Below, piece after piece: positions 1 to 64,000 of a stretch of DNA of 64,000 nucleotides. The position numbers and the translations under genes were made by a program. The stretch is from Gammaproteobacteria bacterium. Lineage in GTDB: Bacteria; Pseudomonadota; Gammaproteobacteria; Ga0077536. The stretch is from positions 1 to 64,000 of the forward strand of contig JACPPA010000036.1 in the NCBI GenBank assembly GCA_016191285.1, read 5' to 3'. The notes under the pieces were generated by a model. That model worked only from the letters and a program-made list of their open reading frames with translations. It had not been told where the DNA came from and made no database searches. Position 1 is the first letter of the stretch. Each line of letters opens with the position of its first letter.

Positions 1-1
1 C

Positions 2-3000
2 AGTACCGGGGGCAGCAACCGCATTGGCCTTGATGGCGCGGGCACCACCACGCTCGGCGCGAACGTCGTCATTCGCGGCGAGAACGGCACCGTCGGTGCA
101 GGAGTGTTTGTCGGCGGAGCCCATGACCTGATCAACAACGGCCGCATCTCGGCCGATGTTTCCGGTGGGCTGATTGCACTCAACCCCAGCGGCGGCACCA
201 CCAATGCGGCAACGTTGGAAGCGCTCAATGGTGGAACGTTGCGGCTTGATACAGCGGTTACCGCTTCTGGCAGCGGCCACATCGACGCCACCGGTGCGGG
301 GAGCCGTGTCGTCCAGAACGGTGCAACGATTACGGGAGGGACAATCAACACCACCGGCGGCGGGGTACTGGCGCCTACGAACAACGGAAACAATTTCCTG
401 AACGGCGTAATGGTCAACGGCACGATCGATCTCGCCACAGCCACCGCTATCGAGCGCATCGGCGGAGGAACGACGATCAACACAAGCGGTGCGTTCAACA
501 TCAACAGTAACAGCATCTTGTCGTTCCAAGGGACACAAAGCATCGGCACCACGGGCATAGGCAACATCGTGCTAGGCGATACCGGAAGCAGCAACCGCAT
601 TGCCATTGAAGGCGGCACGACCCTGACGGTCGATGCGGGTGTCATCATTCACGGTCAAAACGGGACGATCGGCAGTCAAGTCTTTGCCGGGGGTGCTGCC
701 GATCTAATCAACAACGGCACGATTGCCACAGATGTCAATGGCGGATTGATCACGATCGCGCCGAACGGTAGCCTTACCAACAGTGGAACACTACGCGCGG
801 CCAATGGAGGAACGCTGACCGTTTCGCCGGCAATCGCCTTCACCAATTTGGTAGGTACGACCCTCGCCGGCGGCACTTACGAAGTAATTGCGGGCGGCGG
901 AACTTCGAATTTGCGCCTACCCAATGCCAACATTATCGCCAATGCGGCAACCATTCTGCTCGATGGGGCGAACTCCAACCTGCTTAACAACAACACGAGC
1001 GGCGATGCGCTAGCCAATCTGGCCACCAACGCAACCACGACGACGCCCGGCAGTTTCACGATCCAGAATGGACGCAACTTCACGACCGCTGGCGCCTTCG
1101 CCAACAACGCCTTGGGCGTTGTCACTATTGGCAACAGCAGCACGTTTAACTCAACCGGCGCATTTTCCAACGGTGGCAAGCTGGCAATGCGCGGCGGTGC
1201 GTTCAATGCACCTTCGCTTCTCAGTTCCGCCGAAGTAAATGGCAACGGCACGGTCAACCCGACTATTCAAAATACAGGGGCCGTGCGCGCTTTCGGCGGT
1301 ACGTTGACCGCGACGAATGGGGTTACAGGCACAAGCGGCACAGTGCAAAGCGATGCCGGCGGCACGTTGGCGATTGGCGCTGTAAGCACGGCGGGTATCC
1401 TAACCAATAACGGTAATCTCGCCCTCGGCGCGAATACCGTCACGGTTTCAAACGCCTACAATAACGCCAACTTCGGCGCCGGCAATAGCTTCAACAACCG
1501 CGCGAATGTCACGGGTGCAGGCCAAATACTCGCCGCCGGTGCGACTCCGGGCACCGCGCAGACGCTCTCGGGCAATATCGTACCCACGCCGACCAGCGGC
1601 AACGCCACGATGAATTTCGGCAATATTCACGTCGGCAGCTCGAGCACGCTTAACTACCAGATCGGCAACGTCAACATCGGCGGGCCCAGCCTCCTTGGAG
1701 CGATCCAGACCTCCGTTAACGGTGGCAATATCACCGACACACGTCTGTCGGGAGCAGGCGTAACCGCTGCGAATTGGGGATCGGTCGCCGCTGGCGGCAA
1801 CACCGGCAATTTAGGAGTAACGTTCAATGCGACCAGCGGCGGGACGTTGACTGGTCAGCAAGTGCATATACGCAATAACTTCGACAACACTAATGCGCAA
1901 AACCTGATCATCACCGGCGCCGCCTTCAACCTTGCGTCTGGAAATGCCACGCCCGCACCGATCGTGTTCGCCAACGCCCATGTCGGCGACACCCGCACCC
2001 AGGTGCTGACGGTCGGCAACACAGCACCGGCGAGCGCCTTTACCGAAGGGCTCAACGCAAGTTTCGGGGTTAACGCCGGCAACGTCAGCAACAACGCCGG
2101 CTCGATCAACCTGCTCGCCGGCGGTGCCACCAATAACAGCGCAATGTCGGTGACCCTCGATACCACTGCGGCCGGCGCGCGCAGCGGAACGGCGACCCTC
2201 AACTACGCTTCCGACGGCAGCGGCACCAGCGGCCTCGGCCAAACGGCAGCGGGCAGCCAAGTCGTTACCGTCAGCGGCAATGTCTACCGTCTGGCTTCCG
2301 CCAACGCCTTAGCCGCCATCAACTTCGGCAACGTCCACGTCAACGACGCTGTACAGCAGGCACTCAATATCACCAACACCGCTGTTGCCGATAGCTTCTC
2401 CGAGAAGCTCAACGCCAGTTTCGGCGCGAGCTCGGATGCCCGCATCACCACCAACGGCAGCATCAACCAGTTGGCAGCGGGATCAAGCAACAACAGCAGC
2501 ATGGTCGTGGGGCTTAACACCGTTGCCGCCGGTACGGTGAACGGCACGCAAGTGGTCAACTTCGCCTCCGACGGCGCCGGCACCAGCGGACTGGGGATCA
2601 CCGCACTGACGTCGCAGACCATCGGCGTGAGCGGCAACATCACCACCGTTGGCAATGTGTTCCGCCTTGCGAGCGCCAGCGCGGCGACGCCCAACCCGGT
2701 CAACTTCGGCAATGTGCGTATCGGCACCGTCACCGATCAGGCGTTGAGCATTACCAACACCGCCGCCAATGACGGCTTCTCCGAGAAGCTGAACGCCAGC
2801 ATCACTACCAACGGCGCCCCGGTCACCGCCAGTGGCGCATTCAACCTGCTGGGACCGACGGCAACCGACAATAGCAGCCTGCACGTTGGCCTCAACACCG
2901 GCAGCGCCGGCGCCAAGAGCGGTAGCGCGACCATTGCGCTGGTCTCCGACGGCGCCGGCACCAGCAATCTGGGGACAACAGCGTTGACCGCGCAGACCGT

Positions 3001-4213
3001 CAACGTCAGCGGCGCTGTCTATCGCCTGGCCAGCCCGACGCTCAACACGCCGAGTGTTAATCTGGTGGCGCGTGTCGGCGACGCGGCGCCGAGCGCCAAC
3101 GTCAGCATTAGCAACAGTTCGCCCGATGTCTTCACCGAAGGATTGAAGGCCAGCATCGGCGGCACTTCCGCCCCCTTCACCAGCAGTGGCGCTGTCGCCA
3201 ATCTGGCGGCACAGGGCACCGCTGCCTCGAGCCTCCAAGTCGGCCTGAACACCGCCACCGCCGGCACTTCCGCTGGCATCGCCACGGTTAATTTCAGCTC
3301 TACCGGCGCCGGTACCACCGGTGCCGCGGATGTCTCCGTCGGCAGCGCGATCGTGAACCTGGCCGGCAAGGTCTATCAACAAGCCGTGGCCCAGGTCAAT
3401 ACCACCCTGGTCAACTTCGGCATTGTGCACGTGGGCGACACCGTCTCGCCGCAAGCCGTGAGTGTGACCAACGCCGCGCCCGTCGCCGCACTGAACGATG
3501 TCCTGCAAGGCGACTTGAGTCCCATCAGCGGGCCTTTCTCCACCACCGGCACGCTGGGCGCCGGGTTGGCGGCGGGCGCAAACGACAACAGTAGCCTCAA
3601 AGTGGCGCTCAATACCGCCACCGCCGGTATTTACTCAGGAACTACAACAGCTCGCCTCGTCAGCCACGATGCCGATCAGGCGGACCTGGTGATCAATGGG
3701 ATCCCGGTGGCGCTGTCCGCCCAGGTCAACAATTTCGCCAACGCGGACATCGCTAAATCCGGCGGCGCTGGGACCTTATCGCGGAGCGGCAACAACGTGG
3801 TACTGGACTTCGGCCAAGTGCAGCAGGGCGGGACGCTGAGCACCATGCTGTCGGTGCTGAATAATGTATTAGGACCAGCAGACCTCTTGAGTGGCTTTTT
3901 CGATTTGACCGGGGCGAATAACTTCCTGTTCAGCGGATTCAACCCCTTCTCCGACCTAGCCGCGGGCAGTAGCCAAGGAGGTTACGGTATCGGCTTTAAT
4001 CGGAGCAGTTTGGGGAGCTTCAGCGACACCATCCTGTTGTCGGCCATCGGTAGCAACGCCAGCGGGTACTCGGATACTAGCCGGACGCGGCTGACCTTGC
4101 AGATCCGGGGTAATGTGGTCGCGGGGACCGTTCCGGAACCCGGAACCCTGTTCCTCCTTCCCCTGGGACTACTCCTCATCCTGCTGGGTCGTCGCCGCCA
4201 CCTGGCCATCTGA
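2..4213 (+). CDS. PEP-CTERM surface protein with choice-of-anchor-D-type repeats (5' partial)
   Basis: A very large exported-type protein rich in Gly, Asn, Thr and Ala. The frame is open to the window edge, and the residues before the first ATG (104) continue an internal repeat (SNRI...GENGTVGAGVF, recurring near 590-700 as SNRI...GQNGTIGSQVF), so the true start lies upstream. The first half resembles beta-helix/adhesin repeats. From about 1610 to 3700 there are six units of roughly 120 residues, each opening with a NFGNVHVGD-like motif and containing GLNTxxAG, as in choice-of-anchor D/ASPM-SPD-2-Hydin-like folds. The C-terminus is a classic PEP-CTERM sorting signal: VPEPGTLFLLPLGLLLILL followed by GRRRHLAI. 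Such signals are processed by an exosortase. Inferred role: cell-surface or exopolysaccharide-associated protein. Function beyond sorting is unknown. Confidence 0.9.
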   Translation, partial: STGGSNRIGLDGAGTTTLGANVVIRGENGTVGAGVFVGGAHDLINNGRISADVSGGLIALNPSGGTTNAATLEALNGGTLRLDTAVTASGSGHIDATGAGSRVVQNGATITGGTINTTGGGVLAPTNNGNNFLNGVMVNGTIDLATATAIERIGGGTTINTSGAFNINSNSILSFQGTQSIGTTGIGNIVLGDTGSSNRIAIEGGTTLTVDAGVIIHGQNGTIGSQVFAGGAADLINNGTIATDVNGGLITIAPNGSLTNSGTLRAANGGTLTVSPAIAFTNLVGTTLAGGTYEVIAGGGTSNLRLPNANIIANAATILLDGANSNLLNNNTSGDALANLATNATTTTPGSFTIQNGRNFTTAGAFANNALGVVTIGNSSTFNSTGAFSNGGKLAMRGGAFNAPSLLSSAEVNGNGTVNPTIQNTGAVRAFGGTLTATNGVTGTSGTVQSDAGGTLAIGAVSTAGILTNNGNLALGANTVTVSNAYNNANFGAGNSFNNRANVTGAGQILAAGATPGTAQTLSGNIVPTPTSGNATMNFGNIHVGSSSTLNYQIGNVNIGGPSLLGAIQTSVNGGNITDTRLSGAGVTAANWGSVAAGGNTGNLGVTFNATSGGTLTGQQVHIRNNFDNTNAQNLIITGAAFNLASGNATPAPIVFANAHVGDTRTQVLTVGNTAPASAFTEGLNASFGVNAGNVSNNAGSINLLAGGATNNSAMSVTLDTTAAGARSGTATLNYASDGSGTSGLGQTAAGSQVVTVSGNVYRLASANALAAINFGNVHVNDAVQQALNITNTAVADSFSEKLNASFGASSDARITTNGSINQLAAGSSNNSSMVVGLNTVAAGTVNGTQVVNFASDGAGTSGLGITALTSQTIGVSGNITTVGNVFRLASASAATPNPVNFGNVRIGTVTDQALSITNTAANDGFSEKLNASITTNGAPVTASGAFNLLGPTATDNSSLHVGLNTGSAGAKSGSATIALVSDGAGTSNLGTTALTAQTVNVSGAVYRLASPTLNTPSVNLVARVGDAAPSANVSISNSSPDVFTEGLKASIGGTSAPFTSSGAVANLAAQGTAASSLQVGLNTATAGTSAGIATVNFSSTGAGTTGAADVSVGSAIVNLAGKVYQQAVAQVNTTLVNFGIVHVGDTVSPQAVSVTNAAPVAALNDVLQGDLSPISGPFSTTGTLGAGLAAGANDNSSLKVALNTATAGIYSGTTTARLVSHDADQADLVINGIPVALSAQVNNFANADIAKSGGAGTLSRSGNNVVLDFGQVQQGGTLSTMLSVLNNVLGPADLLSGFFDLTGANNFLFSGFNPFSDLAAGSSQGGYGIGFNRSSLGSFSDTILLSAIGSNASGYSDTSRTRLTLQIRGNVVAGTVPEPGTLFLLPLGLLLILLGRRRHLAI

Positions 4214-4220
4214 AAATCAC

Positions 4221-4246
4221 GCCCGGCCGCCACTCGGCGGCCGGGC
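4221..4246 (+). terminator. Strong hairpin after the PEP-CTERM gene
   Basis: A perfect 11-bp stem (GCCCGGCCGCC with its complement) closes a 4-base loop (ACTC) 7 bases after the stop codon. It is followed by CATTCTAT, a weak T-run. It probably ends transcription of the surface protein gene, or separates it from the small membrane genes that follow. Confidence 0.6.
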
Positions 4247-4314
4247 CATTCTATACTGCGCCTCGAACCCAGCCTGTTTGGCTGTTCATCCATGCCTGAC
4301 CGTCAGAGATCACT

Positions 4315-4617
4315 ATGCTTAAAACACCGCAGTACTGGCTGTTATTGCTGCTCGCACTGGCCGCGTTCATCCTGGCGTTCGTCAACATCGGCCTTGTCAA
4401 CAGCAATCAAGCGCTGTCCGGCAGCGTCGCCAATCGTCAGCAATATCTCCAGCAAAGCGTCCAGTTGCAGCAGGTCTACCAACCCATGATCAACAGCCTG
4501 GCCAGTCTGGCAGCCAAGAACAACGACAGTCAGATTCATGACCTGCTCGCTTCGCAGGGGATCAACTACACCGTGAACCCGGCACCGGCAACGCCGGCTA
4601 CACCGGCAAAAAATTAA
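4315..4617 (+). CDS. Small single-pass membrane protein, paralogue of the next gene
   Basis: A 100-residue protein I cannot assign to a named family. Residues 8-28 form one hydrophobic segment (WLLLLLALAAFILAFVNIGL). A polar, Gln-rich and probably helical region follows, then a Pro/Ala/Thr tail. The segment LASLAAKNNDSQIHDLLASQ aligns with TAKLAAKGNSN...ALAERG in the next gene and both continue G(I/V)x(Y/I)xVN or similar, so the two look like tandem duplicates. It lies between a PEP-CTERM protein and a PrsT-like lipoprotein, which suggests a membrane-bound accessory role in exopolysaccharide/protein export. That role is inferred from position only. Confidence 0.7.
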   Translation: MLKTPQYWLLLLLALAAFILAFVNIGLVNSNQALSGSVANRQQYLQQSVQLQQVYQPMINSLASLAAKNNDSQIHDLLASQGINYTVNPAPATPATPAKN

Positions 4618-4645
4618 ATACCACGGACCGAATGGGAGATTCTCG

Positions 4646-4957
4646 ATGACGGCTGAACAGAACAGAAGTGTATTTGTTCCTCTGGCTTTGGGGTTGCTGG
4701 CCATGGTGATCTGGAGCGGATTCCAGACCAGCCAACTCGCGCGTGAGCGGGACAACCTAAAGCAAACCCACCTCGGCCAGGAAACCCCCTTGCAGACCGC
4801 CTTCAAAATGCGTGCGCAATTGGATGCCATTGCCTCCGGCACCGCCAAACTTGCAGCCAAGGGTAATTCCAATGCCAATTCGATCGTTCAGGCACTGGCC
4901 GAGCGGGGCGTGACCATCAACTCCGACGATGCGAAAACACCGACGCCACCGCAATAG
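4646..4957 (+). CDS. Small single-pass membrane protein (tandem paralogue)
   Basis: A 103-residue protein with one transmembrane helix near residues 9-25 (VFVPLALGLLAMVIWSGF). A charged region follows (QLARERDNLKQ, possible coiled coil), then a small C-terminal region resembling the end of the preceding protein (KLAAKGNSN, QALAERGVTINSD). GGGAG upstream of the ATG (near 4634) is a plausible ribosome site. It is co-directional with its paralogue (28-base gap) and with the PrsT-like gene (39-base gap), so probably one operon. No family is recognised. Confidence 0.7.
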   Translation: MTAEQNRSVFVPLALGLLAMVIWSGFQTSQLARERDNLKQTHLGQETPLQTAFKMRAQLDAIASGTAKLAAKGNSNANSIVQALAERGVTINSDDAKTPTPPQ

Positions 4958-4996
4958 CCCGCGAGTCGTCCGGGTACTGGTGTCCCCAGGGAGTCG

Positions 4997-7351
4997 ATGC
5001 GGTCTCAAATGAAATTCCACGCCCCCTTGGCCCTGCTTATTTTAAGCTGTTGCCTCAGCGCCTGTAGCCGCCGCCACGAAGACCTTCAGAAATTACTGAA
5101 TGACGCCCAGACCCTGCACCAGCGGGGCAACGACAGTGGCGCCATTATTCAGCTAAAAAATGTCCTGGCGCAGGAACCCAGGAATGCGCTGGCCCGCTTC
5201 CGCCTGGGTAATATCTATTTAGATACCCTAAATTACGCCGCCGCCGCGGATTATCTGGAGCGGGCCCGGGAGGCAGGCTACGACGAAACCAAGATCGACC
5301 CGCTGCTGGCGCGGGCGTGGCTCGGGGTCGGGGATTTCCAGCGCATTCTGGACGAGCCCGCACCCGATAAGAGTAACCCAGACTACCCGATATTAGCGGC
5401 GGCCCGCGTCGACGCGAGTCTCGCCACTGGCAAACTCGTCGACGCGCAGCAGTTGCTGAACCAGGCCGAGGCTGCCTTCCCCGACAGCCCCGACCTACAT
5501 CTGGCCCACGCCCGCGCCCTCCTGCTTGCCGCCAAACCCGAGGATGCCCTACAGGCGCTGGATCGGGCCTTGGCACAGAATCCGAAAATGGTCGACGCGC
5601 TGCTGCTCAAGGCGGATCTGCTGCGTACCCAGGGTCTGGAGCAAGCGGCGCAGCAAGCCTATCGGGCCGTGCTAGCTATCAACCCGCACCACTATGAAGT
5701 GGGTCTGATTCTGGCACGGACGGCACTGGCGCAAGGTCAGCCCGACGAGGCGCGCAAGCTTGTTGCTCAAGTACTGAAAAGCAGCCCCAATAATCTGCTG
5801 GTGCGTTATACCCAGGCCCTCATCGACTATCAGGGGGGCAAAATCGAAGAGGCCCGTGAGGAACTCTTTCCAGTCCTGAAAAACGCCCCCGACTATGCTC
5901 CGGCGCTGCTGCTTTCAGGCGCGGTGGAATTCAGCCAATGCAATCTACAGCAGGCAGAAACCAAACTGAATAAGGTCGTGTTCGCCTATCCCGGTCAAAG
6001 CTTCGCTCGTCGACTGCTAGTCGCCACTCAGTTACGGTTGGGGAAAACGGAAGAAGCGCAGCGCACGCTGCGCCCCTTAAGCCCAGACAGCAGCAAGGAT
6101 CCCGCAGTCCTCGGCTTGGCGGGGCAAATCGCTCTCGCCAGCCGCCAGCCCGACGACGCGGCGAATTACTTCCAACGCGCGAGCAAGCTCGCCCCCAACA
6201 ACCCCGCGGTGCTCACTGATTTAGGTTTGGCGCGCTTAGACGCAGGCAACGAAGCCGGCCTCGCCGATCTGGAGAACGCCGCCGGGCTGGATAAAACCAA
6301 CCCGCGCCCCGATCTGCTCCTGGCCCTCACTTACCTTCAGCGCAAACAGTACGACCAGGCGCTTGCCGCCATCACCGCCTTGCAAAAAAAACGGCCGCAG
6401 GATCCCACCGCCTTGAATCTGCAAGGTGCGGCTTATCTGGGCAAGCAGGACTTCGCGGCGGCACGCCAGCGTTTCCAGCAGGCATTGTATCTGGACCCCA
6501 AATATTCCCCGGCCGCCGCCAATCTGGCGCAACTGGACTTAGCACAAAACCAGCCAGAGGCGGCGCGGCATCAGTACGAGGCTCTGATCAAGGCCGACCC
6601 CAACAACCTTTCCGTCATACTCGCCCTGGCGCAATTGGCCCTGGCCGAGAAGCAGGACACGAAATATCTCGCTTGGCTCGACAAGGCGGCCGAGATGCAC
6701 CCCAACGCCGTACAACCGCGCTTGCTTAAGGCGGCCTATTATTTGAACCATGGCAGCGCCGACCGGGCTTTGATCCATGCGCGGGAAGCTTATGAGCTGC
6801 AACCGTCGAACACGGCGGCTCTGGAGCTGCTGGGTCAGGCTCAGCTCGCGGCGAGAAGGCCCGCCAGTGCCGTAAATTCTTTCCGCAAGCTGGCGGAGAT
6901 GCAGCCCAAATCGGCGGAAGTACAACTCCTGCTGGCGCGCGCCCATGACGCCGACGATGATCAGAACGGCGCGCTGCAGCACCTGCAACAGGCCGCTCAG
7001 CTGAGTGGGAATGCCCCCGTTCTGCAAGCCGCCCTGGCCCAGCAATACATCAAGATGCAGCGCTACGATGACGCAGAGGCAGCCATCCGTGCGCTCGACA
7101 ACCTCCCTGACGAACAGAGCTTTGCCATCGCCCTGAACGGGGACATCGCCTATGCCCGTAAGGATTATGGTGCCGCCATCACGGCCTACCGGCGCGCTCT
7201 GGCGCTCAAGCCGAGCAATCTGATCGTCCTGCGCCTGTCTCAAGCGCACGCCGCAGCCGGCGAGACGGCACAGGGCATTGCGGTTTTGGGAGACTGGTTC
7301 AAGGTTCACCCCGAGGATCTCGTCATTGCGAACGCGCTAGGACAGCGCTGA
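4997..7351 (+). CDS. prsT: PrsT-type TPR lipoprotein of the PEP-CTERM system
   Basis: A long TPR protein of 784 residues. The N-terminus has a lipoprotein signal: hydrophobic LALLILSCCL, then the lipobox-like LSAC (Cys near residue 23), so it should be anchored to a membrane lipid. The rest is back-to-back tetratricopeptide units (about 34 residues, with repeating A..Y..A and DP/NP signatures), as in PrsT, the TPR protein commonly encoded in exosortase/PEP-CTERM loci. The start could also be the ATG at 5009. The protein stops inside a TPR-like region (VHPEDLVIANALGQR). PrsT proteins are, from memory, usually nearer 900 residues, so the C-terminus may be truncated. The gene symbol is by analogy. 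Confidence 0.8.
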   Translation: MRSQMKFHAPLALLILSCCLSACSRRHEDLQKLLNDAQTLHQRGNDSGAIIQLKNVLAQEPRNALARFRLGNIYLDTLNYAAAADYLERAREAGYDETKIDPLLARAWLGVGDFQRILDEPAPDKSNPDYPILAAARVDASLATGKLVDAQQLLNQAEAAFPDSPDLHLAHARALLLAAKPEDALQALDRALAQNPKMVDALLLKADLLRTQGLEQAAQQAYRAVLAINPHHYEVGLILARTALAQGQPDEARKLVAQVLKSSPNNLLVRYTQALIDYQGGKIEEAREELFPVLKNAPDYAPALLLSGAVEFSQCNLQQAETKLNKVVFAYPGQSFARRLLVATQLRLGKTEEAQRTLRPLSPDSSKDPAVLGLAGQIALASRQPDDAANYFQRASKLAPNNPAVLTDLGLARLDAGNEAGLADLENAAGLDKTNPRPDLLLALTYLQRKQYDQALAAITALQKKRPQDPTALNLQGAAYLGKQDFAAARQRFQQALYLDPKYSPAAANLAQLDLAQNQPEAARHQYEALIKADPNNLSVILALAQLALAEKQDTKYLAWLDKAAEMHPNAVQPRLLKAAYYLNHGSADRALIHAREAYELQPSNTAALELLGQAQLAARRPASAVNSFRKLAEMQPKSAEVQLLLARAHDADDDQNGALQHLQQAAQLSGNAPVLQAALAQQYIKMQRYDDAEAAIRALDNLPDEQSFAIALNGDIAYARKDYGAAITAYRRALALKPSNLIVLRLSQAHAAAGETAQGIAVLGDWFKVHPEDLVIANALGQR

Positions 7352-7433
7352 TCTCAAGACCGGCCAATCGCCAATGCCACTCGTGCCTGTCGGCGAGCGC
7401 CTTATTTGTGTGCTTTTAGTGCAGTGGTTCGGA

Positions 7434-8078
7434 CTAGAACTTCAGCACGCGCTGGGCGAGGCCGAGCGTACCGGTATATTTCAGGCGTCCCTCGAAGACT
7501 AGTAATGACACGCAATCGCTGTCGGCCGTTACCACCGGCTGATGCGTGATCGCTTCGTCGTTTTCATCGACGTCGCCAACGCCATATCGTTGATCCTTAG
7601 TGCGGTAAGCACCGTGCAAGATAAGCGTCAGTTCAGCGCCGCCATGGGTGTGCTTCGGCATCGCGGCGCCCGCATCGCCGTGCAACAACCAAATTCGTTC
7701 GTCGTCGCGATCTTGCAGGCGCGCAATGCGTAATCCGGCGGTTCCCGAGCGCCAGTCGAGCGCCTGCCAGTCGAAGCCGAGTTTGGCCGCTACATAGTCG
7801 CGCAGATTTGTCTGATTTTCCGGAGCGGCAAGCGGTCTCGAGGTGTACGCACCGGAAGCGGCCGCTGCCGCGCGGATCGTCGCGGGTTGTAAACGCGGGG
7901 TGAGGGCCGGTGCGTCGTCGACTAATCGCGAGCCGAGCCGATCGGCCAGCCGCAATTGCGCACGACATTCCGCGCAGAGCTCCAAATGCCCGCCGATCAC
8001 AGCGCCGAAGCCGCGCGTCAGCGTGCCGGCCGAGTAATCGACGAGCCACGCCAGATCCGGATGTTGGCCGATGTTCAC
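7434..8078 (-). CDS. chrR: ChrR-family zinc-binding anti-sigma factor
   Basis: A 214-residue two-domain anti-sigma factor. The N-terminal zinc-binding domain carries His6, His31, Cys35 and Cys38 (HLELCAEC). These positions match, as I recall them, the ligands of Rhodobacter sphaeroides ChrR. The C-terminal domain is a cupin with His141, His143, Glu147 (PKHTHGGAE) and His177, again the expected second zinc site. ChrR holds its ECF sigma factor inactive in the cytoplasm and releases it on singlet oxygen or organic hydroperoxide stress. The start overlaps the stop of the sigma factor gene by 4 bases, so they are translationally coupled. What the regulon controls here is unknown, because no photolyase or cfaA-like gene lies nearby. 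Confidence 0.9.
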   Translation of the reverse strand: MNIGQHPDLAWLVDYSAGTLTRGFGAVIGGHLELCAECRAQLRLADRLGSRLVDDAPALTPRLQPATIRAAAAASGAYTSRPLAAPENQTNLRDYVAAKLGFDWQALDWRSGTAGLRIARLQDRDDERIWLLHGDAGAAMPKHTHGGAELTLILHGAYRTKDQRYGVGDVDENDEAITHQPVVTADSDCVSLLVFEGRLKYTGTLGLAQRVLKF

Positions 8079-8725
8079 GCGGGCCCTGGAAGCAAGGTTC
8101 TCATGCGGGCGAAGCCAAGTCGCAGTCGCGATTTGACGGTGCCGATCGGTAACCCGAGTTCACGCGCAATCTCGCGATGCGATTTTCCCTCGACGTAAGC
8201 CATGACTAGCACCTGCGCCTGTTCCGGCGCTAATTGTTGCAATACCGCGACGGTTTTGTCGCCATCGACGCGCTCAGCATAGTGCTCGTCCATGCCAGCG
8301 GTGTCGGCATGCTCCGCAAAATGTGTTTCGAATACGCCGTGTTCGCGGCTCTGCGCGCGCTTTAAATCGATCAGCGCGTGACGGGCGAGCGCGAACACCC
8401 AGGTGCGCGCCGAGGCGCGCGTCGGATCGAACAGGCCGGCCTTGGTCCACACGGTTAGCCAGATGTCCTGCAAGAGATTTTCGCCGTCCGCCGACGTACA
8501 TCCCCCACTGCGGATCAGGTAGCCGTAAACTTTTTTCGCCAACGCGTTAAATAAGGCATCGAACGCCGCGGCGTCCTGCGTGGCGCCGATCCGCAGCAGC
8601 AGCGCGGTTTCAAATTCGATGCGATCGGCGGTCACTGCCTTGATCGTTACCGGCGTTAGGCTAACCCGCCCCGCGGGCTCACGGTTAATAGCAAACTTAA
8701 AGAGCTGGAGCGCGATTGCAGTCAT
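8075..8725 (-). CDS. rpoE: ECF sigma factor, RpoE/ChrR type
   Basis: An RNA polymerase sigma-70 factor of the extracytoplasmic-function group. Region 2 includes ENLLQDIWLTVWTKAGLFDP and ARTWVFALARHALIDLKRAQ; region 4 ends EIARELGLPIGTVKSRLRLG, the helix-turn-helix that reads the -35 element. The partner is the downstream ChrR (4-base overlap). The start is uncertain. The frame extends to 8803, and ATG at 8725 is taken here. A promoter-like TGATCC/TATTAG pair just upstream would put transcription start at about 8723, which favours the GTG at 8635 (186 residues, the usual ECF length). The gene follows cobA on the same strand. Confidence 0.88.
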   Translation of the reverse strand: MTAIALQLFKFAINREPAGRVSLTPVTIKAVTADRIEFETALLLRIGATQDAAAFDALFNALAKKVYGYLIRSGGCTSADGENLLQDIWLTVWTKAGLFDPTRASARTWVFALARHALIDLKRAQSREHGVFETHFAEHADTAGMDEHYAERVDGDKTVAVLQQLAPEQAQVLVMAYVEGKSHREIARELGLPIGTVKSRLRLGFARMRTLLPGPA

Positions 8726-8729
8726 CGCC

Positions 8730-8759
8730 CTAATACGGATGGCGGCGCAATTTGGATCA
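8730..8759 (-). promoter_or_regulatory. Candidate RpoE-type (ChrR-linked) autoregulatory promoter
   Basis: On the minus strand TGATCC (8759-8754) is followed after 18 bases by TATTAG (8735-8730). TGATCC with about 18-base spacing is the -35 consensus I recall for RpoE/ChrR regulons in alphaproteobacteria; the -10 fits less well. It lies directly upstream of the ECF sigma factor gene, the expected place for autoregulation. This is inferred from sequence only. Confidence 0.5.
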
Positions 8760-8831
8760 CTCCCGCATCGTGGGTGGGTTCCCAAATTGAACAAGAGGTT
8801 CATACGGCGCCCAGGTGGCCGTCGGCGCTGT

Positions 8832-9623
8832 TTACGCGGCGACCCCTAGGGCGAGGTGGTTGAGTTGTTGTAGCGCGCCACCGAAGGCTGCTACTTCACC
8901 GATGATGATCAGCGCCGGGGCTTTAATCGCCGTGCTGGCCGCAGTGACCGTTAACGCCCCGAGCGACGTCACCACCACCCGTTGCGCTGGTGTACAGCCA
9001 TTTTCGATGAGGGCCACCGGGGTGTCCGCGGCGCGGCCATGAATAAGCAGTTCGCGCTCGATGGTCGCGATTTCGGCGACCCCCATATAAAACACCACCG
9101 TCTGTTGCCGCCCGGCGAGCGTTGACCAATCTGGTCCGCCCTGCGCACTGGCCTGGTGGCCGGTAACGAGCGTTACTTGTTGGGCCAGCGCACGATGCGT
9201 CAAGGGGATGCCAGCATAAGCCGCGCAACCCAGCGCGGCCGTAATTCCAGGGATGATCTCATAGGGAATATTGGCCGCGATGAGTGCTTCGATTTCCTCG
9301 CCCCCGCGCCCGAAGATCGACGGATCGCCGCCTTTCAAACGCACGACATAGCGATGGCGTCGCGCCAGTTCCACCAAGCGTGCGTTAATTGCCACTTGGG
9401 TGCAAACCGTTTCATCGCGAGTCTTGCCGACGTATTCACGCGTTGCCGCTGGCGCGCCGAGCGCTACGATCGCGTTCGGCACGAGGCGGTCGTGGAGGAT
9501 GACGTCGGCGCGCTCGAGTACGCGTAGCGCGCGTAAGGTCAGTAACTCCGGATCACCCGGTCCGGCGCCGACCAGTGACACCATGCCTGAGGGATGAGTC
9601 AAGGCAGGCGATTTCGCCGTCAC
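8832..9623 (-). CDS. cobA: Uroporphyrinogen-III C-methyltransferase (SUMT)
   Basis: A 263-residue SAM-dependent methyltransferase converting uroporphyrinogen III to precorrin-2, the first step towards siroheme. Family hallmarks are VSLVGAGPGDPELLTLRAL near the N-terminus, ADVILHDRLV, the VRLKGGDPSIFGRGGEE motif and VTGHQ. The GTG start overlaps the cysI stop (GTGA), so it is the third cistron of cysJ-cysI-cobA. This fits the need of sulfite reductase for siroheme. It is a stand-alone SUMT; the dehydrogenase/ferrochelatase half is encoded separately at 50988-51950, where the methyltransferase part has decayed. Confidence 0.93.
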   Translation of the reverse strand: MTAKSPALTHPSGMVSLVGAGPGDPELLTLRALRVLERADVILHDRLVPNAIVALGAPAATREYVGKTRDETVCTQVAINARLVELARRHRYVVRLKGGDPSIFGRGGEEIEALIAANIPYEIIPGITAALGCAAYAGIPLTHRALAQQVTLVTGHQASAQGGPDWSTLAGRQQTVVFYMGVAEIATIERELLIHGRAADTPVALIENGCTPAQRVVVTSLGALTVTAASTAIKAPALIIIGEVAAFGGALQQLNHLALGVAA

Positions 9624-11347
9624 GCGGCCACCCCACGACCGGCGGCGAGCGCCTGCGCGGCCGCGGCAAACGCCACGCCGCCGACGATGGCGGGCACGTG
9701 ACCGGCGCGCACCAGATAGTCCCCGAAATGTTCGCCCGATTCACGCTCGGCGGCGTAGCGCGCCACCAAGGGGGCAAGGACTTCGAGTATTTCGGTTTCA
9801 TTCAAGGCTTCGCGATAGGGGGCATTCATGCGCGTGCCGTCGAAGGCCGCGCCGAGGTACAGGTTGTAGCGTCCGGGTGCCTTGCCGACCAGGGCAATCT
9901 CCGCGAGAAAGGGTCGCGCACAGCCGTTGGGGCAGCCGGTAATGCGCAGCGTCACCGGCGCGTCTGGCAATCCGTGGTCGGAGAATAACGCGTCGATCCT
10001 GGTCACGAAGTCGGCGACATAGCGTTCGCTTTCGGCCATCGCCAAGCCACAGGTCGGAAAGCCGACGCAGGCTAACGCGAGTTGCCGGGTTTGACTGGCG
10101 CGATCGGTGCCGAGACCATGCTGGGTCAGGATTTCGGTGACGCGTGACCGATTGCTCGCCGCGATATTCGCGAGCACCACATTTTGATTCGGCGTCAGGT
10201 GAAAATCGGCCAGCGCGGCGTTCGCGATTTCGCGCAGGCCTGTCAGTGCGCGCCACGCGCCGACATCGGTCACTCGTCCGCTCTCCACGAACAGCGTGAA
10301 ATGGGCAGAACCGGCCTCTACGTGCCAGCCAAAGCGATCCCCCGTGTGCGTGAAATGAATGTCGCGCGCCGGCGCCAACCGCACTCCGGCGCGCGTTTCC
10401 ACTTCCGCCCGGAACGCCTCGAGGCCCATGGACTCGACGGTGTATTTCAACCGCGCGTGCTTGCGGTTAGTGCGATCGCCAAAATCGCGCTGAGTAGTGA
10501 CCACTGCCGTGGCGACCTTCAACACCTCGGTTTTGGCGCAGTAACCGAGGGTCTCGGCCAAGCGCGGATAGGTTGCATGCTCACCATGGGTCATGCCCAT
10601 GCCGCCACCGGCCACCACGTTGAAGCCCGCCAATTGGCCGTGTTCGATAATCGCGATGAATCCCAGGTCCTGGGAGTAAATATCCACGTCGTTATCGGGC
10701 GGGACGGCGAGGCCAATCTTGAATTTGCGCGGCAGATAGGTGTCACCGTAAATCGGTTCCAATTCTTCCGCGGTATTGCTGATGGGCTGTTGGTCGAGCC
10801 AAATCTCATGATACGCCCGTGTGCGCGGCGTTAGCTGATCGCTCAGCGCGGTTGCAAATGCGGTCACTTCCGCGCGCGCACTGACTGGCGCGGGCAGGGT
10901 CGAGCACATGACATTGCGATTCACGTCGCCGCAGGCGGCGAGCGTATCGAGCAGCGCGTGGTTGATCTCGGCGATGGTTGTCTTCAAGCGCCGTTTGATC
11001 ACGCCGTGCAGCTGAAAAGTTTGGCGGGTCGTCAGGCGCATGGTGCCGTTGGCGTGTGTGCAGGCGATGCGGTCCATCGCCAGCCATTGCGCGGCCGTGC
11101 AAATGCCGCCTGGCACCCGCGCGCGGATCATGAATTGATAGGCCGGTTCGAGGCGTTGTTGGCGCCGCTCGTTCCGCAGATCGCGATCGTCCTGTTGATA
11201 AATGCCATGAAATTTGACGAGCTGCGTATCGTCGTCGCGGAGCGCGCCGGTGAGGGGATCAGCGAGACTCTCGACGAGCGAACCGCGCAGGTGGCGACTC
11301 GCCAGCTTGATGTCTTCGACTGGGGACAGTGGAGTGCTCACGCTCAA
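9620..11347 (-). CDS. cysI: Assimilatory sulfite reductase hemoprotein (beta subunit)
   Basis: The siroheme/[4Fe-4S] subunit that reduces sulfite to sulfide with six electrons supplied by CysJ. It has 575 residues, close to E. coli CysI (about 570). The cluster-binding cysteines are visible as CVGFPTC and GCPNGCARP in the C-terminal third; QPISNTAEELEPIYGDTYLP and HGEHATYPRLAE are typical of NADPH-type enzymes. The start is TTG at 11347 (overlapping the cysJ stop) or GTG at 11341; both give translational coupling. It is the second gene of the cysJ-cysI-cobA operon. Confidence 0.94.
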   Translation of the reverse strand: MSVSTPLSPVEDIKLASRHLRGSLVESLADPLTGALRDDDTQLVKFHGIYQQDDRDLRNERRQQRLEPAYQFMIRARVPGGICTAAQWLAMDRIACTHANGTMRLTTRQTFQLHGVIKRRLKTTIAEINHALLDTLAACGDVNRNVMCSTLPAPVSARAEVTAFATALSDQLTPRTRAYHEIWLDQQPISNTAEELEPIYGDTYLPRKFKIGLAVPPDNDVDIYSQDLGFIAIIEHGQLAGFNVVAGGGMGMTHGEHATYPRLAETLGYCAKTEVLKVATAVVTTQRDFGDRTNRKHARLKYTVESMGLEAFRAEVETRAGVRLAPARDIHFTHTGDRFGWHVEAGSAHFTLFVESGRVTDVGAWRALTGLREIANAALADFHLTPNQNVVLANIAASNRSRVTEILTQHGLGTDRASQTRQLALACVGFPTCGLAMAESERYVADFVTRIDALFSDHGLPDAPVTLRITGCPNGCARPFLAEIALVGKAPGRYNLYLGAAFDGTRMNAPYREALNETEILEVLAPLVARYAAERESGEHFGDYLVRAGHVPAIVGGVAFAAAAQALAAGRGVAA

Positions 11348-13152
11348 TACACGTCACGGCGATAACGGCCGGCCCGCTGCAGCGTCTGCACGTAGTCGCG
11401 CGCCTGCTCGTCAGTCATGTCACCGGCTTCCCGAATCGCGGCGGTGAGCGCCGCGTGCACGTCTTTCGCCATGTGTTTGGCGTCGCCGCAGACATACAAG
11501 AACGCGCCATCCTCAAGCCACGCATACAGATCGCGTGCCGCTTCGCGTACGCGATCCTGGACATAAATCTTAGCCGTCTGATCGCGCGAGAACGCGACAT
11601 CGAGGCGGTGCAATACGCCGCTCGCGAGCTGCTTCTGCCACTCGAGTTGATAGAGAAAATCCTCGTGCTGGGTGCGTTCGCCGAACAGCAACCAATTGCG
11701 GCCCCGTGCGCCGCGCGCCGCGCGCTCGGCGACGAAGCCGCGAAACGGCGCCACACCAGTCCCCGGACCGATCATGATGATGGGGGCATTGTCATCCACT
11801 GGCAGATGAAAATTGAGATTAGCTTCGAGCCGCAGCGACACGTTGGCGCCGGCGGCTAGATCCCCCAGGAAGTTCGATGCCGCGCCGTAACGAATCTCGC
11901 CAGCGTGTGCGTCCCGCACGATCGCGACCAGCAGATGCGCTTCGTCAGGGCTCGCGAGCAGCGACGAGGCGATCGAATATGTGCGGCGCGCGAGCGGACG
12001 CAACAGGCGAATGAACTCATCTGGCGTCAAGATCGCCGGCGCCAGTTTCAGCACATCCACGACTTGGTTGGATTCAAGGTAGGCGGCGAACTTGTCACCC
12101 TGATCGGGCGCCAGGACTTCAGCCAAGCGCGGATGATTGGCGCGCGCTTGAAACGCCATTAGAAATTGGCGATTTAACAGCGTTAACTCCACATCCTCGC
12201 GCAGGGTTTCGCGCATGCCGCGTGGTCCGCGTGGACCATTCACGGTTTCGTTGCCGGTGGCGCCGAGAAGGGCGAGCAGAGTGTCGACGAGGGGCGACGG
12301 ATTCAGCGGTAACACGGCCAGGCCATCACCCGGTTGGTAGAGCAGCGCGCCGCCATCGATGCCGAATTCGAGATGTCGCACGTCCTTACTCGAGGCGCGG
12401 CCCGTGATCTTTTGATTGAGCAACAATTCCGCGCTTAGGGTTGGATGCTCGACTTCCAGCGTCACCTTCGGCGCGGACTCGACCACTACGATGCGCGGCG
12501 GCGCCTGTGTGCGCAGCGATTCGCCGGCGCGCTTCAACGCTTGCTCGCTCCACGCGGCGGCGGGGACGACAAAATCGAGATCGCAATCCACGCGTGCCAG
12601 CAGACGGGTCGCGCCGAGTTCGATTAACCGTTCGTCCAGCAGCTGCCCAGTGCGGCAGAAATAGGGATAACTAGAATCGCCGAGGGCGAGCACGCCGAAT
12701 TTGAGTTTTTCGAGACGTGGGGCGTTTGCCGCCTGCAGAAATTCAAAAAAAGGCACGGCATCTTCCGGCGGATCGCCATCACCTTGGGTGCTAACGACAA
12801 ACAGCACCGCGGTTTCTTGTTTGAGTTGGCGTGGCGGATAGTCGGCGAGACTGACGAGGCGCCCCGTGATGCCGGCGGCAGTGACCTGCCGGTGCAGGCC
12901 TTCGGCGACGCGTTTGGCATTGCCGGTCTGCGATCCGTAACCGATAAGCAAAGTGCGCGCGCTTTTCGCGACTTCGGCCGGGATCGCCGCCGGTACAACG
13001 GCAGCCCCGGCGCGAGTGGCCGCCAGGCCAGCCAGGTACCCGCTGGTCCAGAGCAATTCGTCGCGGGTGAAATCGGCTACCGCGTGGGTTAACCGCGCGA
13101 GTTGTTCGCGGTTCGGCGGCGGTTCAAGCGGTACTGTTGCGGTCGTCGACAC
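11344..13152 (-). CDS. cysJ: Sulfite reductase flavoprotein (alpha subunit)
   Basis: A diflavin reductase passing electrons from NADPH through FAD and FMN to CysI. Residues about 68-200 form the flavodoxin domain (LIGYGSQTGNAKRVAEGL, VVSTQGDGDPPED). The FAD-binding part has RTYSIASS and GGxxSNFLGDLAAG-type motifs, and the NADPH domain has IMIGPGTGVAPFRGFVAERA plus a C-terminal YRRDVY. Length (602) matches E. coli CysJ. The GTG start at 13152 is preceded by AAGGA at a good distance. It is the first gene of its operon; the 129 bases upstream give no promoter I would call with confidence. Confidence 0.94.
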   Translation of the reverse strand: MSTTATVPLEPPPNREQLARLTHAVADFTRDELLWTSGYLAGLAATRAGAAVVPAAIPAEVAKSARTLLIGYGSQTGNAKRVAEGLHRQVTAAGITGRLVSLADYPPRQLKQETAVLFVVSTQGDGDPPEDAVPFFEFLQAANAPRLEKLKFGVLALGDSSYPYFCRTGQLLDERLIELGATRLLARVDCDLDFVVPAAAWSEQALKRAGESLRTQAPPRIVVVESAPKVTLEVEHPTLSAELLLNQKITGRASSKDVRHLEFGIDGGALLYQPGDGLAVLPLNPSPLVDTLLALLGATGNETVNGPRGPRGMRETLREDVELTLLNRQFLMAFQARANHPRLAEVLAPDQGDKFAAYLESNQVVDVLKLAPAILTPDEFIRLLRPLARRTYSIASSLLASPDEAHLLVAIVRDAHAGEIRYGAASNFLGDLAAGANVSLRLEANLNFHLPVDDNAPIIMIGPGTGVAPFRGFVAERAARGARGRNWLLFGERTQHEDFLYQLEWQKQLASGVLHRLDVAFSRDQTAKIYVQDRVREAARDLYAWLEDGAFLYVCGDAKHMAKDVHAALTAAIREAGDMTDEQARDYVQTLQRAGRYRRDVY

Positions 13153-13281
13153 GCCGAGATCCTTAATTCTTGCTCGATGAGCGCGCAGTCTAGGGGGCTC
13201 TACCGTCGTACGGAACGAAATTCTGGCTATAACGACCTATGGGGTCGACATAACCAAGCGGCCAAACTTCGCACTCAACCC

Positions 13282-14082
13282 CTATCCGCGGTAATGCCAC
13301 AGTAACCAGGCGCCAAAGATCAGGCGGTAATAGGCAAAGACGGCAAAACTGTGCTGGGACACAAAGCGCAGTAAAAGCCGAATGGTGGCCAGCGCGCTAA
13401 TAAAGGCCATCACGAAGCCGACGGCAAACACGCTCAGGTCATCGACCGCGAGCGTGCTCCAGCTCTTCAGGAGATCGTAGGCGGTGGCGGCAAACATCAC
13501 GGGAATCGCCAGGAAGAATGAAAATTCGGTGGCGGCGCGCCGCGATAAACCAGTCACCATGCCGCCCATGATGGTCGCACCGGAGCGCGAAACTCCCGGA
13601 ATTAGCGCTAGAACCTGCGCGCACCCAATCTGCAGCGCTTGGGTCCGCGTTGGCGCCACGTCGGCGGTAGCGGTACGCCGTTTAAGCGCGTATTCGATAA
13701 ATAAAATCGCGAGCCCTCCGAACAGCATGGCATAGGCGACCACCCGCGGTGAAAACAGCCACTTTTTAATAAAGTCATGGGCGATAAAACCGATCGCTGC
13801 GGCCGGTAGAAAAGCCACCAGGAGGTTCAAAACGAAACGATTTGCGTCCGCGCTCCGGCCAACGCCTCGCGCGACCTCGCGGAGGCGGTCGCGGTAGTAC
13901 CAACATACCGAGAGAATGGCCCCGAGCTGGATAAATACCTCGAAAGTTTTGTCGGCATCTCTGTTAAAATCGAGCCAATCGCCGGCCACGATTAAATGCC
14001 CCGTGCTCGAAATAGGCAGGAACTCCGTTAGACCTTCGACCACGCCGAGCAGCGCCGCCTTTAAATAAAGTGCCTCGTTCAC
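13282..14082 (-). CDS. uppP: Undecaprenyl-diphosphatase
   Basis: An integral membrane phosphatase that regenerates undecaprenyl phosphate for cell-wall and polysaccharide synthesis (BacA/UppP family). It has 266 residues, the usual length. The diagnostic motifs are VEGLTEFLPISSTGHLI near residues 14-30 and PGVSRSGATI in the middle, with several hydrophobic helices. It is divergent from the exchanger gene; the 80-base gap must hold both starts and promoters. Confidence 0.95.
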   Translation of the reverse strand: MNEALYLKAALLGVVEGLTEFLPISSTGHLIVAGDWLDFNRDADKTFEVFIQLGAILSVCWYYRDRLREVARGVGRSADANRFVLNLLVAFLPAAAIGFIAHDFIKKWLFSPRVVAYAMLFGGLAILFIEYALKRRTATADVAPTRTQALQIGCAQVLALIPGVSRSGATIMGGMVTGLSRRAATEFSFFLAIPVMFAATAYDLLKSWSTLAVDDLSVFAVGFVMAFISALATIRLLLRFVSQHSFAVFAYYRLIFGAWLLWHYRG

Positions 14083-14162
14083 TAGAAATTATTCTCCCCT
14101 TTAGAAAACCAACCTACCGCTGGCCAAGCGTTCCGCCGGCCGCTTTAAACCCCGAGGGTAGC

Positions 14163-15173
14163 ATGAGTGTAGTGCCGCAATTGTTGCTGATGTTGGCCGT
14201 TATTTTGCTTGCGGCCGAGTTATTTACGAATGCGGTCGAGCATTTGGGTGAGCGCCTTGGGATCTCTGAAGGCGTGACCGGTTCACTGTTCGCGGCGATG
14301 GCGACTGCGATGCCGGAAAGCACCATTCCGCTGGTCGCGATTTTTGCCGGCACGGCGGATGCCGCGGTTAACGCGGAAATTGGCATTGGGGCGATCCTTG
14401 GTGCGCCCTTGATGTTGGCGACCTTGAGCTTCGCGGTGACTGGCGCCGCCGTCCTGGGACGGCGCGGATGGACGGGTCACATTCGACCGGAACGTTCGGG
14501 GCTAACTCGCGATTTGACGTTTTTTCTGTTCGGCTTCGGGTTGGCGATATTGGGATTATGGATCCCGGAATCGCAACGTCTGGCGCGCGCGCTACTGGCC
14601 TTGACATTGGTCGCGACGTATATCGTCTATGTCCTGCGCACGATTAAAGTCTCGGCGCAATTAGTCGAGGCCGGACACGGTACTGAAGCGCATTCGGAAA
14701 TGTACCTGTGCCGCGCTGGGTTGCCCGATCACGGCGCGGTCGTTGGGCTGCAAGTCTTGATCGGCGTGGCGCTGTTAGTGCTCGGCGCCAAAGGCTGCGT
14801 GGACGCCGTCGAACAAGTCGCCGCTGGCAGCGGCGTGTCGGCCTTGCTGTTGTCGCTGCTGATCATCCCGATCGCCACCGAACTGCCGGAGAATGTCAAC
14901 AGTTTGTTGTGGATCCGGCGTGGCAAAGACACCTTGGCGATCGGCAACATCACCGGGGCGATGGTGTTTCAAGGGTGTCTGCTGCCAGCGATGGGGATCC
15001 TGATGACGCCGTGGACACCGACGCCACCGGTCCTCGTCGGCGTGACGCTCGCTTATGCGGCCGGCTTATGGCTGTTGTGGCACGCGCAGCGTGGCGATTT
15101 GCGCGTTTGGCATTTGGGCGTGAATGGCCTCTTCTACGCTGGATTTATTTTGGCGTTGATCCGCACGACATGA
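14163..15173 (+). CDS. Sodium/calcium-exchanger family membrane protein
   Basis: A polytopic inner-membrane protein of about 336 residues with the two-fold repeat of cation/Ca2+ exchangers. The first alpha-repeat is near GVTGSLFAAMATAMPESTIP, the second near LLSLLIIPIATELPENVNSL; both carry the acidic residue after A(T/M)PE or TELPE. ATG at 14163 is chosen because it follows a GAGG ribosome site. The frame reaches 14070, but that would overlap the uppP start. Ion specificity and direction of transport cannot be read from sequence. Confidence 0.85.
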   Translation: MSVVPQLLLMLAVILLAAELFTNAVEHLGERLGISEGVTGSLFAAMATAMPESTIPLVAIFAGTADAAVNAEIGIGAILGAPLMLATLSFAVTGAAVLGRRGWTGHIRPERSGLTRDLTFFLFGFGLAILGLWIPESQRLARALLALTLVATYIVYVLRTIKVSAQLVEAGHGTEAHSEMYLCRAGLPDHGAVVGLQVLIGVALLVLGAKGCVDAVEQVAAGSGVSALLLSLLIIPIATELPENVNSLLWIRRGKDTLAIGNITGAMVFQGCLLPAMGILMTPWTPTPPVLVGVTLAYAAGLWLLWHAQRGDLRVWHLGVNGLFYAGFILALIRTT

Positions 15174-15216
15174 CGTGGCGTGAAATTAATACCGCACATC
15201 GTGTCATGTCGTGCGG
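15161..15216. terminator. 14-bp dyad overlapping the exchanger stop codon
   Basis: CCGCACGACATGAC (15161-15174) is exactly complementary to GTCATGTCGTGCGG (15203-15216), with a 28-base loop. The left arm includes the TGA stop. It may act as a terminator or 3' stabiliser; there is no T-run. Confidence 0.4.
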
Positions 15217-15270
15217 TCTGAATAGCGGAGCGGAAATACCGTCCACCCTACGCAGGTTGGGCTTTAACCG

Positions 15271-15360
15271 CGTCATGCCGGCGTGGTCCCGGCCTGCGCC
15301 GGGAGGAATCCAGGACACTGAGTTATTCGACTGGGTCCCGGCGTGCGCCGGGACGACGGC
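15271..15360. repeat. Intergenic GC-rich repeat (CGTCATGCCGGCG family)
   Basis: Two inverted CCCGGC...GCCGGG segments lie either side of GGAATCCAGG. The opening CGTCATGCCGGCG and GGAATCCAG reappear at 32279-32363, so this is a dispersed non-coding repeat. The 298 bases between the exchanger gene and the tRNA hold nothing else I can identify besides the dyad at 15161. Confidence 0.55.
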
Positions 15361-15471
15361 CGTGCATTGCGGTGATCCGACGCATCGCCGCGACCTAGTC
15401 GCTATTTATGCTCTGCTATTTAGGTTACGCAGCGTGACGCAGACGTGAGAGCGTATCTGCAAATCGATGCT

Positions 15472-15556
15472 TGGTGCCGAGGAGAGGACTCGAACCTCCA
15501 CGGATTTCTCCACTGATACCTGAAACCAGCGCGTCTACCAATTCCGCCACCACGGC
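15472..15556 (-). tRNA. tRNA-Leu (anticodon CAG)
   Basis: On the minus strand the sequence folds as a leucine tRNA: acceptor GCCGTGG, D-arm GGCGGAATTGGTAGACGC, anticodon stem CTGGT/ATCAG around TTCAGGT (CAG), a long variable arm typical of tRNA-Leu, T-arm GGTTCGAGTCC, and 3' ...CCTCGGC-A-CCA encoded. Position 5 of the acceptor stem is T against T at position 68, a mismatch where A-T would be usual. Confidence 0.93.
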
Positions 15557-15596
15557 AAGGCGTGGCGAAATCTACAGAACGGACCTAGGTGAGTCA

Positions 15597-17777
15597 ATGA
15601 GCCGAAAATTACTTGATCATGATGCAACGACCACGACGCCGCACGCGTCGGGACTCGAGATCCCAAGCCGCGAGGCGTTGCTCGCGGCGCTCGACAGGAT
15701 TGGCGCGCCGTGCAATCTCAAAATGCTGGCGAAGCATCTCACGATCGACGCGAAACCCGAGGTGCATGCCATTCAACGCCGGTTACGCGCCATGGTGCGC
15801 GACGGTCAGCTGATCGAGACCCGCGATCGCCGTTACGGCATTGCGCGTCAGATGGAGCTGTTGCCGGGCCGGGTGCTGGGTCATCCCGACGGCTTTGCTT
15901 TCGTGCGTCCCGACTCCGGGGCCCCTGATATTTATCTCGCGCCGCGCGAAGCGCGACGCGTGTTGCATGGCGATCGCGTGCTGGTCCGCGTCGCGGGCCA
16001 AGACGACCGCGATCGCCCCTTTGGCACCGTGGTAGAAATCCTGGCGCGCGCCAATCATGAAATTGTCGGGCGTTATTTCGAAGAAGGCGGCGTTGGTTTC
16101 GTCACGCCCGATAGTCGGCACCTCAATCAAAATGTGCTAATTCCGGCCGGGAAAGCTGCCGGAGCGAGCCCCGGCCAAATCGTCGTCGCGCGCATCGATC
16201 AGCAGCCGGATGCGCGCTATCAACCGCTCGGTCATGTCAGCGAAGTGCTCGGCGACCATCTGGCGCCAGGCATGGAAATCGATATCGCGGTGCGCAGCCA
16301 TGGCATTCCCACGGCATGGCCCGAAGGTCTCGGGCGCGAACTTAAGGCGGTGCCGGCCGCGGTGAGCGCGGAGGATTGCAGCGGGCGCGAAGATCTGCGC
16401 GATCTTCCCTTTGTGACGATCGATGGCAGCGATGCGCGCGATTTCGACGACGCGATTTACTGTCGCAAGGGACGCAATGGGTTCGTGTTGTATGTCGCGA
16501 TCGCCGACGTCGCCCATTACGTCCGGCCGGAGTCCTTGCTTGATCGCGCGGCACGCGAGCGCGGCACTTCGGTGTATTTCCCGGCGCAAGTCATTCCGAT
16601 GTTGCCCGAAGCCTTGTCGAACGGCATCTGTTCGCTAAATCCGGCGGTCGAGCGGCTCGCAATGGTGTGCGAACTGCGCTACGACTTCGCGGGCAAGCAG
16701 TTACGGACTCGTTTCTATAATGCGGTGATTAAATCGCGCGCGCGGCTGATTTATGAAGACGTGGCGGAGTGGCTCACGACGCCGAGTTCAGACTGGGCCA
16801 AGGATTCAATCGAACAACATATCGCGGCTGCGTACGAACTCTATGCGCTATTGCGCGTCGAACGCGAAGCGCGCGGCGCACTCGATATTGATACGGTGGA
16901 GCCGAAATTTATTTTCGATAGCGCGCGCAAAATCGAACGCATCGAAAGCCGACATCGCAACGACGCGCATCGTTTGATCGAGGAATTCATGATCGCGGCC
17001 AATGTCGCGGCCGCCGAATACCTTCTCCGGCACGATTGCGGCGCGTTGTTTCGCGTGCACGCGCCGCCCGACGCCGAGAAAATCGAAACTCTGCGGCAGT
17101 TCTTGAGCGGAATCGGCGTGGCCCTGGGCGGAGGCGCCACGCCACGCGCGGTCGATTTCGCGCGTGTGCTACAGCAGGCCGCGCCGCGCCCGGATCGGCA
17201 TCTGGTTGAAACGGTGTTACTGCGCAGTATGAAGCTCGCGGTCTACAGCGCTGAAAATATCGGGCATTTTGGCCTGGCACTCGAGGCCTACGCGCATTTC
17301 ACCTCGCCCATTCGCCGTTACCCCGACCTACAGATCCATCGTGCGCTCAAGGCACAGCTGCGAAAAGTACAACTCGACACCGCGGCGCTGGCCGAACTCG
17401 GTGAGCATTGCTCGATGGCCGAGCGGCGCGCCGACGACGCCACTCGGGATGCGGTCGCCTGGCTAAAGTGCGAATACATGCTCGAGAAAGTCGGTGAATC
17501 GTTTCGCGGCATTATTAGCGCGACCACGGCCTTCGGGTTATTTGTCCAGCTCGATGAATCCTTCGTCGAGGGGCTGATCCACGTTACCGCCTTGCCGGAC
17601 GACTATTATCAATTCGATCCGGTCCGTCATCGCTTGGTGGGGCGCAGTTCCGGTAAGGAATACCGGCTCGGCCAAGCGATTGAAATTGTCGTCGCTCGCG
17701 TGAGTCTGGATGAGCGTCGAATCGATTTCACGCTGCCGGTGCCGAAAGCCGCGCCGCGCGGCCGGCGTGGGCGATGA
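15597..17777 (+). CDS. rnr: Ribonuclease R
   Basis: A processive 3'-5' exoribonuclease for structured RNA, 726 residues with this start. Order: N-terminal helix-turn-helix-like domain (SREALLAALDRIGAP), cold-shock domains (GRVLGHPDGFAFVRPD), RNB catalytic domain with DGSDARDFDDAIYC carrying the metal-binding aspartates, and a C-terminal S1 domain (FRGIISATTAFGLFVQLDE) with a basic tail. The open frame extends to 15471, but that extension is the antisense of tRNA-Leu and is rejected. The stop overlaps the start of rlmB by 4 bases. Confidence 0.95.
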   Translation: MSRKLLDHDATTTTPHASGLEIPSREALLAALDRIGAPCNLKMLAKHLTIDAKPEVHAIQRRLRAMVRDGQLIETRDRRYGIARQMELLPGRVLGHPDGFAFVRPDSGAPDIYLAPREARRVLHGDRVLVRVAGQDDRDRPFGTVVEILARANHEIVGRYFEEGGVGFVTPDSRHLNQNVLIPAGKAAGASPGQIVVARIDQQPDARYQPLGHVSEVLGDHLAPGMEIDIAVRSHGIPTAWPEGLGRELKAVPAAVSAEDCSGREDLRDLPFVTIDGSDARDFDDAIYCRKGRNGFVLYVAIADVAHYVRPESLLDRAARERGTSVYFPAQVIPMLPEALSNGICSLNPAVERLAMVCELRYDFAGKQLRTRFYNAVIKSRARLIYEDVAEWLTTPSSDWAKDSIEQHIAAAYELYALLRVEREARGALDIDTVEPKFIFDSARKIERIESRHRNDAHRLIEEFMIAANVAAAEYLLRHDCGALFRVHAPPDAEKIETLRQFLSGIGVALGGGATPRAVDFARVLQQAAPRPDRHLVETVLLRSMKLAVYSAENIGHFGLALEAYAHFTSPIRRYPDLQIHRALKAQLRKVQLDTAALAELGEHCSMAERRADDATRDAVAWLKCEYMLEKVGESFRGIISATTAFGLFVQLDESFVEGLIHVTALPDDYYQFDPVRHRLVGRSSGKEYRLGQAIEIVVARVSLDERRIDFTLPVPKAAPRGRRGR

Positions 17778-18532
17778 ATCACGATAAAACCTTGCTCGTC
17801 TACGGCCTGCACGCCGTGCACGCAACCTTGACGCGGGCGGCAACCGATGTGCTTGAATTATGGATCCGTCACGGCGCGACGTCGCGCGAGTTAGACGAGC
17901 TGGCGGGGTTGGCGCAAAGGTCCGGCGTGCAGCCGCAGCGGGTCACCGCCGATGTCCTCGATCGGTTCACCGCCGGCGCCGCGCATCAGGGGGTGGTTGT
18001 GCGCCGCCGCCCGCCCGCCCAGCTGAGTTTGGTGGATTACCTAGGGCGGCTGGCGAGTCGGCCAAACCCGGCCCTGTTAATGATCATCGATCAGGTGCAA
18101 GACCCGCATAATCTAGGCGCCAGTCTGCGGGTGGCCGATGCGGCGGGCGCGGACGCCATCGTCGTGACCAAGGATCGCAGCGCAAGCGTCACGTCGGCGG
18201 TCGCCAAGGTCGCAAGCGGGGCGCTCGATACGGTGCCGTTGATCGGAGTGACCAATCTGGCGCGTGCCCTCGAGGACCTGAAAGCCGCGGGGATCTGGCT
18301 GGTAGGGGCCACTCACGGCGTTCCGCAGACCATTTATGCGCTCGATTTGAAAGGCCCGATCGCCTGGGTGATCGGCGGCGAAGGGCGCGGATTACGCCGC
18401 TTAACGCGCGATTCCTGCGATTTTTTGGCGAGCATTCCGATGCGTGGGCAGGTCGCGAGCTTGAATCTCTCGACTGCCGCCGCCGTGTGCTTATATGAGA
18501 CTGTCCGACAGCGCGGCGAGCGCACAAAATGA
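17774..18532 (+). CDS. rlmB: 23S rRNA 2'-O-ribose G2251 methyltransferase
   Basis: A SpoU/TrmH-class SPOUT methyltransferase of 252 residues. The N-terminal substrate-binding domain starts LLVYGLHAVHATL. The C-terminal knot has the three SPOUT motifs: DPHNLGASLRVADAAGAD, WVIGGEGRGLRRLT and IPMRGQVASLNLSTAAAVC. The start overlaps rnr (ATGA); rnr-rlmB-rpsF is a standard gammaproteobacterial order. Confidence 0.94.
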   Translation: MNHDKTLLVYGLHAVHATLTRAATDVLELWIRHGATSRELDELAGLAQRSGVQPQRVTADVLDRFTAGAAHQGVVVRRRPPAQLSLVDYLGRLASRPNPALLMIIDQVQDPHNLGASLRVADAAGADAIVVTKDRSASVTSAVAKVASGALDTVPLIGVTNLARALEDLKAAGIWLVGATHGVPQTIYALDLKGPIAWVIGGEGRGLRRLTRDSCDFLASIPMRGQVASLNLSTAAAVCLYETVRQRGERTK

Positions 18533-18667
18533 ATGAACAGAAATAGAGACCCAGTAGTCGAGAGGCGTGACCGAGATTGCACAGCCGTTTAGTTAAGACT
18601 CGAATATTGCGCCGAATCAGCCCTTTCACCTTTACATCACTGCCGCCCGCCGCCTAAAATGCGCGGC

Positions 18668-18697
18668 CCTTCGGCCCTGCGTTGGTAACGACGAAGG
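18668..18697 (+). promoter_or_regulatory. Structured leader upstream of rpsF (candidate S6:S18 autoregulatory site)
   Basis: Within the 227 bases between rlmB and rpsF, CCTTCG (18668-18673) pairs with CGAAGG (18692-18697), and an inner CGTT-GGT-AACG hairpin sits between. bS6:bS18 are known to bind a structured element in their own leader in many bacteria. I could not align this to that motif with confidence. A -35-like TTGCAC at 18577 is the only promoter hint. Confidence 0.25.
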
Positions 18698-18759
18698 CTA
18701 ATCATCACTCCTTAGCTTCACTGCCAGTACGGGAAGCTTATAACCGCGAGGAGCCACTC

Positions 18760-19182
18760 TTGCGACACTACGAAATAGTGTTTCTGGTCCATCCTGACCA
18801 GAGCGAACAGGTCAATGCCATGATTGACCGTTATCGTTCCATGATCGAAGCCACTCAGGGCCGTATCCATCGCCTGGAAGATTGGGGTCGTCGTCAGCTC
18901 GCGTTCCCGATCGCCAAGGTGCACAAAGCGCACTATGTGATGATGAACATCGAATGCGATCAAGCCACCCTGAACGAATTGACCAGCGCGTTTCGCTTCA
19001 ACGACGCGGTGTTGCGGCATCTGACGATCAAGCGCGATGCGGCGATTGTCGGGCCGTCGCTGATGGCGAAGGCCAAGGACGAACACGACGAACGCGAAAG
19101 CGAACGCCGTAATCGACACAGCACGCAAGCGAGCGGCGATGAATCCACTGCCGATGCGGCCGAATCCGTGGCCGCGGAGTAG
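18760..19182 (+). CDS. rpsF: Ribosomal protein bS6
   Basis: A small-subunit protein that pairs with bS18 on 16S rRNA. The start is placed at TTG 18760 because the translated sequence then begins (M)[17 protein letters not shown], exactly where the family begins, and GCGAGGAG (18747-18753) is a good ribosome site. An ATG-like reading from 18682 adds 26 residues with no homology. The body includes [18 protein letters not shown] and AHYVMMNIE. The charged C-terminal tail ([11 protein letters not shown]...) is longer than in minimal S6 but common. First gene of the rpsF-rpsR-DUF2232-rplI set. Confidence 0.93.
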
Positions 19183-19187
19183 ATCGT

Positions 19188-19445
19188 ATGAAACATGCCA
19201 AACCCAAACCACGTACCGGCGGCGCACGCCATTTTCGGCGCCGCCGTTTTTGCAAATTCACGGCCGAGAACGTCGTTGAGATCGATTACAAGGATCTCAA
19301 TACATTAAAAGCCAATGTCGCCGAAAACGGCAAGATTGTGCCGAGCCGGATTTCGGGCACTAAGGCGCGCTATCAGCGGCAACTCGCCACCGCCATCAAG
19401 CGCGCCCGGTTCTTGGCCCTGATCCCGTACAGCGATTCGCACTAA
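19188..19445 (+). CDS. rpsR: Ribosomal protein bS18
   Basis: An 85-residue small-subunit protein. Recognised by the basic [12 protein letters not shown] motif, [19 protein letters not shown], and the rRNA-binding [20 protein letters not shown] with RFLALIPY near the end. It has a slightly extended basic N-terminus ([15 protein letters not shown]). It starts 5 bases after rpsF and is surely co-transcribed. Confidence 0.96.
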
Positions 19446-19475
19446 AAAGACTACCGACGCGCGAGTCTTTGAGCG

Positions 19476-20399
19476 ATGCGTGGACTAGCGCTCGTCGCGA
19501 TGCGCGGGCCGCTCGCCGCGTCGCTCATCGTCGCGGCGTGCGCGCTGTTGTCGCTGGTGTTTACGCCGGCGCTATTCGTAAGCGGTGGCTTACTCTGCCT
19601 CGTGACCTTGCGCCAGGGGGCGCTCGAAGGCTTGCGGGTCGCGGCGATCGCGGGCGCGATAACGGCAGGCGTCATGCTATTCGTGAATGGTCGCCTGGGC
19701 GCCGCGGCGCTCGCGATTTTCGCCGTGTGGTTACCCGTGTGGGGCGCGAGCCAAACCCTACGCCGGACCGGCAGCGAAGGGGCAGCGTTTACGAACATCG
19801 GCTTTTGCGTGGCGGGTTATGCGGCGCTGATGCGGTTCGCGAACCCGGATGTCGATGCTTTTTGGCGGGCGCGTCTGACTCAGTTCGGCGCCCTCATCAA
19901 GGCGCAGGGGGGGCAGTTTTTAAATGCCCACGATCTCGAGACCGTGGGCGGTTTGATGCATGAAGCTTCGGTGGCCGTGTTATTGATTAGTTTGGTTTGT
20001 ATGTTGATGCTGGGGCGCTGGTGGCAAGCGAGCCTGTATCATCCCGGCGGCTTTCGTGGCGAGTTCCAAGTGCTCCGTATGCCGCGCTGGGTCTCGCCGC
20101 TGGGCGCCGCGGTGGCGGTGGCGGGATTGGTGGCGGCAGCGCGGGGGCACGGCGATAGCTTGGCTAGCGACTTGCTGATTGTGCTGGCGCTGCTGTTCGC
20201 CTTCCAAGGCTTGGCGGTAATTCATCATCGCCGCGAGGCGCGCGCCTTGAGCCGGCACTGGTTGATCGGTTTGTATGTCTTTTTAGGGTTTGTGCCGCAT
20301 ATTGTCATCACGGTGCTGGCGGTTACCGGCATCGCCGACATGGCGGTTAATTTTCGCGGCCTCGTACTGGTCAACGGCCGGCACGACGGCGGCAAATAA
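19476..20399 (+). CDS. DUF2232 membrane protein
   Basis: A 307-residue polytopic membrane protein with about seven to eight hydrophobic stretches (for example LIVAACALLSLVFTPALF, VLLISLVCMLMLG, LLIVLALLFAFQGLAVIHH, IVITVLAVTGIADM). It belongs, by sequence character and by its position between rpsR and rplI, to the YybS-like DUF2232 family common in proteobacteria. The biochemical role is unknown. It lies 30 bases after rpsR. Confidence 0.75.
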   Translation: MRGLALVAMRGPLAASLIVAACALLSLVFTPALFVSGGLLCLVTLRQGALEGLRVAAIAGAITAGVMLFVNGRLGAAALAIFAVWLPVWGASQTLRRTGSEGAAFTNIGFCVAGYAALMRFANPDVDAFWRARLTQFGALIKAQGGQFLNAHDLETVGGLMHEASVAVLLISLVCMLMLGRWWQASLYHPGGFRGEFQVLRMPRWVSPLGAAVAVAGLVAAARGHGDSLASDLLIVLALLFAFQGLAVIHHRREARALSRHWLIGLYVFLGFVPHIVITVLAVTGIADMAVNFRGLVLVNGRHDGGK

Positions 20400-20400
20400 G

Positions 20401-20546
20401 TAGAACCTATCTCAAAAAGGGTTCTGGGGTGTTCAGACTAGGCGCGCGGCCGTCGAGGAGCGCAGTTTACACACAGTAAATGAGCACCGGAGACGGTTGC
20501 GCAACAACGTATGGGCGCGCCACAAGCGTTTTTGAGATAGGTTCTA
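20401..20546. mobile_element. MITE-like element with 18-bp terminal inverted repeats
   Basis: TAGAACCTATCTCAAAAA at 20401-20418 is repeated in perfect inverted form at 20529-20546. If the repeat proper begins at GAACC, both ends are flanked by TA, as expected for IS630/Tc1-type target-site duplication. The 146-bp unit has no coding capacity. It sits in the rpsR-DUF2232-rplI intergenic space (20400-20596), between two genes that are normally co-transcribed. Confidence 0.8.
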
Positions 20547-20596
20547 AGTTCATTAGCGGTACGGTGCCAAGCGGCGACCGAGAAAAGGTGTAAACG

Positions 20597-21055
20597 ATGG
20601 AAGTCATTCTGCTTGAGAAGGTTCAAAATTTAGGCAAACTCGGCGACCAGGTCCGGGTCCGTGCCGGTTACGGCCGCAACTACCTTATTCCGCGTAAGAA
20701 GGCCGTGCCGGCGAGCCCGGGCAACGTCGCCAAGTTCGAAGCACAGCGCGCCGAACTCGAGAACGCCCAGCAACAAGTCTTCGATCTCGCCACCGCGCGC
20801 GCGGCGCAACTAAAAGACGTCGAAGTGACGGTTGGAGCCAAGGCCGGCACCGAAGGCAAGCTCTACGGTTCGGTCGGCGCCGGCGAAATCTGCGATGCCT
20901 TGGCGAGTAAAGGGCTGACCGTTGAAAAGCGCGAAGTGCGACTGCCTACCGGCCCATTACGCACCCTCGGCCGGCATACGCTTGACGTGCATTTGCATCC
21001 CGACGTCGAGGCGCAAATCGTGGTCGTCATCGAAGCGGACGACGCGCCGAAATAG
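20597..21055 (+). CDS. rplI: Ribosomal protein bL9
   Basis: A 152-residue large-subunit protein. The N-terminal rRNA-binding domain reads MEVILLEKVQNLGKLGDQV then VRAGYGRNYLIPRKKAVPAS, the family signature. The long connecting helix and C-terminal domain (GKLYGSVGAGEICDAL, ALSSKG-like) follow. AAAGGTG lies upstream of the ATG. The MITE-like element separates it from the rest of its operon. Confidence 0.96.
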   Translation: MEVILLEKVQNLGKLGDQVRVRAGYGRNYLIPRKKAVPASPGNVAKFEAQRAELENAQQQVFDLATARAAQLKDVEVTVGAKAGTEGKLYGSVGAGEICDALASKGLTVEKREVRLPTGPLRTLGRHTLDVHLHPDVEAQIVVVIEADDAPK

Positions 21056-21093
21056 GTCGAACTGTCCCGGCGTGATACGGCTTAAAGTCGCCC

Positions 21094-22497
21094 ATGGCCG
21101 CTGAACCGCCGTTTCGGGGCGCGGCCGCCGATCGTAGTGTCGAGTCGCTACGCGTCCCGCCACATTCCATCGAAGCTGAGCAATCGGTGCTCGGCGGCTT
21201 GATGCTCGATAACGAAGCCTGGTTGCAAGTTAGCGAGCGCCTGACCGACGGTGATTTTTACCGCCGCGACCACACCAATATCTTTCGTGGCATCCAAGCG
21301 CTCGCTAACGAGGCCAAACCGTACGACATCGTCACGCTCGCCGAATGGCTCGACAGCAATGAATTGCTCGACGGTAGCGGCGGCCTGCAATACTTAGCCC
21401 AACTCGCCGACAATACGCCCACCGCCGCCAACATCGCCGCCTATGCGGACATCGTGCGCGACCGCGCGGTGCTGCGGGCATTAATCCGTGCGGGCACTGA
21501 AATCGCTGAAAGCGGATTTCGCACCGAAGGTCGCGGCACCAATGAATTGATCGATTCGGCCGAGCGCACGGTGTTCGAAATCGCCGAGCGCGATTCGCGC
21601 GGGCGGAGTGGTTTTCGGCCGATCAAGGAGCTGCTGGTAAGTGCGTTGGATCGCATCGATCAACTGTTTCAACGCGACAACCCCATCACCGGCGTTGCGA
21701 CGGGGTTCTACGAAATCGACGGCATGACGTCCGGGATGCAACCGTCGGATCTGATCATCGTGGCCGGTCGGCCGTCGATGGGCAAGACCGCGTTCGCCAT
21801 CAACATTGCGCAACACGCGGCGGCCAAGGAGCAATTACCGGTCGCCATTTTCAGCATGGAAATGCCGAGCGAACAAATCGCGATGCGCATGCTGTCGTCG
21901 CTCGGGCGGATTGATCAACACAAGGTGCGTACCGGCAAACTAGCCGATGATGACTGGCCGCGTCTGACGCACGCGGTCGGGATCTTGTCCGAAATCAAAC
22001 TCTTCATCGACGACACGCCGGCGTTGACGCCGGGCGATCTGCGTGCGCGCTGCCGTCGCTTGGCGCGCGAGCATGGCTTGGCGCTGGTCGTCATCGACTA
22101 TTTACAACTCATGCACGTGCCGGGCACCAATGAGAATCGGGCGACGGAAATTTCCGAGATTTCGCGCTCGCTGAAAGCGCTGGCAAAGGAATTGAAAGTG
22201 CCAATTATCGCCCTATCGCAGCTCAATCGAAGTCTCGAGCAACGGGGAGATAAACGGCCGGTGATGTCCGATCTACGCGAGTCTGGCGCGATCGAGCAGG
22301 ACGCTGACTTGATCATGTTTATCTATCGCGACGAGGTCTACAACGAAGACAGCCCAGACAAGGGCGTGGCTGAAATCATCATCGGCAAACAGCGTAATGG
22401 CCCGATCGGCAGCCGCAAATTGCGCTTCTTCGGCGAGTACACCACGTTCGAGAATCTGGCTCACGAAAACTACGGCGGCTCCGGGGCTCGCGGATGA
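21094..22497 (+). CDS. dnaB: Replicative DNA helicase
   Basis: A hexameric 5'-3' helicase of the replication fork, 467 residues. The N-terminal domain begins VPPHSIEAEQSVLGGLMLDN. The RecA-like motor has Walker A AGRPSMGKTAFAINIA, Walker B LVVIDYLQLM, and the late motifs IALSQLNRSLEQR and SDLRESGAIEQDADLIMFIY. No intein is present. The stop overlaps the alr start (ATGA). Confidence 0.97.
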   Translation: MAAEPPFRGAAADRSVESLRVPPHSIEAEQSVLGGLMLDNEAWLQVSERLTDGDFYRRDHTNIFRGIQALANEAKPYDIVTLAEWLDSNELLDGSGGLQYLAQLADNTPTAANIAAYADIVRDRAVLRALIRAGTEIAESGFRTEGRGTNELIDSAERTVFEIAERDSRGRSGFRPIKELLVSALDRIDQLFQRDNPITGVATGFYEIDGMTSGMQPSDLIIVAGRPSMGKTAFAINIAQHAAAKEQLPVAIFSMEMPSEQIAMRMLSSLGRIDQHKVRTGKLADDDWPRLTHAVGILSEIKLFIDDTPALTPGDLRARCRRLAREHGLALVVIDYLQLMHVPGTNENRATEISEISRSLKALAKELKVPIIALSQLNRSLEQRGDKRPVMSDLRESGAIEQDADLIMFIYRDEVYNEDSPDKGVAEIIIGKQRNGPIGSRKLRFFGEYTTFENLAHENYGGSGARG

Positions 22498-23558
22498 CGC
22501 GACCGGCGCGCGCGACTTTCGACGCGCAGGCGGTGCGGTCGAATTTGCGGTTGGTTAAACAGCACACCGCGGGGCGCCGCGTCATGGCGATCGTGAAAGC
22601 CGATGGCTATGGCCACGGCGTGTTGCGCATGGCCCATGCGTTGAACGATGTCGATGCCTTTGGCGTGGCTTCGATCGAGGAGGCGGTGCGCTTGCGCGAC
22701 GCCGGCATCACGCAATCGATCGTGTTGTTGGAAGGACCGTTCGAGGCGCGGGAACTCACGGATATTGTCGGGCACCGGCTGGAATCCGTGGTTCACAATC
22801 GCGAACAAGCGCGGCTGTTCGCTGCCAATGACACCACGCCGCTGTGGATCAAGATCGATACGGGCATGCATCGTCTCGGCTTCGCGCCCGAACAGGTACC
22901 GGAGATCGTGGCCACCCTGACGCGACCCGGCCGGGCGCTCCGCTTCATGACTCATTTCGCGAGCGCGCACTTCATCGGCGATGTCAGCGTCACCAATCAA
23001 TTGGCATTATTCACGAGCACGCTCGCGGATCTTCCCGGCGAGCGGTGTAGTGCGAACTCGAGCGCGATTCTTGGTTGGCCGCAGAGTCATGGCGACTGGG
23101 TGCGTCCGGGATTGATGCTCTATGGCGTGTCGCCGTTCGCGAATTCGGTCGGCCCCAGCCTGGGATTGCGTCCGGCGATGACCTTGACCTCGGCGTTGAT
23201 CGCGGTTAAACGCGTCGCGGCGGGCGAGTCCGTCGGTTATGGCAAGGGTTTTGTGTGCCCGCAAGCCATGCCGGTCGGCATCGTCGCGTTTGGCTATGCC
23301 GATGGTTATCCGCGACACGCGGCGACCGGTGCGCCGATTCTCGTCAACAGTGTGCGCACGCAAGTCATCGGTGAGGCATCCATGGACATGATGGCGGTCG
23401 ATCTGCGAGCGGTGCCTGAAGCACGCGTCGGCGATCCGGTCATCCTGTGGGGTGAGGGCCTGCCGGTCGAAGAAGTCGCGCGCGCGGCCGCGACGATTCC
23501 GTATGATCTGTTGTGCCGCATGCGCATGCGCGCACGTATTGTCGAGCGCCACGCATGA
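22494..23558 (+). CDS. alr: Alanine racemase
   Basis: A PLP enzyme making D-alanine for peptidoglycan, 354 residues. The lysine that binds PLP is in AIVKADGYGHGVLRMA. The C-terminal beta domain carries the SVGYGKGF and FGYADGYPR segments and LMLYGVSPF. It overlaps dnaB upstream and radA downstream by 4 bases each, so dnaB-alr-radA are translationally coupled. Confidence 0.95.
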   Translation: MTRPARATFDAQAVRSNLRLVKQHTAGRRVMAIVKADGYGHGVLRMAHALNDVDAFGVASIEEAVRLRDAGITQSIVLLEGPFEARELTDIVGHRLESVVHNREQARLFAANDTTPLWIKIDTGMHRLGFAPEQVPEIVATLTRPGRALRFMTHFASAHFIGDVSVTNQLALFTSTLADLPGERCSANSSAILGWPQSHGDWVRPGLMLYGVSPFANSVGPSLGLRPAMTLTSALIAVKRVAAGESVGYGKGFVCPQAMPVGIVAFGYADGYPRHAATGAPILVNSVRTQVIGEASMDMMAVDLRAVPEARVGDPVILWGEGLPVEEVARAAATIPYDLLCRMRMRARIVERHA

Positions 23559-24916
23559 AGGCGCCGAAGCGTATCTATCAATGCGAGCATTGCGGCGCGA
23601 CGCATCCGCGGTGGTCCGGGCAGTGCGGGGATTGCGGTAATTGGAACACCTTGGTCGAGACCCTCGCGGCGGCCACGGCGCCGACTCAACGCACCGCGTC
23701 ATTCAGTGTCGAGGCGCCCAAGATCGTCACCCTGGGCGAAGTCACCGCCGTCGAAGCACCACGCATCGCGAGCGGCCTCGCCGAGCTTGATCGGGTCCTC
23801 GGTGGCGGCTTGGTCGAGGGTTCGGTGGTCCTGTTGGGTGGCGATCCGGGAATCGGCAAGTCGACTTTGCTGTTGCAAAGCCTGGCGCATTGCACGGCTG
23901 GTGATGCTATCCGCGCGCTCTATGTCAGCGGCGAAGAGTCCTCGGCCCAGATCGCGTTGCGCGCCGAGCGCCTCAAATTGCCGATGACGAAATTACGCGT
24001 GCTAACCGAAACCGATATCGACCGCGTTCTCGCCCTCGCGCAAACCGAGCGGCCCGCGATCCTTGTCATCGATTCGATCCAAACGGTTTATAGCAGTGCC
24101 TTGCAATCCGCGCCCGGCAGCGTCGCGCAAGTTCGCGAGTGCGCCGCGCAACTGGTGCGCTTTGCCAAAGCCACCAATACCGCGGTGTATCTGATTGGCC
24201 ATGTCACCAAAGAGGGCGCATTGGCTGGTCCGCGGGTGCTGGAGCATATGGTCGATGCGGTGTTGTATTTCGAAGGCGAGCTCGGCGGTCGTTATCGGCT
24301 GGTGCGCGCGTTTAAGAATCGCTTCGGCGCGGTGAGTGAGCTCGGCATGTTCGCGATGACCGACCGGGGCTTGAAGGAAGTGACCAACCCGTCGGCGATT
24401 CTGCTGTCGCGCCACGATCAACCGGTGCCGGGCAGCGTGGTCATGGTCACGCGCGAAGGCACGCGGCCGTTGCTGGTGGAAGTACAGGCGCTGGTCGATC
24501 AAAGCGCGGCGCCGAATCCGCGCCGCGTCACCGTCGGCCTCGATCATAATCGGCTGTCGATGTTGCTCGCGATTCTGCATCGCCACGGCGGGATCAGTAC
24601 TGCCGGCTGCGACGTCTTCGCCAACATCGTCGGCGGCGTTCGCGTCACCGAAACCGGCGGCGATTTAGGGATCGCGATGGCCGTGTTGTCGAGTCTGCGC
24701 GATCGGCCAGTGCCGATCGATTTGGTGGTGTTTGGCGAGCTGGGTTTGGCCGGTGAGATTCGACCGGTGCAAGGCGGGCCGGAACGCCTGCGCGAGGCCG
24801 CCAAACACGGCTTCAAACGCGCGATCATTCCGCGCGCCAACGTGAGCAAAACCGCGCCGGCGGAACTCGAAGTGGTGCCCGTGACGCGTTTGGTCGAGGC
24901 GTTGGCTGAGATTTAA
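23555..24916 (+). CDS. radA: DNA repair protein RadA
   Basis: A RecA-like ATPase promoting branch migration in recombinational repair, 453 residues from the ATG at 23555 (overlapping the alr stop). The N-terminal zinc finger is CEHCGATHPRWSGQCGDC. Walker A is GGDPGIGKSTLLLQ, the RadA-specific KNRFG motif is present, and a Lon-like C-terminal domain follows (GGVRVTETGGDLGIAMAVLS). The start at 23513 would only add a shadow of alr. The TAA stop touches a hairpin-array repeat. Confidence 0.95.
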   Translation: MKAPKRIYQCEHCGATHPRWSGQCGDCGNWNTLVETLAAATAPTQRTASFSVEAPKIVTLGEVTAVEAPRIASGLAELDRVLGGGLVEGSVVLLGGDPGIGKSTLLLQSLAHCTAGDAIRALYVSGEESSAQIALRAERLKLPMTKLRVLTETDIDRVLALAQTERPAILVIDSIQTVYSSALQSAPGSVAQVRECAAQLVRFAKATNTAVYLIGHVTKEGALAGPRVLEHMVDAVLYFEGELGGRYRLVRAFKNRFGAVSELGMFAMTDRGLKEVTNPSAILLSRHDQPVPGSVVMVTREGTRPLLVEVQALVDQSAAPNPRRVTVGLDHNRLSMLLAILHRHGGISTAGCDVFANIVGGVRVTETGGDLGIAMAVLSSLRDRPVPIDLVVFGELGLAGEIRPVQGGPERLREAAKHGFKRAIIPRANVSKTAPAELEVVPVTRLVEALAEI

Positions 24917-25060
24917 GGAACCGCTGAATAAGTCCCTCCTGGACTATTACTCGCCTCATCCTGAGGCTCGCCCTAGCGGGCCGCACGAGGTGCGTTCAAA
25001 ATCGCGCCGGGCGATTTTGTCAGAGTAAGGAAGACAAAAAGTGTCATTTTTGTTTTCCTT
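24915..25060. repeat. Hairpin-array repeat, diverged copy 1
   Basis: It begins at the radA stop codon. AAGGAACCGCTGAATAAGTCC and the final hairpin AAGGAAgACAAAAA...TTTTTGttTTCCTT match the start and second hairpin of the copies at 32435 and 52128. A roughly 75-base segment (CTCGCCTCATCC...CGATTTTGTCAGAG) interrupts or replaces the first stem. It probably doubles as the radA terminator. Confidence 0.6.
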
Positions 25061-25090
25061 AACTCAACTAATTACGAGCAGACTGCCGGC

Positions 25091-25225
25091 GCAGCTGGTT
25101 GGGTTATTTACCGGCTACCGCTTCGCGATTCGTCCCTGAATCACTCCGCTGCCACGCACGCTGCGCTAAACCATCCATGGCCCGCTGGCGTGCGAGGCAC
25201 GCCGGCAAATAACCCAACCAGCTGC
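25091..25225. repeat. 135-bp element with 25-bp terminal inverted repeats
   Basis: GCAGCTGGTTGGGTTATTTA plus CCGGC (25091-25115) is matched in inverted form at 25201-25225 with a single mismatch (24/25). There is no coding capacity. It lies between radA and the PilZ gene, a 588-base gap made almost entirely of repeat elements. Confidence 0.7.
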
Positions 25226-25297
25226 TTTCAGCGCCTGAGATGGGTGTCACCCTTTTACGTTTAATAAGCGCTCTTCAAAGACCCGTAATGTGCGGGG

Positions 25298-25425
25298 CGG
25301 TTGTCGGGTGCGCGCGTAGCGTCATTGTGGAGCGTGCGGCGCTTAGGACGCACCGCACGCGGAACAGCGACGAGCCGGTCAGGGATGGCCGGCGAGGAAG
25401 AGCGGAGCGCGCACCCGACAACCGC
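25298..25425. repeat. 128-bp element with perfect 19-bp terminal inverted repeats
   Basis: GCGGTTGTCGGGTGCGCGC (25298-25316) recurs perfectly inverted at 25407-25425. The left end followed by GTAGCGTCATT also occurs at 32038-32080 and 47640-47677, so this is a dispersed family with one intact and two partial copies in the window. Confidence 0.75.
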
Positions 25426-25504
25426 CTGGGCGTGTGGATGTCCTTTATGGGCGTAGCCGCTCAATAGCCCAACCACCTGCTGGGCCTCGAAGCGGCGTCG
25501 CTTT

Positions 25505-25870
25505 TTAAATCAGTAATTCGCGAAACTCGCGTTCTAGTAGTTTGGCTTCATCGGCATTCGATTCGACGAAGTGGCGTAACACCGCCGCGCTCTCGAGATC
25601 GCACGCGCTGGCGCGGATCCCGCAATGGTCATCGCTGCGATGCGCGACGACCCCGCTCAGTGTCACGATCGGTAACGCCGGCGCCAAGGCGATTTTGACC
25701 TGCACCGGCGAACCTATTGCGACTCGACTACAGGCCGGGCCGCTGACGAGCGCCCCGTGCAACGACAGATCGCGCACGATCACTTGATGCGTGGCGTGAT
25801 TCGCGGTGAGAGTTGCGGTGCTACCGCATGCACTGCGCACGAAGCGACGACGATTAGTTGGGGTTTCCAT
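25505..25870 (-). CDS. PilZ domain protein
   Basis: A short single-domain PilZ protein, a likely c-di-GMP receptor. The family motifs are visible: an RRRFVR cluster near the N-terminus and DLSLHGALVSG (the D/NxSxxG loop). The domain continues with VQVKIALAP...VTLSGVV. ATG at 25870 gives a start directly before the Arg cluster; 25879 is the alternative. The gene overlaps the end of the upstream CorB-like gene by about 17 bases. The output partner is unknown. Confidence 0.8.
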   Translation of the reverse strand: METPTNRRRFVRSACGSTATLTANHATHQVIVRDLSLHGALVSGPACSRVAIGSPVQVKIALAPALPIVTLSGVVAHRSDDHCGIRASACDLESAAVLRHFVESNADEAKLLEREFRELLI

Positions 25871-27182
25871 TGGAGCCATTAGCGGCCGCGTCGTTCGGTG
25901 CTTGAACCGCGGTACGCGGTGCGCCCCGCGGCGGGAAGATACGCGCGTTGCGCACGGCCTGTCCCGAGCTCTGCACGATTTCGATCGTATAACCCGCGAT
26001 CCGCAAGCTGGTGCCCGTTTCCGGAATGCTTTCGAGCGCTTCGAGAATCAAACCATTCAAAGTCTTCGGGCCGTCATCGGGCAATTGCCAGTGAAACGCG
26101 CGATTAAGTTCGCGAATATTCGCCGCACCATCGACCACCATGCTGCCGTCTTGTTGCGGGTACACGTCGCGGACGTTGAATTGCGGCACGGTGGTGAATT
26201 CGCCGACCACCTGCTCCAACAAATCATCGATCGTGACCAGCCCGACGATGTCGCCATATTCATCGACGACCAACGCGAGGCGCTGCTTTTCCAATTGAAA
26301 ATTGATCAGCTGGGTATGCAGATCAGCCTTCAGCGGCACGTAATACGGCACGCTTAGCAGGCGCTCCAAGTCCGCGGTGTCGAAATCGTCGGTGTGGCGC
26401 AACAGGCGCGCCAGGGTTCGCATGTGCAGAATGCCGAGCGTGTTATCGAGGCTGCCGCGATAGCACGGGACGCGGGTATGCCGGCAGGTCATGATCTGCT
26501 CCTTCAAATCGACCCAGTTCAGATCAAAGTCGAGCGCGACGATCGCGCCGCGCGGCACCATGATGTCTTGTACCGAGACTTTTTCCAGATCGAGAATGCC
26601 GAACAGCATGTCGCGATGCTTTTGCGGGATCATCGCCCCGGCTTCCTTGACCACCGTACGTAGTTCTTCGCGATCCAGGGACTCGAGCTGCGAACGATCG
26701 GCATTGATGTTAATAGCCTTCAGTAACGTGCGGGTGATGGCATTGATCCCGGCGACCGCGGGTCGAAAAATCCACATCAGTGGAATGAGGAACCACGTCG
26801 CCGGGAATGCCACGCGCTCCGGATTCAATGCCGCGATCGTTTTAGGGAGGACTTCGGCGAAGATCAGGATTAACGCCGTCAGGATTATTGACGCTAGCCA
26901 CAGTCCACGTTCACCGAACACTTGGAGGGTCACCAGCGTTGCGATTTGCGTGACCAATACGTTTAAGAAATTATTGCCGAGGAGCACAAAGCCGATCAGA
27001 GAATCCGGTTTCTCGAGGAGTTTAAGTGCGCGCTTGGCGCCCGCATGATGTTGATCGGCGAGATGGCGCAGACGGTAGCGGTTAAGCGACATCATCGAAG
27101 TCTCGGCGCCGGAAAAAAAAGCGCTCAGCGCGATCAGGCCGAGCAGGCCGAGCGCGAGTAGCGCCAATGAAAAATTATCCAC
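25854..27182 (-). CDS. CNNM/CorB-type transporter (DUF21-CBS-CorC)
   Basis: A 442-residue inner-membrane protein. The N-terminal DUF21 domain has four hydrophobic helices and the motif FFSGAETSMMSLNRYRLRHL. Two CBS domains follow (DIMVPRGAIVALDFD; VVDEYGDIVGLVTIDDLLEQ), then a C-terminal CorC/HlyC domain. The family is linked to Mg2+/Co2+ handling (CorB/YfjD). It forms a minus-strand unit with ypjD upstream (2-base gap), the arrangement usually found next to ffh in gammaproteobacteria. Confidence 0.88.
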   Translation of the reverse strand: MDNFSLALLALGLLGLIALSAFFSGAETSMMSLNRYRLRHLADQHHAGAKRALKLLEKPDSLIGFVLLGNNFLNVLVTQIATLVTLQVFGERGLWLASIILTALILIFAEVLPKTIAALNPERVAFPATWFLIPLMWIFRPAVAGINAITRTLLKAININADRSQLESLDREELRTVVKEAGAMIPQKHRDMLFGILDLEKVSVQDIMVPRGAIVALDFDLNWVDLKEQIMTCRHTRVPCYRGSLDNTLGILHMRTLARLLRHTDDFDTADLERLLSVPYYVPLKADLHTQLINFQLEKQRLALVVDEYGDIVGLVTIDDLLEQVVGEFTTVPQFNVRDVYPQQDGSMVVDGAANIRELNRAFHWQLPDDGPKTLNGLILEALESIPETGTSLRIAGYTIEIVQSSGQAVRNARIFPPRGAPRTAVQAPNDAAANGSNGNPN

Positions 27183-27184
27183 GG

Positions 27185-28021
27185 CTAAACTCGATGCAGG
27201 ATTAGTTCCAAGACGAACTTAGTGCCAAAAAAAGCCAAGGCCAGCAGCGTAAATCCACCGATCACATATTTGACGCCGCGCCGTCCGCGCCAGTCCAGCC
27301 ACCAACGGCCATAAACCAGCACGGCGAACACCAGCCAGGCGAGGACCGAGAAGACGATCTTATGGGCGAGATGCTGCGCCCGAATGTTCATGACATAGGC
27401 GGCGCCTAACGCGAGGCTGACGGTGAGCAGCGCAAAGGCGAGGGCCGTGAGTTGAAACATCACGGCTTCCATGGTTGGGAGCGGCGGCAAGAAATGCATG
27501 ATCGGATGATGTTGGCGCAGCTGGCGAGTGGCGATCCTCAAAAATATCGCCTGGATCGCCGCCAGCGCGAACAGACTGTAGGCGATAACCCCCAGGGCGA
27601 TATGTAAACGCATGCCGAGCGGCATATCGGTGGCGATCAGATGCGTCGTCGGGAAACACAGATCAAGGATGAGCGCCGCGCCGGCGGCAGGCAGAATGAC
27701 GGCGGCGAGGCTGCCGAGCTCGCGCCGAACATTCAACATCAGGACTACCACCGCCACACACCACGCGACCACCGATCCCGCGTTAAAGAGGCTCAAGTTG
27801 ACGCCCTGAGTCGTGATCGTCGTTGGATAAAGCACGACCGCGTGGAGCGCCACGGCGAGTGTCCCAAGGCCGAAGCCAAAGCGCCGCCACCCTGCTGAAT
27901 TCGTCGCGCGTTGACCGTGGGCGGCGATCAACAACACGCCAGCCGTGACGTAGAGGACAGTTGCGATAATTCCAAGCAGTGGAGACAGCATCAATTGCGG
28001 AGTGAAGTTCACCCGGCGCAT
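27185..28021 (-). CDS. ypjD: YpjD/CcsA-like cytochrome c assembly membrane protein
   Basis: A 278-residue protein with about eight transmembrane segments. It carries the cytochrome-c-assembly (CcsA/HemX-like) segments MRLHIALGVIAYSLFALAAI and AHKIVFSVLAWLVFAVLVYG, with histidines on the periplasmic/heme side. Divergent from ffh, exactly as in other gammaproteobacteria. The precise function of YpjD is not established. Confidence 0.85.
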   Translation of the reverse strand: MRRVNFTPQLMLSPLLGIIATVLYVTAGVLLIAAHGQRATNSAGWRRFGFGLGTLAVALHAVVLYPTTITTQGVNLSLFNAGSVVAWCVAVVVLMLNVRRELGSLAAVILPAAGAALILDLCFPTTHLIATDMPLGMRLHIALGVIAYSLFALAAIQAIFLRIATRQLRQHHPIMHFLPPLPTMEAVMFQLTALAFALLTVSLALGAAYVMNIRAQHLAHKIVFSVLAWLVFAVLVYGRWWLDWRGRRGVKYVIGGFTLLALAFFGTKFVLELILHRV

Positions 28022-28102
28022 TGTATAAGGGAAGCGTGGCGAAGTCAGACCCGTACTAGTGTGCTGCTGCGCAATGAACTTTCATGAGTCGGGTTAGGTA
28101 TC

Positions 28103-28166
28103 GTGGGATCGGCTTTAGCCGCGAATTGGACATCAGGCGCGCATTCGCCGCTAAAGCGGCTCCCAC
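28103..28166. repeat. REP-like inverted pair
   Basis: GTGGGATCGGCTTTAGCCGC (28103 on) and its inverted partner ATTCGCCGCTAAAGCGGCTC ending at 28166 face each other around a short spacer. The same GTGGGAGC...TTTAGC...GCGAAT unit occurs near 52030, 52337 and 58738. Besides this and the ffh promoter nothing else is evident in the 328-base ypjD-ffh gap. Confidence 0.75.
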
Positions 28167-28293
28167 AAAGCACGATATAACGCCGCCGGGAGCGTGCGAA
28201 TTAAGTTGGCTAAGCGCGACAGTATTCGAGCGCGGCGCGCCTATTCGCAGGCGGAAGCAGGTCAAGTCGTAGGCCAGGCGGCGCGGTAAACCC

Positions 28294-28302
28294 TGTTACA
28301 AT
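28294..28302 (+). promoter_or_regulatory. Extended -10 promoter candidate for ffh
   Basis: TGTTACAAT (TGn followed by TACAAT) lies 48 bases before the ffh ATG. No good -35 hexamer is seen at the expected distance, consistent with an extended -10 promoter. Confidence 0.4.
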
Positions 28303-28349
28303 TATCTGACTTGCAGCCGCTTTGGTCGCGCTTTTGAAGAGCAGCCCCT

Positions 28350-29711
28350 ATGTTTGAAAATCTCAGTCGACGCCTCGGCAATGTCGTCAAAAATTTACGC
28401 GGTCAAGGGCGTCTAACCGAAGACAACATCGACGGTACCCTGCGCGAGGTGCGCATGGCGCTCCTCGAAGCGGATGTCGCGTTGCCGGTGGTTAAAGTTT
28501 TCACCGAACGTGTACGCGCGCGCGCGCTGGGCCAGGAGGTGATCGGGACCTTGACACCGGGACAGGCGCTCATCCGCGTCGTGCGTGATGAACTCACGGA
28601 GCTGATGGGCGAGGCCGGAGTGGGCATTGATTTCGCCGCGGAACCGCCGGTGGTGATTCTGCTCGCTGGCTTGCAGGGCTCGGGCAAGACCACCAGCGCC
28701 GCCAAACTTGCAAAGCGTCTCAAGGAGCACGACAAGAAAGCCGTCGCGCTTGTCAGCTGTGACGTCTATCGTCCGGCCGCTATCGAACAGCTCCGCGTGC
28801 TCGCCGCTGAAATCGGCGTCGATTGTTATCCCAGCACGGATGCAGCGCCGATTGCTATCGCGTTGGCGGCGGTCGACCAGGCGCGGCGGCAATTCAAGGA
28901 GGTGCTGATCATCGATACCGCCGGGCGTCTGCACATCGATGACACGATGATGGAGGAGATCCGCGGCCTCCATGCCGCTGCCAGCCCGCACGAGACCCTG
29001 TTCGTCATCGACTCGATGATGGGGCAAGACGCGGTCCGTACCGCGCAAGCGTTTAACGCAGCCCTGCCGTTGACCGGGGTGATCTTAACCAAGACCGACG
29101 GCGACGCGCGCGGGGGCGCCGCGTTGTCGGTGCGTCACGTCACGGGTAAGCCGATCAAATTCATCGGCGTGGGTGAGAAAATCCACGCGCTCGAACCCTT
29201 TCATCCCGATCGCATCGCTTCGCGCATCCTCGGCATGGGCGACGTGTTATCGCTGATCGAAGAAGTCGAACAGAAAGTCGATCGCGATCAGGCGGCCAAG
29301 GTCGCGGCCAAGTTGAGCAAAGGCAAGGGCTTCGACTTGCAAGATTTTCGCGAACAAATCGATCAAATGAAGAACATGGGCGGGTTATCGGCCTTGATGG
29401 GCAAGCTGCCCGGCGTGGCCGAACTACCGGCGCATGTGAAAGATCGCGTGAACGACAAAGAATTTTCAAAACTCGGCGCGATCATCGATTCGATGACGCC
29501 GCAGGAACGACGCTTCCCCGCCGTGATCAAAGCGTCGCGTAAGCGCCGCATCGCCGATGGATCGGGCAATCAAGTGCAAGACGTCAACCGGTTGCTGAAG
29601 CAGTTTGATCAAATGCAGCGAATGATGAAAAAGGTCTCAAAAAAAGGCGGCTTGCAGGCGTTAATGCGTGGCATGCAAGGCCGCCTGCCGCCAGGAATGC
29701 CGTTTCGCTAG
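28350..29711 (+). CDS. ffh: Signal recognition particle protein Ffh
   Basis: The SRP GTPase, 453 residues, that with 4.5S RNA targets nascent membrane proteins. The N domain begins MFENLSRRLGNVVKNL. The G domain has GLQGSGKTTSAAKLA, DVYRPAAIEQL, DTAGRLHIDD and TKTDGDARGG. The C-terminal M domain is methionine-rich (MKNMGGLSALMGKLPG, FDQMQRMMKK, LMRGMQGRLPPGMPF). The 4.5S RNA gene was not found in the window. Confidence 0.97.
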   Translation: MFENLSRRLGNVVKNLRGQGRLTEDNIDGTLREVRMALLEADVALPVVKVFTERVRARALGQEVIGTLTPGQALIRVVRDELTELMGEAGVGIDFAAEPPVVILLAGLQGSGKTTSAAKLAKRLKEHDKKAVALVSCDVYRPAAIEQLRVLAAEIGVDCYPSTDAAPIAIALAAVDQARRQFKEVLIIDTAGRLHIDDTMMEEIRGLHAAASPHETLFVIDSMMGQDAVRTAQAFNAALPLTGVILTKTDGDARGGAALSVRHVTGKPIKFIGVGEKIHALEPFHPDRIASRILGMGDVLSLIEEVEQKVDRDQAAKVAAKLSKGKGFDLQDFREQIDQMKNMGGLSALMGKLPGVAELPAHVKDRVNDKEFSKLGAIIDSMTPQERRFPAVIKASRKRRIADGSGNQVQDVNRLLKQFDQMQRMMKKVSKKGGLQALMRGMQGRLPPGMPFR

Positions 29712-29738
29712 GGCGCACGCGACCGCCGAGGAGCAGCA

Positions 29739-32000
29739 GTGGACGAACAACTCTATAAAGCCGCGCTCGATTATCACGAGAGTCCGCGCCCCGGCAAAAC
29801 CGAAATTACCGCGACTAAACCGCTGGCGAATCAAACCGACCTCGCGCTCGCGTATTCGCCCGGCGTCGCTGCCCCCTGTCTCGCGATCGCCAAGGACCCG
29901 AGCCTGGCGGCGCGCTATACCAATCGGGCGAATCTCGTCGCGGTGATCACCAACGGCACGGCGGTGCTCGGACTCGGCGACATTGGCCCACTCGCCGCGA
30001 AGCCCGTGATGGAGGGCAAAGCGGTTTTATTCAAGAAATTTGCCGGTATCGATGTCTTCGATATCGAACTGAATGAGCGCGACCCGGACAAACTGGTCGA
30101 CATCATCGCGAGCTTGGCGCCGACGTTTGGCGGCATCAATCTGGAAGACATCAAGGCGCCCGAATGTTTTTATATCGAACAACGCTTGCGCGAACGAATT
30201 GATATTCCGGTTTTTCATGACGATCAGCATGGCACGGCGATCATCGCTGCGGCGGCGATCCGCAACGCGTTAAAACTTATCGACAAGACCATCGGCGCGG
30301 TACAACTGGTGTGCTCGGGCGCGGGCGCAGCCGCGATTGCCTGTCTTAAATTACTCGAAGCCGTGGGCTTGCCGCGCGCGCATATCACGGTGGTCGACAA
30401 GGCCGGCGTTATTTATCGCGGCCGTGGCGAGCAAATGGATAGTCATAAGGTGCATTACGCGCGTGATACCGACGCACGCACCTTAGCCGACGCTATTCGC
30501 AATGCGGATATTTTTCTTGGACTTTCGGGTCCCGGTGTACTGACGGGCGCGATGGTCGCGACCATGGTGGCGCGGCCGATCATTCTCGCCCTCGCCAATC
30601 CCACGCCGGAAATCCTGCCTGAGGAAGTCTTGGCGGCACGACCCGACGCGCTGGTGGCAACGGGTCGTTCGGATTATCCGAACCAAGTGAACAATGTGCT
30701 GTGCTTTCCGTACATGTTTCGGGGCGCGCTCGATGTGGGCGCGACGACCATCACCGAGCAGATGGAAATCGCGTGTGTGGATGCGCTCGCCGAACTGACG
30801 ATGCAGGAAGCTTCCGAAGTGGTGCTCGCCGCGTATGGCGGCGACCAACTGCGGTTCGGCGCCGACTACTTAATCCCGAAACCCTTTGATCCGCGGCTCA
30901 TCACGACCTTGGCGCCGGCGGTCGCGCAAGCGGCGATGGACAGCGGCGTCGCGACGCGGCCGCTCGCTGATCTCGCGGCCTACAAAGATCAGCTCTCGAA
31001 GTACGTGTTTCAATCGGTGTTGTTGATGAAACCGATTTTCGAACGGGCCAAGCAGGACCGCAAACGGTTGGTGTACGCCGAAGGCGAGGAGACGACCATC
31101 CTGCGCGCCGTGCAAGCCGTGGTCGACGATCAATTGGGGCGGCCAATTCTGGTGGGGCGTCCGGCCGTGATCGAACAACGAATTACAAATCTCGGGTTGC
31201 GCCTGCGCGTAGGCATCGATTTCTCAGTGGTCAATCCGGAGTCCGACCATCGCTTTCGAGAATATTGGTCCGAGTATTACGAATTAATGAAGCGGCGCGG
31301 GATTACACCGGCCGATGCGCGACGCGTGCTGCGCACCAATAGCACTGTCATCGCCGCGCTCTTAGTCAGAAAGGGCGAGGGGGATGCCGTGATCTGTGGG
31401 CTCACCGGCGCTTATCACACGCATCTCAAGGATCTCGAGGAAGTGCTGGGACGCGGGACCGAGGGTGCGCTCGCCGCCGTTAACGTGCTGGTTCTGCGCA
31501 AGGGGACGTTTGTCATTGGCGATACCCACGTGCATACCGATCCCGACGCCGCGACCATCGCTCGGATCGCGCTGGCGGCCGCGATGCGTGCCCGTCGATT
31601 TGGTATACGGCCGAAGGTGGCCTTGTTGTCGCATTCTAATTTTGGCGGCAGCAATACCGCTTCGGCGTGCAAGCTACGCGATGCGTTGGGCATGATCCGC
31701 GCTGCCGCGCCCGAGCTTGAGATCGATGGTGAAATGCAGGCGGACGCCGCATTAGTGCCGGCGGTACGCGCCATGGCGGTGAATGATTCGCCCCTCACCG
31801 GCGCCGCCAATGTCTTGATCATGCCGACACTCGATGCCGCTAATATCGCCATGCATCTGCTCACCGTGCTCGGTGAGGGCGTCACCGTGGGTCCGATTCT
31901 GACGGGTCTGCGTTATCCCGCACATATTCTGACCGGTTCGGCGTCAGTGCGACGGGTGATCAATATGAGCGCGCTAGCCGCGGTGGATTCGCAGCACTAG
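29739..32000 (+). CDS. maeB: NADP-dependent malic enzyme (MaeB type, PTA-like C-terminus)
   Basis: A fusion of an N-terminal malic enzyme (residues about 1-430) and a C-terminal phosphotransacetylase-like domain (about 430-753), as in E. coli MaeB (about 759 residues). It decarboxylates malate to pyruvate with NADP. Motifs: [37 protein letters not shown] and [16 protein letters not shown] (nucleotide-binding). GTG at 29739 is preceded by GAGGAG. It follows ffh by 27 bases. Confidence 0.94.
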
Positions 32001-32037
32001 CAGCGCCAAATAAAGGTTCGGAAGTTCCCATCATAAG

Positions 32038-32080
32038 GCGGTTGTCGGGTGCGCGCGTAGCGTCATTCCGGAACGTGCGC
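32038..32080. repeat. Partial copy of the GCGGTTGTCGGG repeat
   Basis: It matches the left end and first inner bases of the element at 25298 (GCGGTTGTCGGGTGCGCGCG then TAGCGTCATT). No inverted right end follows. It is one of several fragments filling the 32001-32468 gap downstream of maeB. Confidence 0.6.
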
Positions 32081-32278
32081 AGCCTTTATAGACGTCACCC
32101 CGGAATTCGCGCAGCGACGATCCGGGGCGGGAGCCCGCTGGTAGTTCAGGCGCCCCTGGATCCCGGGTCGGCGCGGCTCACGCCGCTTCGCCCGGGATGA
32201 GGGATCTCACAATCTAGGCCGGGTTCGAATGGCACTTACAAAAGCTGAAATGCCGAGAACGATGCAGTCCTGGCCCTT

Positions 32279-32363
32279 CGTCATGCCGGCGAACGCCGGA
32301 ATCCAGTCAACCAATGAATTCATTTTTCACTGGACCCAGTGCTCGGCGCACGGGGTGACGGCG
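32279..32363. repeat. Second copy of the CGTCATGCCGGCG repeat
   Basis: CGTCATGCCGGCGAACGCCG and GGAATCCAG mirror the element at 15271-15360. A further GC palindrome (GATCCCGGGTCGGCG...CGCCTTCGCCCGGGAT-like) lies just upstream at about 32160-32205. This stretch has no gene I can support. Confidence 0.5.
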
Positions 32364-32434
32364 TAAACCGCACTTAAACAAGTGCGATTCAGGCCGGGTG
32401 CCTCTTCTTGAGCCCATGGCAATGCGGGCCATTT

Positions 32435-32573
32435 AGGGAACCTCTGAATAAGTCCATCCTGGACTTATTCAGAGTACGGGAAGCAAAAAGTATGATTTTT
32501 GCTTCCCTTCATTTTCAATGGTTTGCAACCATCGAAAATGGCGGCACCTCCCTGTGCCGCGGGAAGCTCTGCC
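32435..32573. repeat. Hairpin-array repeat, copy 2 (inserted in a gene 3' end)
   Basis: It contains hairpins 1-4 of the full element at 52128 (stems at 32442-32474, 32478-32507, 32510-32540, 32541-32560) and only the first arm of hairpin 5. It ends where the exported-protein gene's own sequence resumes, and supplies that gene's last 34 codons and stop on the minus strand. Confidence 0.85.
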
Positions 32574-33092
32574 GGCGGGATTCTGCGCGCGGTAATCGTG
32601 AACGAAATTGCCGACCAATTCGGTTACCAGGGCATCAACTTTTTCCGGCTCGCTGGCGAGCATGACGCCGTTTTTGGAGCTCGTCCAGACGGCTTGCGAG
32701 ATAAATCCCCCGGCCGTATTCCCGAGCGGGATTTTCTGTCGTAGTTCGAGTTTCACCGCCAGATGATAAAAACCGCTGGCGTCGTGATTGGTTATGACGC
32801 GGATCCGGAGCAAGCCCGCATGCGGCGCGGTTATGGCGCCATCTGCCGTCGCGAGCGCAATGCCATCGGCCGTCAATTGGCGAGTGGCTTGGTCGTGCAC
32901 GCGCGCAACGGTCAGTCCATGACTCGCCAAATCCTGGTCGATGTCATCCACCGCGAGCGCGATCGGTTGAACCTCATTCAATGTCATGTGCGAAAACGGT
33001 GGGACATCGGCTGGCGCGTTACCTGACCTGGCAAGGAGCGCCAGCGCCGAGATTGCCACTAACCTACGCGCGCAGCGCGGGAATTCAGGCAT
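32469..33092 (-). CDS. Exported protein of unknown function, C-terminus replaced by a repeat
   Basis: About 207 residues from the ATG at 33092. The start is chosen because it opens a signal peptide (RRLVAISALALLARSGNAPAD) and overlaps the dsbB stop by 8 bases; the frame extends to 33170 without merit. The mature part is beta-rich with alternating polar/hydrophobic residues (IRVITNHDASGFYHLAVKLE). No family is recognised. After HDYRAQNPA every residue comes from the hairpin-array repeat, so the original C-terminus is probably lost or shortened. It is likely co-transcribed with dsbB; a periplasmic location is inferred. Confidence 0.6.
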   Translation of the reverse strand: MPEFPRCARRLVAISALALLARSGNAPADVPPFSHMTLNEVQPIALAVDDIDQDLASHGLTVARVHDQATRQLTADGIALATADGAITAPHAGLLRIRVITNHDASGFYHLAVKLELRQKIPLGNTAGGFISQAVWTSSKNGVMLASEPEKVDALVTELVGNFVHDYRAQNPAGRASRGTGRCRHFRWLQTIENEGKQKSYFLLPVL

Positions 33093-33633
33093 AACCGGCC
33101 CCTCCGGACGAACGTCGCCGACGCCGAATTGGGCGTTGCTTCGCTCGCAGGAACGCGATTGCGAGCGCACTCAGCATTAAGCCGATGAAGCACAGCACAG
33201 ACCATTCCGCGAGCGACAAGCCAAGCAGTGTCCAGTCAACTTTGGCGCAGTCGCCACTGCCGCGCAGCACTTTGTGGATCGTTTCACCGAGTGGGTACAT
33301 GTCCAACATGAAATCGAGACCGGGCCCGCATTCGGGGACCAGGTCCTTGGGCAAATGTTGCAGCCACACCTGACGACCCGCGATGGTGGCCCCGATTATC
33401 GAAAGGATGGCAATGACAGCGCAGTAGGCCGTGGCTCCCGCCAAGCGTGCGCCGTGCGCCGCGGCGACTAAGGCCGTGGCGCCGATCAGAAAATAAAATA
33501 CCCGTTGAAAAATACACAACGGACACGGCTCTAACCCAGAATGAAATTGCAGGTAGTACGCGCTCGCGAGTAACACGATGCAGGCCAGCGCGATACCCAG
33601 GAACGGTGTTCGACGCGAGAGGATCAAAGCCAT
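33085..33633 (-). CDS. dsbB: Disulfide bond formation protein DsbB
   Basis: A four-helix inner-membrane oxidase (182 residues) that reoxidises DsbA using quinone. The first redox pair is in EPCPLCIFQRVFYF; the second pair is the cysteines of LVPECGPGLD and GSGDCAKVDW. The highly basic C-terminal tail (KQRPIRRRRRSSGG) is cytoplasmic. The exported-protein gene downstream overlaps it. Confidence 0.93.
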   Translation of the reverse strand: MALILSRRTPFLGIALACIVLLASAYYLQFHSGLEPCPLCIFQRVFYFLIGATALVAAAHGARLAGATAYCAVIAILSIIGATIAGRQVWLQHLPKDLVPECGPGLDFMLDMYPLGETIHKVLRGSGDCAKVDWTLLGLSLAEWSVLCFIGLMLSALAIAFLRAKQRPIRRRRRSSGGAGYA

Positions 33634-33726
33634 GAATAAACCCCGTTGGAGTTAGGGACTGCCATTCTAGCCTGAGCGATGGATTGGCTGGCAGTGCTCG
33701 GCCACCTGGCTGGTACTCACGGACAG

Positions 33727-34743
33727 TTAATCAGGAGAGATCGGAGACGGGTGGTCAAGGGTAACGGTGGGACCGTCGGGTATGCCGAGGTGTAATGGCG
33801 CGGTGACCGCGAGCTCCGCTACCACCAACACAGTGCAGCCACCCGCCGGCAACGTGGCGCTGCTGATAATTTGCCCCGCGCTATGCGCGGCACTCTCCCC
33901 CGCGCGAAAACACGGGGTTCCGGGCGCTGCCATGGCGGCGGTGTGGCCGCGCCGCAAGCGCGATTTAACCGTGCCGCGATATTTCATCCGCGCCACGATT
34001 TCCTGGCCGGGGTAGCAGCCTTTGTTAAAGCTTAAAGCGCCAAGCGTATCGAGGTTCAATTGCTGCGGCAGAAACGCGTTGGCATTGATCTCGCTAATGA
34101 CGGGCAAGCCCTGTTCGATATCCCCTAGACGCCAGGTATTCGAGCCGATGGCCGCCAGGTCGTGCGTGCGCCACCAGGCGGCGAGCGCGTCGATCGGGCC
34201 GCACACTAAAAAGCGCGCGCCGTCGTCGATGCACAACGTTGACAGCGACTCAGCGAGGACCGACACCGCGTAGCGCGTCACCTCGAGACCGGCGGCCCAG
34301 TCCGGGCGCGCCGTTTGGGGCACGCACAGACCGAGCACGCCATAAACGTCGGACACCTCCGCGAGCGTTACTTGGGCGCGGAGCACGAACATTTTCAAGC
34401 GCGTCATCAGGCGCGCGGACTCCGAGCGCGGCACGCACAACAGAAATCCGTCGGCGTGTTGCCACAGGTAAAACAAAAACGACACGCGACCTTGTGCCGT
34501 GCACCACGCGCTGAGTTGCCCGCGCGTGACATTCACCTGCATGACATCGCTGACGAATTGGGCGTGCAGAAAACTCCGTGCGTCGGCGCCGTCGACGCGA
34601 ATCAGCGCGAGATCGGTGAGCGGGCATACGCAGGACTCGGAGTTCGCGATATCTAACTCGGTGTCCGGGGCTGCGAACGAATGATCACCATTGGCATCTA
34701 CCTCGTAGGACAGCGTCGCGGGCACCACGTCGGTGAGTTTCAT
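33727..34743 (-). CDS. ygfZ: YgfZ/GcvT-like folate-binding protein
   Basis: A 338-residue tetrahydrofolate-binding protein helping Fe-S cluster assembly or repair. The signature KGCYPGQEIVARMKYRG is present with its cysteine; the N-terminal GcvT-like fold includes ALIRVDGADARSFLHAQFVS. Its start overlaps the sdhE stop (ATGA), so sdhB-sdhE-ygfZ form one unit. This is functionally apt because SdhB carries three Fe-S clusters. Confidence 0.93.
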   Translation of the reverse strand: MKLTDVVPATLSYEVDANGDHSFAAPDTELDIANSESCVCPLTDLALIRVDGADARSFLHAQFVSDVMQVNVTRGQLSAWCTAQGRVSFLFYLWQHADGFLLCVPRSESARLMTRLKMFVLRAQVTLAEVSDVYGVLGLCVPQTARPDWAAGLEVTRYAVSVLAESLSTLCIDDGARFLVCGPIDALAAWWRTHDLAAIGSNTWRLGDIEQGLPVISEINANAFLPQQLNLDTLGALSFNKGCYPGQEIVARMKYRGTVKSRLRRGHTAAMAAPGTPCFRAGESAAHSAGQIISSATLPAGGCTVLVVAELAVTAPLHLGIPDGPTVTLDHPSPISPD

Positions 34744-34979
34744 CGTGCGGTGTGTCGTTGCAAGCGCGTGACGAGTTCGCGAAATTCAGGCGTGGGTGCC
34801 GGGTGTTGGCCAAGGACCCAGGCGTAGAGATCGGGATCCGCGGTGTCGAGCAAGCTCGCGAAAGCGACTTGGTTGACCGGCGTCAGCGTCGAGTAATCTT
34901 CGTCGAGGAAGCGGTTTAACACGATATCGAGTTCACGCATGCCGCGGCGGCAGCGCCACCGCAGGCGATTTAATTCCAC
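34740..34979 (-). CDS. sdhE: Succinate dehydrogenase FAD assembly factor SdhE
   Basis: A 79-residue five-helix protein promoting covalent FAD attachment to SdhA (SDHAF2/CptB family). The essential RGxxE motif is seen as RRGMRELD at residues 11-18, followed by LNRFLDEDYSTLTPVNQVAF and DPDLYAWVLG. The start is GTG. It lies directly after sdhB and overlaps ygfZ. Confidence 0.94.
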   Translation of the reverse strand: MELNRLRWRCRRGMRELDIVLNRFLDEDYSTLTPVNQVAFASLLDTADPDLYAWVLGQHPAPTPEFRELVTRLQRHTAR

Positions 34980-35001
34980 TTGAAATCACCGCCCTGCGGG
35001 T

Positions 35002-35784
35002 TCAAAGCGTGCGCTGTACCATCATTTTTTTTACTTCCGCGATCGCCTGCGCGGGGTTCAACCCTTTCGGGCAGGTGCGCGCGCAATTCATGATCGTGTG
35101 GCAGCGATAAAGCCGGAACGGATCTTCGAGTTCATCGAGGCGTTCACCCGTCGCTTCGTCACGGCTATCGATCAGCCAGCGATAAGCCTGCAACAGCGCC
35201 GCCGGGCCGAGGTAGCGATCGCTATTCCACCAATAGCTGGGGCAGCTGGTTGAACAGCACGCACACAGAATGCATTCGTATAAACCGTCCAGCTTCTCAC
35301 GATCTTCTTTCGACTGTAGGCGCTCACGGTCGGGTGGCGGCGGAGAATCCGACTGCAGCCAGGGTTTGATCGACGCATATTGCGCGTAGAAATGCCTCAA
35401 ATCCGGGACTAAGTCCTTATGCACCGGTAGGTGCGGGAGCGGATAAATTTTGACGTCGCCCTTGATCGATTCGGTGGCCTTGGTGCAGGCAAGGGTGTTG
35501 GTGCCATCGATATTCATCGCACACGAGCCGCAGATCCCTTCGCGACAGGAACGGCGAAACGCCAGCGTCGAATCAAGTGCGTTTTTGATGTAAATGATCG
35601 CATCCAGCACCATGGGCCCACATTTATCGAGGTCGATTTCGTAAGTATCGAGGCGTGGATTCGCATTCGTGTCCGGGTCATAACGGTAGACGCGGATCTT
35701 GCGCGCGCGCTTGGCGCCAGCGGCGGCCTCGATAGTTTTACCTGGCGTGACTCGCGAATTCTTGGGCAGGCTGAACTCGGCCAT
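35002..35784 (-). CDS. sdhB: Succinate dehydrogenase iron-sulfur subunit
   Basis: The electron-transfer subunit of complex II, about 260 residues. The [2Fe-2S] cysteines are in CREGICGSC with a later Cys; the 4Fe-4S and 3Fe-4S ligands are in [12 protein letters not shown] and [17 protein letters not shown] at 35784 is used because AGGGAG precedes it; a TTG at 35808 overlapping the sdhA stop is the alternative. The N-terminus has an extra basic, Ala/Gly-rich stretch. Confidence 0.95.
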
Positions 35785-35804
35785 GAACGGCTCCCTCTCG
35801 AAAA

Positions 35805-37595
35805 TCAATAAACGCGTTTTTTAGGCGGAACGACGGCGACGTCATTGCTCAACGTATACATATGCACGGGTCGATAATCGAAGCGCACACCGCCGTCATC
35901 GTTGATCCAGGTCAGCGTGTGCTTGTGCCATTTTTCGTCATCGCGATCCGGGAAATCCTCGCGGGCGTGGGCGCCGCGCGACTCCTCTCGATTGTAGGCA
36001 GCGCGAATACTGACCATTGCATTGCCCAGTAAATTTTCAAGTTCCAAGGTCTCGACCAGATCGGTATTCCAAGTCATCGACCGATCGCCGACTTTTACGT
36101 GTTGGAATGCATCCCACACGCTTTGCAATTGCGTGATGCCCTCAAACAGCACTTCGCCAGTTCGGAACACCGCGGCGTTGTTTTGCATGATGCGCTGCAT
36201 GTTGAGCCGCAGTTTGGACGTTGGCTCGCTGCCATTCGCATGGCGCATGCGATCGAAGCGCGCCAACAGCCGCTCCGTGGTGTGCGCGGGAAGCGCCGGG
36301 TGCGGCGTGTGAGGTTTGATGGTCGCCGCGCAGCGCTTGGCGGCGGCGCGGCCGAACACGACAAGATCAAGCAGCGAGTTTGAACCTAATCGATTGGCGC
36401 CGTGCACCGATACACAGGCGGCTTCGCCGATCGCCATCAAGCCCGGCACTTCCGCGTCGGGATTACCGTTTTTTAAGGTGACCGCCTGACCATGATAATT
36501 AGTCGGAATGCCGCCCATGTTGTAGTGGACCGTCGGCAGTACCGGAATGGGTTCTTTGGTCACGTCGACGCCGGCGAAGATCGCGGCGGATTCCGCTATT
36601 CCCGGCAAGCGCTCATCGATCACTTCGGGGCCGAGGTGCTCGAGATGCAGGTGTATATGATCCTGATGCGCGCCGACGCCACGCCCTTCGCGGATTTCAA
36701 TCGTCATCGAGCGCGAGACCACATCGCGCGACGCTAAGTCCTTGGCATTCGGCGCATAGCGCTCCATGAAGCGTTCGCCCGCCGAATTGGTCAGGTAACC
36801 GCCTTCGCCGCGCACGCCTTCAGTGATCAAGCAGCCGGCGCCATAAATGCCGGTGGGGTGGAACTGGATAAATTCCATGTCTTGGAGCGGCAATCCGGCG
36901 CGAAGCGCCATCGCATTACCGTCGCCCGTGCAGGTATGCGCCGACGTACACGAGAAATACGCGCGACCGTAGCCGCCGGTCGCCAACACCACTTGATGCG
37001 CGCGAAATAGATGCAGCGTTCCCTGGTCCAGATTCCACGCCAGTACACCGCGGCAGACACCGTCGTCGTCCATCACCAGATCGAGCGCGAAGTACTCGAT
37101 CATGAATTCCGCGTTATGTTTCAGCGACTGCTGGTAAAGCGTATGGAGAATGGCGTGACCGGTACGATCCGCCGCGGCACAGGTGCGTTGCGCAACGCCC
37201 TCGCCGTAATTCGTGGTCATCCCGCCGAACGGCCGCTGATAAATTCGGCCGTCTTCGGTGCGTGAAAACGGCACACCGTAATGTTCGAGTTCGATCACGG
37301 CCGGAATCGCTTCGCGACACATGTATTCGATGGCGTCTTGATCGCCCAGCCAATCCGAGCCCTTGATCGTGTCGTACATGTGCCAGCGCCAGTCATCGGG
37401 GCCCATGTTGCCGAGCGCGGCGCTCATGCCGCCTTGCGCGGCCACCGTGTGGCTGCGGGTGGGGAACACTTTGGTGATGCAGGCGGTGGTCAGGCCTTCG
37501 GCGGCCATGCCGAAGGTGGCGCGTAAGCCCGCGCCACCCGCGCCGATCACGACGACATCGTATTGGTGTTCAATCAATGGATATGCGCTTGCCAT
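35805..37595 (-). CDS. sdhA: Succinate dehydrogenase flavoprotein
   Basis: The catalytic subunit oxidising succinate to fumarate, 596 residues. Rossmann FAD motif [18 protein letters not shown]; the FAD-linking histidine is in [11 protein letters not shown]; active-site region [22 protein letters not shown]-terminal [20 protein letters not shown]. It is in the sdhC-D-A-B order with a 3-base gap to sdhD. Confidence 0.97.
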
Positions 37596-37598
37596 GGT

Positions 37599-37982
37599 TT
37601 AGCTAATGCCTAATGAAATCTTGAGGATCGCGACTAGCGCCGCGAGTGCGCCGAGGATCGCGCCGGCGCGTACGACGAGTTGCGCGGCAATCTGCCGGCC
37701 GGGACGATGAATATAATCTTCGATCACCACCTGCAGACCCAGTTGTGCGTGCCAGAACAGCGCTGTCACCAGGGCAAGTAGCAACACAGTGATGTGGGGT
37801 TGCGCGAGCCACGCGACGACCGCGCTATGTGGGGCCGTGACGAGACCCATCAAGGCAGTGACGAACCACAGCGACAACGGGATCAGGGCGAGCGCGCTCA
37901 ACCGCTGGACGCGCCAGTGATGAACGCCTTGTTTGGCTGAGCCCAAGCCTTTGACCCGGCCGAGATTGCTCCGCAAGCTCAT
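37599..37982 (-). CDS. sdhD: Succinate dehydrogenase membrane anchor SdhD
   Basis: About 127 residues, three transmembrane helices. It starts at the ATG at 37982, overlapping the sdhC stop (ATGA); a longer frame to 38249 is only a shadow of sdhC. The family pattern HHWRVQRLSALALIPLSLW and the heme-ligand region HAQLGLQVVIEDYIH are clear. It anchors SdhAB and helps bind heme b and quinone. Confidence 0.92.
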   Translation of the reverse strand: MSLRSNLGRVKGLGSAKQGVHHWRVQRLSALALIPLSLWFVTALMGLVTAPHSAVVAWLAQPHITVLLLALVTALFWHAQLGLQVVIEDYIHRPGRQIAAQLVVRAGAILGALAALVAILKISLGIS

Positions 37983-38374
37983 AAGGGCGCTCCTTGTTGA
38001 CTGACAACGCAGGCCCAAATGAGACCGGTGAAAATGACCGACGCAACGAGCACTGCATAACCGGATTTGTACGCCGTGCCGAGCGCGAAGCCATAGCCCG
38101 CGTCCCAGAACAAATGCCGGATGCCATTGCACAGGTGATAGAAAAACGCCCAGGTCCAGCCGATGAGCGCCACGCGCACCAGCCAGCACCTCAGCACGGT
38201 TTGGGCTTTGGCGTACTGTTCCGGTCCCGCCGCCACGCTTAACAACCAATACAGCAGCACGCAGGTGCCGATGCTGAGCGCGATGCCGGTTATCCGATGC
38301 GTAATCGATAGCACGCTGGTGAGCTGCGGACGATAAATCTGCAGATGCGGCGAAAGCGGTTTAACCGGACTCAT
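37979..38374 (-). CDS. sdhC: Succinate dehydrogenase cytochrome b556 subunit SdhC
   Basis: About 131 residues with three membrane helices. Motifs: RPLSPHLQIY-like start (KPLSPHLQIYRPQLTSVLS), SITHRITGIAL, and the heme-binding FYHLCNGIRHLFWDAGYG. ATG at 38374 is preferred because the family begins just there; 38389 is possible. It heads the sdhCDAB block and follows the SDHAF4-like gene on the same strand. Confidence 0.92.
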   Translation of the reverse strand: MSPVKPLSPHLQIYRPQLTSVLSITHRITGIALSIGTCVLLYWLLSVAAGPEQYAKAQTVLRCWLVRVALIGWTWAFFYHLCNGIRHLFWDAGYGFALGTAYKSGYAVLVASVIFTGLIWACVVSQQGAPL

Positions 38375-38446
38375 GAATACAGGTCTCATCCGAGGGAGAA
38401 ATTGAGGGAGAGATCCACGGTGCCGTGACCGTGGGCGTCGCGCGCG

Positions 38447-38605
38447 CTAGAAGTCAACGCAGCGCCCTTTGCGCTCCCAATCCCCGTAGCGCGTCGGCTC
38501 TAAACCCTTGGGGCCGCCGATCTCGAGCGGGGGCTCCGGCACGGGTTTACGCGGCGCGCTGGGCGCGGCCCGCGGCACGCGTTTGGTTTCTTCTTCGCTG
38601 GTCAT
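38447..38605 (-). CDS. SDHAF4-like (DUF1674) succinate dehydrogenase assembly factor
   Basis: A 52-residue protein. Its C-terminal half GPKGLEPTRYGDWERKGRC followed by VDF is the hallmark of DUF1674/SDHAF4, which in eukaryotes binds flavinated SdhA and aids its union with SdhB. The N-terminal half is charged and Pro-rich. The start is ATG at 38605; the open frame reaches 39028, but that extension runs antisense through ygfX. It lies 72 bases upstream of sdhC on the same strand, so the assembly factor leads the sdh operon. Confidence 0.85.
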   Translation of the reverse strand: MTSEEETKRVPRAAPSAPRKPVPEPPLEIGGPKGLEPTRYGDWERKGRCVDF

Positions 38606-38717
38606 CGAATTAGCACAATGTGAGTTTAGCGGCGCGCGGGCGCGGCAGCGGCTGGTAGTATCTTTTCTCCCCTCTGCAAATTCAAGCGCATGGGCATCTT
38701 CCGGTATCCTGTGCGCC

Positions 38718-39170
38718 ATGAACCCGTTCACCGCGCCATTGCCGTTCGCCGCTCGTTGCTCGCCATGGGTATTGCGCGGCTCTGCGGTGTTGCATGGAGT
38801 CGGGGTTCTCGCGCTGGCGGCGACCTGGCCCTTTACCGTGAGCTTGGCGGCGGCGGTGTTTGGTGTCGGCTTAAGCGCGTTTGGGGTGCACCGCGAATTG
38901 ACTGCGGCTGGAAGAGCCTTTAAGGCTTTCGTGCTTGATTCGCAGGGAAAGTGGCTAGCGACGACATTAGCTGGCGAACAATATCCGGCCGCGGGTCGTG
39001 GCTCGCCGCTGGTCGGCGCGTTGATCACGTTGATTCCACTGCGCTGTCGTGGGCAGCGCTATCTCTTGGTCCTGACACGCGATATGGCACACGTCGATAC
39101 TTTGCGTCGCCTGCGGGTTAGGTTGCGATTCGAATCAGCAAGCTCACCCACAACTTACGGAGCGGCGTGA
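38718..39170 (+). CDS. ygfX: YgfX (CptA-like) membrane-associated protein
   Basis: About 150 residues. Two hydrophobic segments near the N-terminus (VLHGVGVLALAATWPF, VSLAAAVFGVGLSAFGV) are followed by a soluble part ending RRLRVRLRFE, a recognisable YgfX ending. YgfX is usually paired with SdhE (CptAB) and was reported as a membrane toxin acting on the cytoskeleton, although SdhE's main role is SDH flavination. Here it is separated from sdhE by the sdh operon and points the other way. ATG at 38718 is the natural start. Its 3' end overlaps the convergent next gene by about 50 bases. Confidence 0.7.
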   Translation: MNPFTAPLPFAARCSPWVLRGSAVLHGVGVLALAATWPFTVSLAAAVFGVGLSAFGVHRELTAAGRAFKAFVLDSQGKWLATTLAGEQYPAAGRGSPLVGALITLIPLRCRGQRYLLVLTRDMAHVDTLRRLRVRLRFESASSPTTYGAA

Positions 39171-39933
39171 GCTCGAGTCGGCGCTCCCATACGCGGTAAC
39201 CGTCGCGTGCAATTTCAGTCAGGGTCGATTCGGCCAAGCGGCCGGCCACGCGAACGGCGCGCAACACAGGGCTTTGCCGCGCGTCGAGTCCGCGCCGCGC
39301 ACGCCGAAGATCATCGATCAGCGGTTCGATTTCCCCCTGCATAAGCGCGGCGTGCCAATCGCCCAAACTAAGCGAGGAGGGCGGTTCGTACTCGCGCGTG
39401 ATGAGCGCGAGTCCACCGTCGACAAAGCGTCGCAGATCGGCCAGCGCGCAGGCGATTTCCGCCGTGACGCCCAGGCGACGAACGGCGGTCACGGTGGATG
39501 AATCCGTGACACTGGCGACTGCCGCATGCGTTGTCCACAACGCGCCATGTGCAGCGTCGTAGGCCGCAAAGCGTTCGGCGCGCGTCGCGAAGCGCGCGAT
39601 CTGCTGTAAGGCGAGGATGCCATCGATCAAGTTGCGTGCCGCGGGGGCGAGCTCCGGGTGGGACCGTTGGACTGGCAGCAGCGCGCGTGTCAAGGCGTGC
39701 CGTGCTTGCCCATTACCAAGGCGATGCACCTCTTCATGCCACCATGAGAGTTTCGTGAACGCGATCTCGGCACTCGAGCAGGTCAGCGGCACGCTCGCGA
39801 TTTGCGCGCGCAAGGTCTCGATCAACGTTAACGCGCGACGTTGCGGCGCTGGCACATACAGCATCGCGTAATACAAACCGGAACCGGGCGTGGGGCTGAA
39901 TTCGTCGGCGATCGTTGGAGTTGCCGCCGCCAT
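39118..39933 (-). CDS. Squalene/phytoene synthase family protein (NDUFAF6-like)
   Basis: About 271 residues, all-helical. The segment FTKLSWWHEEVHRLGNGQARHALTRAL matches the KLxWWREEL...HP(V/L)xxAL pattern of proteobacterial squalene/phytoene-synthase-like proteins related to NDUFAF6. I do not see both canonical DxxxD prenyl-diphosphate motifs intact, so prenyl synthase activity is doubtful. ATG at 39933 avoids overlap with gph; the longer frame to 40155 is a gph shadow. It is probably co-transcribed after ubiG-gph. Confidence 0.75.
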   Translation of the reverse strand: MAAATPTIADEFSPTPGSGLYYAMLYVPAPQRRALTLIETLRAQIASVPLTCSSAEIAFTKLSWWHEEVHRLGNGQARHALTRALLPVQRSHPELAPAARNLIDGILALQQIARFATRAERFAAYDAAHGALWTTHAAVASVTDSSTVTAVRRLGVTAEIACALADLRRFVDGGLALITREYEPPSSLSLGDWHAALMQGEIEPLIDDLRRARRGLDARQSPVLRAVRVAGRLAESTLTEIARDGYRVWERRLELTPLRKLWVSLLIRIAT

Positions 39934-39946
39934 GCTTATCGGTCGC

Positions 39947-40621
39947 TCACGATTGATCGAGCCACGAAGCCAAATCACTCGGCGCCGCGAGATAACCATC
40001 CGCGCCCCATTGTTCAGGCGTGTCGCTGTCGCCCAGGTAGCCATAGAGCGCGACGAGCGTGACCATGCCGGCACGTCGACCGGCTTCCACATCGCGTTCC
40101 GCATCGCCGATATAGACGCAGTCCCGCGTTGCGACCCCGAGCATTTGCGCGGCATGTAACAGCGGCGCCGGATCGGGCTTACGCGTGGTCAACGTGTCGC
40201 CACTGATCACGCACGAAAACTGAAGATCAAGACCCAATTTCGCGAGCAGCGGCGCCGTCAACCAGCCGGGCTTGTTGGTGACAATGCCGGAGCGCAGATC
40301 GCGCCGGGTCAGGTCGAGCAAAATTTCCGCCATGCCGTCGAACAGGCAGCTGCGATCGGCCACGTGCGCGTGATACTCCGCGAGCAAGGCCTGTCGTAGT
40401 GCTTCGAATTCGGCAGAGTCCTCGGCGACGGCAAACCCCAAGCGCGTCAGTGCGAACGAGCCGTGCGAGACCCACGGTCGAATTCGCTCGAAGGCCAGGG
40501 GCGGCAAGGCCTGCTGCGCCCGAACGCGGTTTAGCGCAGCGGCGAGATCGGGTGCGGTGTCGAGTAAAGTGCCGTCGAGGTCAAACAGTATGGCTCGCGG
40601 TCGTGACTTGACGCTCATCAA
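39947..40621 (-). CDS. gph: Phosphoglycolate phosphatase (HAD family)
   Basis: A 224-residue HAD hydrolase. Motif I is ILFDLDGTLLDTAPDL (the first Asp is the nucleophile); motif II/III is SGIVTNKPGW and TTRKPDPAPLLHAA; motif IV is CVYIGDAERDVEAGRRAG. Next to ubiG, as in many gammaproteobacteria where gph/mupP follows ubiG, so a MupP-like (MurNAc-6P phosphatase) role is an alternative. The start overlaps the ubiG stop. Confidence 0.88.
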   Translation of the reverse strand: MMSVKSRPRAILFDLDGTLLDTAPDLAAALNRVRAQQALPPLAFERIRPWVSHGSFALTRLGFAVAEDSAEFEALRQALLAEYHAHVADRSCLFDGMAEILLDLTRRDLRSGIVTNKPGWLTAPLLAKLGLDLQFSCVISGDTLTTRKPDPAPLLHAAQMLGVATRDCVYIGDAERDVEAGRRAGMVTLVALYGYLGDSDTPEQWGADGYLAAPSDLASWLDQS

Positions 40622-41325
40622 CAGCGGCGCGCATGCACCAGATAATTGACGCGCGGCGCAGGCACCAGCCGTGCGCGGCGGGTAAGCGGGTTATAACGCA
40701 TGCCGCGGACTTCGAGGACTTCGAAGCCGCTGGCGCGGAGCAGGCTTGCGAGTTCGGCCGGCGTGATAAACCGCGCGTAATCGTGCGTGCCGATGGGTAG
40801 TAGTCGCAGCAGATACTCCGCGCCGAGTATGGCTTGCGCGTAGGCCCGCGGCGAGCGATTGAGGGTCGATAAAAAAAAGTCGCCACCCTCCCGCACTAAA
40901 CCGGCGGCGGCGTCGAGCAGCGAGCGTGGCGAGGGCACGTGTTCGATCAATTCCATGCACACCACGGTGTCGTAGCTGGCGCGGGCGACTGTCGTGTGCG
41001 CTTCCGCGGTCGTGATCTCGTACGTAATATCAAGACCGGCTTGCGCCGCATGTTGGCGCGCCACTTCGATCACGGCTGGCGTGGCGTCGATACCGGTCAT
41101 GCGTGCGCCGCGCCGTGCCAGCGCTTCGGTCAAAATCCCGCCGCCGCAGCCAATATCGAGTACGGCAGCGCCGGCGAGCGCGCTGCGATCGGCGATGAAA
41201 GCGGTGCGGCAGTCATTGATGTCATGCAAGGTGCGGCTCGTCCCGTCCGGCGCCCACCACGCCTCCGCGAGCGCGCCGAATTTGTCGACTTCGGCCACAT
41301 CGACATTGGATTCAATAGGGTTCAT
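40618..41325 (-). CDS. ubiG: Ubiquinone biosynthesis O-methyltransferase UbiG
   Basis: A 235-residue SAM-dependent O-methyltransferase acting at two steps of ubiquinone synthesis. Motifs: KFGALAEAWWAPDGTSRTLH near the N-terminus, the SAM loop VLDIGCGGGILTEALARRGA, CMELIEHVPSP and FLSTLNRSPRAY. The 4-base overlap with gph indicates coupling. Confidence 0.94.
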   Translation of the reverse strand: MNPIESNVDVAEVDKFGALAEAWWAPDGTSRTLHDINDCRTAFIADRSALAGAAVLDIGCGGGILTEALARRGARMTGIDATPAVIEVARQHAAQAGLDITYEITTAEAHTTVARASYDTVVCMELIEHVPSPRSLLDAAAGLVREGGDFFLSTLNRSPRAYAQAILGAEYLLRLLPIGTHDYARFITPAELASLLRASGFEVLEVRGMRYNPLTRRARLVPAPRVNYLVHARRC

Positions 41326-41351
41326 GCATCACGTACGGGAGGTCGGGGCGG

Positions 41352-41681
41352 TCATGGCCGTAAGCTCCGCCATAACCACAGGCCAATGAGAACTAGCGCC
41401 GCCGCCAAGGTGCCGACCACCCACCACGCACGCCGCCGGTTCGCGGTGACGAGGGGCTTCGGTAGTTCAACGGTCGCGTCGAATTCGGTCAGCGTGTATC
41501 GCCGCGCGCTGTCGGCGCTCGGCGGAAGGTCGGATACCGGTGGTGGTAGCGGCGCGGCAGATCCCGATCCGGACTCAGCGACGATGGCGTCGATCAATTG
41601 CCGCCGTTGTTTTACATAGTCCTTGCGGTCCAGTTTGCCGTCGGCGTGCGCTTTCGCGAGCATCCGCAGGGTCGACGTCAT
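41352..41681 (-). CDS. Small C-terminally anchored membrane protein
   Basis: A 109-residue protein. An N-terminal SHOCT-like helical segment (LAKAHADGKLDRKDYVKQRR), a Pro/Ser-rich linker and one C-terminal helix (WWVVGTLAAALVLIGLWLW) are visible. The start ATG at 41681 overlaps the stop of the PP2C phosphatase gene (ATGA), so it belongs to that signalling operon. No family name is assigned. Confidence 0.65.
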   Translation of the reverse strand: MTSTLRMLAKAHADGKLDRKDYVKQRRQLIDAIVAESGSGSAAPLPPPVSDLPPSADSARRYTLTEFDATVELPKPLVTANRRRAWWVVGTLAAALVLIGLWLWRSLRP

Positions 41682-42421
41682 GCGCCAGACGCCGCGCGAG
41701 CTTGGATGTCGATCACGCACACCGTGACATTGTCGGTGGCGCCGCGCGTGAGCGTCAGGTCGATAAGCGCGTCCGCGCACCCGTCGACGTCAGCGACCGC
41801 CAGTTGGGCGGCGATTTCATCGGCTGCGACATGTTTATCGAGGCCGTCGCTGCACAACAGATAACGGTCGGCCGCGTGGAGTTCGCACAAGTCCACATCC
41901 AAGAAGAACTCGCGGCCGGCGCCGACCGCCCGCGTCAACAGATTCCCCAGCGGATGCTGACCGACAAAGCCGCGCGCGAGCAGGCCTTGCTGAATGAATT
42001 GTTCGCTCTGCGAATGATCGGTGGTCAACTGGGCCAGTTGACCCCGACGTAGGCGATAGAGGCGACTGTCGCCGGCCCACAGAAACGCGGCGTGCCGACC
42101 GATCATCGTGAGGGCAACGACGGTGGTCCCCACCGTTTGCCCCTGGTCCGCCGCCAGGCTTAAAAGGCGCGCATTGACGCCGATGAGACTGTATTCAATA
42201 AATTCGACCATCAGACTCAGCTCGCGCTGGGGTTTCAGGGTTGCTATCGCGGTCGTTACAGCTTGGCTCGCGAGATCGCCGCGCGCATGGCCGCCGAGTC
42301 CGTCAGCCACCGTCCACAAGCCAATGTCGGGGCGTGCGCACACAGCGTCCTCATTGACGCGACGTACACGTCCGACATGGGTGCGCGCCGCCGATACCCA
42401 GCCGAGGGTTGAACTGCTCAT
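41678..42421 (-). CDS. PP2C-type Ser/Thr protein phosphatase
   Basis: A 247-residue PPM-family phosphatase (Stp1/PrpC type). Metal-binding motifs: RRVNEDAVCA near the N-terminus, VADGLGGHARGDLAS, LLCSDGLDKHVAADEI and ATDNVTVCVID near the end. It dephosphorylates phospho-Ser/Thr proteins. It sits directly downstream of an FHA-domain cyclase, a phosphothreonine reader, so the pair suggests a Ser/Thr kinase circuit whose kinase is not in this window. Confidence 0.9.
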   Translation of the reverse strand: MSSSTLGWVSAARTHVGRVRRVNEDAVCARPDIGLWTVADGLGGHARGDLASQAVTTAIATLKPQRELSLMVEFIEYSLIGVNARLLSLAADQGQTVGTTVVALTMIGRHAAFLWAGDSRLYRLRRGQLAQLTTDHSQSEQFIQQGLLARGFVGQHPLGNLLTRAVGAGREFFLDVDLCELHAADRYLLCSDGLDKHVAADEIAAQLAVADVDGCADALIDLTLTRGATDNVTVCVIDIQARAASGA

Positions 42422-42497
42422 CGCGGTGCGCGTTGGCGGCCGCGCACGGCGGCTCGGTGACCGCGGGTTTGTTCAGTCGAGAGGTGGGGAAAGGTGT

Positions 42498-43397
42498 TCA
42501 AGAGTCGAAGCTGAAATGGACAATTTCCGTTGGATTCTCGATGAATGGGCGTCCCAAGCTGATAACGCCAGTCCCGCTCAATGGCATTTCTTCGCGGCGT
42601 AGAAATGCTTCGGTGTTGTCGATTTTGACATAGGTGCCATTGGTGCTTTGATCGATGATAAAAAATTTCCCGCGACGTTGTTCGATGCGCACATGAAGGC
42701 GCGAGGCCAGCACTTCATCAACCGGGATATCGGCGGTTTTACTCCGGCCTATAACGACTTGGGTGCGCTCGGCGTTCAACGCGATGCTCAGCTTGTGATA
42801 ATCGAGACGCATGCGGGCCACGTTATCCGGCATGGTGGTGGCCACCGCGGTCGACATCCGTGTAACGTCATCCTGTTGCCATAGGATTTCGCAGATATCC
42901 ATGGATTCTTTTTTACCCTTCACCGGCGCCCGATCGATCAATCGCGTATTGGCCTGGAGTAATTTTGAGAGTTCATCGATCGTACTCTGGGACGCGATGA
43001 TTTGCCCCGCCTTAGCCATCGATGCCATCCGCGCCGCGACGTTGACGGCGTCGCCGAATACATCGCCTGCTTCGAGTATTGCCTGACCGAAATGCATGCC
43101 GACTCGGATCGCGAGCGCGGTGGGGCCGGGAGTCTGCTCGGAGATCTCTTCGTGTAAGGTCTCCTGCATATCGCAAGCCGCGCTCGCCGCGGTCTCCGCG
43201 CTGGGGAAAGTACACATGATTTCGTCACCGATGGTTTTGATGACGGTGCCGGCGTGGCGCTCGATGACGCCGGTTAAAAGTTCAAGACATTCGGCGACTT
43301 TGGCCCGGGCCGCTTCGTCGCCCAGCACTTCGTATAGATGGGTGCTGCCGCTGATATCGGCAAACAGAATGGCAAGGTTACTGGTTTTGAGCGCCAT
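42498..43397 (-). CDS. Class III adenylate cyclase with C-terminal FHA domain
   Basis: About 299 residues from the ATG at 43397 (the frame extends to 43484). The cyclase domain opens LAILFADISGST (first metal Asp), then VIKTIGDEIMCTF, with the adenine-specifying Lys and second metal Asp, and DVFGDAVNVAARM, with the second purine-binding acidic residue and the transition-state Asn/Arg. These residues fit adenylate, not guanylate, cyclase. The C-terminal FHA domain has VIGRSKTADIPVDEVLASR, LHVRIE and NGTYV. Soluble, probably regulated by phosphothreonine binding. It is upstream of PP2C on the same strand (76 bases). Confidence 0.9.
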   Translation of the reverse strand: MALKTSNLAILFADISGSTHLYEVLGDEAARAKVAECLELLTGVIERHAGTVIKTIGDEIMCTFPSAETAASAACDMQETLHEEISEQTPGPTALAIRVGMHFGQAILEAGDVFGDAVNVAARMASMAKAGQIIASQSTIDELSKLLQANTRLIDRAPVKGKKESMDICEILWQQDDVTRMSTAVATTMPDNVARMRLDYHKLSIALNAERTQVVIGRSKTADIPVDEVLASRLHVRIEQRRGKFFIIDQSTNGTYVKIDNTEAFLRREEMPLSGTGVISLGRPFIENPTEIVHFSFDS

Positions 43398-43551
43398 GAA
43401 AGGGATGCGACTATCCACCTGGTGAAAACTCTTGGTCCTGCGCAACGGCCGCATCGGGATGCTACGATTGCAAGCGAACTTCAAGACCGAAGTGGCCCTA
43501 CATTAAGCGGAATTGGGCAAAAAAACGAGCGGAAAGCGAGGTCGGACCAGG

Positions 43552-44532
43552 ATGCGATTGCCGAGTTGGCTGCAATTAATCGTGATTGGTGCGTTGGGCG
43601 CGCTGACCGGAGTCGGCGTCACCCTGTGGCGTCTGAACGCGCTGCCGGCTGTCCTACACCAACCGCTCAACGCCGTGGTGTCGACCGAGCCGAGCACGGT
43701 GGACGCGATTGACATCGACTATGTCCGCGAACTTCTGACTTTGTTGGCGCCTGCTGATCGCAATCGGATCCTCGAGACCGATGATTCACTGCTGGCATTC
43801 GTGGCACAAGAGGCGCGCAACCAGGCAGCCTTGAGCGCTGCCTATGCGGCACATGCCGAGCGAAGCGCGCCCGTCAGGCGCATCATGGAGCGGGCCGGTC
43901 AGCGGGTGTTAATTGAGGCATTCATGCAGGACGTGATGCGCCAGAATTTGGACTCGAAGTACCCGACCGAGGCCGACCAACAGACGTTTTACAGCAATAA
44001 TCCCGCGCAATTTCGGGTCCCCGACCGCTTTGCGCTGTGGCAGATTTTTATTCCTGCGACGACCGCCGCCGAACGGACGAAGGCCCAGGCGCTGGCGCGC
44101 CGACTACTGGAGCAATTGTTAAGTGGCAAACAAGACTTCGCGACGTTAGCGACCCAGTACTCAGGGCACGAGCCGAGTCGCCTGAACGGTGGTTATATGG
44201 GACTGGTCGGCTTGGCCGACCTCAAACCCGAAGTCCGCGCGGCGGTCGAAGGGGCGCCGCCTGATAAGTTACTCGGTCCGCTCGCGACCAACGAGGGCTT
44301 TCACCTAGTGAAACGGGGCCCGACCGTCGCGGGCAAACTGCTCGAATTCGAGCAGGTTAAGGATCGGATCGTCAGGTATTTACAGCAAACGGCACGTTTG
44401 GACGTGATGCGCCAGGCGCTCGATAAAATGCTCGTATTGCATCCGGTCAAATTCGCCACGGCTGACATCGCGGCGTGGCGAACCGAATTGTCGAAAGTAG
44501 ACTTCGATTCCGCGCGCGGGCCGCAGCAGTAG
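43552..44532 (+). CDS. Membrane-anchored PpiC-type peptidyl-prolyl isomerase
   Basis: About 326 residues. One N-terminal helix (LQLIVIGALGALTGVGV) anchors it in the inner membrane, facing the periplasm. A SurA-like helical N-domain follows (FYSNNPAQFRVPDRFALWQI), then a parvulin domain (ALARRLLEQLLSGKQDFATL, GGYMGLVGLADLKPEV, GPLATNEGFHLVK). ATG at 43552 follows a purine-rich site; a TTG at 43513 is possible. Divergent from the cyclase gene. Substrates are unknown. Confidence 0.8.
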   Translation: MRLPSWLQLIVIGALGALTGVGVTLWRLNALPAVLHQPLNAVVSTEPSTVDAIDIDYVRELLTLLAPADRNRILETDDSLLAFVAQEARNQAALSAAYAAHAERSAPVRRIMERAGQRVLIEAFMQDVMRQNLDSKYPTEADQQTFYSNNPAQFRVPDRFALWQIFIPATTAAERTKAQALARRLLEQLLSGKQDFATLATQYSGHEPSRLNGGYMGLVGLADLKPEVRAAVEGAPPDKLLGPLATNEGFHLVKRGPTVAGKLLEFEQVKDRIVRYLQQTARLDVMRQALDKMLVLHPVKFATADIAAWRTELSKVDFDSARGPQQ

Positions 44533-44617
44533 CCATCGCCGGTGGGCAACGCAAAAGACTTTTTCACCGCTTGGTGACCCTCTAGCGTAGGCATCGTACA
44601 TCGGGCATCATTCGACG

Positions 44618-44896
44618 ATGAGTATCACCGTCAGCCACACTTCGACGATGGCGCAACGCGCTTACGGGAACTGGCGCGCGTACGACGAACTCAGGTACAA
44701 CCTGCAGACGCAGGCCAGGCCCGGACGCACCGCCGTTACGAAGTTAGAAGCGATTGGTCTTAGTGCGGCCGTCGCGCCGTATACCAACAGCGCACGACCC
44801 GCGCCCGGCGCCGTGCTCCTGACGGCGATGATACATTCGATGGGTGGAGCGCCGACGTCGGTCGGCAGCGGCCTCTACCTCCGCGCCTCGGTCTGA
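44618..44896 (+). CDS. Small hypothetical protein (doubtful)
   Basis: A 92-residue open frame in the otherwise empty 382-base gap between the PPIase and the Sel1 gene. It has no recognisable domain, no signal peptide and no obvious ribosome site. Composition (Ala, Thr, Arg) resembles noncoding frames in this GC-rich DNA. Listed because no competing gene occupies the stretch. Confidence 0.25.
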   Translation: MSITVSHTSTMAQRAYGNWRAYDELRYNLQTQARPGRTAVTKLEAIGLSAAVAPYTNSARPAPGAVLLTAMIHSMGGAPTSVGSGLYLRASV

Positions 44897-44914
44897 TCCC
44901 CACCAAACTCGCGG

Positions 44915-45442
44915 TTACGGCGTTTGACCCGCGGCCTGCGCTGGTTTCCCATATTTGCTGATTAAATCCTGCGCCAAGGTTTGCGCTTGGCGTAGTTCGT
45001 CGGGACCAAGCTTTGGTGTCGTTGCCTTGAGCGCCGATTCGGCTTTGGGATTGCCGATATGCGCCGCCACGCTATACCAACCAAACGCATATTCCATGTC
45101 CTGGGGCACGCCTTCGCCGCGTTCATAGGCTCCACCCAAACGATATTGCGCATCCGGGATGCCTTTCTCGGCCGCTTTCCGCAGCCACTTCGCGGCGGTG
45201 CCCGGATTTTTTTCGACGCCGCGCCCATCGCCGTACATGCGCGCCAGAAAATATTGGGCATACCCGTGATCGGAGGTTTCGGCTAACGGCACGAAGGTTT
45301 TCAAGGCCTTGTCATAGTCACCAGCCACCATCGCGGCGACGCCGTCATTAAAGTCGGCGCGGGCGGTGGCGATGGTGATCGCGAGCAGCAAGCCGGCACC
45401 GGCCAGCCGGGTTGCGAATCGAGTGATTGATCGTCGTGACAC
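44915..45442 (-). CDS. Periplasmic Sel1-repeat protein
   Basis: A 175-residue protein with a signal peptide (RLAGAGLLLAITIATARADF). Then Sel1-like/TPR repeats: YAQYFLARMYGDGRGVEKN, AAKWLRKAAEKGIPDAQYRL and GGAYERGEGVPQDMEYAFGW. These form helical pairs for protein-protein contacts. The partner is unknown. Divergent from leuC. Confidence 0.85.
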   Translation of the reverse strand: MSRRSITRFATRLAGAGLLLAITIATARADFNDGVAAMVAGDYDKALKTFVPLAETSDHGYAQYFLARMYGDGRGVEKNPGTAAKWLRKAAEKGIPDAQYRLGGAYERGEGVPQDMEYAFGWYSVAAHIGNPKAESALKATTPKLGPDELRQAQTLAQDLISKYGKPAQAAGQTP

Positions 45443-45520
45443 GCGTTACCTCGCGATATTTCGCCAAATAGAGTCGGGCCGGATGATAAACCAGTTCCAA
45501 GCCCCAACCTACGGTTCCGG

Positions 45521-45529
45521 TGCTAGAAT
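45521..45529 (+). promoter_or_regulatory. Extended -10 promoter candidate for leuCD
   Basis: TGCTAGAAT (TGn followed by TAGAAT) lies 36 bases before the leuC ATG. No convincing -35 hexamer is present. No leucine-codon leader peptide was found in the 122-base gap. Confidence 0.4.
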
Positions 45530-45565
45530 CCCGGCCTCCCAAACTTAAACGCGATAAGCCGTGCG

Positions 45566-46969
45566 ATGACTGCAAAAACTCTCTACGACAAATTGTGGGA
45601 CACCCACCTGATTGAGACGTTCGACGACGGTTCAGCCCTGATTTATATCGATCGGCATATCGCGCATGAAGTCACCACGCCGCAGGCCTTCGAGGGCTTG
45701 AAGCTCGCCGGCCGCAAGTTGTGGCGCACCTCGGCGACGGTGGCCGTGTCCGATCACAACGTCCCAACCAAGGACATCCATCGGATTGCCGATCCGGTGG
45801 CCAAGGTGCAATTGGAAACCCTGGCGCGCAATTGTCGCGAACACCAGATCACGCATTTCGATATGGGCGATCCGCGTCAAGGCATCGTCCATGTCACGGG
45901 GCCAGAACAAGGGTGGAGTTTGCCGGGCATGACCATCGTCTGCGGCGATTCCCATACGGCGACCAACGGCGCACTCGGCGCGTGGGCGTTTGGTATTGGC
46001 ACGTCGGAAGTCGAGCATGTGATGGCCACCCAGTGTCTGGTGTTGCGCAAGGCCAAAAACATGCTGCTCGACGTCACTGGACGGTTACCAGCAGGCGTGA
46101 CCGCCAAGGATTTAATCCTCGCGATCATCGGCCGTATCGGCACGGCCGGTGCAACGGGGCACACCATGGAATACGGCGGTGAAGCGATCGCCCAGCTCTC
46201 GATGGAAGAGCGTATGACGGTGTGCAATATGTCGATCGAAGCCGGCGGCCGCGCCGGGCTCGTGGCGGTGGATGAGCGCACGCTAGCATATGTCGATGGG
46301 CGTCCGTATGCGCCGCGCGGCGTGCACTGGACGCGCGCCGTCGAGAATTGGCGCGATCTGACCTCCGACGCCGGCGCTCAGTTCGACACCGTCATCACGC
46401 TCGATGCCACCACACTCGAACCGCAGGTGACTTGGGGCACATCGCCTGAAATGGTGGTGCCGGTGTCGGGCCGCGTGCCGGATCCGAATTTGGAAGCCGA
46501 TGAGATCAAGCGCAGTGGGCTCACCAACGCGCTCAAATACATGGACTTGAAACCGGGCACCGCCATTAGCGACATCGCCATCGATAAAGTTTTTATTGGC
46601 TCGTGTACGAATTCACGCATCGAAGACTTACGCGCCGCGGCCCAGGTGATCCGCGGACGGCGTCTGGCCAAGAACGTGAAACTCGCGCTGGTGGTGCCGG
46701 GCTCTGGGCTGGTCAAGCGCCAAGCCGAGCAAGAAGGCCTGGATCGCCTTTTTACCGCCGCGGGCTTTGAGTGGCGCGAGCCCGGATGCTCGATGTGTCT
46801 CGGCATGAATCCGGATCAATTGGCGTTTGGCGAGCGCTGTGCGTCGACCTCGAACCGCAACTTCGAAGGCCGCCAGGGTCATGGGGGTCGTACGCATTTG
46901 GTATCGCCGGCGATGGCGGTGGCGGCCGGCATCGCAGGGCATTTCGTCGACGTGCGGCAGGAGGGCTAG
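45566..46969 (+). CDS. leuC: 3-isopropylmalate dehydratase large subunit
   Basis: The aconitase-family subunit that, with LeuD, isomerises 2- to 3-isopropylmalate in leucine synthesis; 467 residues. The [4Fe-4S] cysteines are in [14 protein letters not shown] and [13 protein letters not shown]. Other marks are [13 protein letters not shown] at the start, [19 protein letters not shown] and [20 protein letters not shown] near the end. leuD follows after 3 bases; leuA and leuB are not in the window. Confidence 0.97.
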
Positions 46970-46972
46970 CCA

Positions 46973-47617
46973 ATGGACGCATTTACTACTTTCACCGGCG
47001 TGGTCGCGCCGCTCGATCGACCTAATGTCGATACCGATGCGATCATCCCCAAACAATTTTTGAAATCGATCAAGCGTTCGGGCTTTGGCCCGAATTTATT
47101 TGACGAGTGGCGCTACCTCGACAAGGGCGAGCCGGACAAACCGAACGCCGGGCGCCCATTGAATCCCGATTTTCTGTTGAATCAACCGCGCTATCAAGGC
47201 GCGCAAATCCTGCTCGCGCGCGCCAACTTCGGTTGTGGTTCGTCGCGCGAACATGCGCCGTGGGCGATTGTCGACTACGGCATTCGCGCCGTGGTAGCGC
47301 CGAGTTTCGCCGACATTTTTTATGGTAATTCGGCTAAAAACGGTTTGTTGCTCGTGACCTTGCCAGCGCCTGTCATCGATCGCTTGTTTGCCGAATGCAC
47401 GGCCGCCGCGGGTTATCGTCTAACGATCGATCTTGCCGCGCAACAAGTCCGCACCCCGGGGGGTGAGACGTTTGGCTTCGAGTACAGCGCGGGTCTCAAG
47501 CACCGCATGTTGAACGGTCTCGACGACATCGGCATTACTTTAGGGCACGCGGAAAAAATCCGTCGCTACGAGGCGCAACGGCAGGTTGAGGCACCGTGGT
47601 TGTTTGTGGAGCCCTAA
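46973..47617 (+). CDS. leuD: 3-isopropylmalate dehydratase small subunit
   Basis: The swivel-domain partner of LeuC, 214 residues. Motifs: [39 protein letters not shown] (substrate-binding) and [15 protein letters not shown]. Co-transcribed with leuC. Confidence 0.97.
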
Positions 47618-47639
47618 ATTAAGAGGCCAACTACGTGAA

Positions 47640-47677
47640 GCGGTTGTCGGGTGTGTGCGTAGCGTCATTGTGGAGCG
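47640..47677. repeat. Partial copy of the GCGGTTGTCGGG repeat
   Basis: It shares GCGGTTGTCGGGTG...GCGTAGCGTCATTGTGGAGCG with the element at 25298. The inverted right end is not recognisable here. It lies between leuD and the carbonic-anhydrase-like gene. Confidence 0.55.
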
Positions 47678-47781
47678 CATATCCGACGACCGCGACGGCC
47701 TAACCGCCTGTTATCAGCGCCTATCGATCTGCGCGTATCTACGTCACCTGCCTTTAGTTTCGAGCCGAGGGGGCTCCATTC

Positions 47782-48318
47782 ATGATTTATCAACTTGAAG
47801 AGCGGCGCGTGCGCGCCGAGGGCGATTATTGGGTAGCTGAGAACGCCACTTTGATCGGCGCGGTATTACTGAAGCATAACGCGAACGTGTGGTTTGGCGC
47901 TGTGCTAAGAGGGGATCGTGACACCATCACGATCGGCGAGAACACCAACATCCAAGATCTGTGCGTGTTGCATACCGATCTCGGTTTTCCGTTGGCGCTG
48001 GGAAGCTTCGTGACTGTCGGGCATAAAGCCATGCTCCACGGCTGCACCGTCGGCGATAACACGCTCATTGGCATTAATGCCGTGATTCTGAACGGCGCCA
48101 AAGTCGGCGCGAATTGCCTGATCGGCGCGGGCGCCCTCATCACCGAAAATAAAGAAATCCCGGACGGCAGTCTGGTCATGGGCGCACCGGCCAAGATCGT
48201 TCGTTCCACCACGCCCGATCAAGTGGCGATGATGAAGCAGCAAGCACAGGGCTATGTCGATAATTTCAAGCGCTATAAGCAGGGCTTGAGTAACCAATTC
48301 CAGGCCGAATTAGTTTAG
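47782..48318 (+). CDS. Gamma-carbonic-anhydrase-like hexapeptide protein
   Basis: A 178-residue left-handed beta-helix protein (YrdA/PaaY type). Hexapeptide repeats run through the middle, with zinc-binding histidines in [24 protein letters not shown] and related positions. N-terminus [20 protein letters not shown]. Whether it hydrates CO2 or acts as an acyltransferase-like chaperone is undecided for this family. The stop codon abuts a hairpin repeat. Confidence 0.9.
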
Positions 48319-48367
48319 GGAAGCTCTGCAAAAGGCAGAGCTTCCCGCGGCACAGGGAGGTTCCTTA
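48318..48367 (-). repeat. Hairpin-array repeat, internally deleted copy 3
   Basis: In reverse orientation it reads AAGGAACCTC joined directly to CCTGTGCCGC, then the complete hairpin 5 (GGGAAGCTCTGC...GCAGAGCTTCCC). Compared with the copy at 52128, everything between two ACCTC direct repeats is missing. It touches the TAG of the preceding gene and should act as its terminator. Confidence 0.75.
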
Positions 48368-48396
48368 GGGCGCCAGAAGCAAACCATAAAAGTATA

Positions 48397-48464
48397 TTGT
48401 GGGAGCGGATTTATCCGCGAAAAAAGCCCGCTACGAAGATTCGCGGATAAATCCGCTCCCACAA
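48397..48464. repeat. REP-like inverted pair (GCGGATTTATCCGC variant)
   Basis: TTGTGGGAGCGGATTTATCC and the exact inverse ending GGATAAATCCGCTCCCACAA flank an 18-base spacer. Same architecture as the GCTTTAGC-type pairs but a different core. It lies in the convergent gap between the carbonic-anhydrase-like and acyl-CoA synthetase genes. Confidence 0.75.
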
Positions 48465-48483
48465 TTTCTAGGTATAGGGGATA

Positions 48484-50127
48484 TTAGCTCAGGCTACCCA
48501 GCTCATCGGCGAGCTTCCGCAATTTGTATTTTTGGATCTTGCCGGTCGCGGTTTTCGGCAGCTCTTGAAACACGATCGTTTTGGGCGCTTTGAAATGCGC
48601 GATGTGTTCGCGGCAGTATTTGATCAACGCCTCGGCGCTGACGGCCGGCGCATCCGCTTTGAGCCATACGAAGGCGCACGGCGTCTCGCCCCATTTGGTG
48701 TCGGGACGCGCGACCACCGCGGCTTCCAACACCGCTGGATGGCGGTAGAGCACTTCCTCGACTTCGATCGATGAAATGTTCTCGCCGCCGGAAATGATGA
48801 TGTCCTTCGAGCGATCTTTAATCTGAATATAGTTTTCGGGATGCATGACGCCGAGATCGCCGGAATGAAACCAGCCGCCGCTTAACGATTCCGCGGTGGC
48901 CTTGGCGTTCTTTAAGTAGCCGCGCATCACCACATTGCCTTTGAACATGACTTCGCCGGTGGTCTCGCCATCGCGCGGTACCGGTTGCATCGTGTCCGGG
49001 TCCATCACCTCGAGATCTTCGAGCACTGGATAACGCACCCCCTGGCGGATTTTGAGCGCGGCGCGTTGCTCGCGGCTCAATTGCGACCAACTCTCTTGCA
49101 CGGCGCCTAATACCGCGGGGCCATAGGTCTCGGTGAGCCCGTAGGTGTGAGTAACCCGGAACCCCGCGTCTTCCATCGCATCCAGAATCGCAGCCGGCGG
49201 CGCCGCGCCCGCCGTCATCACCTGGACCTCGCGTGGCAGTAGACGTTTGTCGCTGGCGGCGGCATTGACGACCAAGTTCAAGACGATCGGCGCGCCGCAG
49301 AAATGCGTAACGTGTTCGAGGGCGATGGCTTGATAGATATTCGCGGCACCGATCCGGCGGAGGCATATATTCGTGCCGCCTTGCATCGCCAAGGTCCACG
49401 GAAAACACCAGCCGCAGCAATGGAACATCGGCAGGGTCCACAAATACACCGGATTGAGCGGCATGCTCCAACTGACGGCATTGCTCATGGCGTTCAAATA
49501 CGCGCCACGGTGGTGATAGACCACGCCTTTGGGATTACCGGTGGTGCCCGAGGTGTAGCACAGCGCCACGGCCTGCCATTCATCGCGCGGTAACTCCCAC
49601 GGTGACTCTGGATCGCCTGCCGCCAGCAAATCTTCGTACTCGAGTGTGCCGAGTCGTTCGTGACACGGCGCGCTGATATCGGCGATGTCGATGACAAGCG
49701 GCCGCACCTGGCACTTGCTGAGCGCCTCGCGCACCACGGGCGCGAATTCGGTGTCGGTGAGCAGCACCTTCGCCTCGCCGTGATCGAGAATGAAGGCGAT
49801 CGCGTCCGCGTCCAGTCGAATATTGATGGGGTTTAACACCGCGCCGGTTGCGGGTACGCCAAACAACGCTTCGTAGAACGCCGGGATATTGGTCGCGATG
49901 ATGGCGACGGTATCGCCCAGCCCGACGCCGCGCTGCTTCAACGCCGAGCATAGGCGGCGGCAACGCGCGAAGGTCTCGCGCCAGGTGCGCCGCTCAGCGT
50001 GGTGCACGACGGCGATTCGATCGGGATAAACCGACGCCGCGCGTTCGATGAAGGACAGCGGCGACAGTGGCGTGTAGTTGGCCGCGCACCGCGCCAACTC
50101 CTGTTCGTATTGATTCACGGCTGACAT
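48484..50127 (-). CDS. AMP-forming acyl-CoA synthetase
   Basis: A 547-residue ANL-superfamily ligase that activates a carboxylic acid as acyl-AMP, then forms the CoA thioester. Core motifs: LCYTSGTTGNPKGVVYHHRG, TYGLTETYGPAVLG, WFHSGDLGVMHPENYIQIKD, ISGGENISSIEVEE and the catalytic Lys in LPKTATGKIQKYKLR. Resembles medium-chain/fatty-acid ligases. The 8-base gap from the enoyl-CoA hydratase gene upstream suggests a short acid-degradation operon. Confidence 0.9.
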   Translation of the reverse strand: MSAVNQYEQELARCAANYTPLSPLSFIERAASVYPDRIAVVHHAERRTWRETFARCRRLCSALKQRGVGLGDTVAIIATNIPAFYEALFGVPATGAVLNPINIRLDADAIAFILDHGEAKVLLTDTEFAPVVREALSKCQVRPLVIDIADISAPCHERLGTLEYEDLLAAGDPESPWELPRDEWQAVALCYTSGTTGNPKGVVYHHRGAYLNAMSNAVSWSMPLNPVYLWTLPMFHCCGWCFPWTLAMQGGTNICLRRIGAANIYQAIALEHVTHFCGAPIVLNLVVNAAASDKRLLPREVQVMTAGAAPPAAILDAMEDAGFRVTHTYGLTETYGPAVLGAVQESWSQLSREQRAALKIRQGVRYPVLEDLEVMDPDTMQPVPRDGETTGEVMFKGNVVMRGYLKNAKATAESLSGGWFHSGDLGVMHPENYIQIKDRSKDIIISGGENISSIEVEEVLYRHPAVLEAAVVARPDTKWGETPCAFVWLKADAPAVSAEALIKYCREHIAHFKAPKTIVFQELPKTATGKIQKYKLRKLADELGSLS

Positions 50128-50135
50128 GCGTATCC

Positions 50136-50936
50136 TTAACTAAAGCGCGGCTCGCGTTTCTCAAAAAAAGCATTCAAGCCTTCTAATCCATCGTCGGCGA
50201 GCAGATTTTGCACGAGGTCGGCGGCGGCACAACGATAGGCGCCATCGAGCGGCTGATTGGCCTGCGCATAAAAGGATGCCTTGCCAAGCTTCATCGCGTA
50301 GCTCGACTTGCGCGCGAGCTTGGTGGCCAGGGCTGTCACTTCGGCATCGAGCTTGGCATCGTCGAGCGCATGATTGATCAGGCCGATCCCGGCTGCGGTG
50401 TCGGCGTCGACGAAATCGCCGGTAAAGAGCATTTCCAAGGCGTACTTGCGCGCCACGGTGCGCGACAGGGCCACCGCCGGCGTGGCGCAAAATAAGCCGT
50501 AGTTAATTCCCGAAGTGGCAAAGCGCGCACTGCGTGCCGCGAGCGCCAGATCGCAACTCGCAACGAGTTGACAACCCGCCGCAGTCGCGATCCCCTGCAC
50601 CTTGGCAATGACGGGCTGGGGCAGCGTAACCACCGCTTGCATCATGCGCGAGCAATCGCCGAGCAATTTGTCGAGAAACTCGCGGTTGTGATTAGCGCGC
50701 ATTTCTTTAAGGTCATGACCCGTACAAAACGCCCGCCCCGTACTCGCGAGCACCACCACGCGCACGTTGGAATCGTCGGCGAGTTCGGCAAAAGCCTGCA
50801 ACAGCGCCTCGATCATTTCGGCGGTCAGCGTGTTAAAGCGCTCCGGCCGGTTCAGCGTGAGTGTGGCGATCCCGTGCGCGATGTCGCACAGGAGTGGTGG
50901 GTTATCCGAATGGGCGGTGGTGGCGGTCGCGAGCAT
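50136..50936 (-). CDS. Enoyl-CoA hydratase/isomerase family protein
   Basis: A 266-residue crotonase-fold protein. The oxyanion-hole segments are ASTGRAFCTGHDLKEMRAN and VQGIATAAGCQLVASCDLAL. At the hydratase glutamate positions I see SGINYGLFCATP rather than a clear Glu pair, so a non-hydratase crotonase activity is possible. First gene of the pair with the acyl-CoA synthetase. Confidence 0.85.
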   Translation of the reverse strand: MLATATTAHSDNPPLLCDIAHGIATLTLNRPERFNTLTAEMIEALLQAFAELADDSNVRVVVLASTGRAFCTGHDLKEMRANHNREFLDKLLGDCSRMMQAVVTLPQPVIAKVQGIATAAGCQLVASCDLALAARSARFATSGINYGLFCATPAVALSRTVARKYALEMLFTGDFVDADTAAGIGLINHALDDAKLDAEVTALATKLARKSSYAMKLGKASFYAQANQPLDGAYRCAAADLVQNLLADDGLEGLNAFFEKREPRFS

Positions 50937-50987
50937 GATTGCGGTCTCAGGTTTGAGCGTTAATGGGACAGTAGGGCCGCATCCGAT

Positions 50988-51950
50988 CTAGGTCAAGACG
51001 CCGCGGGCGCGGAGTTCGCCGCCGAGCAGATCCACCCAGGCGCCATGGTGGTGGCACAGATACGCCACGACCTGTCCGTGTCGCTCGCGGGTGGCCAGTA
51101 CACTTAACCGTGAGTGTAAAAAATCGAAGGCGGTCGTTGCCTCGGTCAGTGGGTGCCGCGGGGCATCGCGACGTGCGACGGCCGCCACCTGTTCGAGGCC
51201 CGTGTCGTAATACACCGCATCGGCGGTATAGAGCGCGCGCAGCGCGCCCAACGTCAATAGATCGGGATCGGATTTCGCGAGCGCGATCAGGATTACCCGC
51301 GCCTGCGGAATCAGGCGCGGCGCCTCCGCCAGGGCGTTCGCGAATAGCTTTTCGGCGCCCGAGTCGTCTCCACCGAGCACGCAGTCTGCGATCTCACCAC
51401 GCAGGACGTTCAACCAAAACTTGCGACGAGTCGCGAGATCGGGGTGGCGCGCTTTCACTGCATGACGATGGTTTAACGCGAAACGCGCTAACGCACCTAG
51501 GCGCGGCGCCAAAAACGTTTCGAGCTGCGCACGAAGTTCGGTCGCGAGCACCGGCGAAGCGCCGCCGGTCGAGATCGCGACGATTACTGGCGAGCGATCG
51601 ACAATCGCGGGCATGACGCAATTCGAGCGTACTGCGTCGTCCACCACATTAACGAAAATCTGCGCGGCTTGGGCTGCCGCCGCGACCGCGGCATTGGTGG
51701 TGGAATCGTTGGTTGCGGCAATCACCAGGCGCTGGCCGTGCACGTCATCGGGCGTAAACCGCGCTGCTTTCCACATCACGTCGCCGGCGTGAACGGCGCT
51801 CGTCAATTCAGCGCAAACCTCGGGCGCGACGAGCGTGATGGAGGCGCCAGCCGCGCGCAATAACGTGATTTTGCGCGCCGCGACTTCGCCACCGCCGACG
51901 ACCAGCACGGGTACCTCCTGGAGACTAACGAATAGCGGGAGGTAGTCCAT
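50988..51950 (-). CDS. CysG-like precorrin-2 dehydrogenase/ferrochelatase with vestigial methyltransferase tail
   Basis: A 320-residue protein. Residues 1-210 match the siroheme-synthase CysG N-terminal part: YLPLFVSLQEVPVLVVGGGE (NAD loop), VVDDAVRSNCVMPAIVDRSP, ISTGGASPVLATELRAQLE. This part oxidises precorrin-2 and inserts iron. The last 110 residues (VILIALAKSDPDLLTLGALR, ADAVYYDTGLEQ) align with the first stretch of a SUMT domain, but the glycine-rich GxGPGDPELLT loop is degenerate and most of the domain is missing. The intact methyltransferase is encoded at 8832-9623. Together the two genes supply siroheme for CysI. Confidence 0.88.
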   Translation of the reverse strand: MDYLPLFVSLQEVPVLVVGGGEVAARKITLLRAAGASITLVAPEVCAELTSAVHAGDVMWKAARFTPDDVHGQRLVIAATNDSTTNAAVAAAAQAAQIFVNVVDDAVRSNCVMPAIVDRSPVIVAISTGGASPVLATELRAQLETFLAPRLGALARFALNHRHAVKARHPDLATRRKFWLNVLRGEIADCVLGGDDSGAEKLFANALAEAPRLIPQARVILIALAKSDPDLLTLGALRALYTADAVYYDTGLEQVAAVARRDAPRHPLTEATTAFDFLHSRLSVLATRERHGQVVAYLCHHHGAWVDLLGGELRARGVLT

Positions 51951-52029
51951 GGGTGATCCCGTGAGCCGGTGAACCGTGGATTATGAGTGCCTTGATGCCG
52001 CTACTCAATGTTGCTGGAACGTTCGGAAG

Positions 52030-52097
52030 ATTCGCCGCTAAAGCGGCGCCCACGGAAGTCAGGCGAGATGAGTGTGAAAGCCGCTTTAGCGGCGAGT
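52030..52097. repeat. REP-like inverted pair
   Basis: ATTCGCCGCTAAAGCGGC (52030 on) and AAGCCGCTTTAGCGGCGAGT (52078-52097) face each other. With the hairpin array and the next REP unit they fill the 425-base gap 51951-52375; no gene is supported there. Confidence 0.7.
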
Positions 52098-52127
52098 CTT
52101 TGCTGCGCCAATACTCAATTCGCGGCT

Positions 52128-52285
52128 AAGGAACCTCTGAATAAGTCCATCCTGGACTTATTCAGAGTGCGGGAAGCAAAAAGTATGATTTTTGCTTCCC
52201 TTCATTTTCAATGGTTTGCAACCATCGAAAATGGCGGCACCTCCCTGTGCCGCGGGAAGCTCTGCCTTTTGCAGAGCTTCCCTAA
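52128..52285. repeat. Hairpin-array repeat, full-length copy 4
   Basis: Five consecutive stem-loops: 52135-52167 (14-bp perfect stem), 52171-52200 (12 bp), 52203-52233 (13 bp with one mismatch), 52234-52253 (7 bp) and 52254-52282 (12 bp). Hairpins 2 and 5 share GGGAAGC/GCTTCCC. Bounded by AAGGAACC and TTCCCTAA. Related copies are at 24915, 32435 and 48318. No protein-coding potential. Confidence 0.85.
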
Positions 52286-52313
52286 AGCTGCTCCCACAGT
52301 TTGGGATTTGGTT

Positions 52314-52360
52314 AAATTCGCTCCCACAGGGACTGGGTGGGAGCCGCTTTAGCGGCGAAT
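52314..52360. repeat. REP-like inverted pair
   Basis: AAATTCGCTCCCACAG (52314-52329) is followed closely by GTGGGAGCCGCTTTAGCGGC with GAAT (52337-52360). Same unit as at 58738. Located just after the stop of the minus-strand permease gene. Confidence 0.65.
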
Positions 52361-52375
52361 GTTCCGAGAACCGGA

Positions 52376-53575
52376 TTACTCGGCGCGAAGCGCCTCGACG
52401 GGGTCGAGGCGCGCCGCGCGCACCGCCGGCGCGAGGCCGGCGGTAATGCCGATCACAACGGCAAAACCCAACGCTGCGCCGGCGTACGGCCAGGCCACTT
52501 GGACCGGGATCGTGGGCGCAATGGTGCGAAGTAATGTCACTGCGCCGACCGCCAACACGACTCCTGCCGCGCCGCCGATCGCGCCAAGTGCGGCCGCCTC
52601 AAGCAGGAAGCAGCGCAAAATGTCGCCGTGGGTAGCGCCCAACGCGCGCAGCAAGCCCACTTCGCCAACGCGCTCGGTCAACGCAATGGTCATGATCGTC
52701 GCGATTCCCACCGCGCCGACCACGAGCGATATTCCGCCCAGGGCGGCGACGCCGGCCGTCAGTACCGTCAAAATTGAACCCATGACTTCGAGCATTTTGT
52801 CTTGCGCCGTTAACGAGAAATCTTCCTGCCCATGCCGTGCGATCAATAGCCGTTTGATCTCCGCCGACACATGAGCGGAACTTAAGCCCGGACGGTACAG
52901 CACATCGATTTCATGTACTCCATTGCGATTGAAGAGCGCTGCCGCCTTGCTTACCGGCACGTAGAGCGTGTCGTCCAAATCGAAGCCCAGGAATTGGCCC
53001 TTGGGCTGCATGACCCCGGCCACGCGAAAGCTATCTTCGCCAACCCGGATCCGCGCACCCAGCGGATTGGCACGGCCGAACAACTCGGTGTAGAGCTTGG
53101 CGCCCAGCACCGCGAAGGCTTGCGCGTTGTCGTAATCCTGATTCGGCAGAAAGCGACCGATGGCGAGCGTCATCCGGAACGTGCGCGGCAGCGCCGCCGA
53201 GACCCCAAAAATCATCGTGCGCCGCTTGCGATCGCCAAATTTTACTTGGGCGTTACCCTGAATGACGGGGACGATGCCATCGAGCGAACTCAACCGGCTC
53301 AAGGCACGGGCATCGTCGATCGACAGCGGACGGTTAGTCGAGATTTGACCGACCGAGCCGCCGAGCGTGCTCGCTTTACCGGGTTGAATCGCGATCAGAT
53401 TGGTGCCGAATTGGGTAAACTCGCCCACCACAAATTGTCGCAGGCCTTCACCCAAGGCCGTTAACAAGACCACGGTCGCGATGCCAACGGCAATGCCCAA
53501 AATCGTTAACAGCGAACGTTGACGATGCGCGCGCACCGCGCCGATTGAAAACTTAATCAAGTCCGGCACGCGCAT
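52376..53575 (-). CDS. MacB/FtsX-type ABC transporter permease (second)
   Basis: A 399-residue permease: one N-terminal helix (SLLTILGIAVGIATVVLLTAL), a periplasmic MacB-like core domain, and three C-terminal helices (GGISLVVGAVGIATIMTIAL; AALGAIGGAAGVVLAVGAV; GAALGFAVVIGITAGLAPAVRA), with the FtsX marker ERVGEVGLLRALGATHGDI. It is a paralogue of the upstream gene (2-base gap). No ATP-binding subunit or membrane-fusion protein lies in the window, so the ATPase must be encoded elsewhere. Confidence 0.87.
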   Translation of the reverse strand: MRVPDLIKFSIGAVRAHRQRSLLTILGIAVGIATVVLLTALGEGLRQFVVGEFTQFGTNLIAIQPGKASTLGGSVGQISTNRPLSIDDARALSRLSSLDGIVPVIQGNAQVKFGDRKRRTMIFGVSAALPRTFRMTLAIGRFLPNQDYDNAQAFAVLGAKLYTELFGRANPLGARIRVGEDSFRVAGVMQPKGQFLGFDLDDTLYVPVSKAAALFNRNGVHEIDVLYRPGLSSAHVSAEIKRLLIARHGQEDFSLTAQDKMLEVMGSILTVLTAGVAALGGISLVVGAVGIATIMTIALTERVGEVGLLRALGATHGDILRCFLLEAAALGAIGGAAGVVLAVGAVTLLRTIAPTIPVQVAWPYAGAALGFAVVIGITAGLAPAVRAARLDPVEALRAE

Positions 53576-53577
53576 CG

Positions 53578-54801
53578 TTAGTGTCCGCGCGCGGACAGCG
53601 CTTGTACGGGATCAAGCTGACTGGCGCGGCGCGCCGGGCCGACGCCGAAAATAATCCCGCAGCCGAGCGAAATGGTGAGCGCGCCAAGCGCGCCCCACCA
53701 CGGCACCGCCGCCGGAAAACTGGGGTAGAGCAAGCGCAGTATCAGCGCGCCGCTCATGCCAAGCAAGGTACCGAACGCCGCACCGGCCACCGTCAGCAAC
53801 AGGGCTTCGAGTAAAAACAACGTACGGATGTCGCGCGCGGTCGCGCCCAAGGCTTTGAGCAGTCCAATCTCGGACCGGCGCTGCGCGATCGCGACCAACA
53901 TCACATTCATGACCAGGATGCCGGCGACCAGCAAGCTAATGCCCGACACGGCGGCGACCGCGAGCGTGATCGTGCGCAGAATGCGATCGAAGGTCGCGAC
54001 CACACTGTCCTGCGTGACGATGGTGACATCATCCTCGCCTTCGTGCCGCGTTTTGATCACGCGACGGACGGCATTCGCGGCGCGTTCGATGCCGTGCGAG
54101 TCGTGGGTTTCAACGAGGATGCGAAAGAGGCCTTCGGTATTGAACAGGGCTTGGGCGGCGGCGACCGGGAGCAGCACAAGGTCATTGAAATCATTGCCGA
54201 GCGACACCCCGGTATTGTCCAGGATGCCGACTACCCGGCAACGCCGATCGCCGATCCTAAGCCAGGTGCCGAGGGCCGATTGATTAGCATAGAGTTCGTG
54301 GGCAAGGGTCGGACCGAGCACGCAACTCGCATCGACACGTGCGGTGTCCGCGGCCGTCAGGAAGCGGCCGGTCGCCACCACCAGATGCCGCACCTCAAGC
54401 ATCGCGGCCGACACGCCCAAGATCGTGGCCTCGCGTTCCTTGCCGCTCGTCACCGACACATTGGCGCTGCCGACGACGATCGGCACCACGCGCTGCACGT
54501 CGGGTAAGCGCAATAACGCGGCGGCGTCGCTTAACCGTAATTCGCGCGGCGTTTCGCCCATTACCGGCGGTAGGCCGCCGACGGTTTCATTGCGGCCCGG
54601 CAAGACTACCAGAAGGTTGGTCCCGAGCGCGCTGAATTCACCGACCACATACTGGCGTGCGCCATCTCCCAACGCGGTCAACAGCATCACGGCGGCGACG
54701 CCAATCGTCGTCGCCAAGCCAATCAGCAACGAACGCATGCCCTGGGCGCGCAACGAACCCACGGCGAGCGCCAGCGTATCGTGCAATTGCAACATGGCCA
54801 C
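53578..54801 (-). CDS. MacB/FtsX-type ABC transporter permease (first)
   Basis: A 407-residue permease with the same four-helix plan (SLLIGLATTIGVAAVMLLTAL; VAAVSGISLLVAGILVMNVM; VAGAAFGTLLGMSGALILRL; LTISLGCGIIFGVGPARRA) and the marker RRSEIGLLKALGATARDI. Its periplasmic domain has NDFNDLVLLPVAAAQALF typical of MacB-like proteins. Divergent from the phosphohistidine cluster across only about 90 bases, so shared regulation is possible. Substrate unknown. Confidence 0.87.
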   Translation of the reverse strand: MAMLQLHDTLALAVGSLRAQGMRSLLIGLATTIGVAAVMLLTALGDGARQYVVGEFSALGTNLLVVLPGRNETVGGLPPVMGETPRELRLSDAAALLRLPDVQRVVPIVVGSANVSVTSGKEREATILGVSAAMLEVRHLVVATGRFLTAADTARVDASCVLGPTLAHELYANQSALGTWLRIGDRRCRVVGILDNTGVSLGNDFNDLVLLPVAAAQALFNTEGLFRILVETHDSHGIERAANAVRRVIKTRHEGEDDVTIVTQDSVVATFDRILRTITLAVAAVSGISLLVAGILVMNVMLVAIAQRRSEIGLLKALGATARDIRTLFLLEALLLTVAGAAFGTLLGMSGALILRLLYPSFPAAVPWWGALGALTISLGCGIIFGVGPARRASQLDPVQALSARGH

Positions 54802-54890
54802 ATTCTACGATCACCATGGTTGCATTGGAGTGCCGACTTCGGACATTCTGCACACGCCCCACGCCCGCCGCGGCCAAACGAGAGCAACGC

Positions 54891-55640
54891 ATGGCAAAAC
54901 TCTATGGTGACACCGACAAGTTCGGTGAGCAGAATTCCACGCCCGTGGTGGAAGCCTTTCATACCGCGGTGAGAGATCTGGTACGCCGGAAATTCGTTGA
55001 GTCCGGACAATCATGGTCCGAATTTGTATTCGGCGCGGCCCAGCAAGTCATCACGCAATCCGAGTTCGCGGCGATCGATGCACGCTTGCTCGACTATGGA
55101 CATCGCTATGTGTGGTCCGCCGTGGTCTCACAAGAAGAACGCCCGGAAGCCTATCTCCCGGGTCAGACCGCCGGCGAGGATTTGAGCAATTTCAGTTTTG
55201 AACATCCCGATGCGATCACGGCCCTGCCGGACGCGCAAGGACTCGAGTTGCGTGGCGTCGGCGACAACGTGGTCAAGTACGCAACGGATTTGATCGGCAC
55301 CGCGCGCTATGTGCGATCGAGCGCAACGGTGCTGGCGTATCTCAATAGCGGTGTGCCACCAGGAACCATCGCCGTGATCGACGATTCAGGCGGCACCCTG
55401 ACCGCACCCATCCTCGAACAGTTCACTGGCGTGCTCTGCGCTGGCGGCACGGTGCGGTCTCACTTGGGGATATTGACGCGCGAATACGGCATCCCGTGTT
55501 TTATGAATGCGAGAATATCGGGCCTTAAAGAAGGCGATACCGTGCGCCTGGAAACGACAGCCGTGGCCAAAACCGCCGAGGCGTATCAAAAAGGCGTGGA
55601 GATGACGGGTCGCGTGTGGCGGGTGAATAAGCCAGCATGA
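54891..55640 (+). CDS. Stand-alone phosphohistidine (PEP-utilizer swivelling) domain protein
   Basis: 249 residues. The C-terminal half is the mobile His domain of PEP synthase/PPDK: SGVPPGTIAVIDDSGG, then GVLCAGGTVRSHLGILTREY with GIPCF. The likely phospho-accepting His191 is kept, but there is one extra residue before it compared with GGxTSH. The N-terminal ~110 residues match nothing I know. No ATP-grasp or PEP barrel is attached, so it must receive or donate phosphate by partnering. ATG at 54891 follows GAGAG; the frame to 54657 overlaps the divergent permease gene. Its stop overlaps the next gene (ATGA). First gene of the unusual cluster. Confidence 0.85.
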   Translation: MAKLYGDTDKFGEQNSTPVVEAFHTAVRDLVRRKFVESGQSWSEFVFGAAQQVITQSEFAAIDARLLDYGHRYVWSAVVSQEERPEAYLPGQTAGEDLSNFSFEHPDAITALPDAQGLELRGVGDNVVKYATDLIGTARYVRSSATVLAYLNSGVPPGTIAVIDDSGGTLTAPILEQFTGVLCAGGTVRSHLGILTREYGIPCFMNARISGLKEGDTVRLETTAVAKTAEAYQKGVEMTGRVWRVNKPA

Positions 55641-57184
55641 ACCTTACCTACGCACAATTGCTCGAAACCAATAATCTCATTCAGCAGAACACCGACGAGA
55701 CGTATTGGCTGTGTCTGACGCGCACCGTGCAAGAGTCAAAACTTTTTCCCGTATCGCCGTACATGATTTTGTCGTACTTCATGGCGTTTTATCGCTATCC
55801 CACCTTGCTGCGTAAGATCGAAACGCACATGCGGGCCGAGGAAATCGGCGATCGCGTGCGCAGTCGCGGTATCAAATGTCAGAATCCCGCCATGGGTTGG
55901 GGATTGCCGAATTTTTATCTGCTCGGACGTCAATATCTGATCTCGATGGGGCTTATCCGGCCGCAAGACGCGGTTGACGACATCATCTATGTGCTCGATT
56001 TCTGGAAGCGCTTTCAACTGGCCTGGCACCGCAACGATGCGCATATGACCAATCGCGAATTCGGGCATCGGGCGCAAATTCTGCCCGAGCGCCGCTTGCA
56101 AATCTTTCACGCGGATATGTATGACTGCGCCGAAGGCGACCCGCTGCACACCGCGGCGCAGGCCTTCATGGCGGCGACCTCGCAGTATGGGTTTCTGGTG
56201 TCCTGCGAGAGTCGAATCGCCTTGCATAACCAAGGACCGTACAAGCTCGATGACGAGCGCGAAATGATCGTGCGCGATTTCATGGATCTCGCCGAAGGCG
56301 ACTATCCGTGGCTCGATGGCGTGGCGGCCGACGTGCCCTACAACAACCTGACCGTGCCGATGGCGGTCAAGGGCTGTCACTTCAATATCATCGACGACTG
56401 GGGCTCGTTCGAGTCGCAACCCGAATTCAAATCGCATCACATGGTCGGCGTCGGACTTTATACCTCGGATTGTCTGTCTGACACTTACCTGCCCGTGGGT
56501 ATGGAGAGTCGCGAGGAGCTGACGCATACCTTCGAAATGCTGACCCAGAAAGCCAAGGACGCCACCGGCCGCCTGTGGAAACGGATCGCGGGCTGGACCC
56601 GCGATCAAATGATCGACGCGGGCGCCATCGTCTACTTCAGTATCTGCAAGGACATCGCGCACGTCGCGGGTTGCTATGACAGTGCGGATTGGATGCTCAT
56701 CGATGAGCGCGCCGAGCGTTTTCGGCCGTTGCTCAATGACGAATACGGCAACCTGTCGTTATACGAGATCCTGGGACCGCTATCTCATCCGGCACAGCGC
56801 GGACACGACTATCAATTGGCGCAGCACGCGAATATTCCGGCGAATACTTATTCGCTGATCCCGTATTCGATTTTGGACGATGCCGATTACACGCGAACCT
56901 GCGGCGAGCTCAAGCCTGGAATTACTTATCTTGAACCCAAACAAGATCGCTATCGCACGACGCAGGGTGTGTTGTCGCTCGCCGAGTACAACCGGCGGGT
57001 TAAAGCCTTCACACCCTCCTTGTGTGGCGAAAAATATCGCTATAAATGCGAGAGCTGGCTTAAATACCATCACGACACGCCGCTCGCCGACGAGATGTAT
57101 CGAATCGAACAGGTCGCCTCGCGGCGGCTCAAAGATTGCGGCGCCGGATTGAAACGCGCGGATATTGAAAAACTCCGCGATTGA
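55637..57184 (+). CDS. Unassigned 515-residue protein coupled to the phosphohistidine protein
   Basis: I do not recognise the family. It is soluble, with no signal peptide or membrane helix. It is rich in Tyr, His, Asp and Trp, with several motif-like stretches: SRGIKCQNPAMGWGLPNFYL, KGCHFNIIDDWGSFESQPEF, KSHHMVGVGLYTSDCLSDTY and GVLSLAEYNRRVKAF. Translational coupling (4-base overlap) to the His-domain protein suggests a stoichiometric complex. By analogy with rifampin phosphotransferase and phenylphosphate synthase, whose substrate-binding part partners a His domain, it may bind the phosphoryl acceptor. That is inference. A real gene by length, start and operon position. Confidence 0.85.
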   Translation: MNLTYAQLLETNNLIQQNTDETYWLCLTRTVQESKLFPVSPYMILSYFMAFYRYPTLLRKIETHMRAEEIGDRVRSRGIKCQNPAMGWGLPNFYLLGRQYLISMGLIRPQDAVDDIIYVLDFWKRFQLAWHRNDAHMTNREFGHRAQILPERRLQIFHADMYDCAEGDPLHTAAQAFMAATSQYGFLVSCESRIALHNQGPYKLDDEREMIVRDFMDLAEGDYPWLDGVAADVPYNNLTVPMAVKGCHFNIIDDWGSFESQPEFKSHHMVGVGLYTSDCLSDTYLPVGMESREELTHTFEMLTQKAKDATGRLWKRIAGWTRDQMIDAGAIVYFSICKDIAHVAGCYDSADWMLIDERAERFRPLLNDEYGNLSLYEILGPLSHPAQRGHDYQLAQHANIPANTYSLIPYSILDDADYTRTCGELKPGITYLEPKQDRYRTTQGVLSLAEYNRRVKAFTPSLCGEKYRYKCESWLKYHHDTPLADEMYRIEQVASRRLKDCGAGLKRADIEKLRD

Positions 57185-57225
57185 CTTCTCGCGCCGGGCG
57201 CGACTAGCACTGGATACGTCAACTC

Positions 57226-58692
57226 ATGCAAATCGGACAACTCATCCGTCGCGCCGCCCAATACTTTAGTGATGCCGCGTGTCTGATCGAAGGCCCGCGC
57301 CAGATCAGCTTCAAGGAATTCGATGCCGCGACCGATCGCCTGGGCAACGCCTTGCTGGCCCACGGCCTGCAGCCCGGCGAGCGCGTCGGCGTGCTGCTTT
57401 CGAACAGTATCGAATGCCTGATCGCCTACTACGCGGTGGCCAAGGCCGGGTTGGTGCGCGTTGGGCTCAACACGCGCGAGACCGTCGATAATCATCAATA
57501 CAAGATCACCGACGCTGGTTGTCGTGCGGTAATCCACGCCGGTGTGGCTGGCATCGACGCCGAAATGTTAATTGGCCCGGATCGATTACTGACCATGATC
57601 GCGACCGGCCGCGCCGCGCCGTGTGCGATCGATCGCGCACTCGATGCGCCGTATCGCTTGGGCTATACCGGTGGCACCACGGGCAAAGCGAAAGCTGTTA
57701 CGTTAACCACGCGCGGCGAGCTGGCGGAACTGGCGGCGTTTTTGCTCGATTTGATTCCAAACATTCGCGCCGGCGACACGTTCCTGCACGCGGCGCCGAT
57801 CGCGCACGCCTCGGGCGCGTTTTTCTTGCCGGCGCTGGCGCGCGGCGCCACCTCGCTCATCATGCCGAAATTCGATCCGGCGGAATTTATCCGGCTGGCC
57901 GAAGCCACCCAGGCGAGCATGACCTTCCTGGTGCCGACGATGCTCGCGATGATTTTGGAAGAGCCTGTGCTGGCGCGCGCGAAGCTCGCGTTTAATACCA
58001 TCAGCTACGGCGCCTCACCCATTGCCCCGGCGGTGCTCGAGCGCGCGCAGGCGCGGTTTGGCCCAGTGTTCGCGCAAACCTATGGGCAGGCCGAAAGTCC
58101 GATGGTGATCACCTGTTTGAAACCGCATGAACAATCGCGCATTGGATCGTGCGGCCGGCCGTTTACGTTTGTCGACGTGGCGGTGTTGGACGATCAAGAC
58201 CAGCCGTTGCCGCCAGGTGAAATCGGCGAAATTTGTTGCCGCGGTCCCCAGACGATGGCGTATTACTGGAATCGACCCGCGGCCACCGAACAGGCCTTCC
58301 GCAACGGTTGGTTACACACCGGCGATATCGGTCGCATGGATGAGGCAGGGTACTTCTATATTCTCGATCGCAAAAACGACATGTTGATCTCCGGCGGTTA
58401 CAACGTCTATCCGCGCGAAGTCGAAGAGGTGCTTCTCGAAGTCGAAGGCGTGATCGAAGCGGCAGTGATTGGTATCGCGGATGAAAAATGGGGCGATCGC
58501 GTGCATGCGGTGGTCGCCGGCCGCGCCGATCTCGATCCTGAACTCATTCTGGCGCATGCGCGCTCGCGGCTCGCCAATTACAAACGGCCTAAGGCCATCG
58601 AGATCTGGCCCGAATTGCCGAAAAGCGCGGCGAATAAAATTCTCCGGCGTGAAATTCGCGATCGCATTGTGGCGCGCGGGAAACGTGAATAG
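57226..58692 (+). CDS. AMP-forming acyl-CoA ligase of the cluster
   Basis: A 488-residue ANL-family ligase. ATP-binding loop is variant: LGYTGGTTGKAKAVTLTTRG (usual SGTTGxPKG has become GGTTGKAKA). Other motifs are normal: TYGQAESPMVITCL, GWLHTGDIGRMDEAGYFYIL, ISGGYNVYPREVEEVLLEVE. The catalytic-lysine motif reads LPKSAANKILRREIR (Asn where Gly is usual). It should activate an acid, perhaps the product of the nearby carboxylase. The gap to the preceding gene is 41 bases. Confidence 0.88.
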   Translation: MQIGQLIRRAAQYFSDAACLIEGPRQISFKEFDAATDRLGNALLAHGLQPGERVGVLLSNSIECLIAYYAVAKAGLVRVGLNTRETVDNHQYKITDAGCRAVIHAGVAGIDAEMLIGPDRLLTMIATGRAAPCAIDRALDAPYRLGYTGGTTGKAKAVTLTTRGELAELAAFLLDLIPNIRAGDTFLHAAPIAHASGAFFLPALARGATSLIMPKFDPAEFIRLAEATQASMTFLVPTMLAMILEEPVLARAKLAFNTISYGASPIAPAVLERAQARFGPVFAQTYGQAESPMVITCLKPHEQSRIGSCGRPFTFVDVAVLDDQDQPLPPGEIGEICCRGPQTMAYYWNRPAATEQAFRNGWLHTGDIGRMDEAGYFYILDRKNDMLISGGYNVYPREVEEVLLEVEGVIEAAVIGIADEKWGDRVHAVVAGRADLDPELILAHARSRLANYKRPKAIEIWPELPKSAANKILRREIRDRIVARGKRE

Positions 58693-58737
58693 CTGCTCGA
58701 ATTTGATACGCAAGGCGCTGTTATCCGCTGGTGCATC

Positions 58738-58803
58738 TTGTGGGAGCCGCTTTAGCGGCGAATCTTTATCGAGGCTCCTTCGCTGCTAAAGCAGCTCCCA
58801 CAA
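58738..58803. repeat. REP-like inverted pair inside the cluster
   Basis: TTGTGGGAGCCGCTTTAGCG (58738 on) faces TTCGCTGCTAAAGCAGCTCC ending at 58803. It occupies the 194-base gap between the ligase and the 201-residue protein and could attenuate or stabilise the operon transcript. Confidence 0.75.
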
Positions 58804-58886
58804 AATCTAAGTGTCGATTTATCGAATTTGATTGCGACACCAGGACACCAAGATTTAAGAGTAGCGTTGGACGCTGCGGAGACGAA

Positions 58887-59492
58887 ATGATGAATGAAAT
58901 GCATCTGGCCCTGCATGGGCTAGCGATCAAAAAACATGCGGGACCGGCCGCCGTCGCGGCCACCGTGGGCTTAAGCGAAACGCGGGTTGCCGAATTACTG
59001 CAGCAGGCCGTGACCACCGGTCGTGCGAGCGAAGCACAAGGGGCGTATCTGCTGTCGCCAGCGGGACGCCTGATTATCGAGAGCCTGTATTCCAAGCTGT
59101 TCGATCGCGAGCGCCAAGACGGCGCGTTGGCCGGGGCTTACGAAAAATTCGAACGCATCAACACCGAACTGAAACAACTGATTACCGATTGGCAGACCCT
59201 CGACGTCGGGGGCCAAAAAGTTCGCAACGATCATTCCAACAAAGATTATGATGCGCGGGTCTTGGACCGTCTTGGCGCCTTGCACGAGCGATTCACGCCG
59301 GTACTGGCGCAGCTCTGTCGCGGCGTGCCACGCCTCGACCTTTATCGGGAAAAGCTCGATCACGCGCTGGACCGCGCGGAAGCCGGGCAGGTGCAATGGG
59401 TAAGCGATGCGAAAATCGACAGTTTCCACACCGTATGGTTTGAAATGCATGAGGATTTATTGCGCATTTTGGGCCTTCAACGCGAGGAGTAG
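58887..59492 (+). CDS. 201-residue protein with a possible winged-helix N-terminus
   Basis: The N-terminal ~65 residues look like a winged helix-turn-helix (AAVAATVGLSETRVAELLQQ, then AYLLSPAGRLIIESLYSKLF). The rest is helical and charged (YEKFERINTELKQLITDWQT; DRLGALHERFTPVLAQLCRG). No family is assigned. ATG at 58887 follows GGAGACG; the longer frame from 58731 only translates the REP repeat. It lies 32 bases before the PPDK-like gene, so it is either a regulator of the cluster or a small subunit of the dikinase complex. Confidence 0.75.
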   Translation: MMNEMHLALHGLAIKKHAGPAAVAATVGLSETRVAELLQQAVTTGRASEAQGAYLLSPAGRLIIESLYSKLFDRERQDGALAGAYEKFERINTELKQLITDWQTLDVGGQKVRNDHSNKDYDARVLDRLGALHERFTPVLAQLCRGVPRLDLYREKLDHALDRAEAGQVQWVSDAKIDSFHTVWFEMHEDLLRILGLQREE

Positions 59493-59524
59493 GGCGGGCG
59501 CGTTTTCGTTTTACCCGATGACCC

Positions 59525-61267
59525 ATGGCAATTGAATTAGGCGCGTGGACCCTCGCCCTTAACGGCGCGAGCCTGCCCGAAAAATCCTTAATCGGCGGCA
59601 AGGCGTGGTCGATCGCGCGCCTTCGGGCATTCGATCTTCCGGTGCCGCCGGCCTTTGTTATCACCGTCAAAGCGTGTAATGCCTACCTACGCGATGGTGT
59701 AATCCCCGCGACGCTCGACGCCGAAATTCGCGCAGGCATGGCGTGGATCGAAGCACAGGCGGCGCGCCAATTTGGCGGCAGTGCCAAACCCCTGCTGGTC
59801 TCGGTGCGCTCGGGCGCGATGATCTCGATGCCCGGCATGATGGATACCGTGCTCAATCTTGGCATTAATAACGCGACCGCGGCCGCCTTGGCCGCGGAAG
59901 CCGCCGATCCCGAATTCGCGCGCGACACGCACCGGCGTTTTCTCGATCTGTACGCGCGAATCGTATTGCGCGCGACGCTGCCGGAATTAGCTTCCACGGC
60001 AGCGATTGACGATTGGCAGCGCGCGATTTTCGAAGCCACGGATCAGCGCGTGCCTGAAGATCCGTATGCGCAGTTGTGGGGCGCCATCCACGCCGTGTTC
60101 GAATCGTGGAATTCGCGCCGCGCGCGGCGTTACCGCGAGCATCACGGTATCGCGCATGATTTGGGCACTGCGGTGACGGTCCAGGCCATGGTGTTCGGTA
60201 ATCTCGACGATCGATCAGGCACCGGCGTGCTGTTCAGCCGGAATCCACTGACCGGCGATCCCGCGCCCTACGGCGAATACCTGGCGCGTGCGCAGGGCGA
60301 AGACGTGGTGTCCGGCCGCTTTACGCCGCAACCGTTGGCCGCGTTGGCCTCGGCGATGCCCGACCTCCATGCCCAACTGTTGGCCGCCGCCGTGACCTTG
60401 GAACGCGAGAACGGCGACGTGCAGGATATTGAATTCACGATCCAACATGCCGAGCTCTATCTATTGCAAACGCGCGCAGCCAAACGCGCACCCGCGGCGG
60501 CCGTGCGCTTTGCCTGCGACATGGTGCACGAAGGCCGTATCGATCGGGCCACTGCGTTGTCGCGGCTCAGCGCCGAACAAGTGCGCGTGCTCTTAAGCCC
60601 GCGTCTGGCGTCTGGCGTGACGGCGCGTGCGGTCGCGCAGGGCGAAGCGGCCTGCCAAGGCGTCGGTGTTGGCGTGGTGGTGATGAGCAGCGATGAGGCC
60701 GAGCGTCGCGCGCAGGCCGGTGAAGCAGTGGTGTTGGCGCGTGAGACAACGAGTCCGGATGATGTGCACGGCATGCTCGTGGCGCGCGCGGTGATTACCG
60801 AGCAGGGTGGCGCGACCTCGCACGCGGCGGTCGTGAGCCGTGCGCTCGGCGTGCCGTGCGTGGTGGGTTGCGGGGTCGGTAGTTTGGCGGCGCTTACGGG
60901 GACAATGGTCACCGTCGATGGCGCGAGCGGCCAGATTTACGCTGGTAATCTGCCGGTGCTGGCGCCCAACGAGCGCGATGATCCCGCGCTCTGCGAACTC
61001 TTGCGATGGGCCGAGCGCGTGTGTCCGATCACGGTCCTCGACGAGACCGCGCCGGTGGCCGAAGTCTACGATCTCGATGTCGTTAAAGGCGGTGAAGACG
61101 CGACGCAGTTGGCGACCTTGCTCGCTGGCCGCAAAATTGCCAAGGGCGGCGCGATTACCAGCGATGAGGGTGTGAGAGCGGCGCTGCAAGCTGGCGTGAC
61201 CACTATCGTCGCACGGCATCGCTTGCCGGTGATGCTGGCCGCCATCGCGGCGACGCGTGGCGACTGA
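59525..61267 (+). CDS. PPDK-like dikinase lacking the PEP/pyruvate barrel
   Basis: 580 residues against about 870-900 for pyruvate phosphate dikinase. The ATP-grasp part is very PPDK-like: LIGGKAWSIARLRAFDLPVP, SVRSGAMISMPGMMDTVLN (about 93-111), VQAMVFGNLDDRSGTGVLFS, DIEFTIQHAELYLLQTR. The swivelling domain has TSPDDVHGMLVARAVITEQG and GGATSHAAVVSRALGVPCVV with phospho-His433. After DGASGQIYAGNLPV the protein has only about 110 residues instead of the TIM barrel that binds PEP/pyruvate. It can plausibly make phosphohistidine from ATP, but must hand it to another acceptor. Confidence 0.9.
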   Translation: MAIELGAWTLALNGASLPEKSLIGGKAWSIARLRAFDLPVPPAFVITVKACNAYLRDGVIPATLDAEIRAGMAWIEAQAARQFGGSAKPLLVSVRSGAMISMPGMMDTVLNLGINNATAAALAAEAADPEFARDTHRRFLDLYARIVLRATLPELASTAAIDDWQRAIFEATDQRVPEDPYAQLWGAIHAVFESWNSRRARRYREHHGIAHDLGTAVTVQAMVFGNLDDRSGTGVLFSRNPLTGDPAPYGEYLARAQGEDVVSGRFTPQPLAALASAMPDLHAQLLAAAVTLERENGDVQDIEFTIQHAELYLLQTRAAKRAPAAAVRFACDMVHEGRIDRATALSRLSAEQVRVLLSPRLASGVTARAVAQGEAACQGVGVGVVVMSSDEAERRAQAGEAVVLARETTSPDDVHGMLVARAVITEQGGATSHAAVVSRALGVPCVVGCGVGSLAALTGTMVTVDGASGQIYAGNLPVLAPNERDDPALCELLRWAERVCPITVLDETAPVAEVYDLDVVKGGEDATQLATLLAGRKIAKGGAITSDEGVRAALQAGVTTIVARHRLPVMLAAIAATRGD

Positions 61268-61327
61268 CGTCGACGCGGCAATTTCAGGCTAACCTTCAAT
61301 CAAACAATTTGTGCTACGGAAACCAGT

Positions 61328-61837
61328 ATGGCGAATGCAGACATCCCCAAAGTAAGCGCCGAGGACATCGAGAGCCTCATCGAACTCTTTAAGCAGTCGG
61401 GCTGGGATGAAATGCATCTTAAGACTGCAGATCTTGAACTGTTCCTCTCCAATGATCCGAATGCAACGGGTCCGCGTCAGACACCGGCAATCGCTGTGGC
61501 GGGACCCGCGGTCGCTGGTTCAGCCGCCATGCCGACCACCGCCGCGGCGCCGGCGAGTGCGGCGACGATTGGCCATGCAGCGGCCATTCCGGACGGCACG
61601 GTTGCGATCCGCGCGCCCAACCTCGGCACTTTTTATCGCGCACCCAAGCCCGGCGCGCCTCCCTATGTCGAATTGGGTCAGCAGATCGAAATCACCACTG
61701 AGGTGGGTCTGATCGAAGTCATGAAACTGTTCACGCCGGTGCAGGGAAGCGTGCGCGGCGTGGTCCGGGAGATCCGTGCCAAGGATGGGCAAATGGTTGA
61801 GTTCGATGAGCCGTTGATCATCGTCGAACCGAACTAG
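61328..61837 (+). CDS. Biotin carboxyl carrier protein (AccB-like)
   Basis: 169 residues. N-terminal AccB-like segment (SAEDIESLIELFKQSGWDEM), Ala/Pro-rich mobile linker (about 50-90), C-terminal biotinyl domain from AIRAPNLGTFYRAPKPG. The biotinylation motif is EVMKLF with Lys133 (usual EAMKM), 36 residues from the end as expected. It carries carboxybiotin between the biotin carboxylase (next gene, 5-base gap) and the carboxyltransferase. A housekeeping accBC pair would normally be elsewhere with the acetyl-CoA CT genes; here the partner is different. Confidence 0.92.
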   Translation: MANADIPKVSAEDIESLIELFKQSGWDEMHLKTADLELFLSNDPNATGPRQTPAIAVAGPAVAGSAAMPTTAAAPASAATIGHAAAIPDGTVAIRAPNLGTFYRAPKPGAPPYVELGQQIEITTEVGLIEVMKLFTPVQGSVRGVVREIRAKDGQMVEFDEPLIIVEPN

Positions 61838-61842
61838 CGTTA

Positions 61843-63210
61843 ATGCCAATCTCGCGCGTCTTAAGCGTTAACCGCGGCGAAATTGCCGCGCGCGTGGTGC
61901 GTGCCGCGCAGGCGCTCGGGATCGAAGCCGTGCAAGCGGTGTCCGCCGCCGATCGCGACAGTACCGCGGCACGGCTCGCCGATCGCACCGTGGTGATCGG
62001 GCCCGCGGCTTCGCGCCTCAGTTATCTCGATGCGCCGTTGCTGGTGCATGCCGCCAAAGCCACTGGCTGCGATGCGCTTCATCCCGGCTATGGCTTTCTG
62101 TCCGAACGTGAACATTTGGCGCGCCTCTGCGGCGAACACGGCATTACGTTTGTTGGCCCGGCGCCCGAGACCATCGCGGCGTTGGGCGACAAGCTACAAG
62201 CGAAGGCGATTGCGCAAGCCGCGGGTGTTCCGTTGGTGCCAGGGACGGCAAAAATCGCGGATGCCGCGGCCGCGAAGGCGGCGGCGGAAGCACTTGGATT
62301 TCCGGTGTTGTTGAAGGCTTCGGCTGGCGGCGGAGGCCGCGGCATGTTCATTGCCCGGCGTGCCGAAGAGATCGAAGCTTCGTTCGATAAATCCTCGAAT
62401 GAAGCGCTGGAAGCCTTTGGCGACGGCACCATGTACATGGAGCGCTTCGTCGAAAACGCGCGCCATGTCGAAGTCCAGGTGTTCGGCGACGGCAGCGGCA
62501 AAGTGCTGCATTTTGGCGAGCGCGATTGTTCGATCCAGCGGCGCTACCAAAAAGTGTTTGAAGAAGCGCCATGCGCGGCGATGCCGGCCAAGCTGCGGAA
62601 ACTTCTGCACGACTCAGCGGTCGCCTTGGTGGCGTCGCTCAAGTATCGCAATGCCGGCACCGTGGAATTTCTATATGACGTCGATCGCGCGGCGATTTAT
62701 TTCATCGAAGTTAACGCGCGCATCCAGGTCGAACATCCGGTGTCCGAGCAGGTCACCGGCTATGATCTGGTGCAACTGCAGTTTCGGATCGCCGGTGGCG
62801 AGCCCCTGCGCTGGTCGCAAGCGCAGGTGCCGGTACAGGGACACGCGATCGAGTGCCGCATCAATGCCGAAGATCCGACGCGGAATTTTCAACCGAGCCC
62901 GGGACGGATCACGCGCTGGGCACCGCCACACGGCGCCGGGATTCGTCTCGACAGCCATTGTTATGACGGCTATCTGGTGCCGCCGTTCTACGATTCGATG
63001 ATCGGCAAGCTGATTGTCACGGCGGCGACACGCGCCGATTGCGTCACCCGTTTGCAAGCGGCGCTCGCCGCTTTCACAATCGAGGGCCTGATCACCAATC
63101 TACCGCTGCTTAAATTTATCGCGGCGCATCCGGATTTTGCCGCCAATCGATTAAACACTCGCTGGCTCGAGCAGACCTTGCTGCCGGGTTTTGAAGCTTC
63201 GCAGGAGTAA
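61843..63210 (+). CDS. Biotin carboxylase (AccC-like)
   Basis: A 455-residue ATP-grasp enzyme making carboxybiotin from ATP and bicarbonate. Motifs: SVNRGEIAARVVRAAQALGI, HPGYGFLSE, the glycine loop KASAGGGGRGMFIA, FGERDCSIQRRYQKVFEEAP and FIEVNARIQVEHPVSEQVTG (usual NxRxQVEHxVTE; catalytic Glu/Asn/Arg kept). All expected catalytic residues are present, so it looks active. Seven bases separate it from the carboxyltransferase-like gene. Confidence 0.94.
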   Translation: MPISRVLSVNRGEIAARVVRAAQALGIEAVQAVSAADRDSTAARLADRTVVIGPAASRLSYLDAPLLVHAAKATGCDALHPGYGFLSEREHLARLCGEHGITFVGPAPETIAALGDKLQAKAIAQAAGVPLVPGTAKIADAAAAKAAAEALGFPVLLKASAGGGGRGMFIARRAEEIEASFDKSSNEALEAFGDGTMYMERFVENARHVEVQVFGDGSGKVLHFGERDCSIQRRYQKVFEEAPCAAMPAKLRKLLHDSAVALVASLKYRNAGTVEFLYDVDRAAIYFIEVNARIQVEHPVSEQVTGYDLVQLQFRIAGGEPLRWSQAQVPVQGHAIECRINAEDPTRNFQPSPGRITRWAPPHGAGIRLDSHCYDGYLVPPFYDSMIGKLIVTAATRADCVTRLQAALAAFTIEGLITNLPLLKFIAAHPDFAANRLNTRWLEQTLLPGFEASQE

Positions 63211-63217
63211 GGTTCCG

Positions 63218-64000
63218 ATGGCCCATATTGAATTTCTCGACGAGACCATGCGCGACGGCCAGCAAAGCCTGTGGGGCATGCGCATGCAAGCCGGCATGGC
63301 GTTACCCGTGGCGTCGTTGATCGATCGCACCGGCTTTCGGGTGATCGACCTCACGGGTTCGTCGATGTTCGAAGTGCTAATCAAGTACTGTCAAGAGAAT
63401 CCGTGGCAAGGCCTTGACCTCTTAACCCAGGCCATGCCGCGGACCAAAATTCGTGGTGGCATGCGCTCCAATGCGTCGGTGACCTTTAGCGTCACGCCGG
63501 ATGCGTTGATGGATGCGTGGATGCGGCAACTGAATGTGCACGGTTGCCGCAGTTTTTGGATCTACGACGTGCTGTTCAATATCGACAAGATGCATCGCCT
63601 GGCCAAAGTCGCGAAGGAGTTTGGTTCGGAAGTCGCCGGCGCGATCATGTTCACCTTGAGCCCGGTGCATTCCGATGCCTACTATGCCGACAAAGCGGAC
63701 AAGCTTTCGGCGTGCAAGGATATCGATACCTTGCTGCTGTACGACACCGCTGGCGTGCTCGAAAAAGAACGCATGCAGACCTTGATCCCGGCGCTCATCG
63801 CCAACGCGCGCGGCAAGCCCATTGAATTCCATTCCAACAATCTACTGGGCCAGTCCGCCAAAGCGTATCTAGATGCGGTGGAACTTGGTGTACGCATTTT
63901 GCACACGGCGAGTCGGCCGATGGCGAACGGCCCGTCGGTGCCGTCGACCGAAATCATGGTGCGTAATATTGAATTGCTCGGGCACACGCATTCGCTCGAC
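63218..64000 (+). CDS. Atypical HMGL/pyruvate-carboxylase-like carboxyltransferase (3' partial)
   Basis: The first 261 residues are visible; the frame is open at the window end. The fold matches the carboxyltransferase of pyruvate carboxylase/oxaloacetate decarboxylase: FLDETMRDGQQSLWGMRMQA, with metal Asp13 kept, TKIRGGMRSN, FWIYDVLFNIDKMHRLA, TLSPVHSDAYYADKADKL. The strongly aligned IKDMAGL, whose Lys is carbamylated and binds metal, reads LYDTAGV (Tyr175). The HxH metal pair reads EFHSNN (His205, Asn207). So the active site differs from known members and the substrate is likely not pyruvate. RBS AGGAGTAAGG overlaps the end of the biotin carboxylase gene. Confidence 0.85.
   Translation, partial: MAHIEFLDETMRDGQQSLWGMRMQAGMALPVASLIDRTGFRVIDLTGSSMFEVLIKYCQENPWQGLDLLTQAMPRTKIRGGMRSNASVTFSVTPDALMDAWMRQLNVHGCRSFWIYDVLFNIDKMHRLAKVAKEFGSEVAGAIMFTLSPVHSDAYYADKADKLSACKDIDTLLLYDTAGVLEKERMQTLIPALIANARGKPIEFHSNNLLGQSAKAYLDAVELGVRILHTASRPMANGPSVPSTEIMVRNIELLGHTHSLD

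Follow-up and report, generated by a model that had tools for sequence, protein, structure and literature searches.

A conserved operon of predicted dikinase and biotin carboxylase genes that may serve ketone catabolism

Results

An eight-gene operon in a gammaproteobacterial contig

The window is the whole stretch of DNA that was analyzed: positions 1 to 64,000 (64,000 nucleotides) of contig JACPPA010000036.1, from a gammaproteobacterial assembly (GCA_016191285.1). It ends in eight ORFs, designated A to H, all on the + strand. A (54891..55640) encodes a free phosphohistidine (swivel) domain protein of 249 aa (Pfam PEP-utilizers, 1.4e-6), and B (55637..57184) encodes a 515 aa protein with a novel predicted fold and no match to Pfam or NCBIfam profiles. 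C (57226..58692) is an AMP-forming acyl-CoA ligase gene (488 aa; Pfam AMP-binding, 3.3e-72), and the product of D (58887..59492), a 201 aa protein predicted to comprise a winged helix and a helical bundle, matched no Pfam or NCBIfam family. E (59525..61267) encodes an ATP-grasp plus swivel protein of 580 aa derived from pyruvate phosphate dikinase (PPDK; Pfam PPDK_N, 3.5e-43, and PEP-utilizers). The last three genes encode a biotin-dependent carboxylase: the biotin carboxyl carrier protein F (61328..61837; Pfam Biotin_lipoyl, 8e-13), the 455 aa biotin carboxylase G (61843..63210; NCBIfam PRK08591, 599 bits, above the cut-off) and H, a carboxyltransferase of the PycB/OadA/HpeB kind with a weak HMGL/PycB-like match, which starts at 63218, reaches the window end at 64000 and continues to contig position 64678.

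An earlier note, made from the sequence of the window, had described eight co-directional genes with short gaps or overlaps. The ORF check agrees: neighboring genes overlap by 4 nt or are separated by 5 to 60 nt, with the exception of 194 nt ahead of D. The note had also proposed a look at the genes past position 64000, where a thiolase gene (contig 64931-66133) lies 3' of H and a short-chain dehydrogenase (SDR) gene (contig 66296-67078) lies 3' of the thiolase, both outside the window. A gene for an AAT-family protein comes after the SDR gene.

The operon is conserved, and B and H occur together

When GTDB contigs were scanned with B, 33 loci were found. All eight genes were present in the order A-B-C-D-E-F-G-H and on one strand in 17 of these, not counting the locus of the genome under study, so the same arrangement that the earlier note had suggested searching for exists in 17 further places. 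Most of the remaining loci retained part of the A-H order, and many were interrupted by contig ends. The carriers belong to three classes: Gammaproteobacteria, Alphaproteobacteria (Roseiarcus, Pararhodobacter and Rhodosalinus) and the class of Pseudonocardia. Two Rhodococcus plasmids keep the A-H order, followed by genes for an OB-fold protein, a thiolase, a tyrosine-phosphatase-family protein and an SRPBCC protein. In one actinobacterial locus (L030), the eight genes lie inside approximately 16 kb in a rearranged order; another locus (L032) has five of the eight, and the order on the Novosphingobium plasmid pSA1 is B-F-G-H-C-thiolase-A-D-E. The neighbors of the operon differ from taxon to taxon.

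Co-occurrence was assessed in three genome samples. Of 36 genomes from the window's order, 29 had B, 25 had H proper and 23 had E; none of the 36 had H without B or E without B, and B was present in all 25 genomes with H (Fisher p 4e-5 for B versus H, uncorrected for kinship). The four genomes that had B without H are draft assemblies in 80 to 910 contigs, and in several genera of this order the E-H genes and B were both present but on separate contigs. Across 398 genomes of the phylum, B or H proper was detected in the genome under study alone, and the next H-like score was 414 bits versus 978 bits. Of 250 genomes from an actinobacterial order, five had B; H accompanied it in each, in one case as a fragment, and outside these five no H match exceeded 700 bits. 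E-family proteins were frequent without B in the same order, which indicates that E is a shared module and that the specific pair is B plus H.

We rejected a chance neighborhood of unrelated modules, a reading to which we give almost no credence even though D and E are found elsewhere without B, because the gene order is kept in distant taxa, B and H co-occur, the co-occurrence holds in genomes where the genes are unlinked or rearranged, and second B copies in the window's order lie 0.6 to 1.6 kb from second H copies. The earlier note would have read separate occurrence of the B and phosphohistidine proteins and the biotin genes as a sign of chance; B and H were instead found together in two phyla.

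A and E resemble the catalytic parts of dikinases, and D is the putative partner of E

The catalytic histidine of A, His191, sits within GGTVRSH, and the RSH motif is present in 34 of 34 A homologues. Aligned with PPDK, E retains K26, R95, E303 and R317 at the ATP site and the phosphohistidine H433, the counterparts of residues that matter in PPDK. Both Pfam and the PPDK alignment agree with the earlier note's description of a PPDK-like ATP-grasp/His protein lacking the PEP/pyruvate barrel: E ends at 580 aa, and the PEP-utilizers C barrel is absent. The E family is NCBIfam PRK05878 (707 bits, compared with 117 bits for PEP synthase), to which Rv1127c/VadK of Mycobacterium tuberculosis presumably also belongs.

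The AlphaFold model for D has a pLDDT of 94.8, and its Foldseek matches are winged-helix structures that cover the N-terminal part, which places the winged helix the earlier note had considered possible in this protein. Judged by gene position, D is the putative partner of E and occupies the place of Rv1126c beside VadK. On plasmids of Mycobacterium branderi and Diaphorobacter, D homologues likewise adjoin PPDK-like genes, with other PEP-utilising proteins beside them in place of B. One locus in which A appeared to be fused to an extra N-terminal domain (L055) was set aside, as the sequence resembles ORF read-through.

B is a family with a novel predicted fold

AlphaFold produced a confident model for B (pLDDT 84.5, pTM 0.87). 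Searches of the PDB gave neither a sequence match nor a fold match, the best having an E-value of 1.3, and comparison with rifampin phosphotransferase structures gave no match. B is thus a 515-residue family whose predicted fold is without a structural relative in the PDB, and this result sets it apart from the rifampin-binding-like domain of HpeH. Numerous polar residues are invariant in an alignment of 28 B homologues. In the second copy in the genome under study (L038), B and D are fused into a single 729 aa protein, and in Rhodococcus opacus B4 swivel, B-like and D-like regions form one fused protein. The simplest reading of these fusions is a split dikinase in which B acts as the acceptor part, and we consider B likely to be the acceptor-site subunit.

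H is an altered carboxyltransferase related to HpeB-like enzymes

The predicted biotinyl residue of F is Lys133 within EVMK, and an EVMK-type motif is found in 21 of 21 F homologues. H shares 37% identity with the carboxyltransferase of a Rhizobium plasmid cluster whose gene content is of the hpe type (PEP-utilising enzyme, ATP-grasp protein, biotin carrier, biotin carboxylase, carboxyltransferase, HAD hydrolase and CoA ligase) and approximately 36% with carboxyltransferases encoded on Sphingomonas bisphenolicum and Pseudomonas putida YC-AE1 plasmids, compared with 28% for oxaloacetate decarboxylase. A phylogenetic tree places the H proteins in one clade (100/99), which groups with HpeB-like enzymes (98/91), here meaning carboxyltransferases identified by the hpe gene content of their clusters, and pyruvate carboxylase (PC) and OadA fall outside.

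The earlier note had called the carboxyltransferase altered, and the alteration lies in the metal site. PC, OadA and the HpeB-like enzymes retain the metal-site Lys and HxH; in proteobacterial H, the Lys is replaced by Tyr174 and the HxH reads H204-S-N206, so that two of the four ligands are lost. Of the ligands known from PC and oxaloacetate decarboxylase (Asp, a carbamylated Lys and HxH), the window's H retains the Asp and the first His. Because of this altered site, the carboxyltransferase activity of proteobacterial H is not certain. In Rhodococcus and Pseudonocardia H, the Lys is changed to Glu but an HxH-like motif, HFHSNN, remains, and from this motif the actinobacterial proteins may still bind metal; the idea that the metal site is wholly lost across the H family was withdrawn for this reason.

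H shares with PC, OadA alpha and transcarboxylase 5S the TIM-barrel carboxyltransferase fold family and the association with a biotin carboxylase and carrier, but at approximately 28% identity and with the metal-site Lys and second His replaced. By its clade, H is not a pyruvate or oxaloacetate enzyme, and the clade and altered metal site together rule it out as the pyruvate carboxylase of its genome. It was the sole PycB-type gene found in that genome.

Discussion

Comparison with known phosphorylation-dependent carboxylation systems

In Rhodococcus rhodochrous GD02, the Hpe set consists of the dikinase HpeHI, the carboxylase HpeCBA, HpeD, HpeE and HpeF, with counterparts named Acv in Sphingobium SYK-6 and Xcc in Aromatoleum aromaticum (PMC9618137, PMC12167813). 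HpeHI, a split dikinase, phosphorylates acetovanillone and 4-hydroxyacetophenone, HpeCBA carboxylates only the phosphorylated ketones, and carboxylation is followed by phosphatase, CoA ligase and hydrolase steps (PMC9618137). The present operon has in common with these systems an ATP-grasp and phosphohistidine swivel kinase, a three-subunit biotin carboxylase (F, G and H) with a related type of carboxyltransferase, a CoA ligase (C) and a predicted final carbon-carbon cleavage.

The kinases differ. Hpe uses HpeH, which has a swivel and a rifampin-binding-like domain, and HpeI, an RPH-type ATP-grasp protein; the operon lacks both and has instead the PPDK-type ATP half E, the winged-helix protein D, a second, free swivel in A and the new-fold protein B, so that homology with HpeHI is limited to the ATP-grasp and swivel folds. 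In addition, no HAD-type phosphatase (HpeD) is present among genes A to K, the Rhodococcus operons having a Y_phosphatase3 gene in its place, a thiolase replaces the hydrolase and the carboxyltransferase metal site is altered. The operon follows the logic of the Hpe pathway, but two features that define that pathway were looked for and not found, and we regard the operon as a variant of the Hpe kind rather than a member of the pathway. A search of the main text of openly licensed papers found no description of this cluster; Fig. S5 of PMC9618137 may depict clusters related to it.

Phenylphosphate synthase, CreHI and rifampin phosphotransferase are, like the predicted kinase of the operon, split or fused small-molecule dikinases that use phosphohistidine; their acceptor part is rifampin-binding-like, whereas B is unmatched in sequence and fold. 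For the acetone and acetophenone carboxylases (Acx and Apc), ATP-dependent activation of the ketone has been proposed to precede carboxylation. These enzymes have hydantoinase-like subunits and no biotin, whereas Pfam detected no hydantoinase-like domain in A-H and the operon has biotin proteins.

VadK (Rv1127c) autophosphorylates, is better produced together with its operonic partner Rv1126c and is reported to be a regulatory histidine kinase acting on the methylcitrate cycle (PMC13400623). VadK and E are alike in having a PPDK-derived ATP-grasp plus swivel without the PEP barrel and a small adjoining gene, in the case of E that of its putative partner D, but VadK was described as regulatory, whereas the E gene shares a catabolic operon with those for B, a second swivel protein (A) and a biotin carboxylase.

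A proposed pathway and its alternatives

Taken together, the data point to a catabolic operon, probably for an Hpe/Acv-like pathway that phosphorylates, carboxylates, CoA-activates and thiolyses its substrate with a new kinase. The proposal draws on which genes are present, how they are ordered and how they co-occur, on the domain assignments, on the conservation of the catalytic histidines and of the residues for ATP and biotin, on the grouping of H with HpeB-like enzymes and on the fusions linking A, B and D. The substrate would be an enolisable ketone or hydroxyketone. E, with its partner D, would transfer phosphate from ATP to its own histidine, and the histidine of A may then receive the phosphoryl group by relay or share it; A could also be charged directly at the ATP site of E. 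From A, the phosphoryl group would be delivered to a substrate bound at the putative acceptor site of B. F-G-H would carboxylate the phosphorylated ketone at the alpha carbon, C would convert the resulting beta-keto acid to its CoA ester and the downstream thiolase would cleave this to acyl-CoA and acetyl-CoA. The SDR could oxidize an alcohol to the ketone or reduce an intermediate. Homology to the Hpe pathway and the downstream thiolase support this chemical logic well. The earlier note had proposed phosphoryl activation, carboxylation by carboxybiotin and trapping as a CoA ester, and that logic stands; its statement that the cluster has no described counterpart does not, given that Hpe, Acv and Xcc are close counterparts and H groups with carboxyltransferases of hpe-like clusters.

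Where the phosphate goes in the proposed pathway is a matter of inference, and two variants share the probability of the general pathway. It is possible, and we suggest it tentatively, that a hydroxyl away from the ketone is phosphorylated as a tag that the carboxylase needs for recognition, and that the tag is taken off by a phosphatase of the Y_phosphatase3 type, whose gene may lie inside or outside the operon. This is the logic of HpeHI, HpeCBA and HpeD, in which the phosphate is remote from the ketone (PMC9618137). A Y_phosphatase3 gene lies inside the Rhodococcus operons, a phosphatase gene of this type is found beside the second A-B-D copy in the genome under study, and actinobacterial H may have an intact metal site. 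However, no phosphatase gene was seen in the gammaproteobacterial operons, and a tag of this kind leaves the altered metal site of proteobacterial H unexplained.

The other variant is a sharper form of both the general pathway and the inference in the earlier note: the kinase would act on the ketone oxygen, and carboxybiotin would carboxylate the resulting enol phosphate with loss of phosphate. Neither a metal-stabilized enolate nor a phosphatase would then be needed, in keeping with the two missing ligands of proteobacterial H and with a conserved proteobacterial core that contains no phosphatase gene. We nevertheless consider this variant unlikely as it stands; actinobacterial H, with Glu and the HFHSNN motif, may still bind metal, the actinobacterial operon carries the Y_phosphatase3 gene, members of the same family lie upstream in several alphaproteobacterial loci, and characterized HpeCBA acts on substrates phosphorylated far from the ketone (PMC9618137). 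Its boldest extension, which we put forward as distinctly doubtful, is a third class of ATP-dependent ketone carboxylase, in which a four-part relay dikinase, running from E plus D through A to B, would form the enol phosphate of a plain ketone and H, without a metal-enolate site, would carboxylate it and release phosphate. Through the altered metal site, the enol-phosphate idea can be put to a direct test.

A reading that we consider improbable is that E-D phosphorylates proteins, with A and B forming a signaling relay that controls an ordinary biotin carboxylase. The reported autophosphorylation and regulatory role of VadK (PMC13400623), the winged helix in D and the wide distribution of E without B would fit, but the A and B families go specifically with H, and do so in catabolic operons that also encode a CoA ligase and a thiolase; swivel, acceptor and ATP-grasp together are the architecture of small-molecule dikinases (PMC12167813), and hpe-like carboxyltransferases likewise accompany dikinases.

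The favored pathway would extend phosphorylation-dependent biotin carboxylation from a few degraders of lignin-derived ketones to an operon that is conserved across several classes of bacteria, and the work brings to light the B family, with its confident model and no structural relative. It also places a D-E pair resembling Rv1126c/VadK of M. tuberculosis in a catabolic kinase setting, which suggests a biochemical role for VadK. If the third-class reading were true, VadK and Rv1126c would not be a regulatory kinase but would supply the ATP half of a dikinase for small molecules.

Related kinase and carboxylase genes outside the cluster

The kinase part of the cluster is duplicated in the same genome, at L038:7015-12857 (contig C50, 107014-112856). 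This second copy comprises genes for a P-loop-like protein of 280 amino acids with no Pfam match, a Y_phosphatase3 protein, A2 (a second copy of the swivel phosphohistidine protein A), a 729-amino acid B2-D2 fusion and an SDR, and it has neither an ATP half of its own nor biotin genes. Sister genomes have another copy of the carboxyltransferase gene H beside the counterpart of this locus.

Public records label homologues of the winged-helix protein D as MarR-family transcriptional regulators (L066:8983-9585 and L058:14207-14779), a label that probably stems from their winged helix; D here looks like a kinase partner.

The B superfamily extends beyond the A-H operon: in Rhodococcus plasmids and in Pseudonocardia (L056:9311-12882, L057:9902-13106 and L027:2174-5573), the cluster is immediately preceded by divergent sets of A and B paralogues, both as separate genes and as swivel-B fusions.

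The window's own genome also encodes a two-component dikinase pair resembling HpeHI/CreHI (L074:7607-10416, contig C40), whose operon further contains genes for phenol hydroxylase, extradiol dioxygenase, meta-cleavage and a HAD hydrolase; no HpeB-type carboxyltransferase was found in this genome. Elsewhere, at L063:8980-12392, L065:8932-12330 and L069:6139-9449, a PycB-like carboxyltransferase gene is grouped with genes for a biotin carrier and a biotin carboxylase; these three-gene sets have no kinase gene nearby and neighbor biotin transporter or acetoacetate decarboxylase genes.

Public records and flanking genes

Three MAG records titled Klebsiella pneumoniae (L003, L009 and L012) contain the cluster, with 80-87% identity to environmental gammaproteobacterial MAGs; these titles are probably wrong. 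On its minus strand, the window also encodes acyl-CoA synthetase and enoyl-CoA hydratase (48484-50936), and L005 has a comparable gene pair upstream of its cluster.

Follow-up and report, generated by a model that had tools for sequence, protein, structure and literature searches.

The window, that is, the whole stretch of 64,000 nucleotides that was analysed (contig JACPPA010000036.1 of the Gammaproteobacteria assembly GCA_016191285.1), ends within an operon whose genes lie in the order swivel, P515, CoA ligase, x202, PPDK (pyruvate, phosphate dikinase), BCCP (biotin carboxyl carrier protein), biotin carboxylase, carboxyltransferase, thiolase and SDR. Those inside the window are all on the + strand, and the thiolase and SDR genes follow the carboxyltransferase beyond its end. 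P515, at positions 55637–57184, encodes a protein of 515 residues without a known family, which is proposed below to be the acceptor-substrate subunit of a kinase. The swivel gene directly before it (54891–55640) runs from an ATG at 54891 to a TGA at 55638–55640 and its product, of 249 residues, is divided into an N-terminal region of unknown fold and a PEP-utilizers mobile domain with a catalytic-type histidine, His191. This domain scores 28.2 bits against PF00391 (cut-off 23.1), in agreement with the preliminary description of the upstream product as a His-domain protein, and His191 is invariant in 30/30 aligned rows, including HpeH-type and PPDK swivels.

Downstream of P515 lies an AMP-binding acyl-CoA ligase of 488 residues (57226–58692; PF00501, E 3.3e-72), followed by x202 (58887–59492), a protein of 201 residues that is a proposed kinase subunit on the basis of its alignment, model and fusions. 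The model (pLDDT 94.4) places a MarR-like winged helix at residues 1–72, followed by a helical part; as such winged helices are common, this one tells little about function. The polar residues H116, H181 and H188 are among those that are invariant in x202, and a search of its profile against the PDB returned nothing useful (best E 0.053). The next gene encodes a short PPDK of 580 residues (59525–61267), the proposed ATP-side donor, which comprises an ATP-grasp domain (PF01326) and a swivel of its own (PF00391) with His433, present in 30/30 rows. It scores 707 bits against NF004531, for which the curated cut-off is 456, and so belongs to that family. A three-part, biotin-dependent carboxylase completes this side of the window: BCCP (61328–61837; PF00364, E 8.1e-13), biotin carboxylase (61843–63210; PF02786, PF02785, PF00289) and a pyruvate-carboxylase-type carboxyltransferase (63218–64000), which is cut by the window end and reaches contig position 64678 (PF02436, E 7.6e-24 on L060:2219–3679). 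The latter shares 36% identity with a carboxyltransferase encoded on the Sphingomonas bisphenolicum plasmid pBAR1, beside a HAD hydrolase, and about 28–31% with oxaloacetate decarboxylase subunits.

On the other side, at 52376–54801 on the - strand, two permease-like genes, presumably FtsX, face away from the operon and adjoin it in several near relatives as well. No phosphatase was recognised in the window operon and no Y_phosphatase3 gene lies near it. A SurE-type gene is found about 14 kb from P515 (L060:10378–11166), and in three lineages (this one, L043:7105–7923 and L053:4230–4997) the operon has a SurE-like gene, possibly encoding a phosphatase, at a distance of up to about 15 kb, the first being called with Pfam and the other two by the appearance of their N-termini.

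The P515 reading frame is a real gene whose protein is under strong selection. Its coordinates, strand and length, as first described, are borne out by the DNA and its translation. Relatives at 33 loci are 47–87% identical and, when P515 is compared to that of L024, differences by codon position are 62/39/248, with dN 0.10 and dS 1.9. Across five such comparisons (L024, L025, L027, L030 and L033), third positions vary most, dN is 0.10–0.15 and dS 1.5–2.7, corresponding to a dN/dS of about 0.04–0.09. The reported ATGA overlap is also present, with bases 55637–55640 common to the end of the swivel gene (CCA GCA TGA) and the start of P515 (ATG AAC CTT). The term "translationally fused" does not apply, because swivel and P515 are two separate proteins in the window, made from genes that overlap by ATGA. 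This overlap is limited to near relatives; elsewhere the spacing between the swivel match and the P515 match is mostly 6–72 bases.

P515 could not be placed in a family by the preliminary description, and profile searches gave the same outcome: nothing in Pfam, NCBIfam or PHROGs reaches E ≤ 1 with the protein. To represent the family, 29 full-length relatives out of 61 listed rows were aligned (A1), leaving out same-contig duplicates, partial rows, a fused paralogue of 729 residues, three far rows and some near relatives. Searches of PDB sequences produced zero matches at E ≤ 10, either with the protein or with the A1 profile, and a Pfam scan of the 29 members gave scattered, weak matches only (best E 0.033). 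An AlphaFold2 model built from A1 is confident (pLDDT 85.5, pTM 0.88). For this model, all 28 PDB matches from Foldseek have E above 0.001 (best 1.2), and VIA-align gave Z ≥ 2 for 3 of 415 chains (best 2.6). Rifampin phosphotransferase (RPH), PEP synthase and PPDK are absent among the rows for the whole-chain model, an absence that does not exclude them, and the lack of a convincing PDB fold match does not prove that the predicted fold is new.

The substrate domains of RPH and PpsA-type enzymes had been suggested as the proper comparison for P515, and no sequence-profile relation was found. In hhalign, the probability is 0.4% for A1 against an HpeH/RPH profile (A3) and 0.1% against the HpeH-type protein alone. 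An HpeH-type protein from the same genome (L079:7640–9361), serving as a control, matches RPH in the PDB at 1.3e-24. On these sequence comparisons, P515 is rejected as a recognisable RPH/HpeH-type substrate domain.

Two conserved-looking stretches were initially put forward as candidates for an active site. The first, KGCHFNIIDDWGSFESQPEF, holds up as conserved, with D253, D254, W255, S257, F258 and P262 invariant in 29/29 A1 rows. The second is ruled out as a whole, as four of its residues are missing in several paralogues. When A1 is extended to 39 rows by one R. pyridinivorans orthologue and nine far relatives, twelve residues are kept in every row: Y42, G97, R98, F186, R193, G200, P201, Y202, R213, W225, P262 and Y333, three of which are arginines.

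The same genome carries a second copy of P515 on contig C50 (64% identical). Matches were found in 29 of 96 genomes sampled from the genus to the class of the host, its own included, and all 29 belong to the same family; in a phylum-wide scan of 398 genomes, the only match was in the window's own genome. The 33 loci came from a scan of GTDB genomes and, by their record titles, belong to Gamma- and Alphaproteobacteria and Actinomycetota. The title "Klebsiella pneumoniae", which is probably wrong, is borne by three MAG contigs (L023, L029, L032) that carry the operon at 80–87% identity, like that of uncultured Gammaproteobacteria. Among plasmids, 9 of 72,556 records contain a match. Nothing was found on the gene set or its locus tags among open-licence PMC papers.

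Neighbours were counted at those of the 33 loci with enough flank. The swivel gene is directly upstream of P515 at 32/32 usable loci, and nearby are x202 (25/26), the short PPDK (24/25), biotin carboxylase (19/20), carboxyltransferase (18/19), CoA ligase (23/26), thiolase (12/18) and a Y_phosphatase3-type gene (6/20). Two Rhodococcus plasmids show the window gene order in their own annotation, followed by a thiolase and a "tyrosine-protein phosphatase". Paralogous clusters (L018–L022, L056, L061–L064) are arranged as phosphatase, swivel, P515 and x202, then carboxyltransferase and/or SDR; the core of swivel, P515 and x202 is retained where the adjacent pathway genes vary. Minimal swivel proteins of about 140–150 residues lack the N-terminal region and still have a P515-like neighbour. 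In Pseudonocardia and two Rhodococcus plasmids, three swivel/P515-type units follow one another, namely a separate pair, a fused unit and one of the window type (L047:1174–10527; L083:8311–16572; and L084:8905–16572, the last from annotation alone). Methylibium petroleiphilum PM1, which grows on MTBE and tert-butanol, has a far relative of P515 on a plasmid, about 5 kb before methylmalonyl-CoA-mutase-like genes. Here, the P515-like gene, a swivel gene of 149 codons and an x202-like "MarR" gene (L087:11890–14779) stand just before genes for a B12-dependent mutase.

The case for swivel, P515 and x202 forming one enzyme is built chiefly on natural fusions. Swivel and a P515-like region form one chain at L047:2939–4570 and L083:10149–11882, P515 and x202 do so at L056:9845–12034, and all three are joined in Rhodococcus opacus B4 (L086:11320–13701). 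The P515 profile matches the three swivel-bearing chains at E 4e-27 to 7e-46 and the P515-like proteins near small swivel genes (L057, L058, L059 and L087) at 6e-19 to 3e-36. In Rhodococcus sp. LW-XY12, x202 forms the C-terminus of an AMP-binding protein (L103:7369–9540). The label of MarR regulator, which x202 bears in some records, was rejected as a full account of it, given its fusion into the enzyme at L056 and L086 and into the AMP-binding protein at L103.

Evidence on the side of the enzyme to which P515 belongs came from plasmids, 23 records of which contain x202. Five new ones were viewed for module exchange. In all five, x202 (at L103 in its form fused to the AMP-binding protein) directly adjoins an annotated pyruvate, phosphate dikinase gene. 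In four, a nearby PEP-utilizing protein matches the HpeH/RPH profile at E 1e-39 to 2e-43 over both the substrate region and a C-terminal swivel, with no match to P515; in the fifth, from Streptomyces atratus, no PEP-utilizing gene is annotated within the fetched stretch. Since the pair of PPDK and x202 adjoins either an RPH-type acceptor or swivel plus P515, P515 is taken to be the acceptor side. It occupies the place of the RPH/HpeH substrate domain with no detectable sequence relation to that domain.

HpeHI is one of the closest known systems. In PMC12167813, the ATP-grasp part phosphorylates the histidine of a swivel, which then moves to the acceptor domain, and HpeH alone transfers phosphate between substrates. 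The Hpe pathway, as outlined in PMC9618137, consists of a kinase, a three-part biotin carboxylase, a phosphatase, a CoA ligase and cleavage. A split phospho-His dikinase with a swivel histidine as carrier, as in Hpe and Acv, is predicted for the window operon, which also shares with them an AMP-forming CoA ligase and a biotin carboxylase in three parts. The carboxylase is recognised from Pfam domains on BCCP, biotin carboxylase and carboxyltransferase. The kinases differ. There is no HpeHI-type kinase within the window operon, which has swivel, P515, x202 and PPDK instead. As described in the same texts, HpeH joins an RPH-type substrate domain and a C-terminal swivel in a single protein, whereas swivel and acceptor are separate in the P515 system; HpeI is a PEP-synthase-like ATP-grasp protein with no swivel, whereas the donor here is a PPDK that has one. 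The acceptor is unrelated by sequence and x202 is additional. Relatives of the operon have Y_phosphatase3-type genes nearby; in the operon itself, none was recognised. Elsewhere in the same genome, a kinase pair of the HpeHI/PpsAB type (L079:7640–10416, contig C40) is located among genes resembling an aromatic meta-cleavage pathway.

PMC12167813 and PMC9618137 describe phenylphosphate synthase (PpsAB) and 4-cresol kinase (CreHI) as HpeHI homologues; both are multi-component dikinases that open aromatic catabolism, and both are set apart in that P515 shows no relation to the HpeH-type profile. MarK, which also opens a pathway, that of acetovanillone catabolism, is a single-component kinase as described in PMC13101465, and differs in this respect. 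RPH (PDB 5FBS, 5HV1) likewise has an ATP-grasp domain, a swivel histidine and a separate acceptor domain, all in a single chain, and neither sequence nor fold searches matched P515 to it. The family to which the donor belongs (NF004531/PRK05878) has a name that implies pyruvate, whereas the window donor belongs to a catabolic operon in which swivel and acceptor are encoded as subunits of their own. With a phosphorylatable histidine in the swivel and an ATP-grasp donor encoded alongside, the P515 system is most likely of the PEP-utilising/small-molecule dikinase type, with predicted ATP-dependent phosphorylation via phospho-His.

The favoured reading, with a probability of roughly 0.62, makes P515 the subunit for the acceptor substrate in a small-molecule dikinase of several parts. 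The preliminary description, in which P515 binds the substrate for a split phosphotransferase, is retained as the best reading, through fusions, operon conservation and module exchange, features that are read from sequence; homology lends it no support. The enzyme would have more parts than that description assumed, with the PPDK-like donor at 59525–61267 and the winged-helix subunit at 58887–59492 added. Several points count against the reading: searches revealed neither sequence homology of P515 to any acceptor domain nor a fold match, the PPDK already has its own swivel so that the second is unexplained, the window operon has no Y_phosphatase3 gene in its vicinity, and the C-terminal ~130 residues of P515 are missing in far relatives.

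It is also conceivable, if unlikely, that the dikinase uses P515 as a scaffold or regulatory subunit and that the substrate is held elsewhere, such as on x202 or the N-terminal region of the swivel. Fusions prove association and not the identity of the part that binds substrate, and x202, with its invariant histidines, is conserved as widely as P515 at these loci. Yet x202 stays with the PPDK even beside an RPH-type acceptor, which makes it look like a donor-side protein, and it is P515 that switches when the acceptor switches. As for the swivel, minimal versions devoid of the N-terminal region keep their P515-like neighbour. Less probable still is a very distant homology between P515 and the RPH/HpeH substrate domain, with P515 diverged past detection and doing the same job. 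The position beside the swivel and the donor pair are identical, and Foldseek may have missed a fold match, P515 having been modelled as a whole chain; against this stand the hhalign probability of 0.4% and the lack of a PDB profile match where the control finds RPH, as well as the domain order, the swivel being N-terminal in P515 fusions and C-terminal in HpeH/RPH types. The least probable proposal, that P515 is an independent pathway enzyme merely co-transcribed with the swivel gene, draws on its lack of a recognisable domain or assigned reaction and on far relatives that are separate genes, and it fits poorly with an invariably upstream swivel gene, three kinds of fusion to swivel or x202, and a core that is kept while adjacent pathway genes differ.

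For P515 as acceptor subunit, we infer all steps of catalysis, the path that the phosphate takes, what the winged-helix protein does and the class of substrate. PPDK, His191 and P515 are assigned to the ATP side, the carrier and the acceptor side, respectively, because of the analogy with HpeHI. The short PPDK would take phosphate from ATP. The phosphate would then pass to His191, either by a visit of the swivel to the ATP-grasp domain or, possibly, by relay from His433 of the PPDK. The loaded swivel would dock on P515, which would hold a small molecule as phosphate acceptor, and a candidate site comprises the invariant R98, R193 and R213 together with the signature FL..(E/D)xR...GPY...R. As a predicted part of the complex, x202 may hold the donor and acceptor halves together.

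The operon looks like a breakdown pathway for a ketone-like compound, and its CoA ligase, three-part PYC-type biotin carboxylase, thiolase and SDR echo the Hpe (acetovanillone) pathway. The phosphorylated product would probably be a ketone with a hydroxyl, or one trapped as its enol. Carboxylation by the biotin carboxylase, dephosphorylation, conversion to a beta-ketoacyl-CoA by the CoA ligase and cleavage by the thiolase may follow. The thiolase and SDR suggest that a secondary alcohol is oxidised to a ketone, which would be carboxylated, activated and thiolysed. A more ambitious version, held tentatively and with the odds somewhat against it as a whole, would make P515 the founder of a new class of acceptor domain in phospho-His dikinases. 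Its fold would be an unrecorded one, and it would serve a phosphorelay of four parts, two swivels among them, that opens a route not described before. In this route, a hydroxy-ketone or ketone enol would be phosphorylated, carboxylated by a pyruvate-carboxylase-type enzyme, freed of its phosphate and thiolysed, and donor and acceptor modules would be exchanged between pathways like cassettes.

Most likely, the P515 system is a new multi-part variant of the phospho-His small-molecule dikinases in which P515 is the acceptor subunit. If so, the scaffold used by PPDK, PEP synthase, rifampin phosphotransferase and phenylphosphate synthase would take an entirely different acceptor subunit, and one donor pair would serve both kinds of acceptor. 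It would also help with the annotation of genes that at present go by "hypothetical protein", "MarR regulator" or "pyruvate, phosphate dikinase" on plasmids of Rhodococcus, Mycobacterium, Diaphorobacter and Methylibium and in proteobacterial genomes, and would point to a route of ketone carboxylation whose substrate is directly testable.
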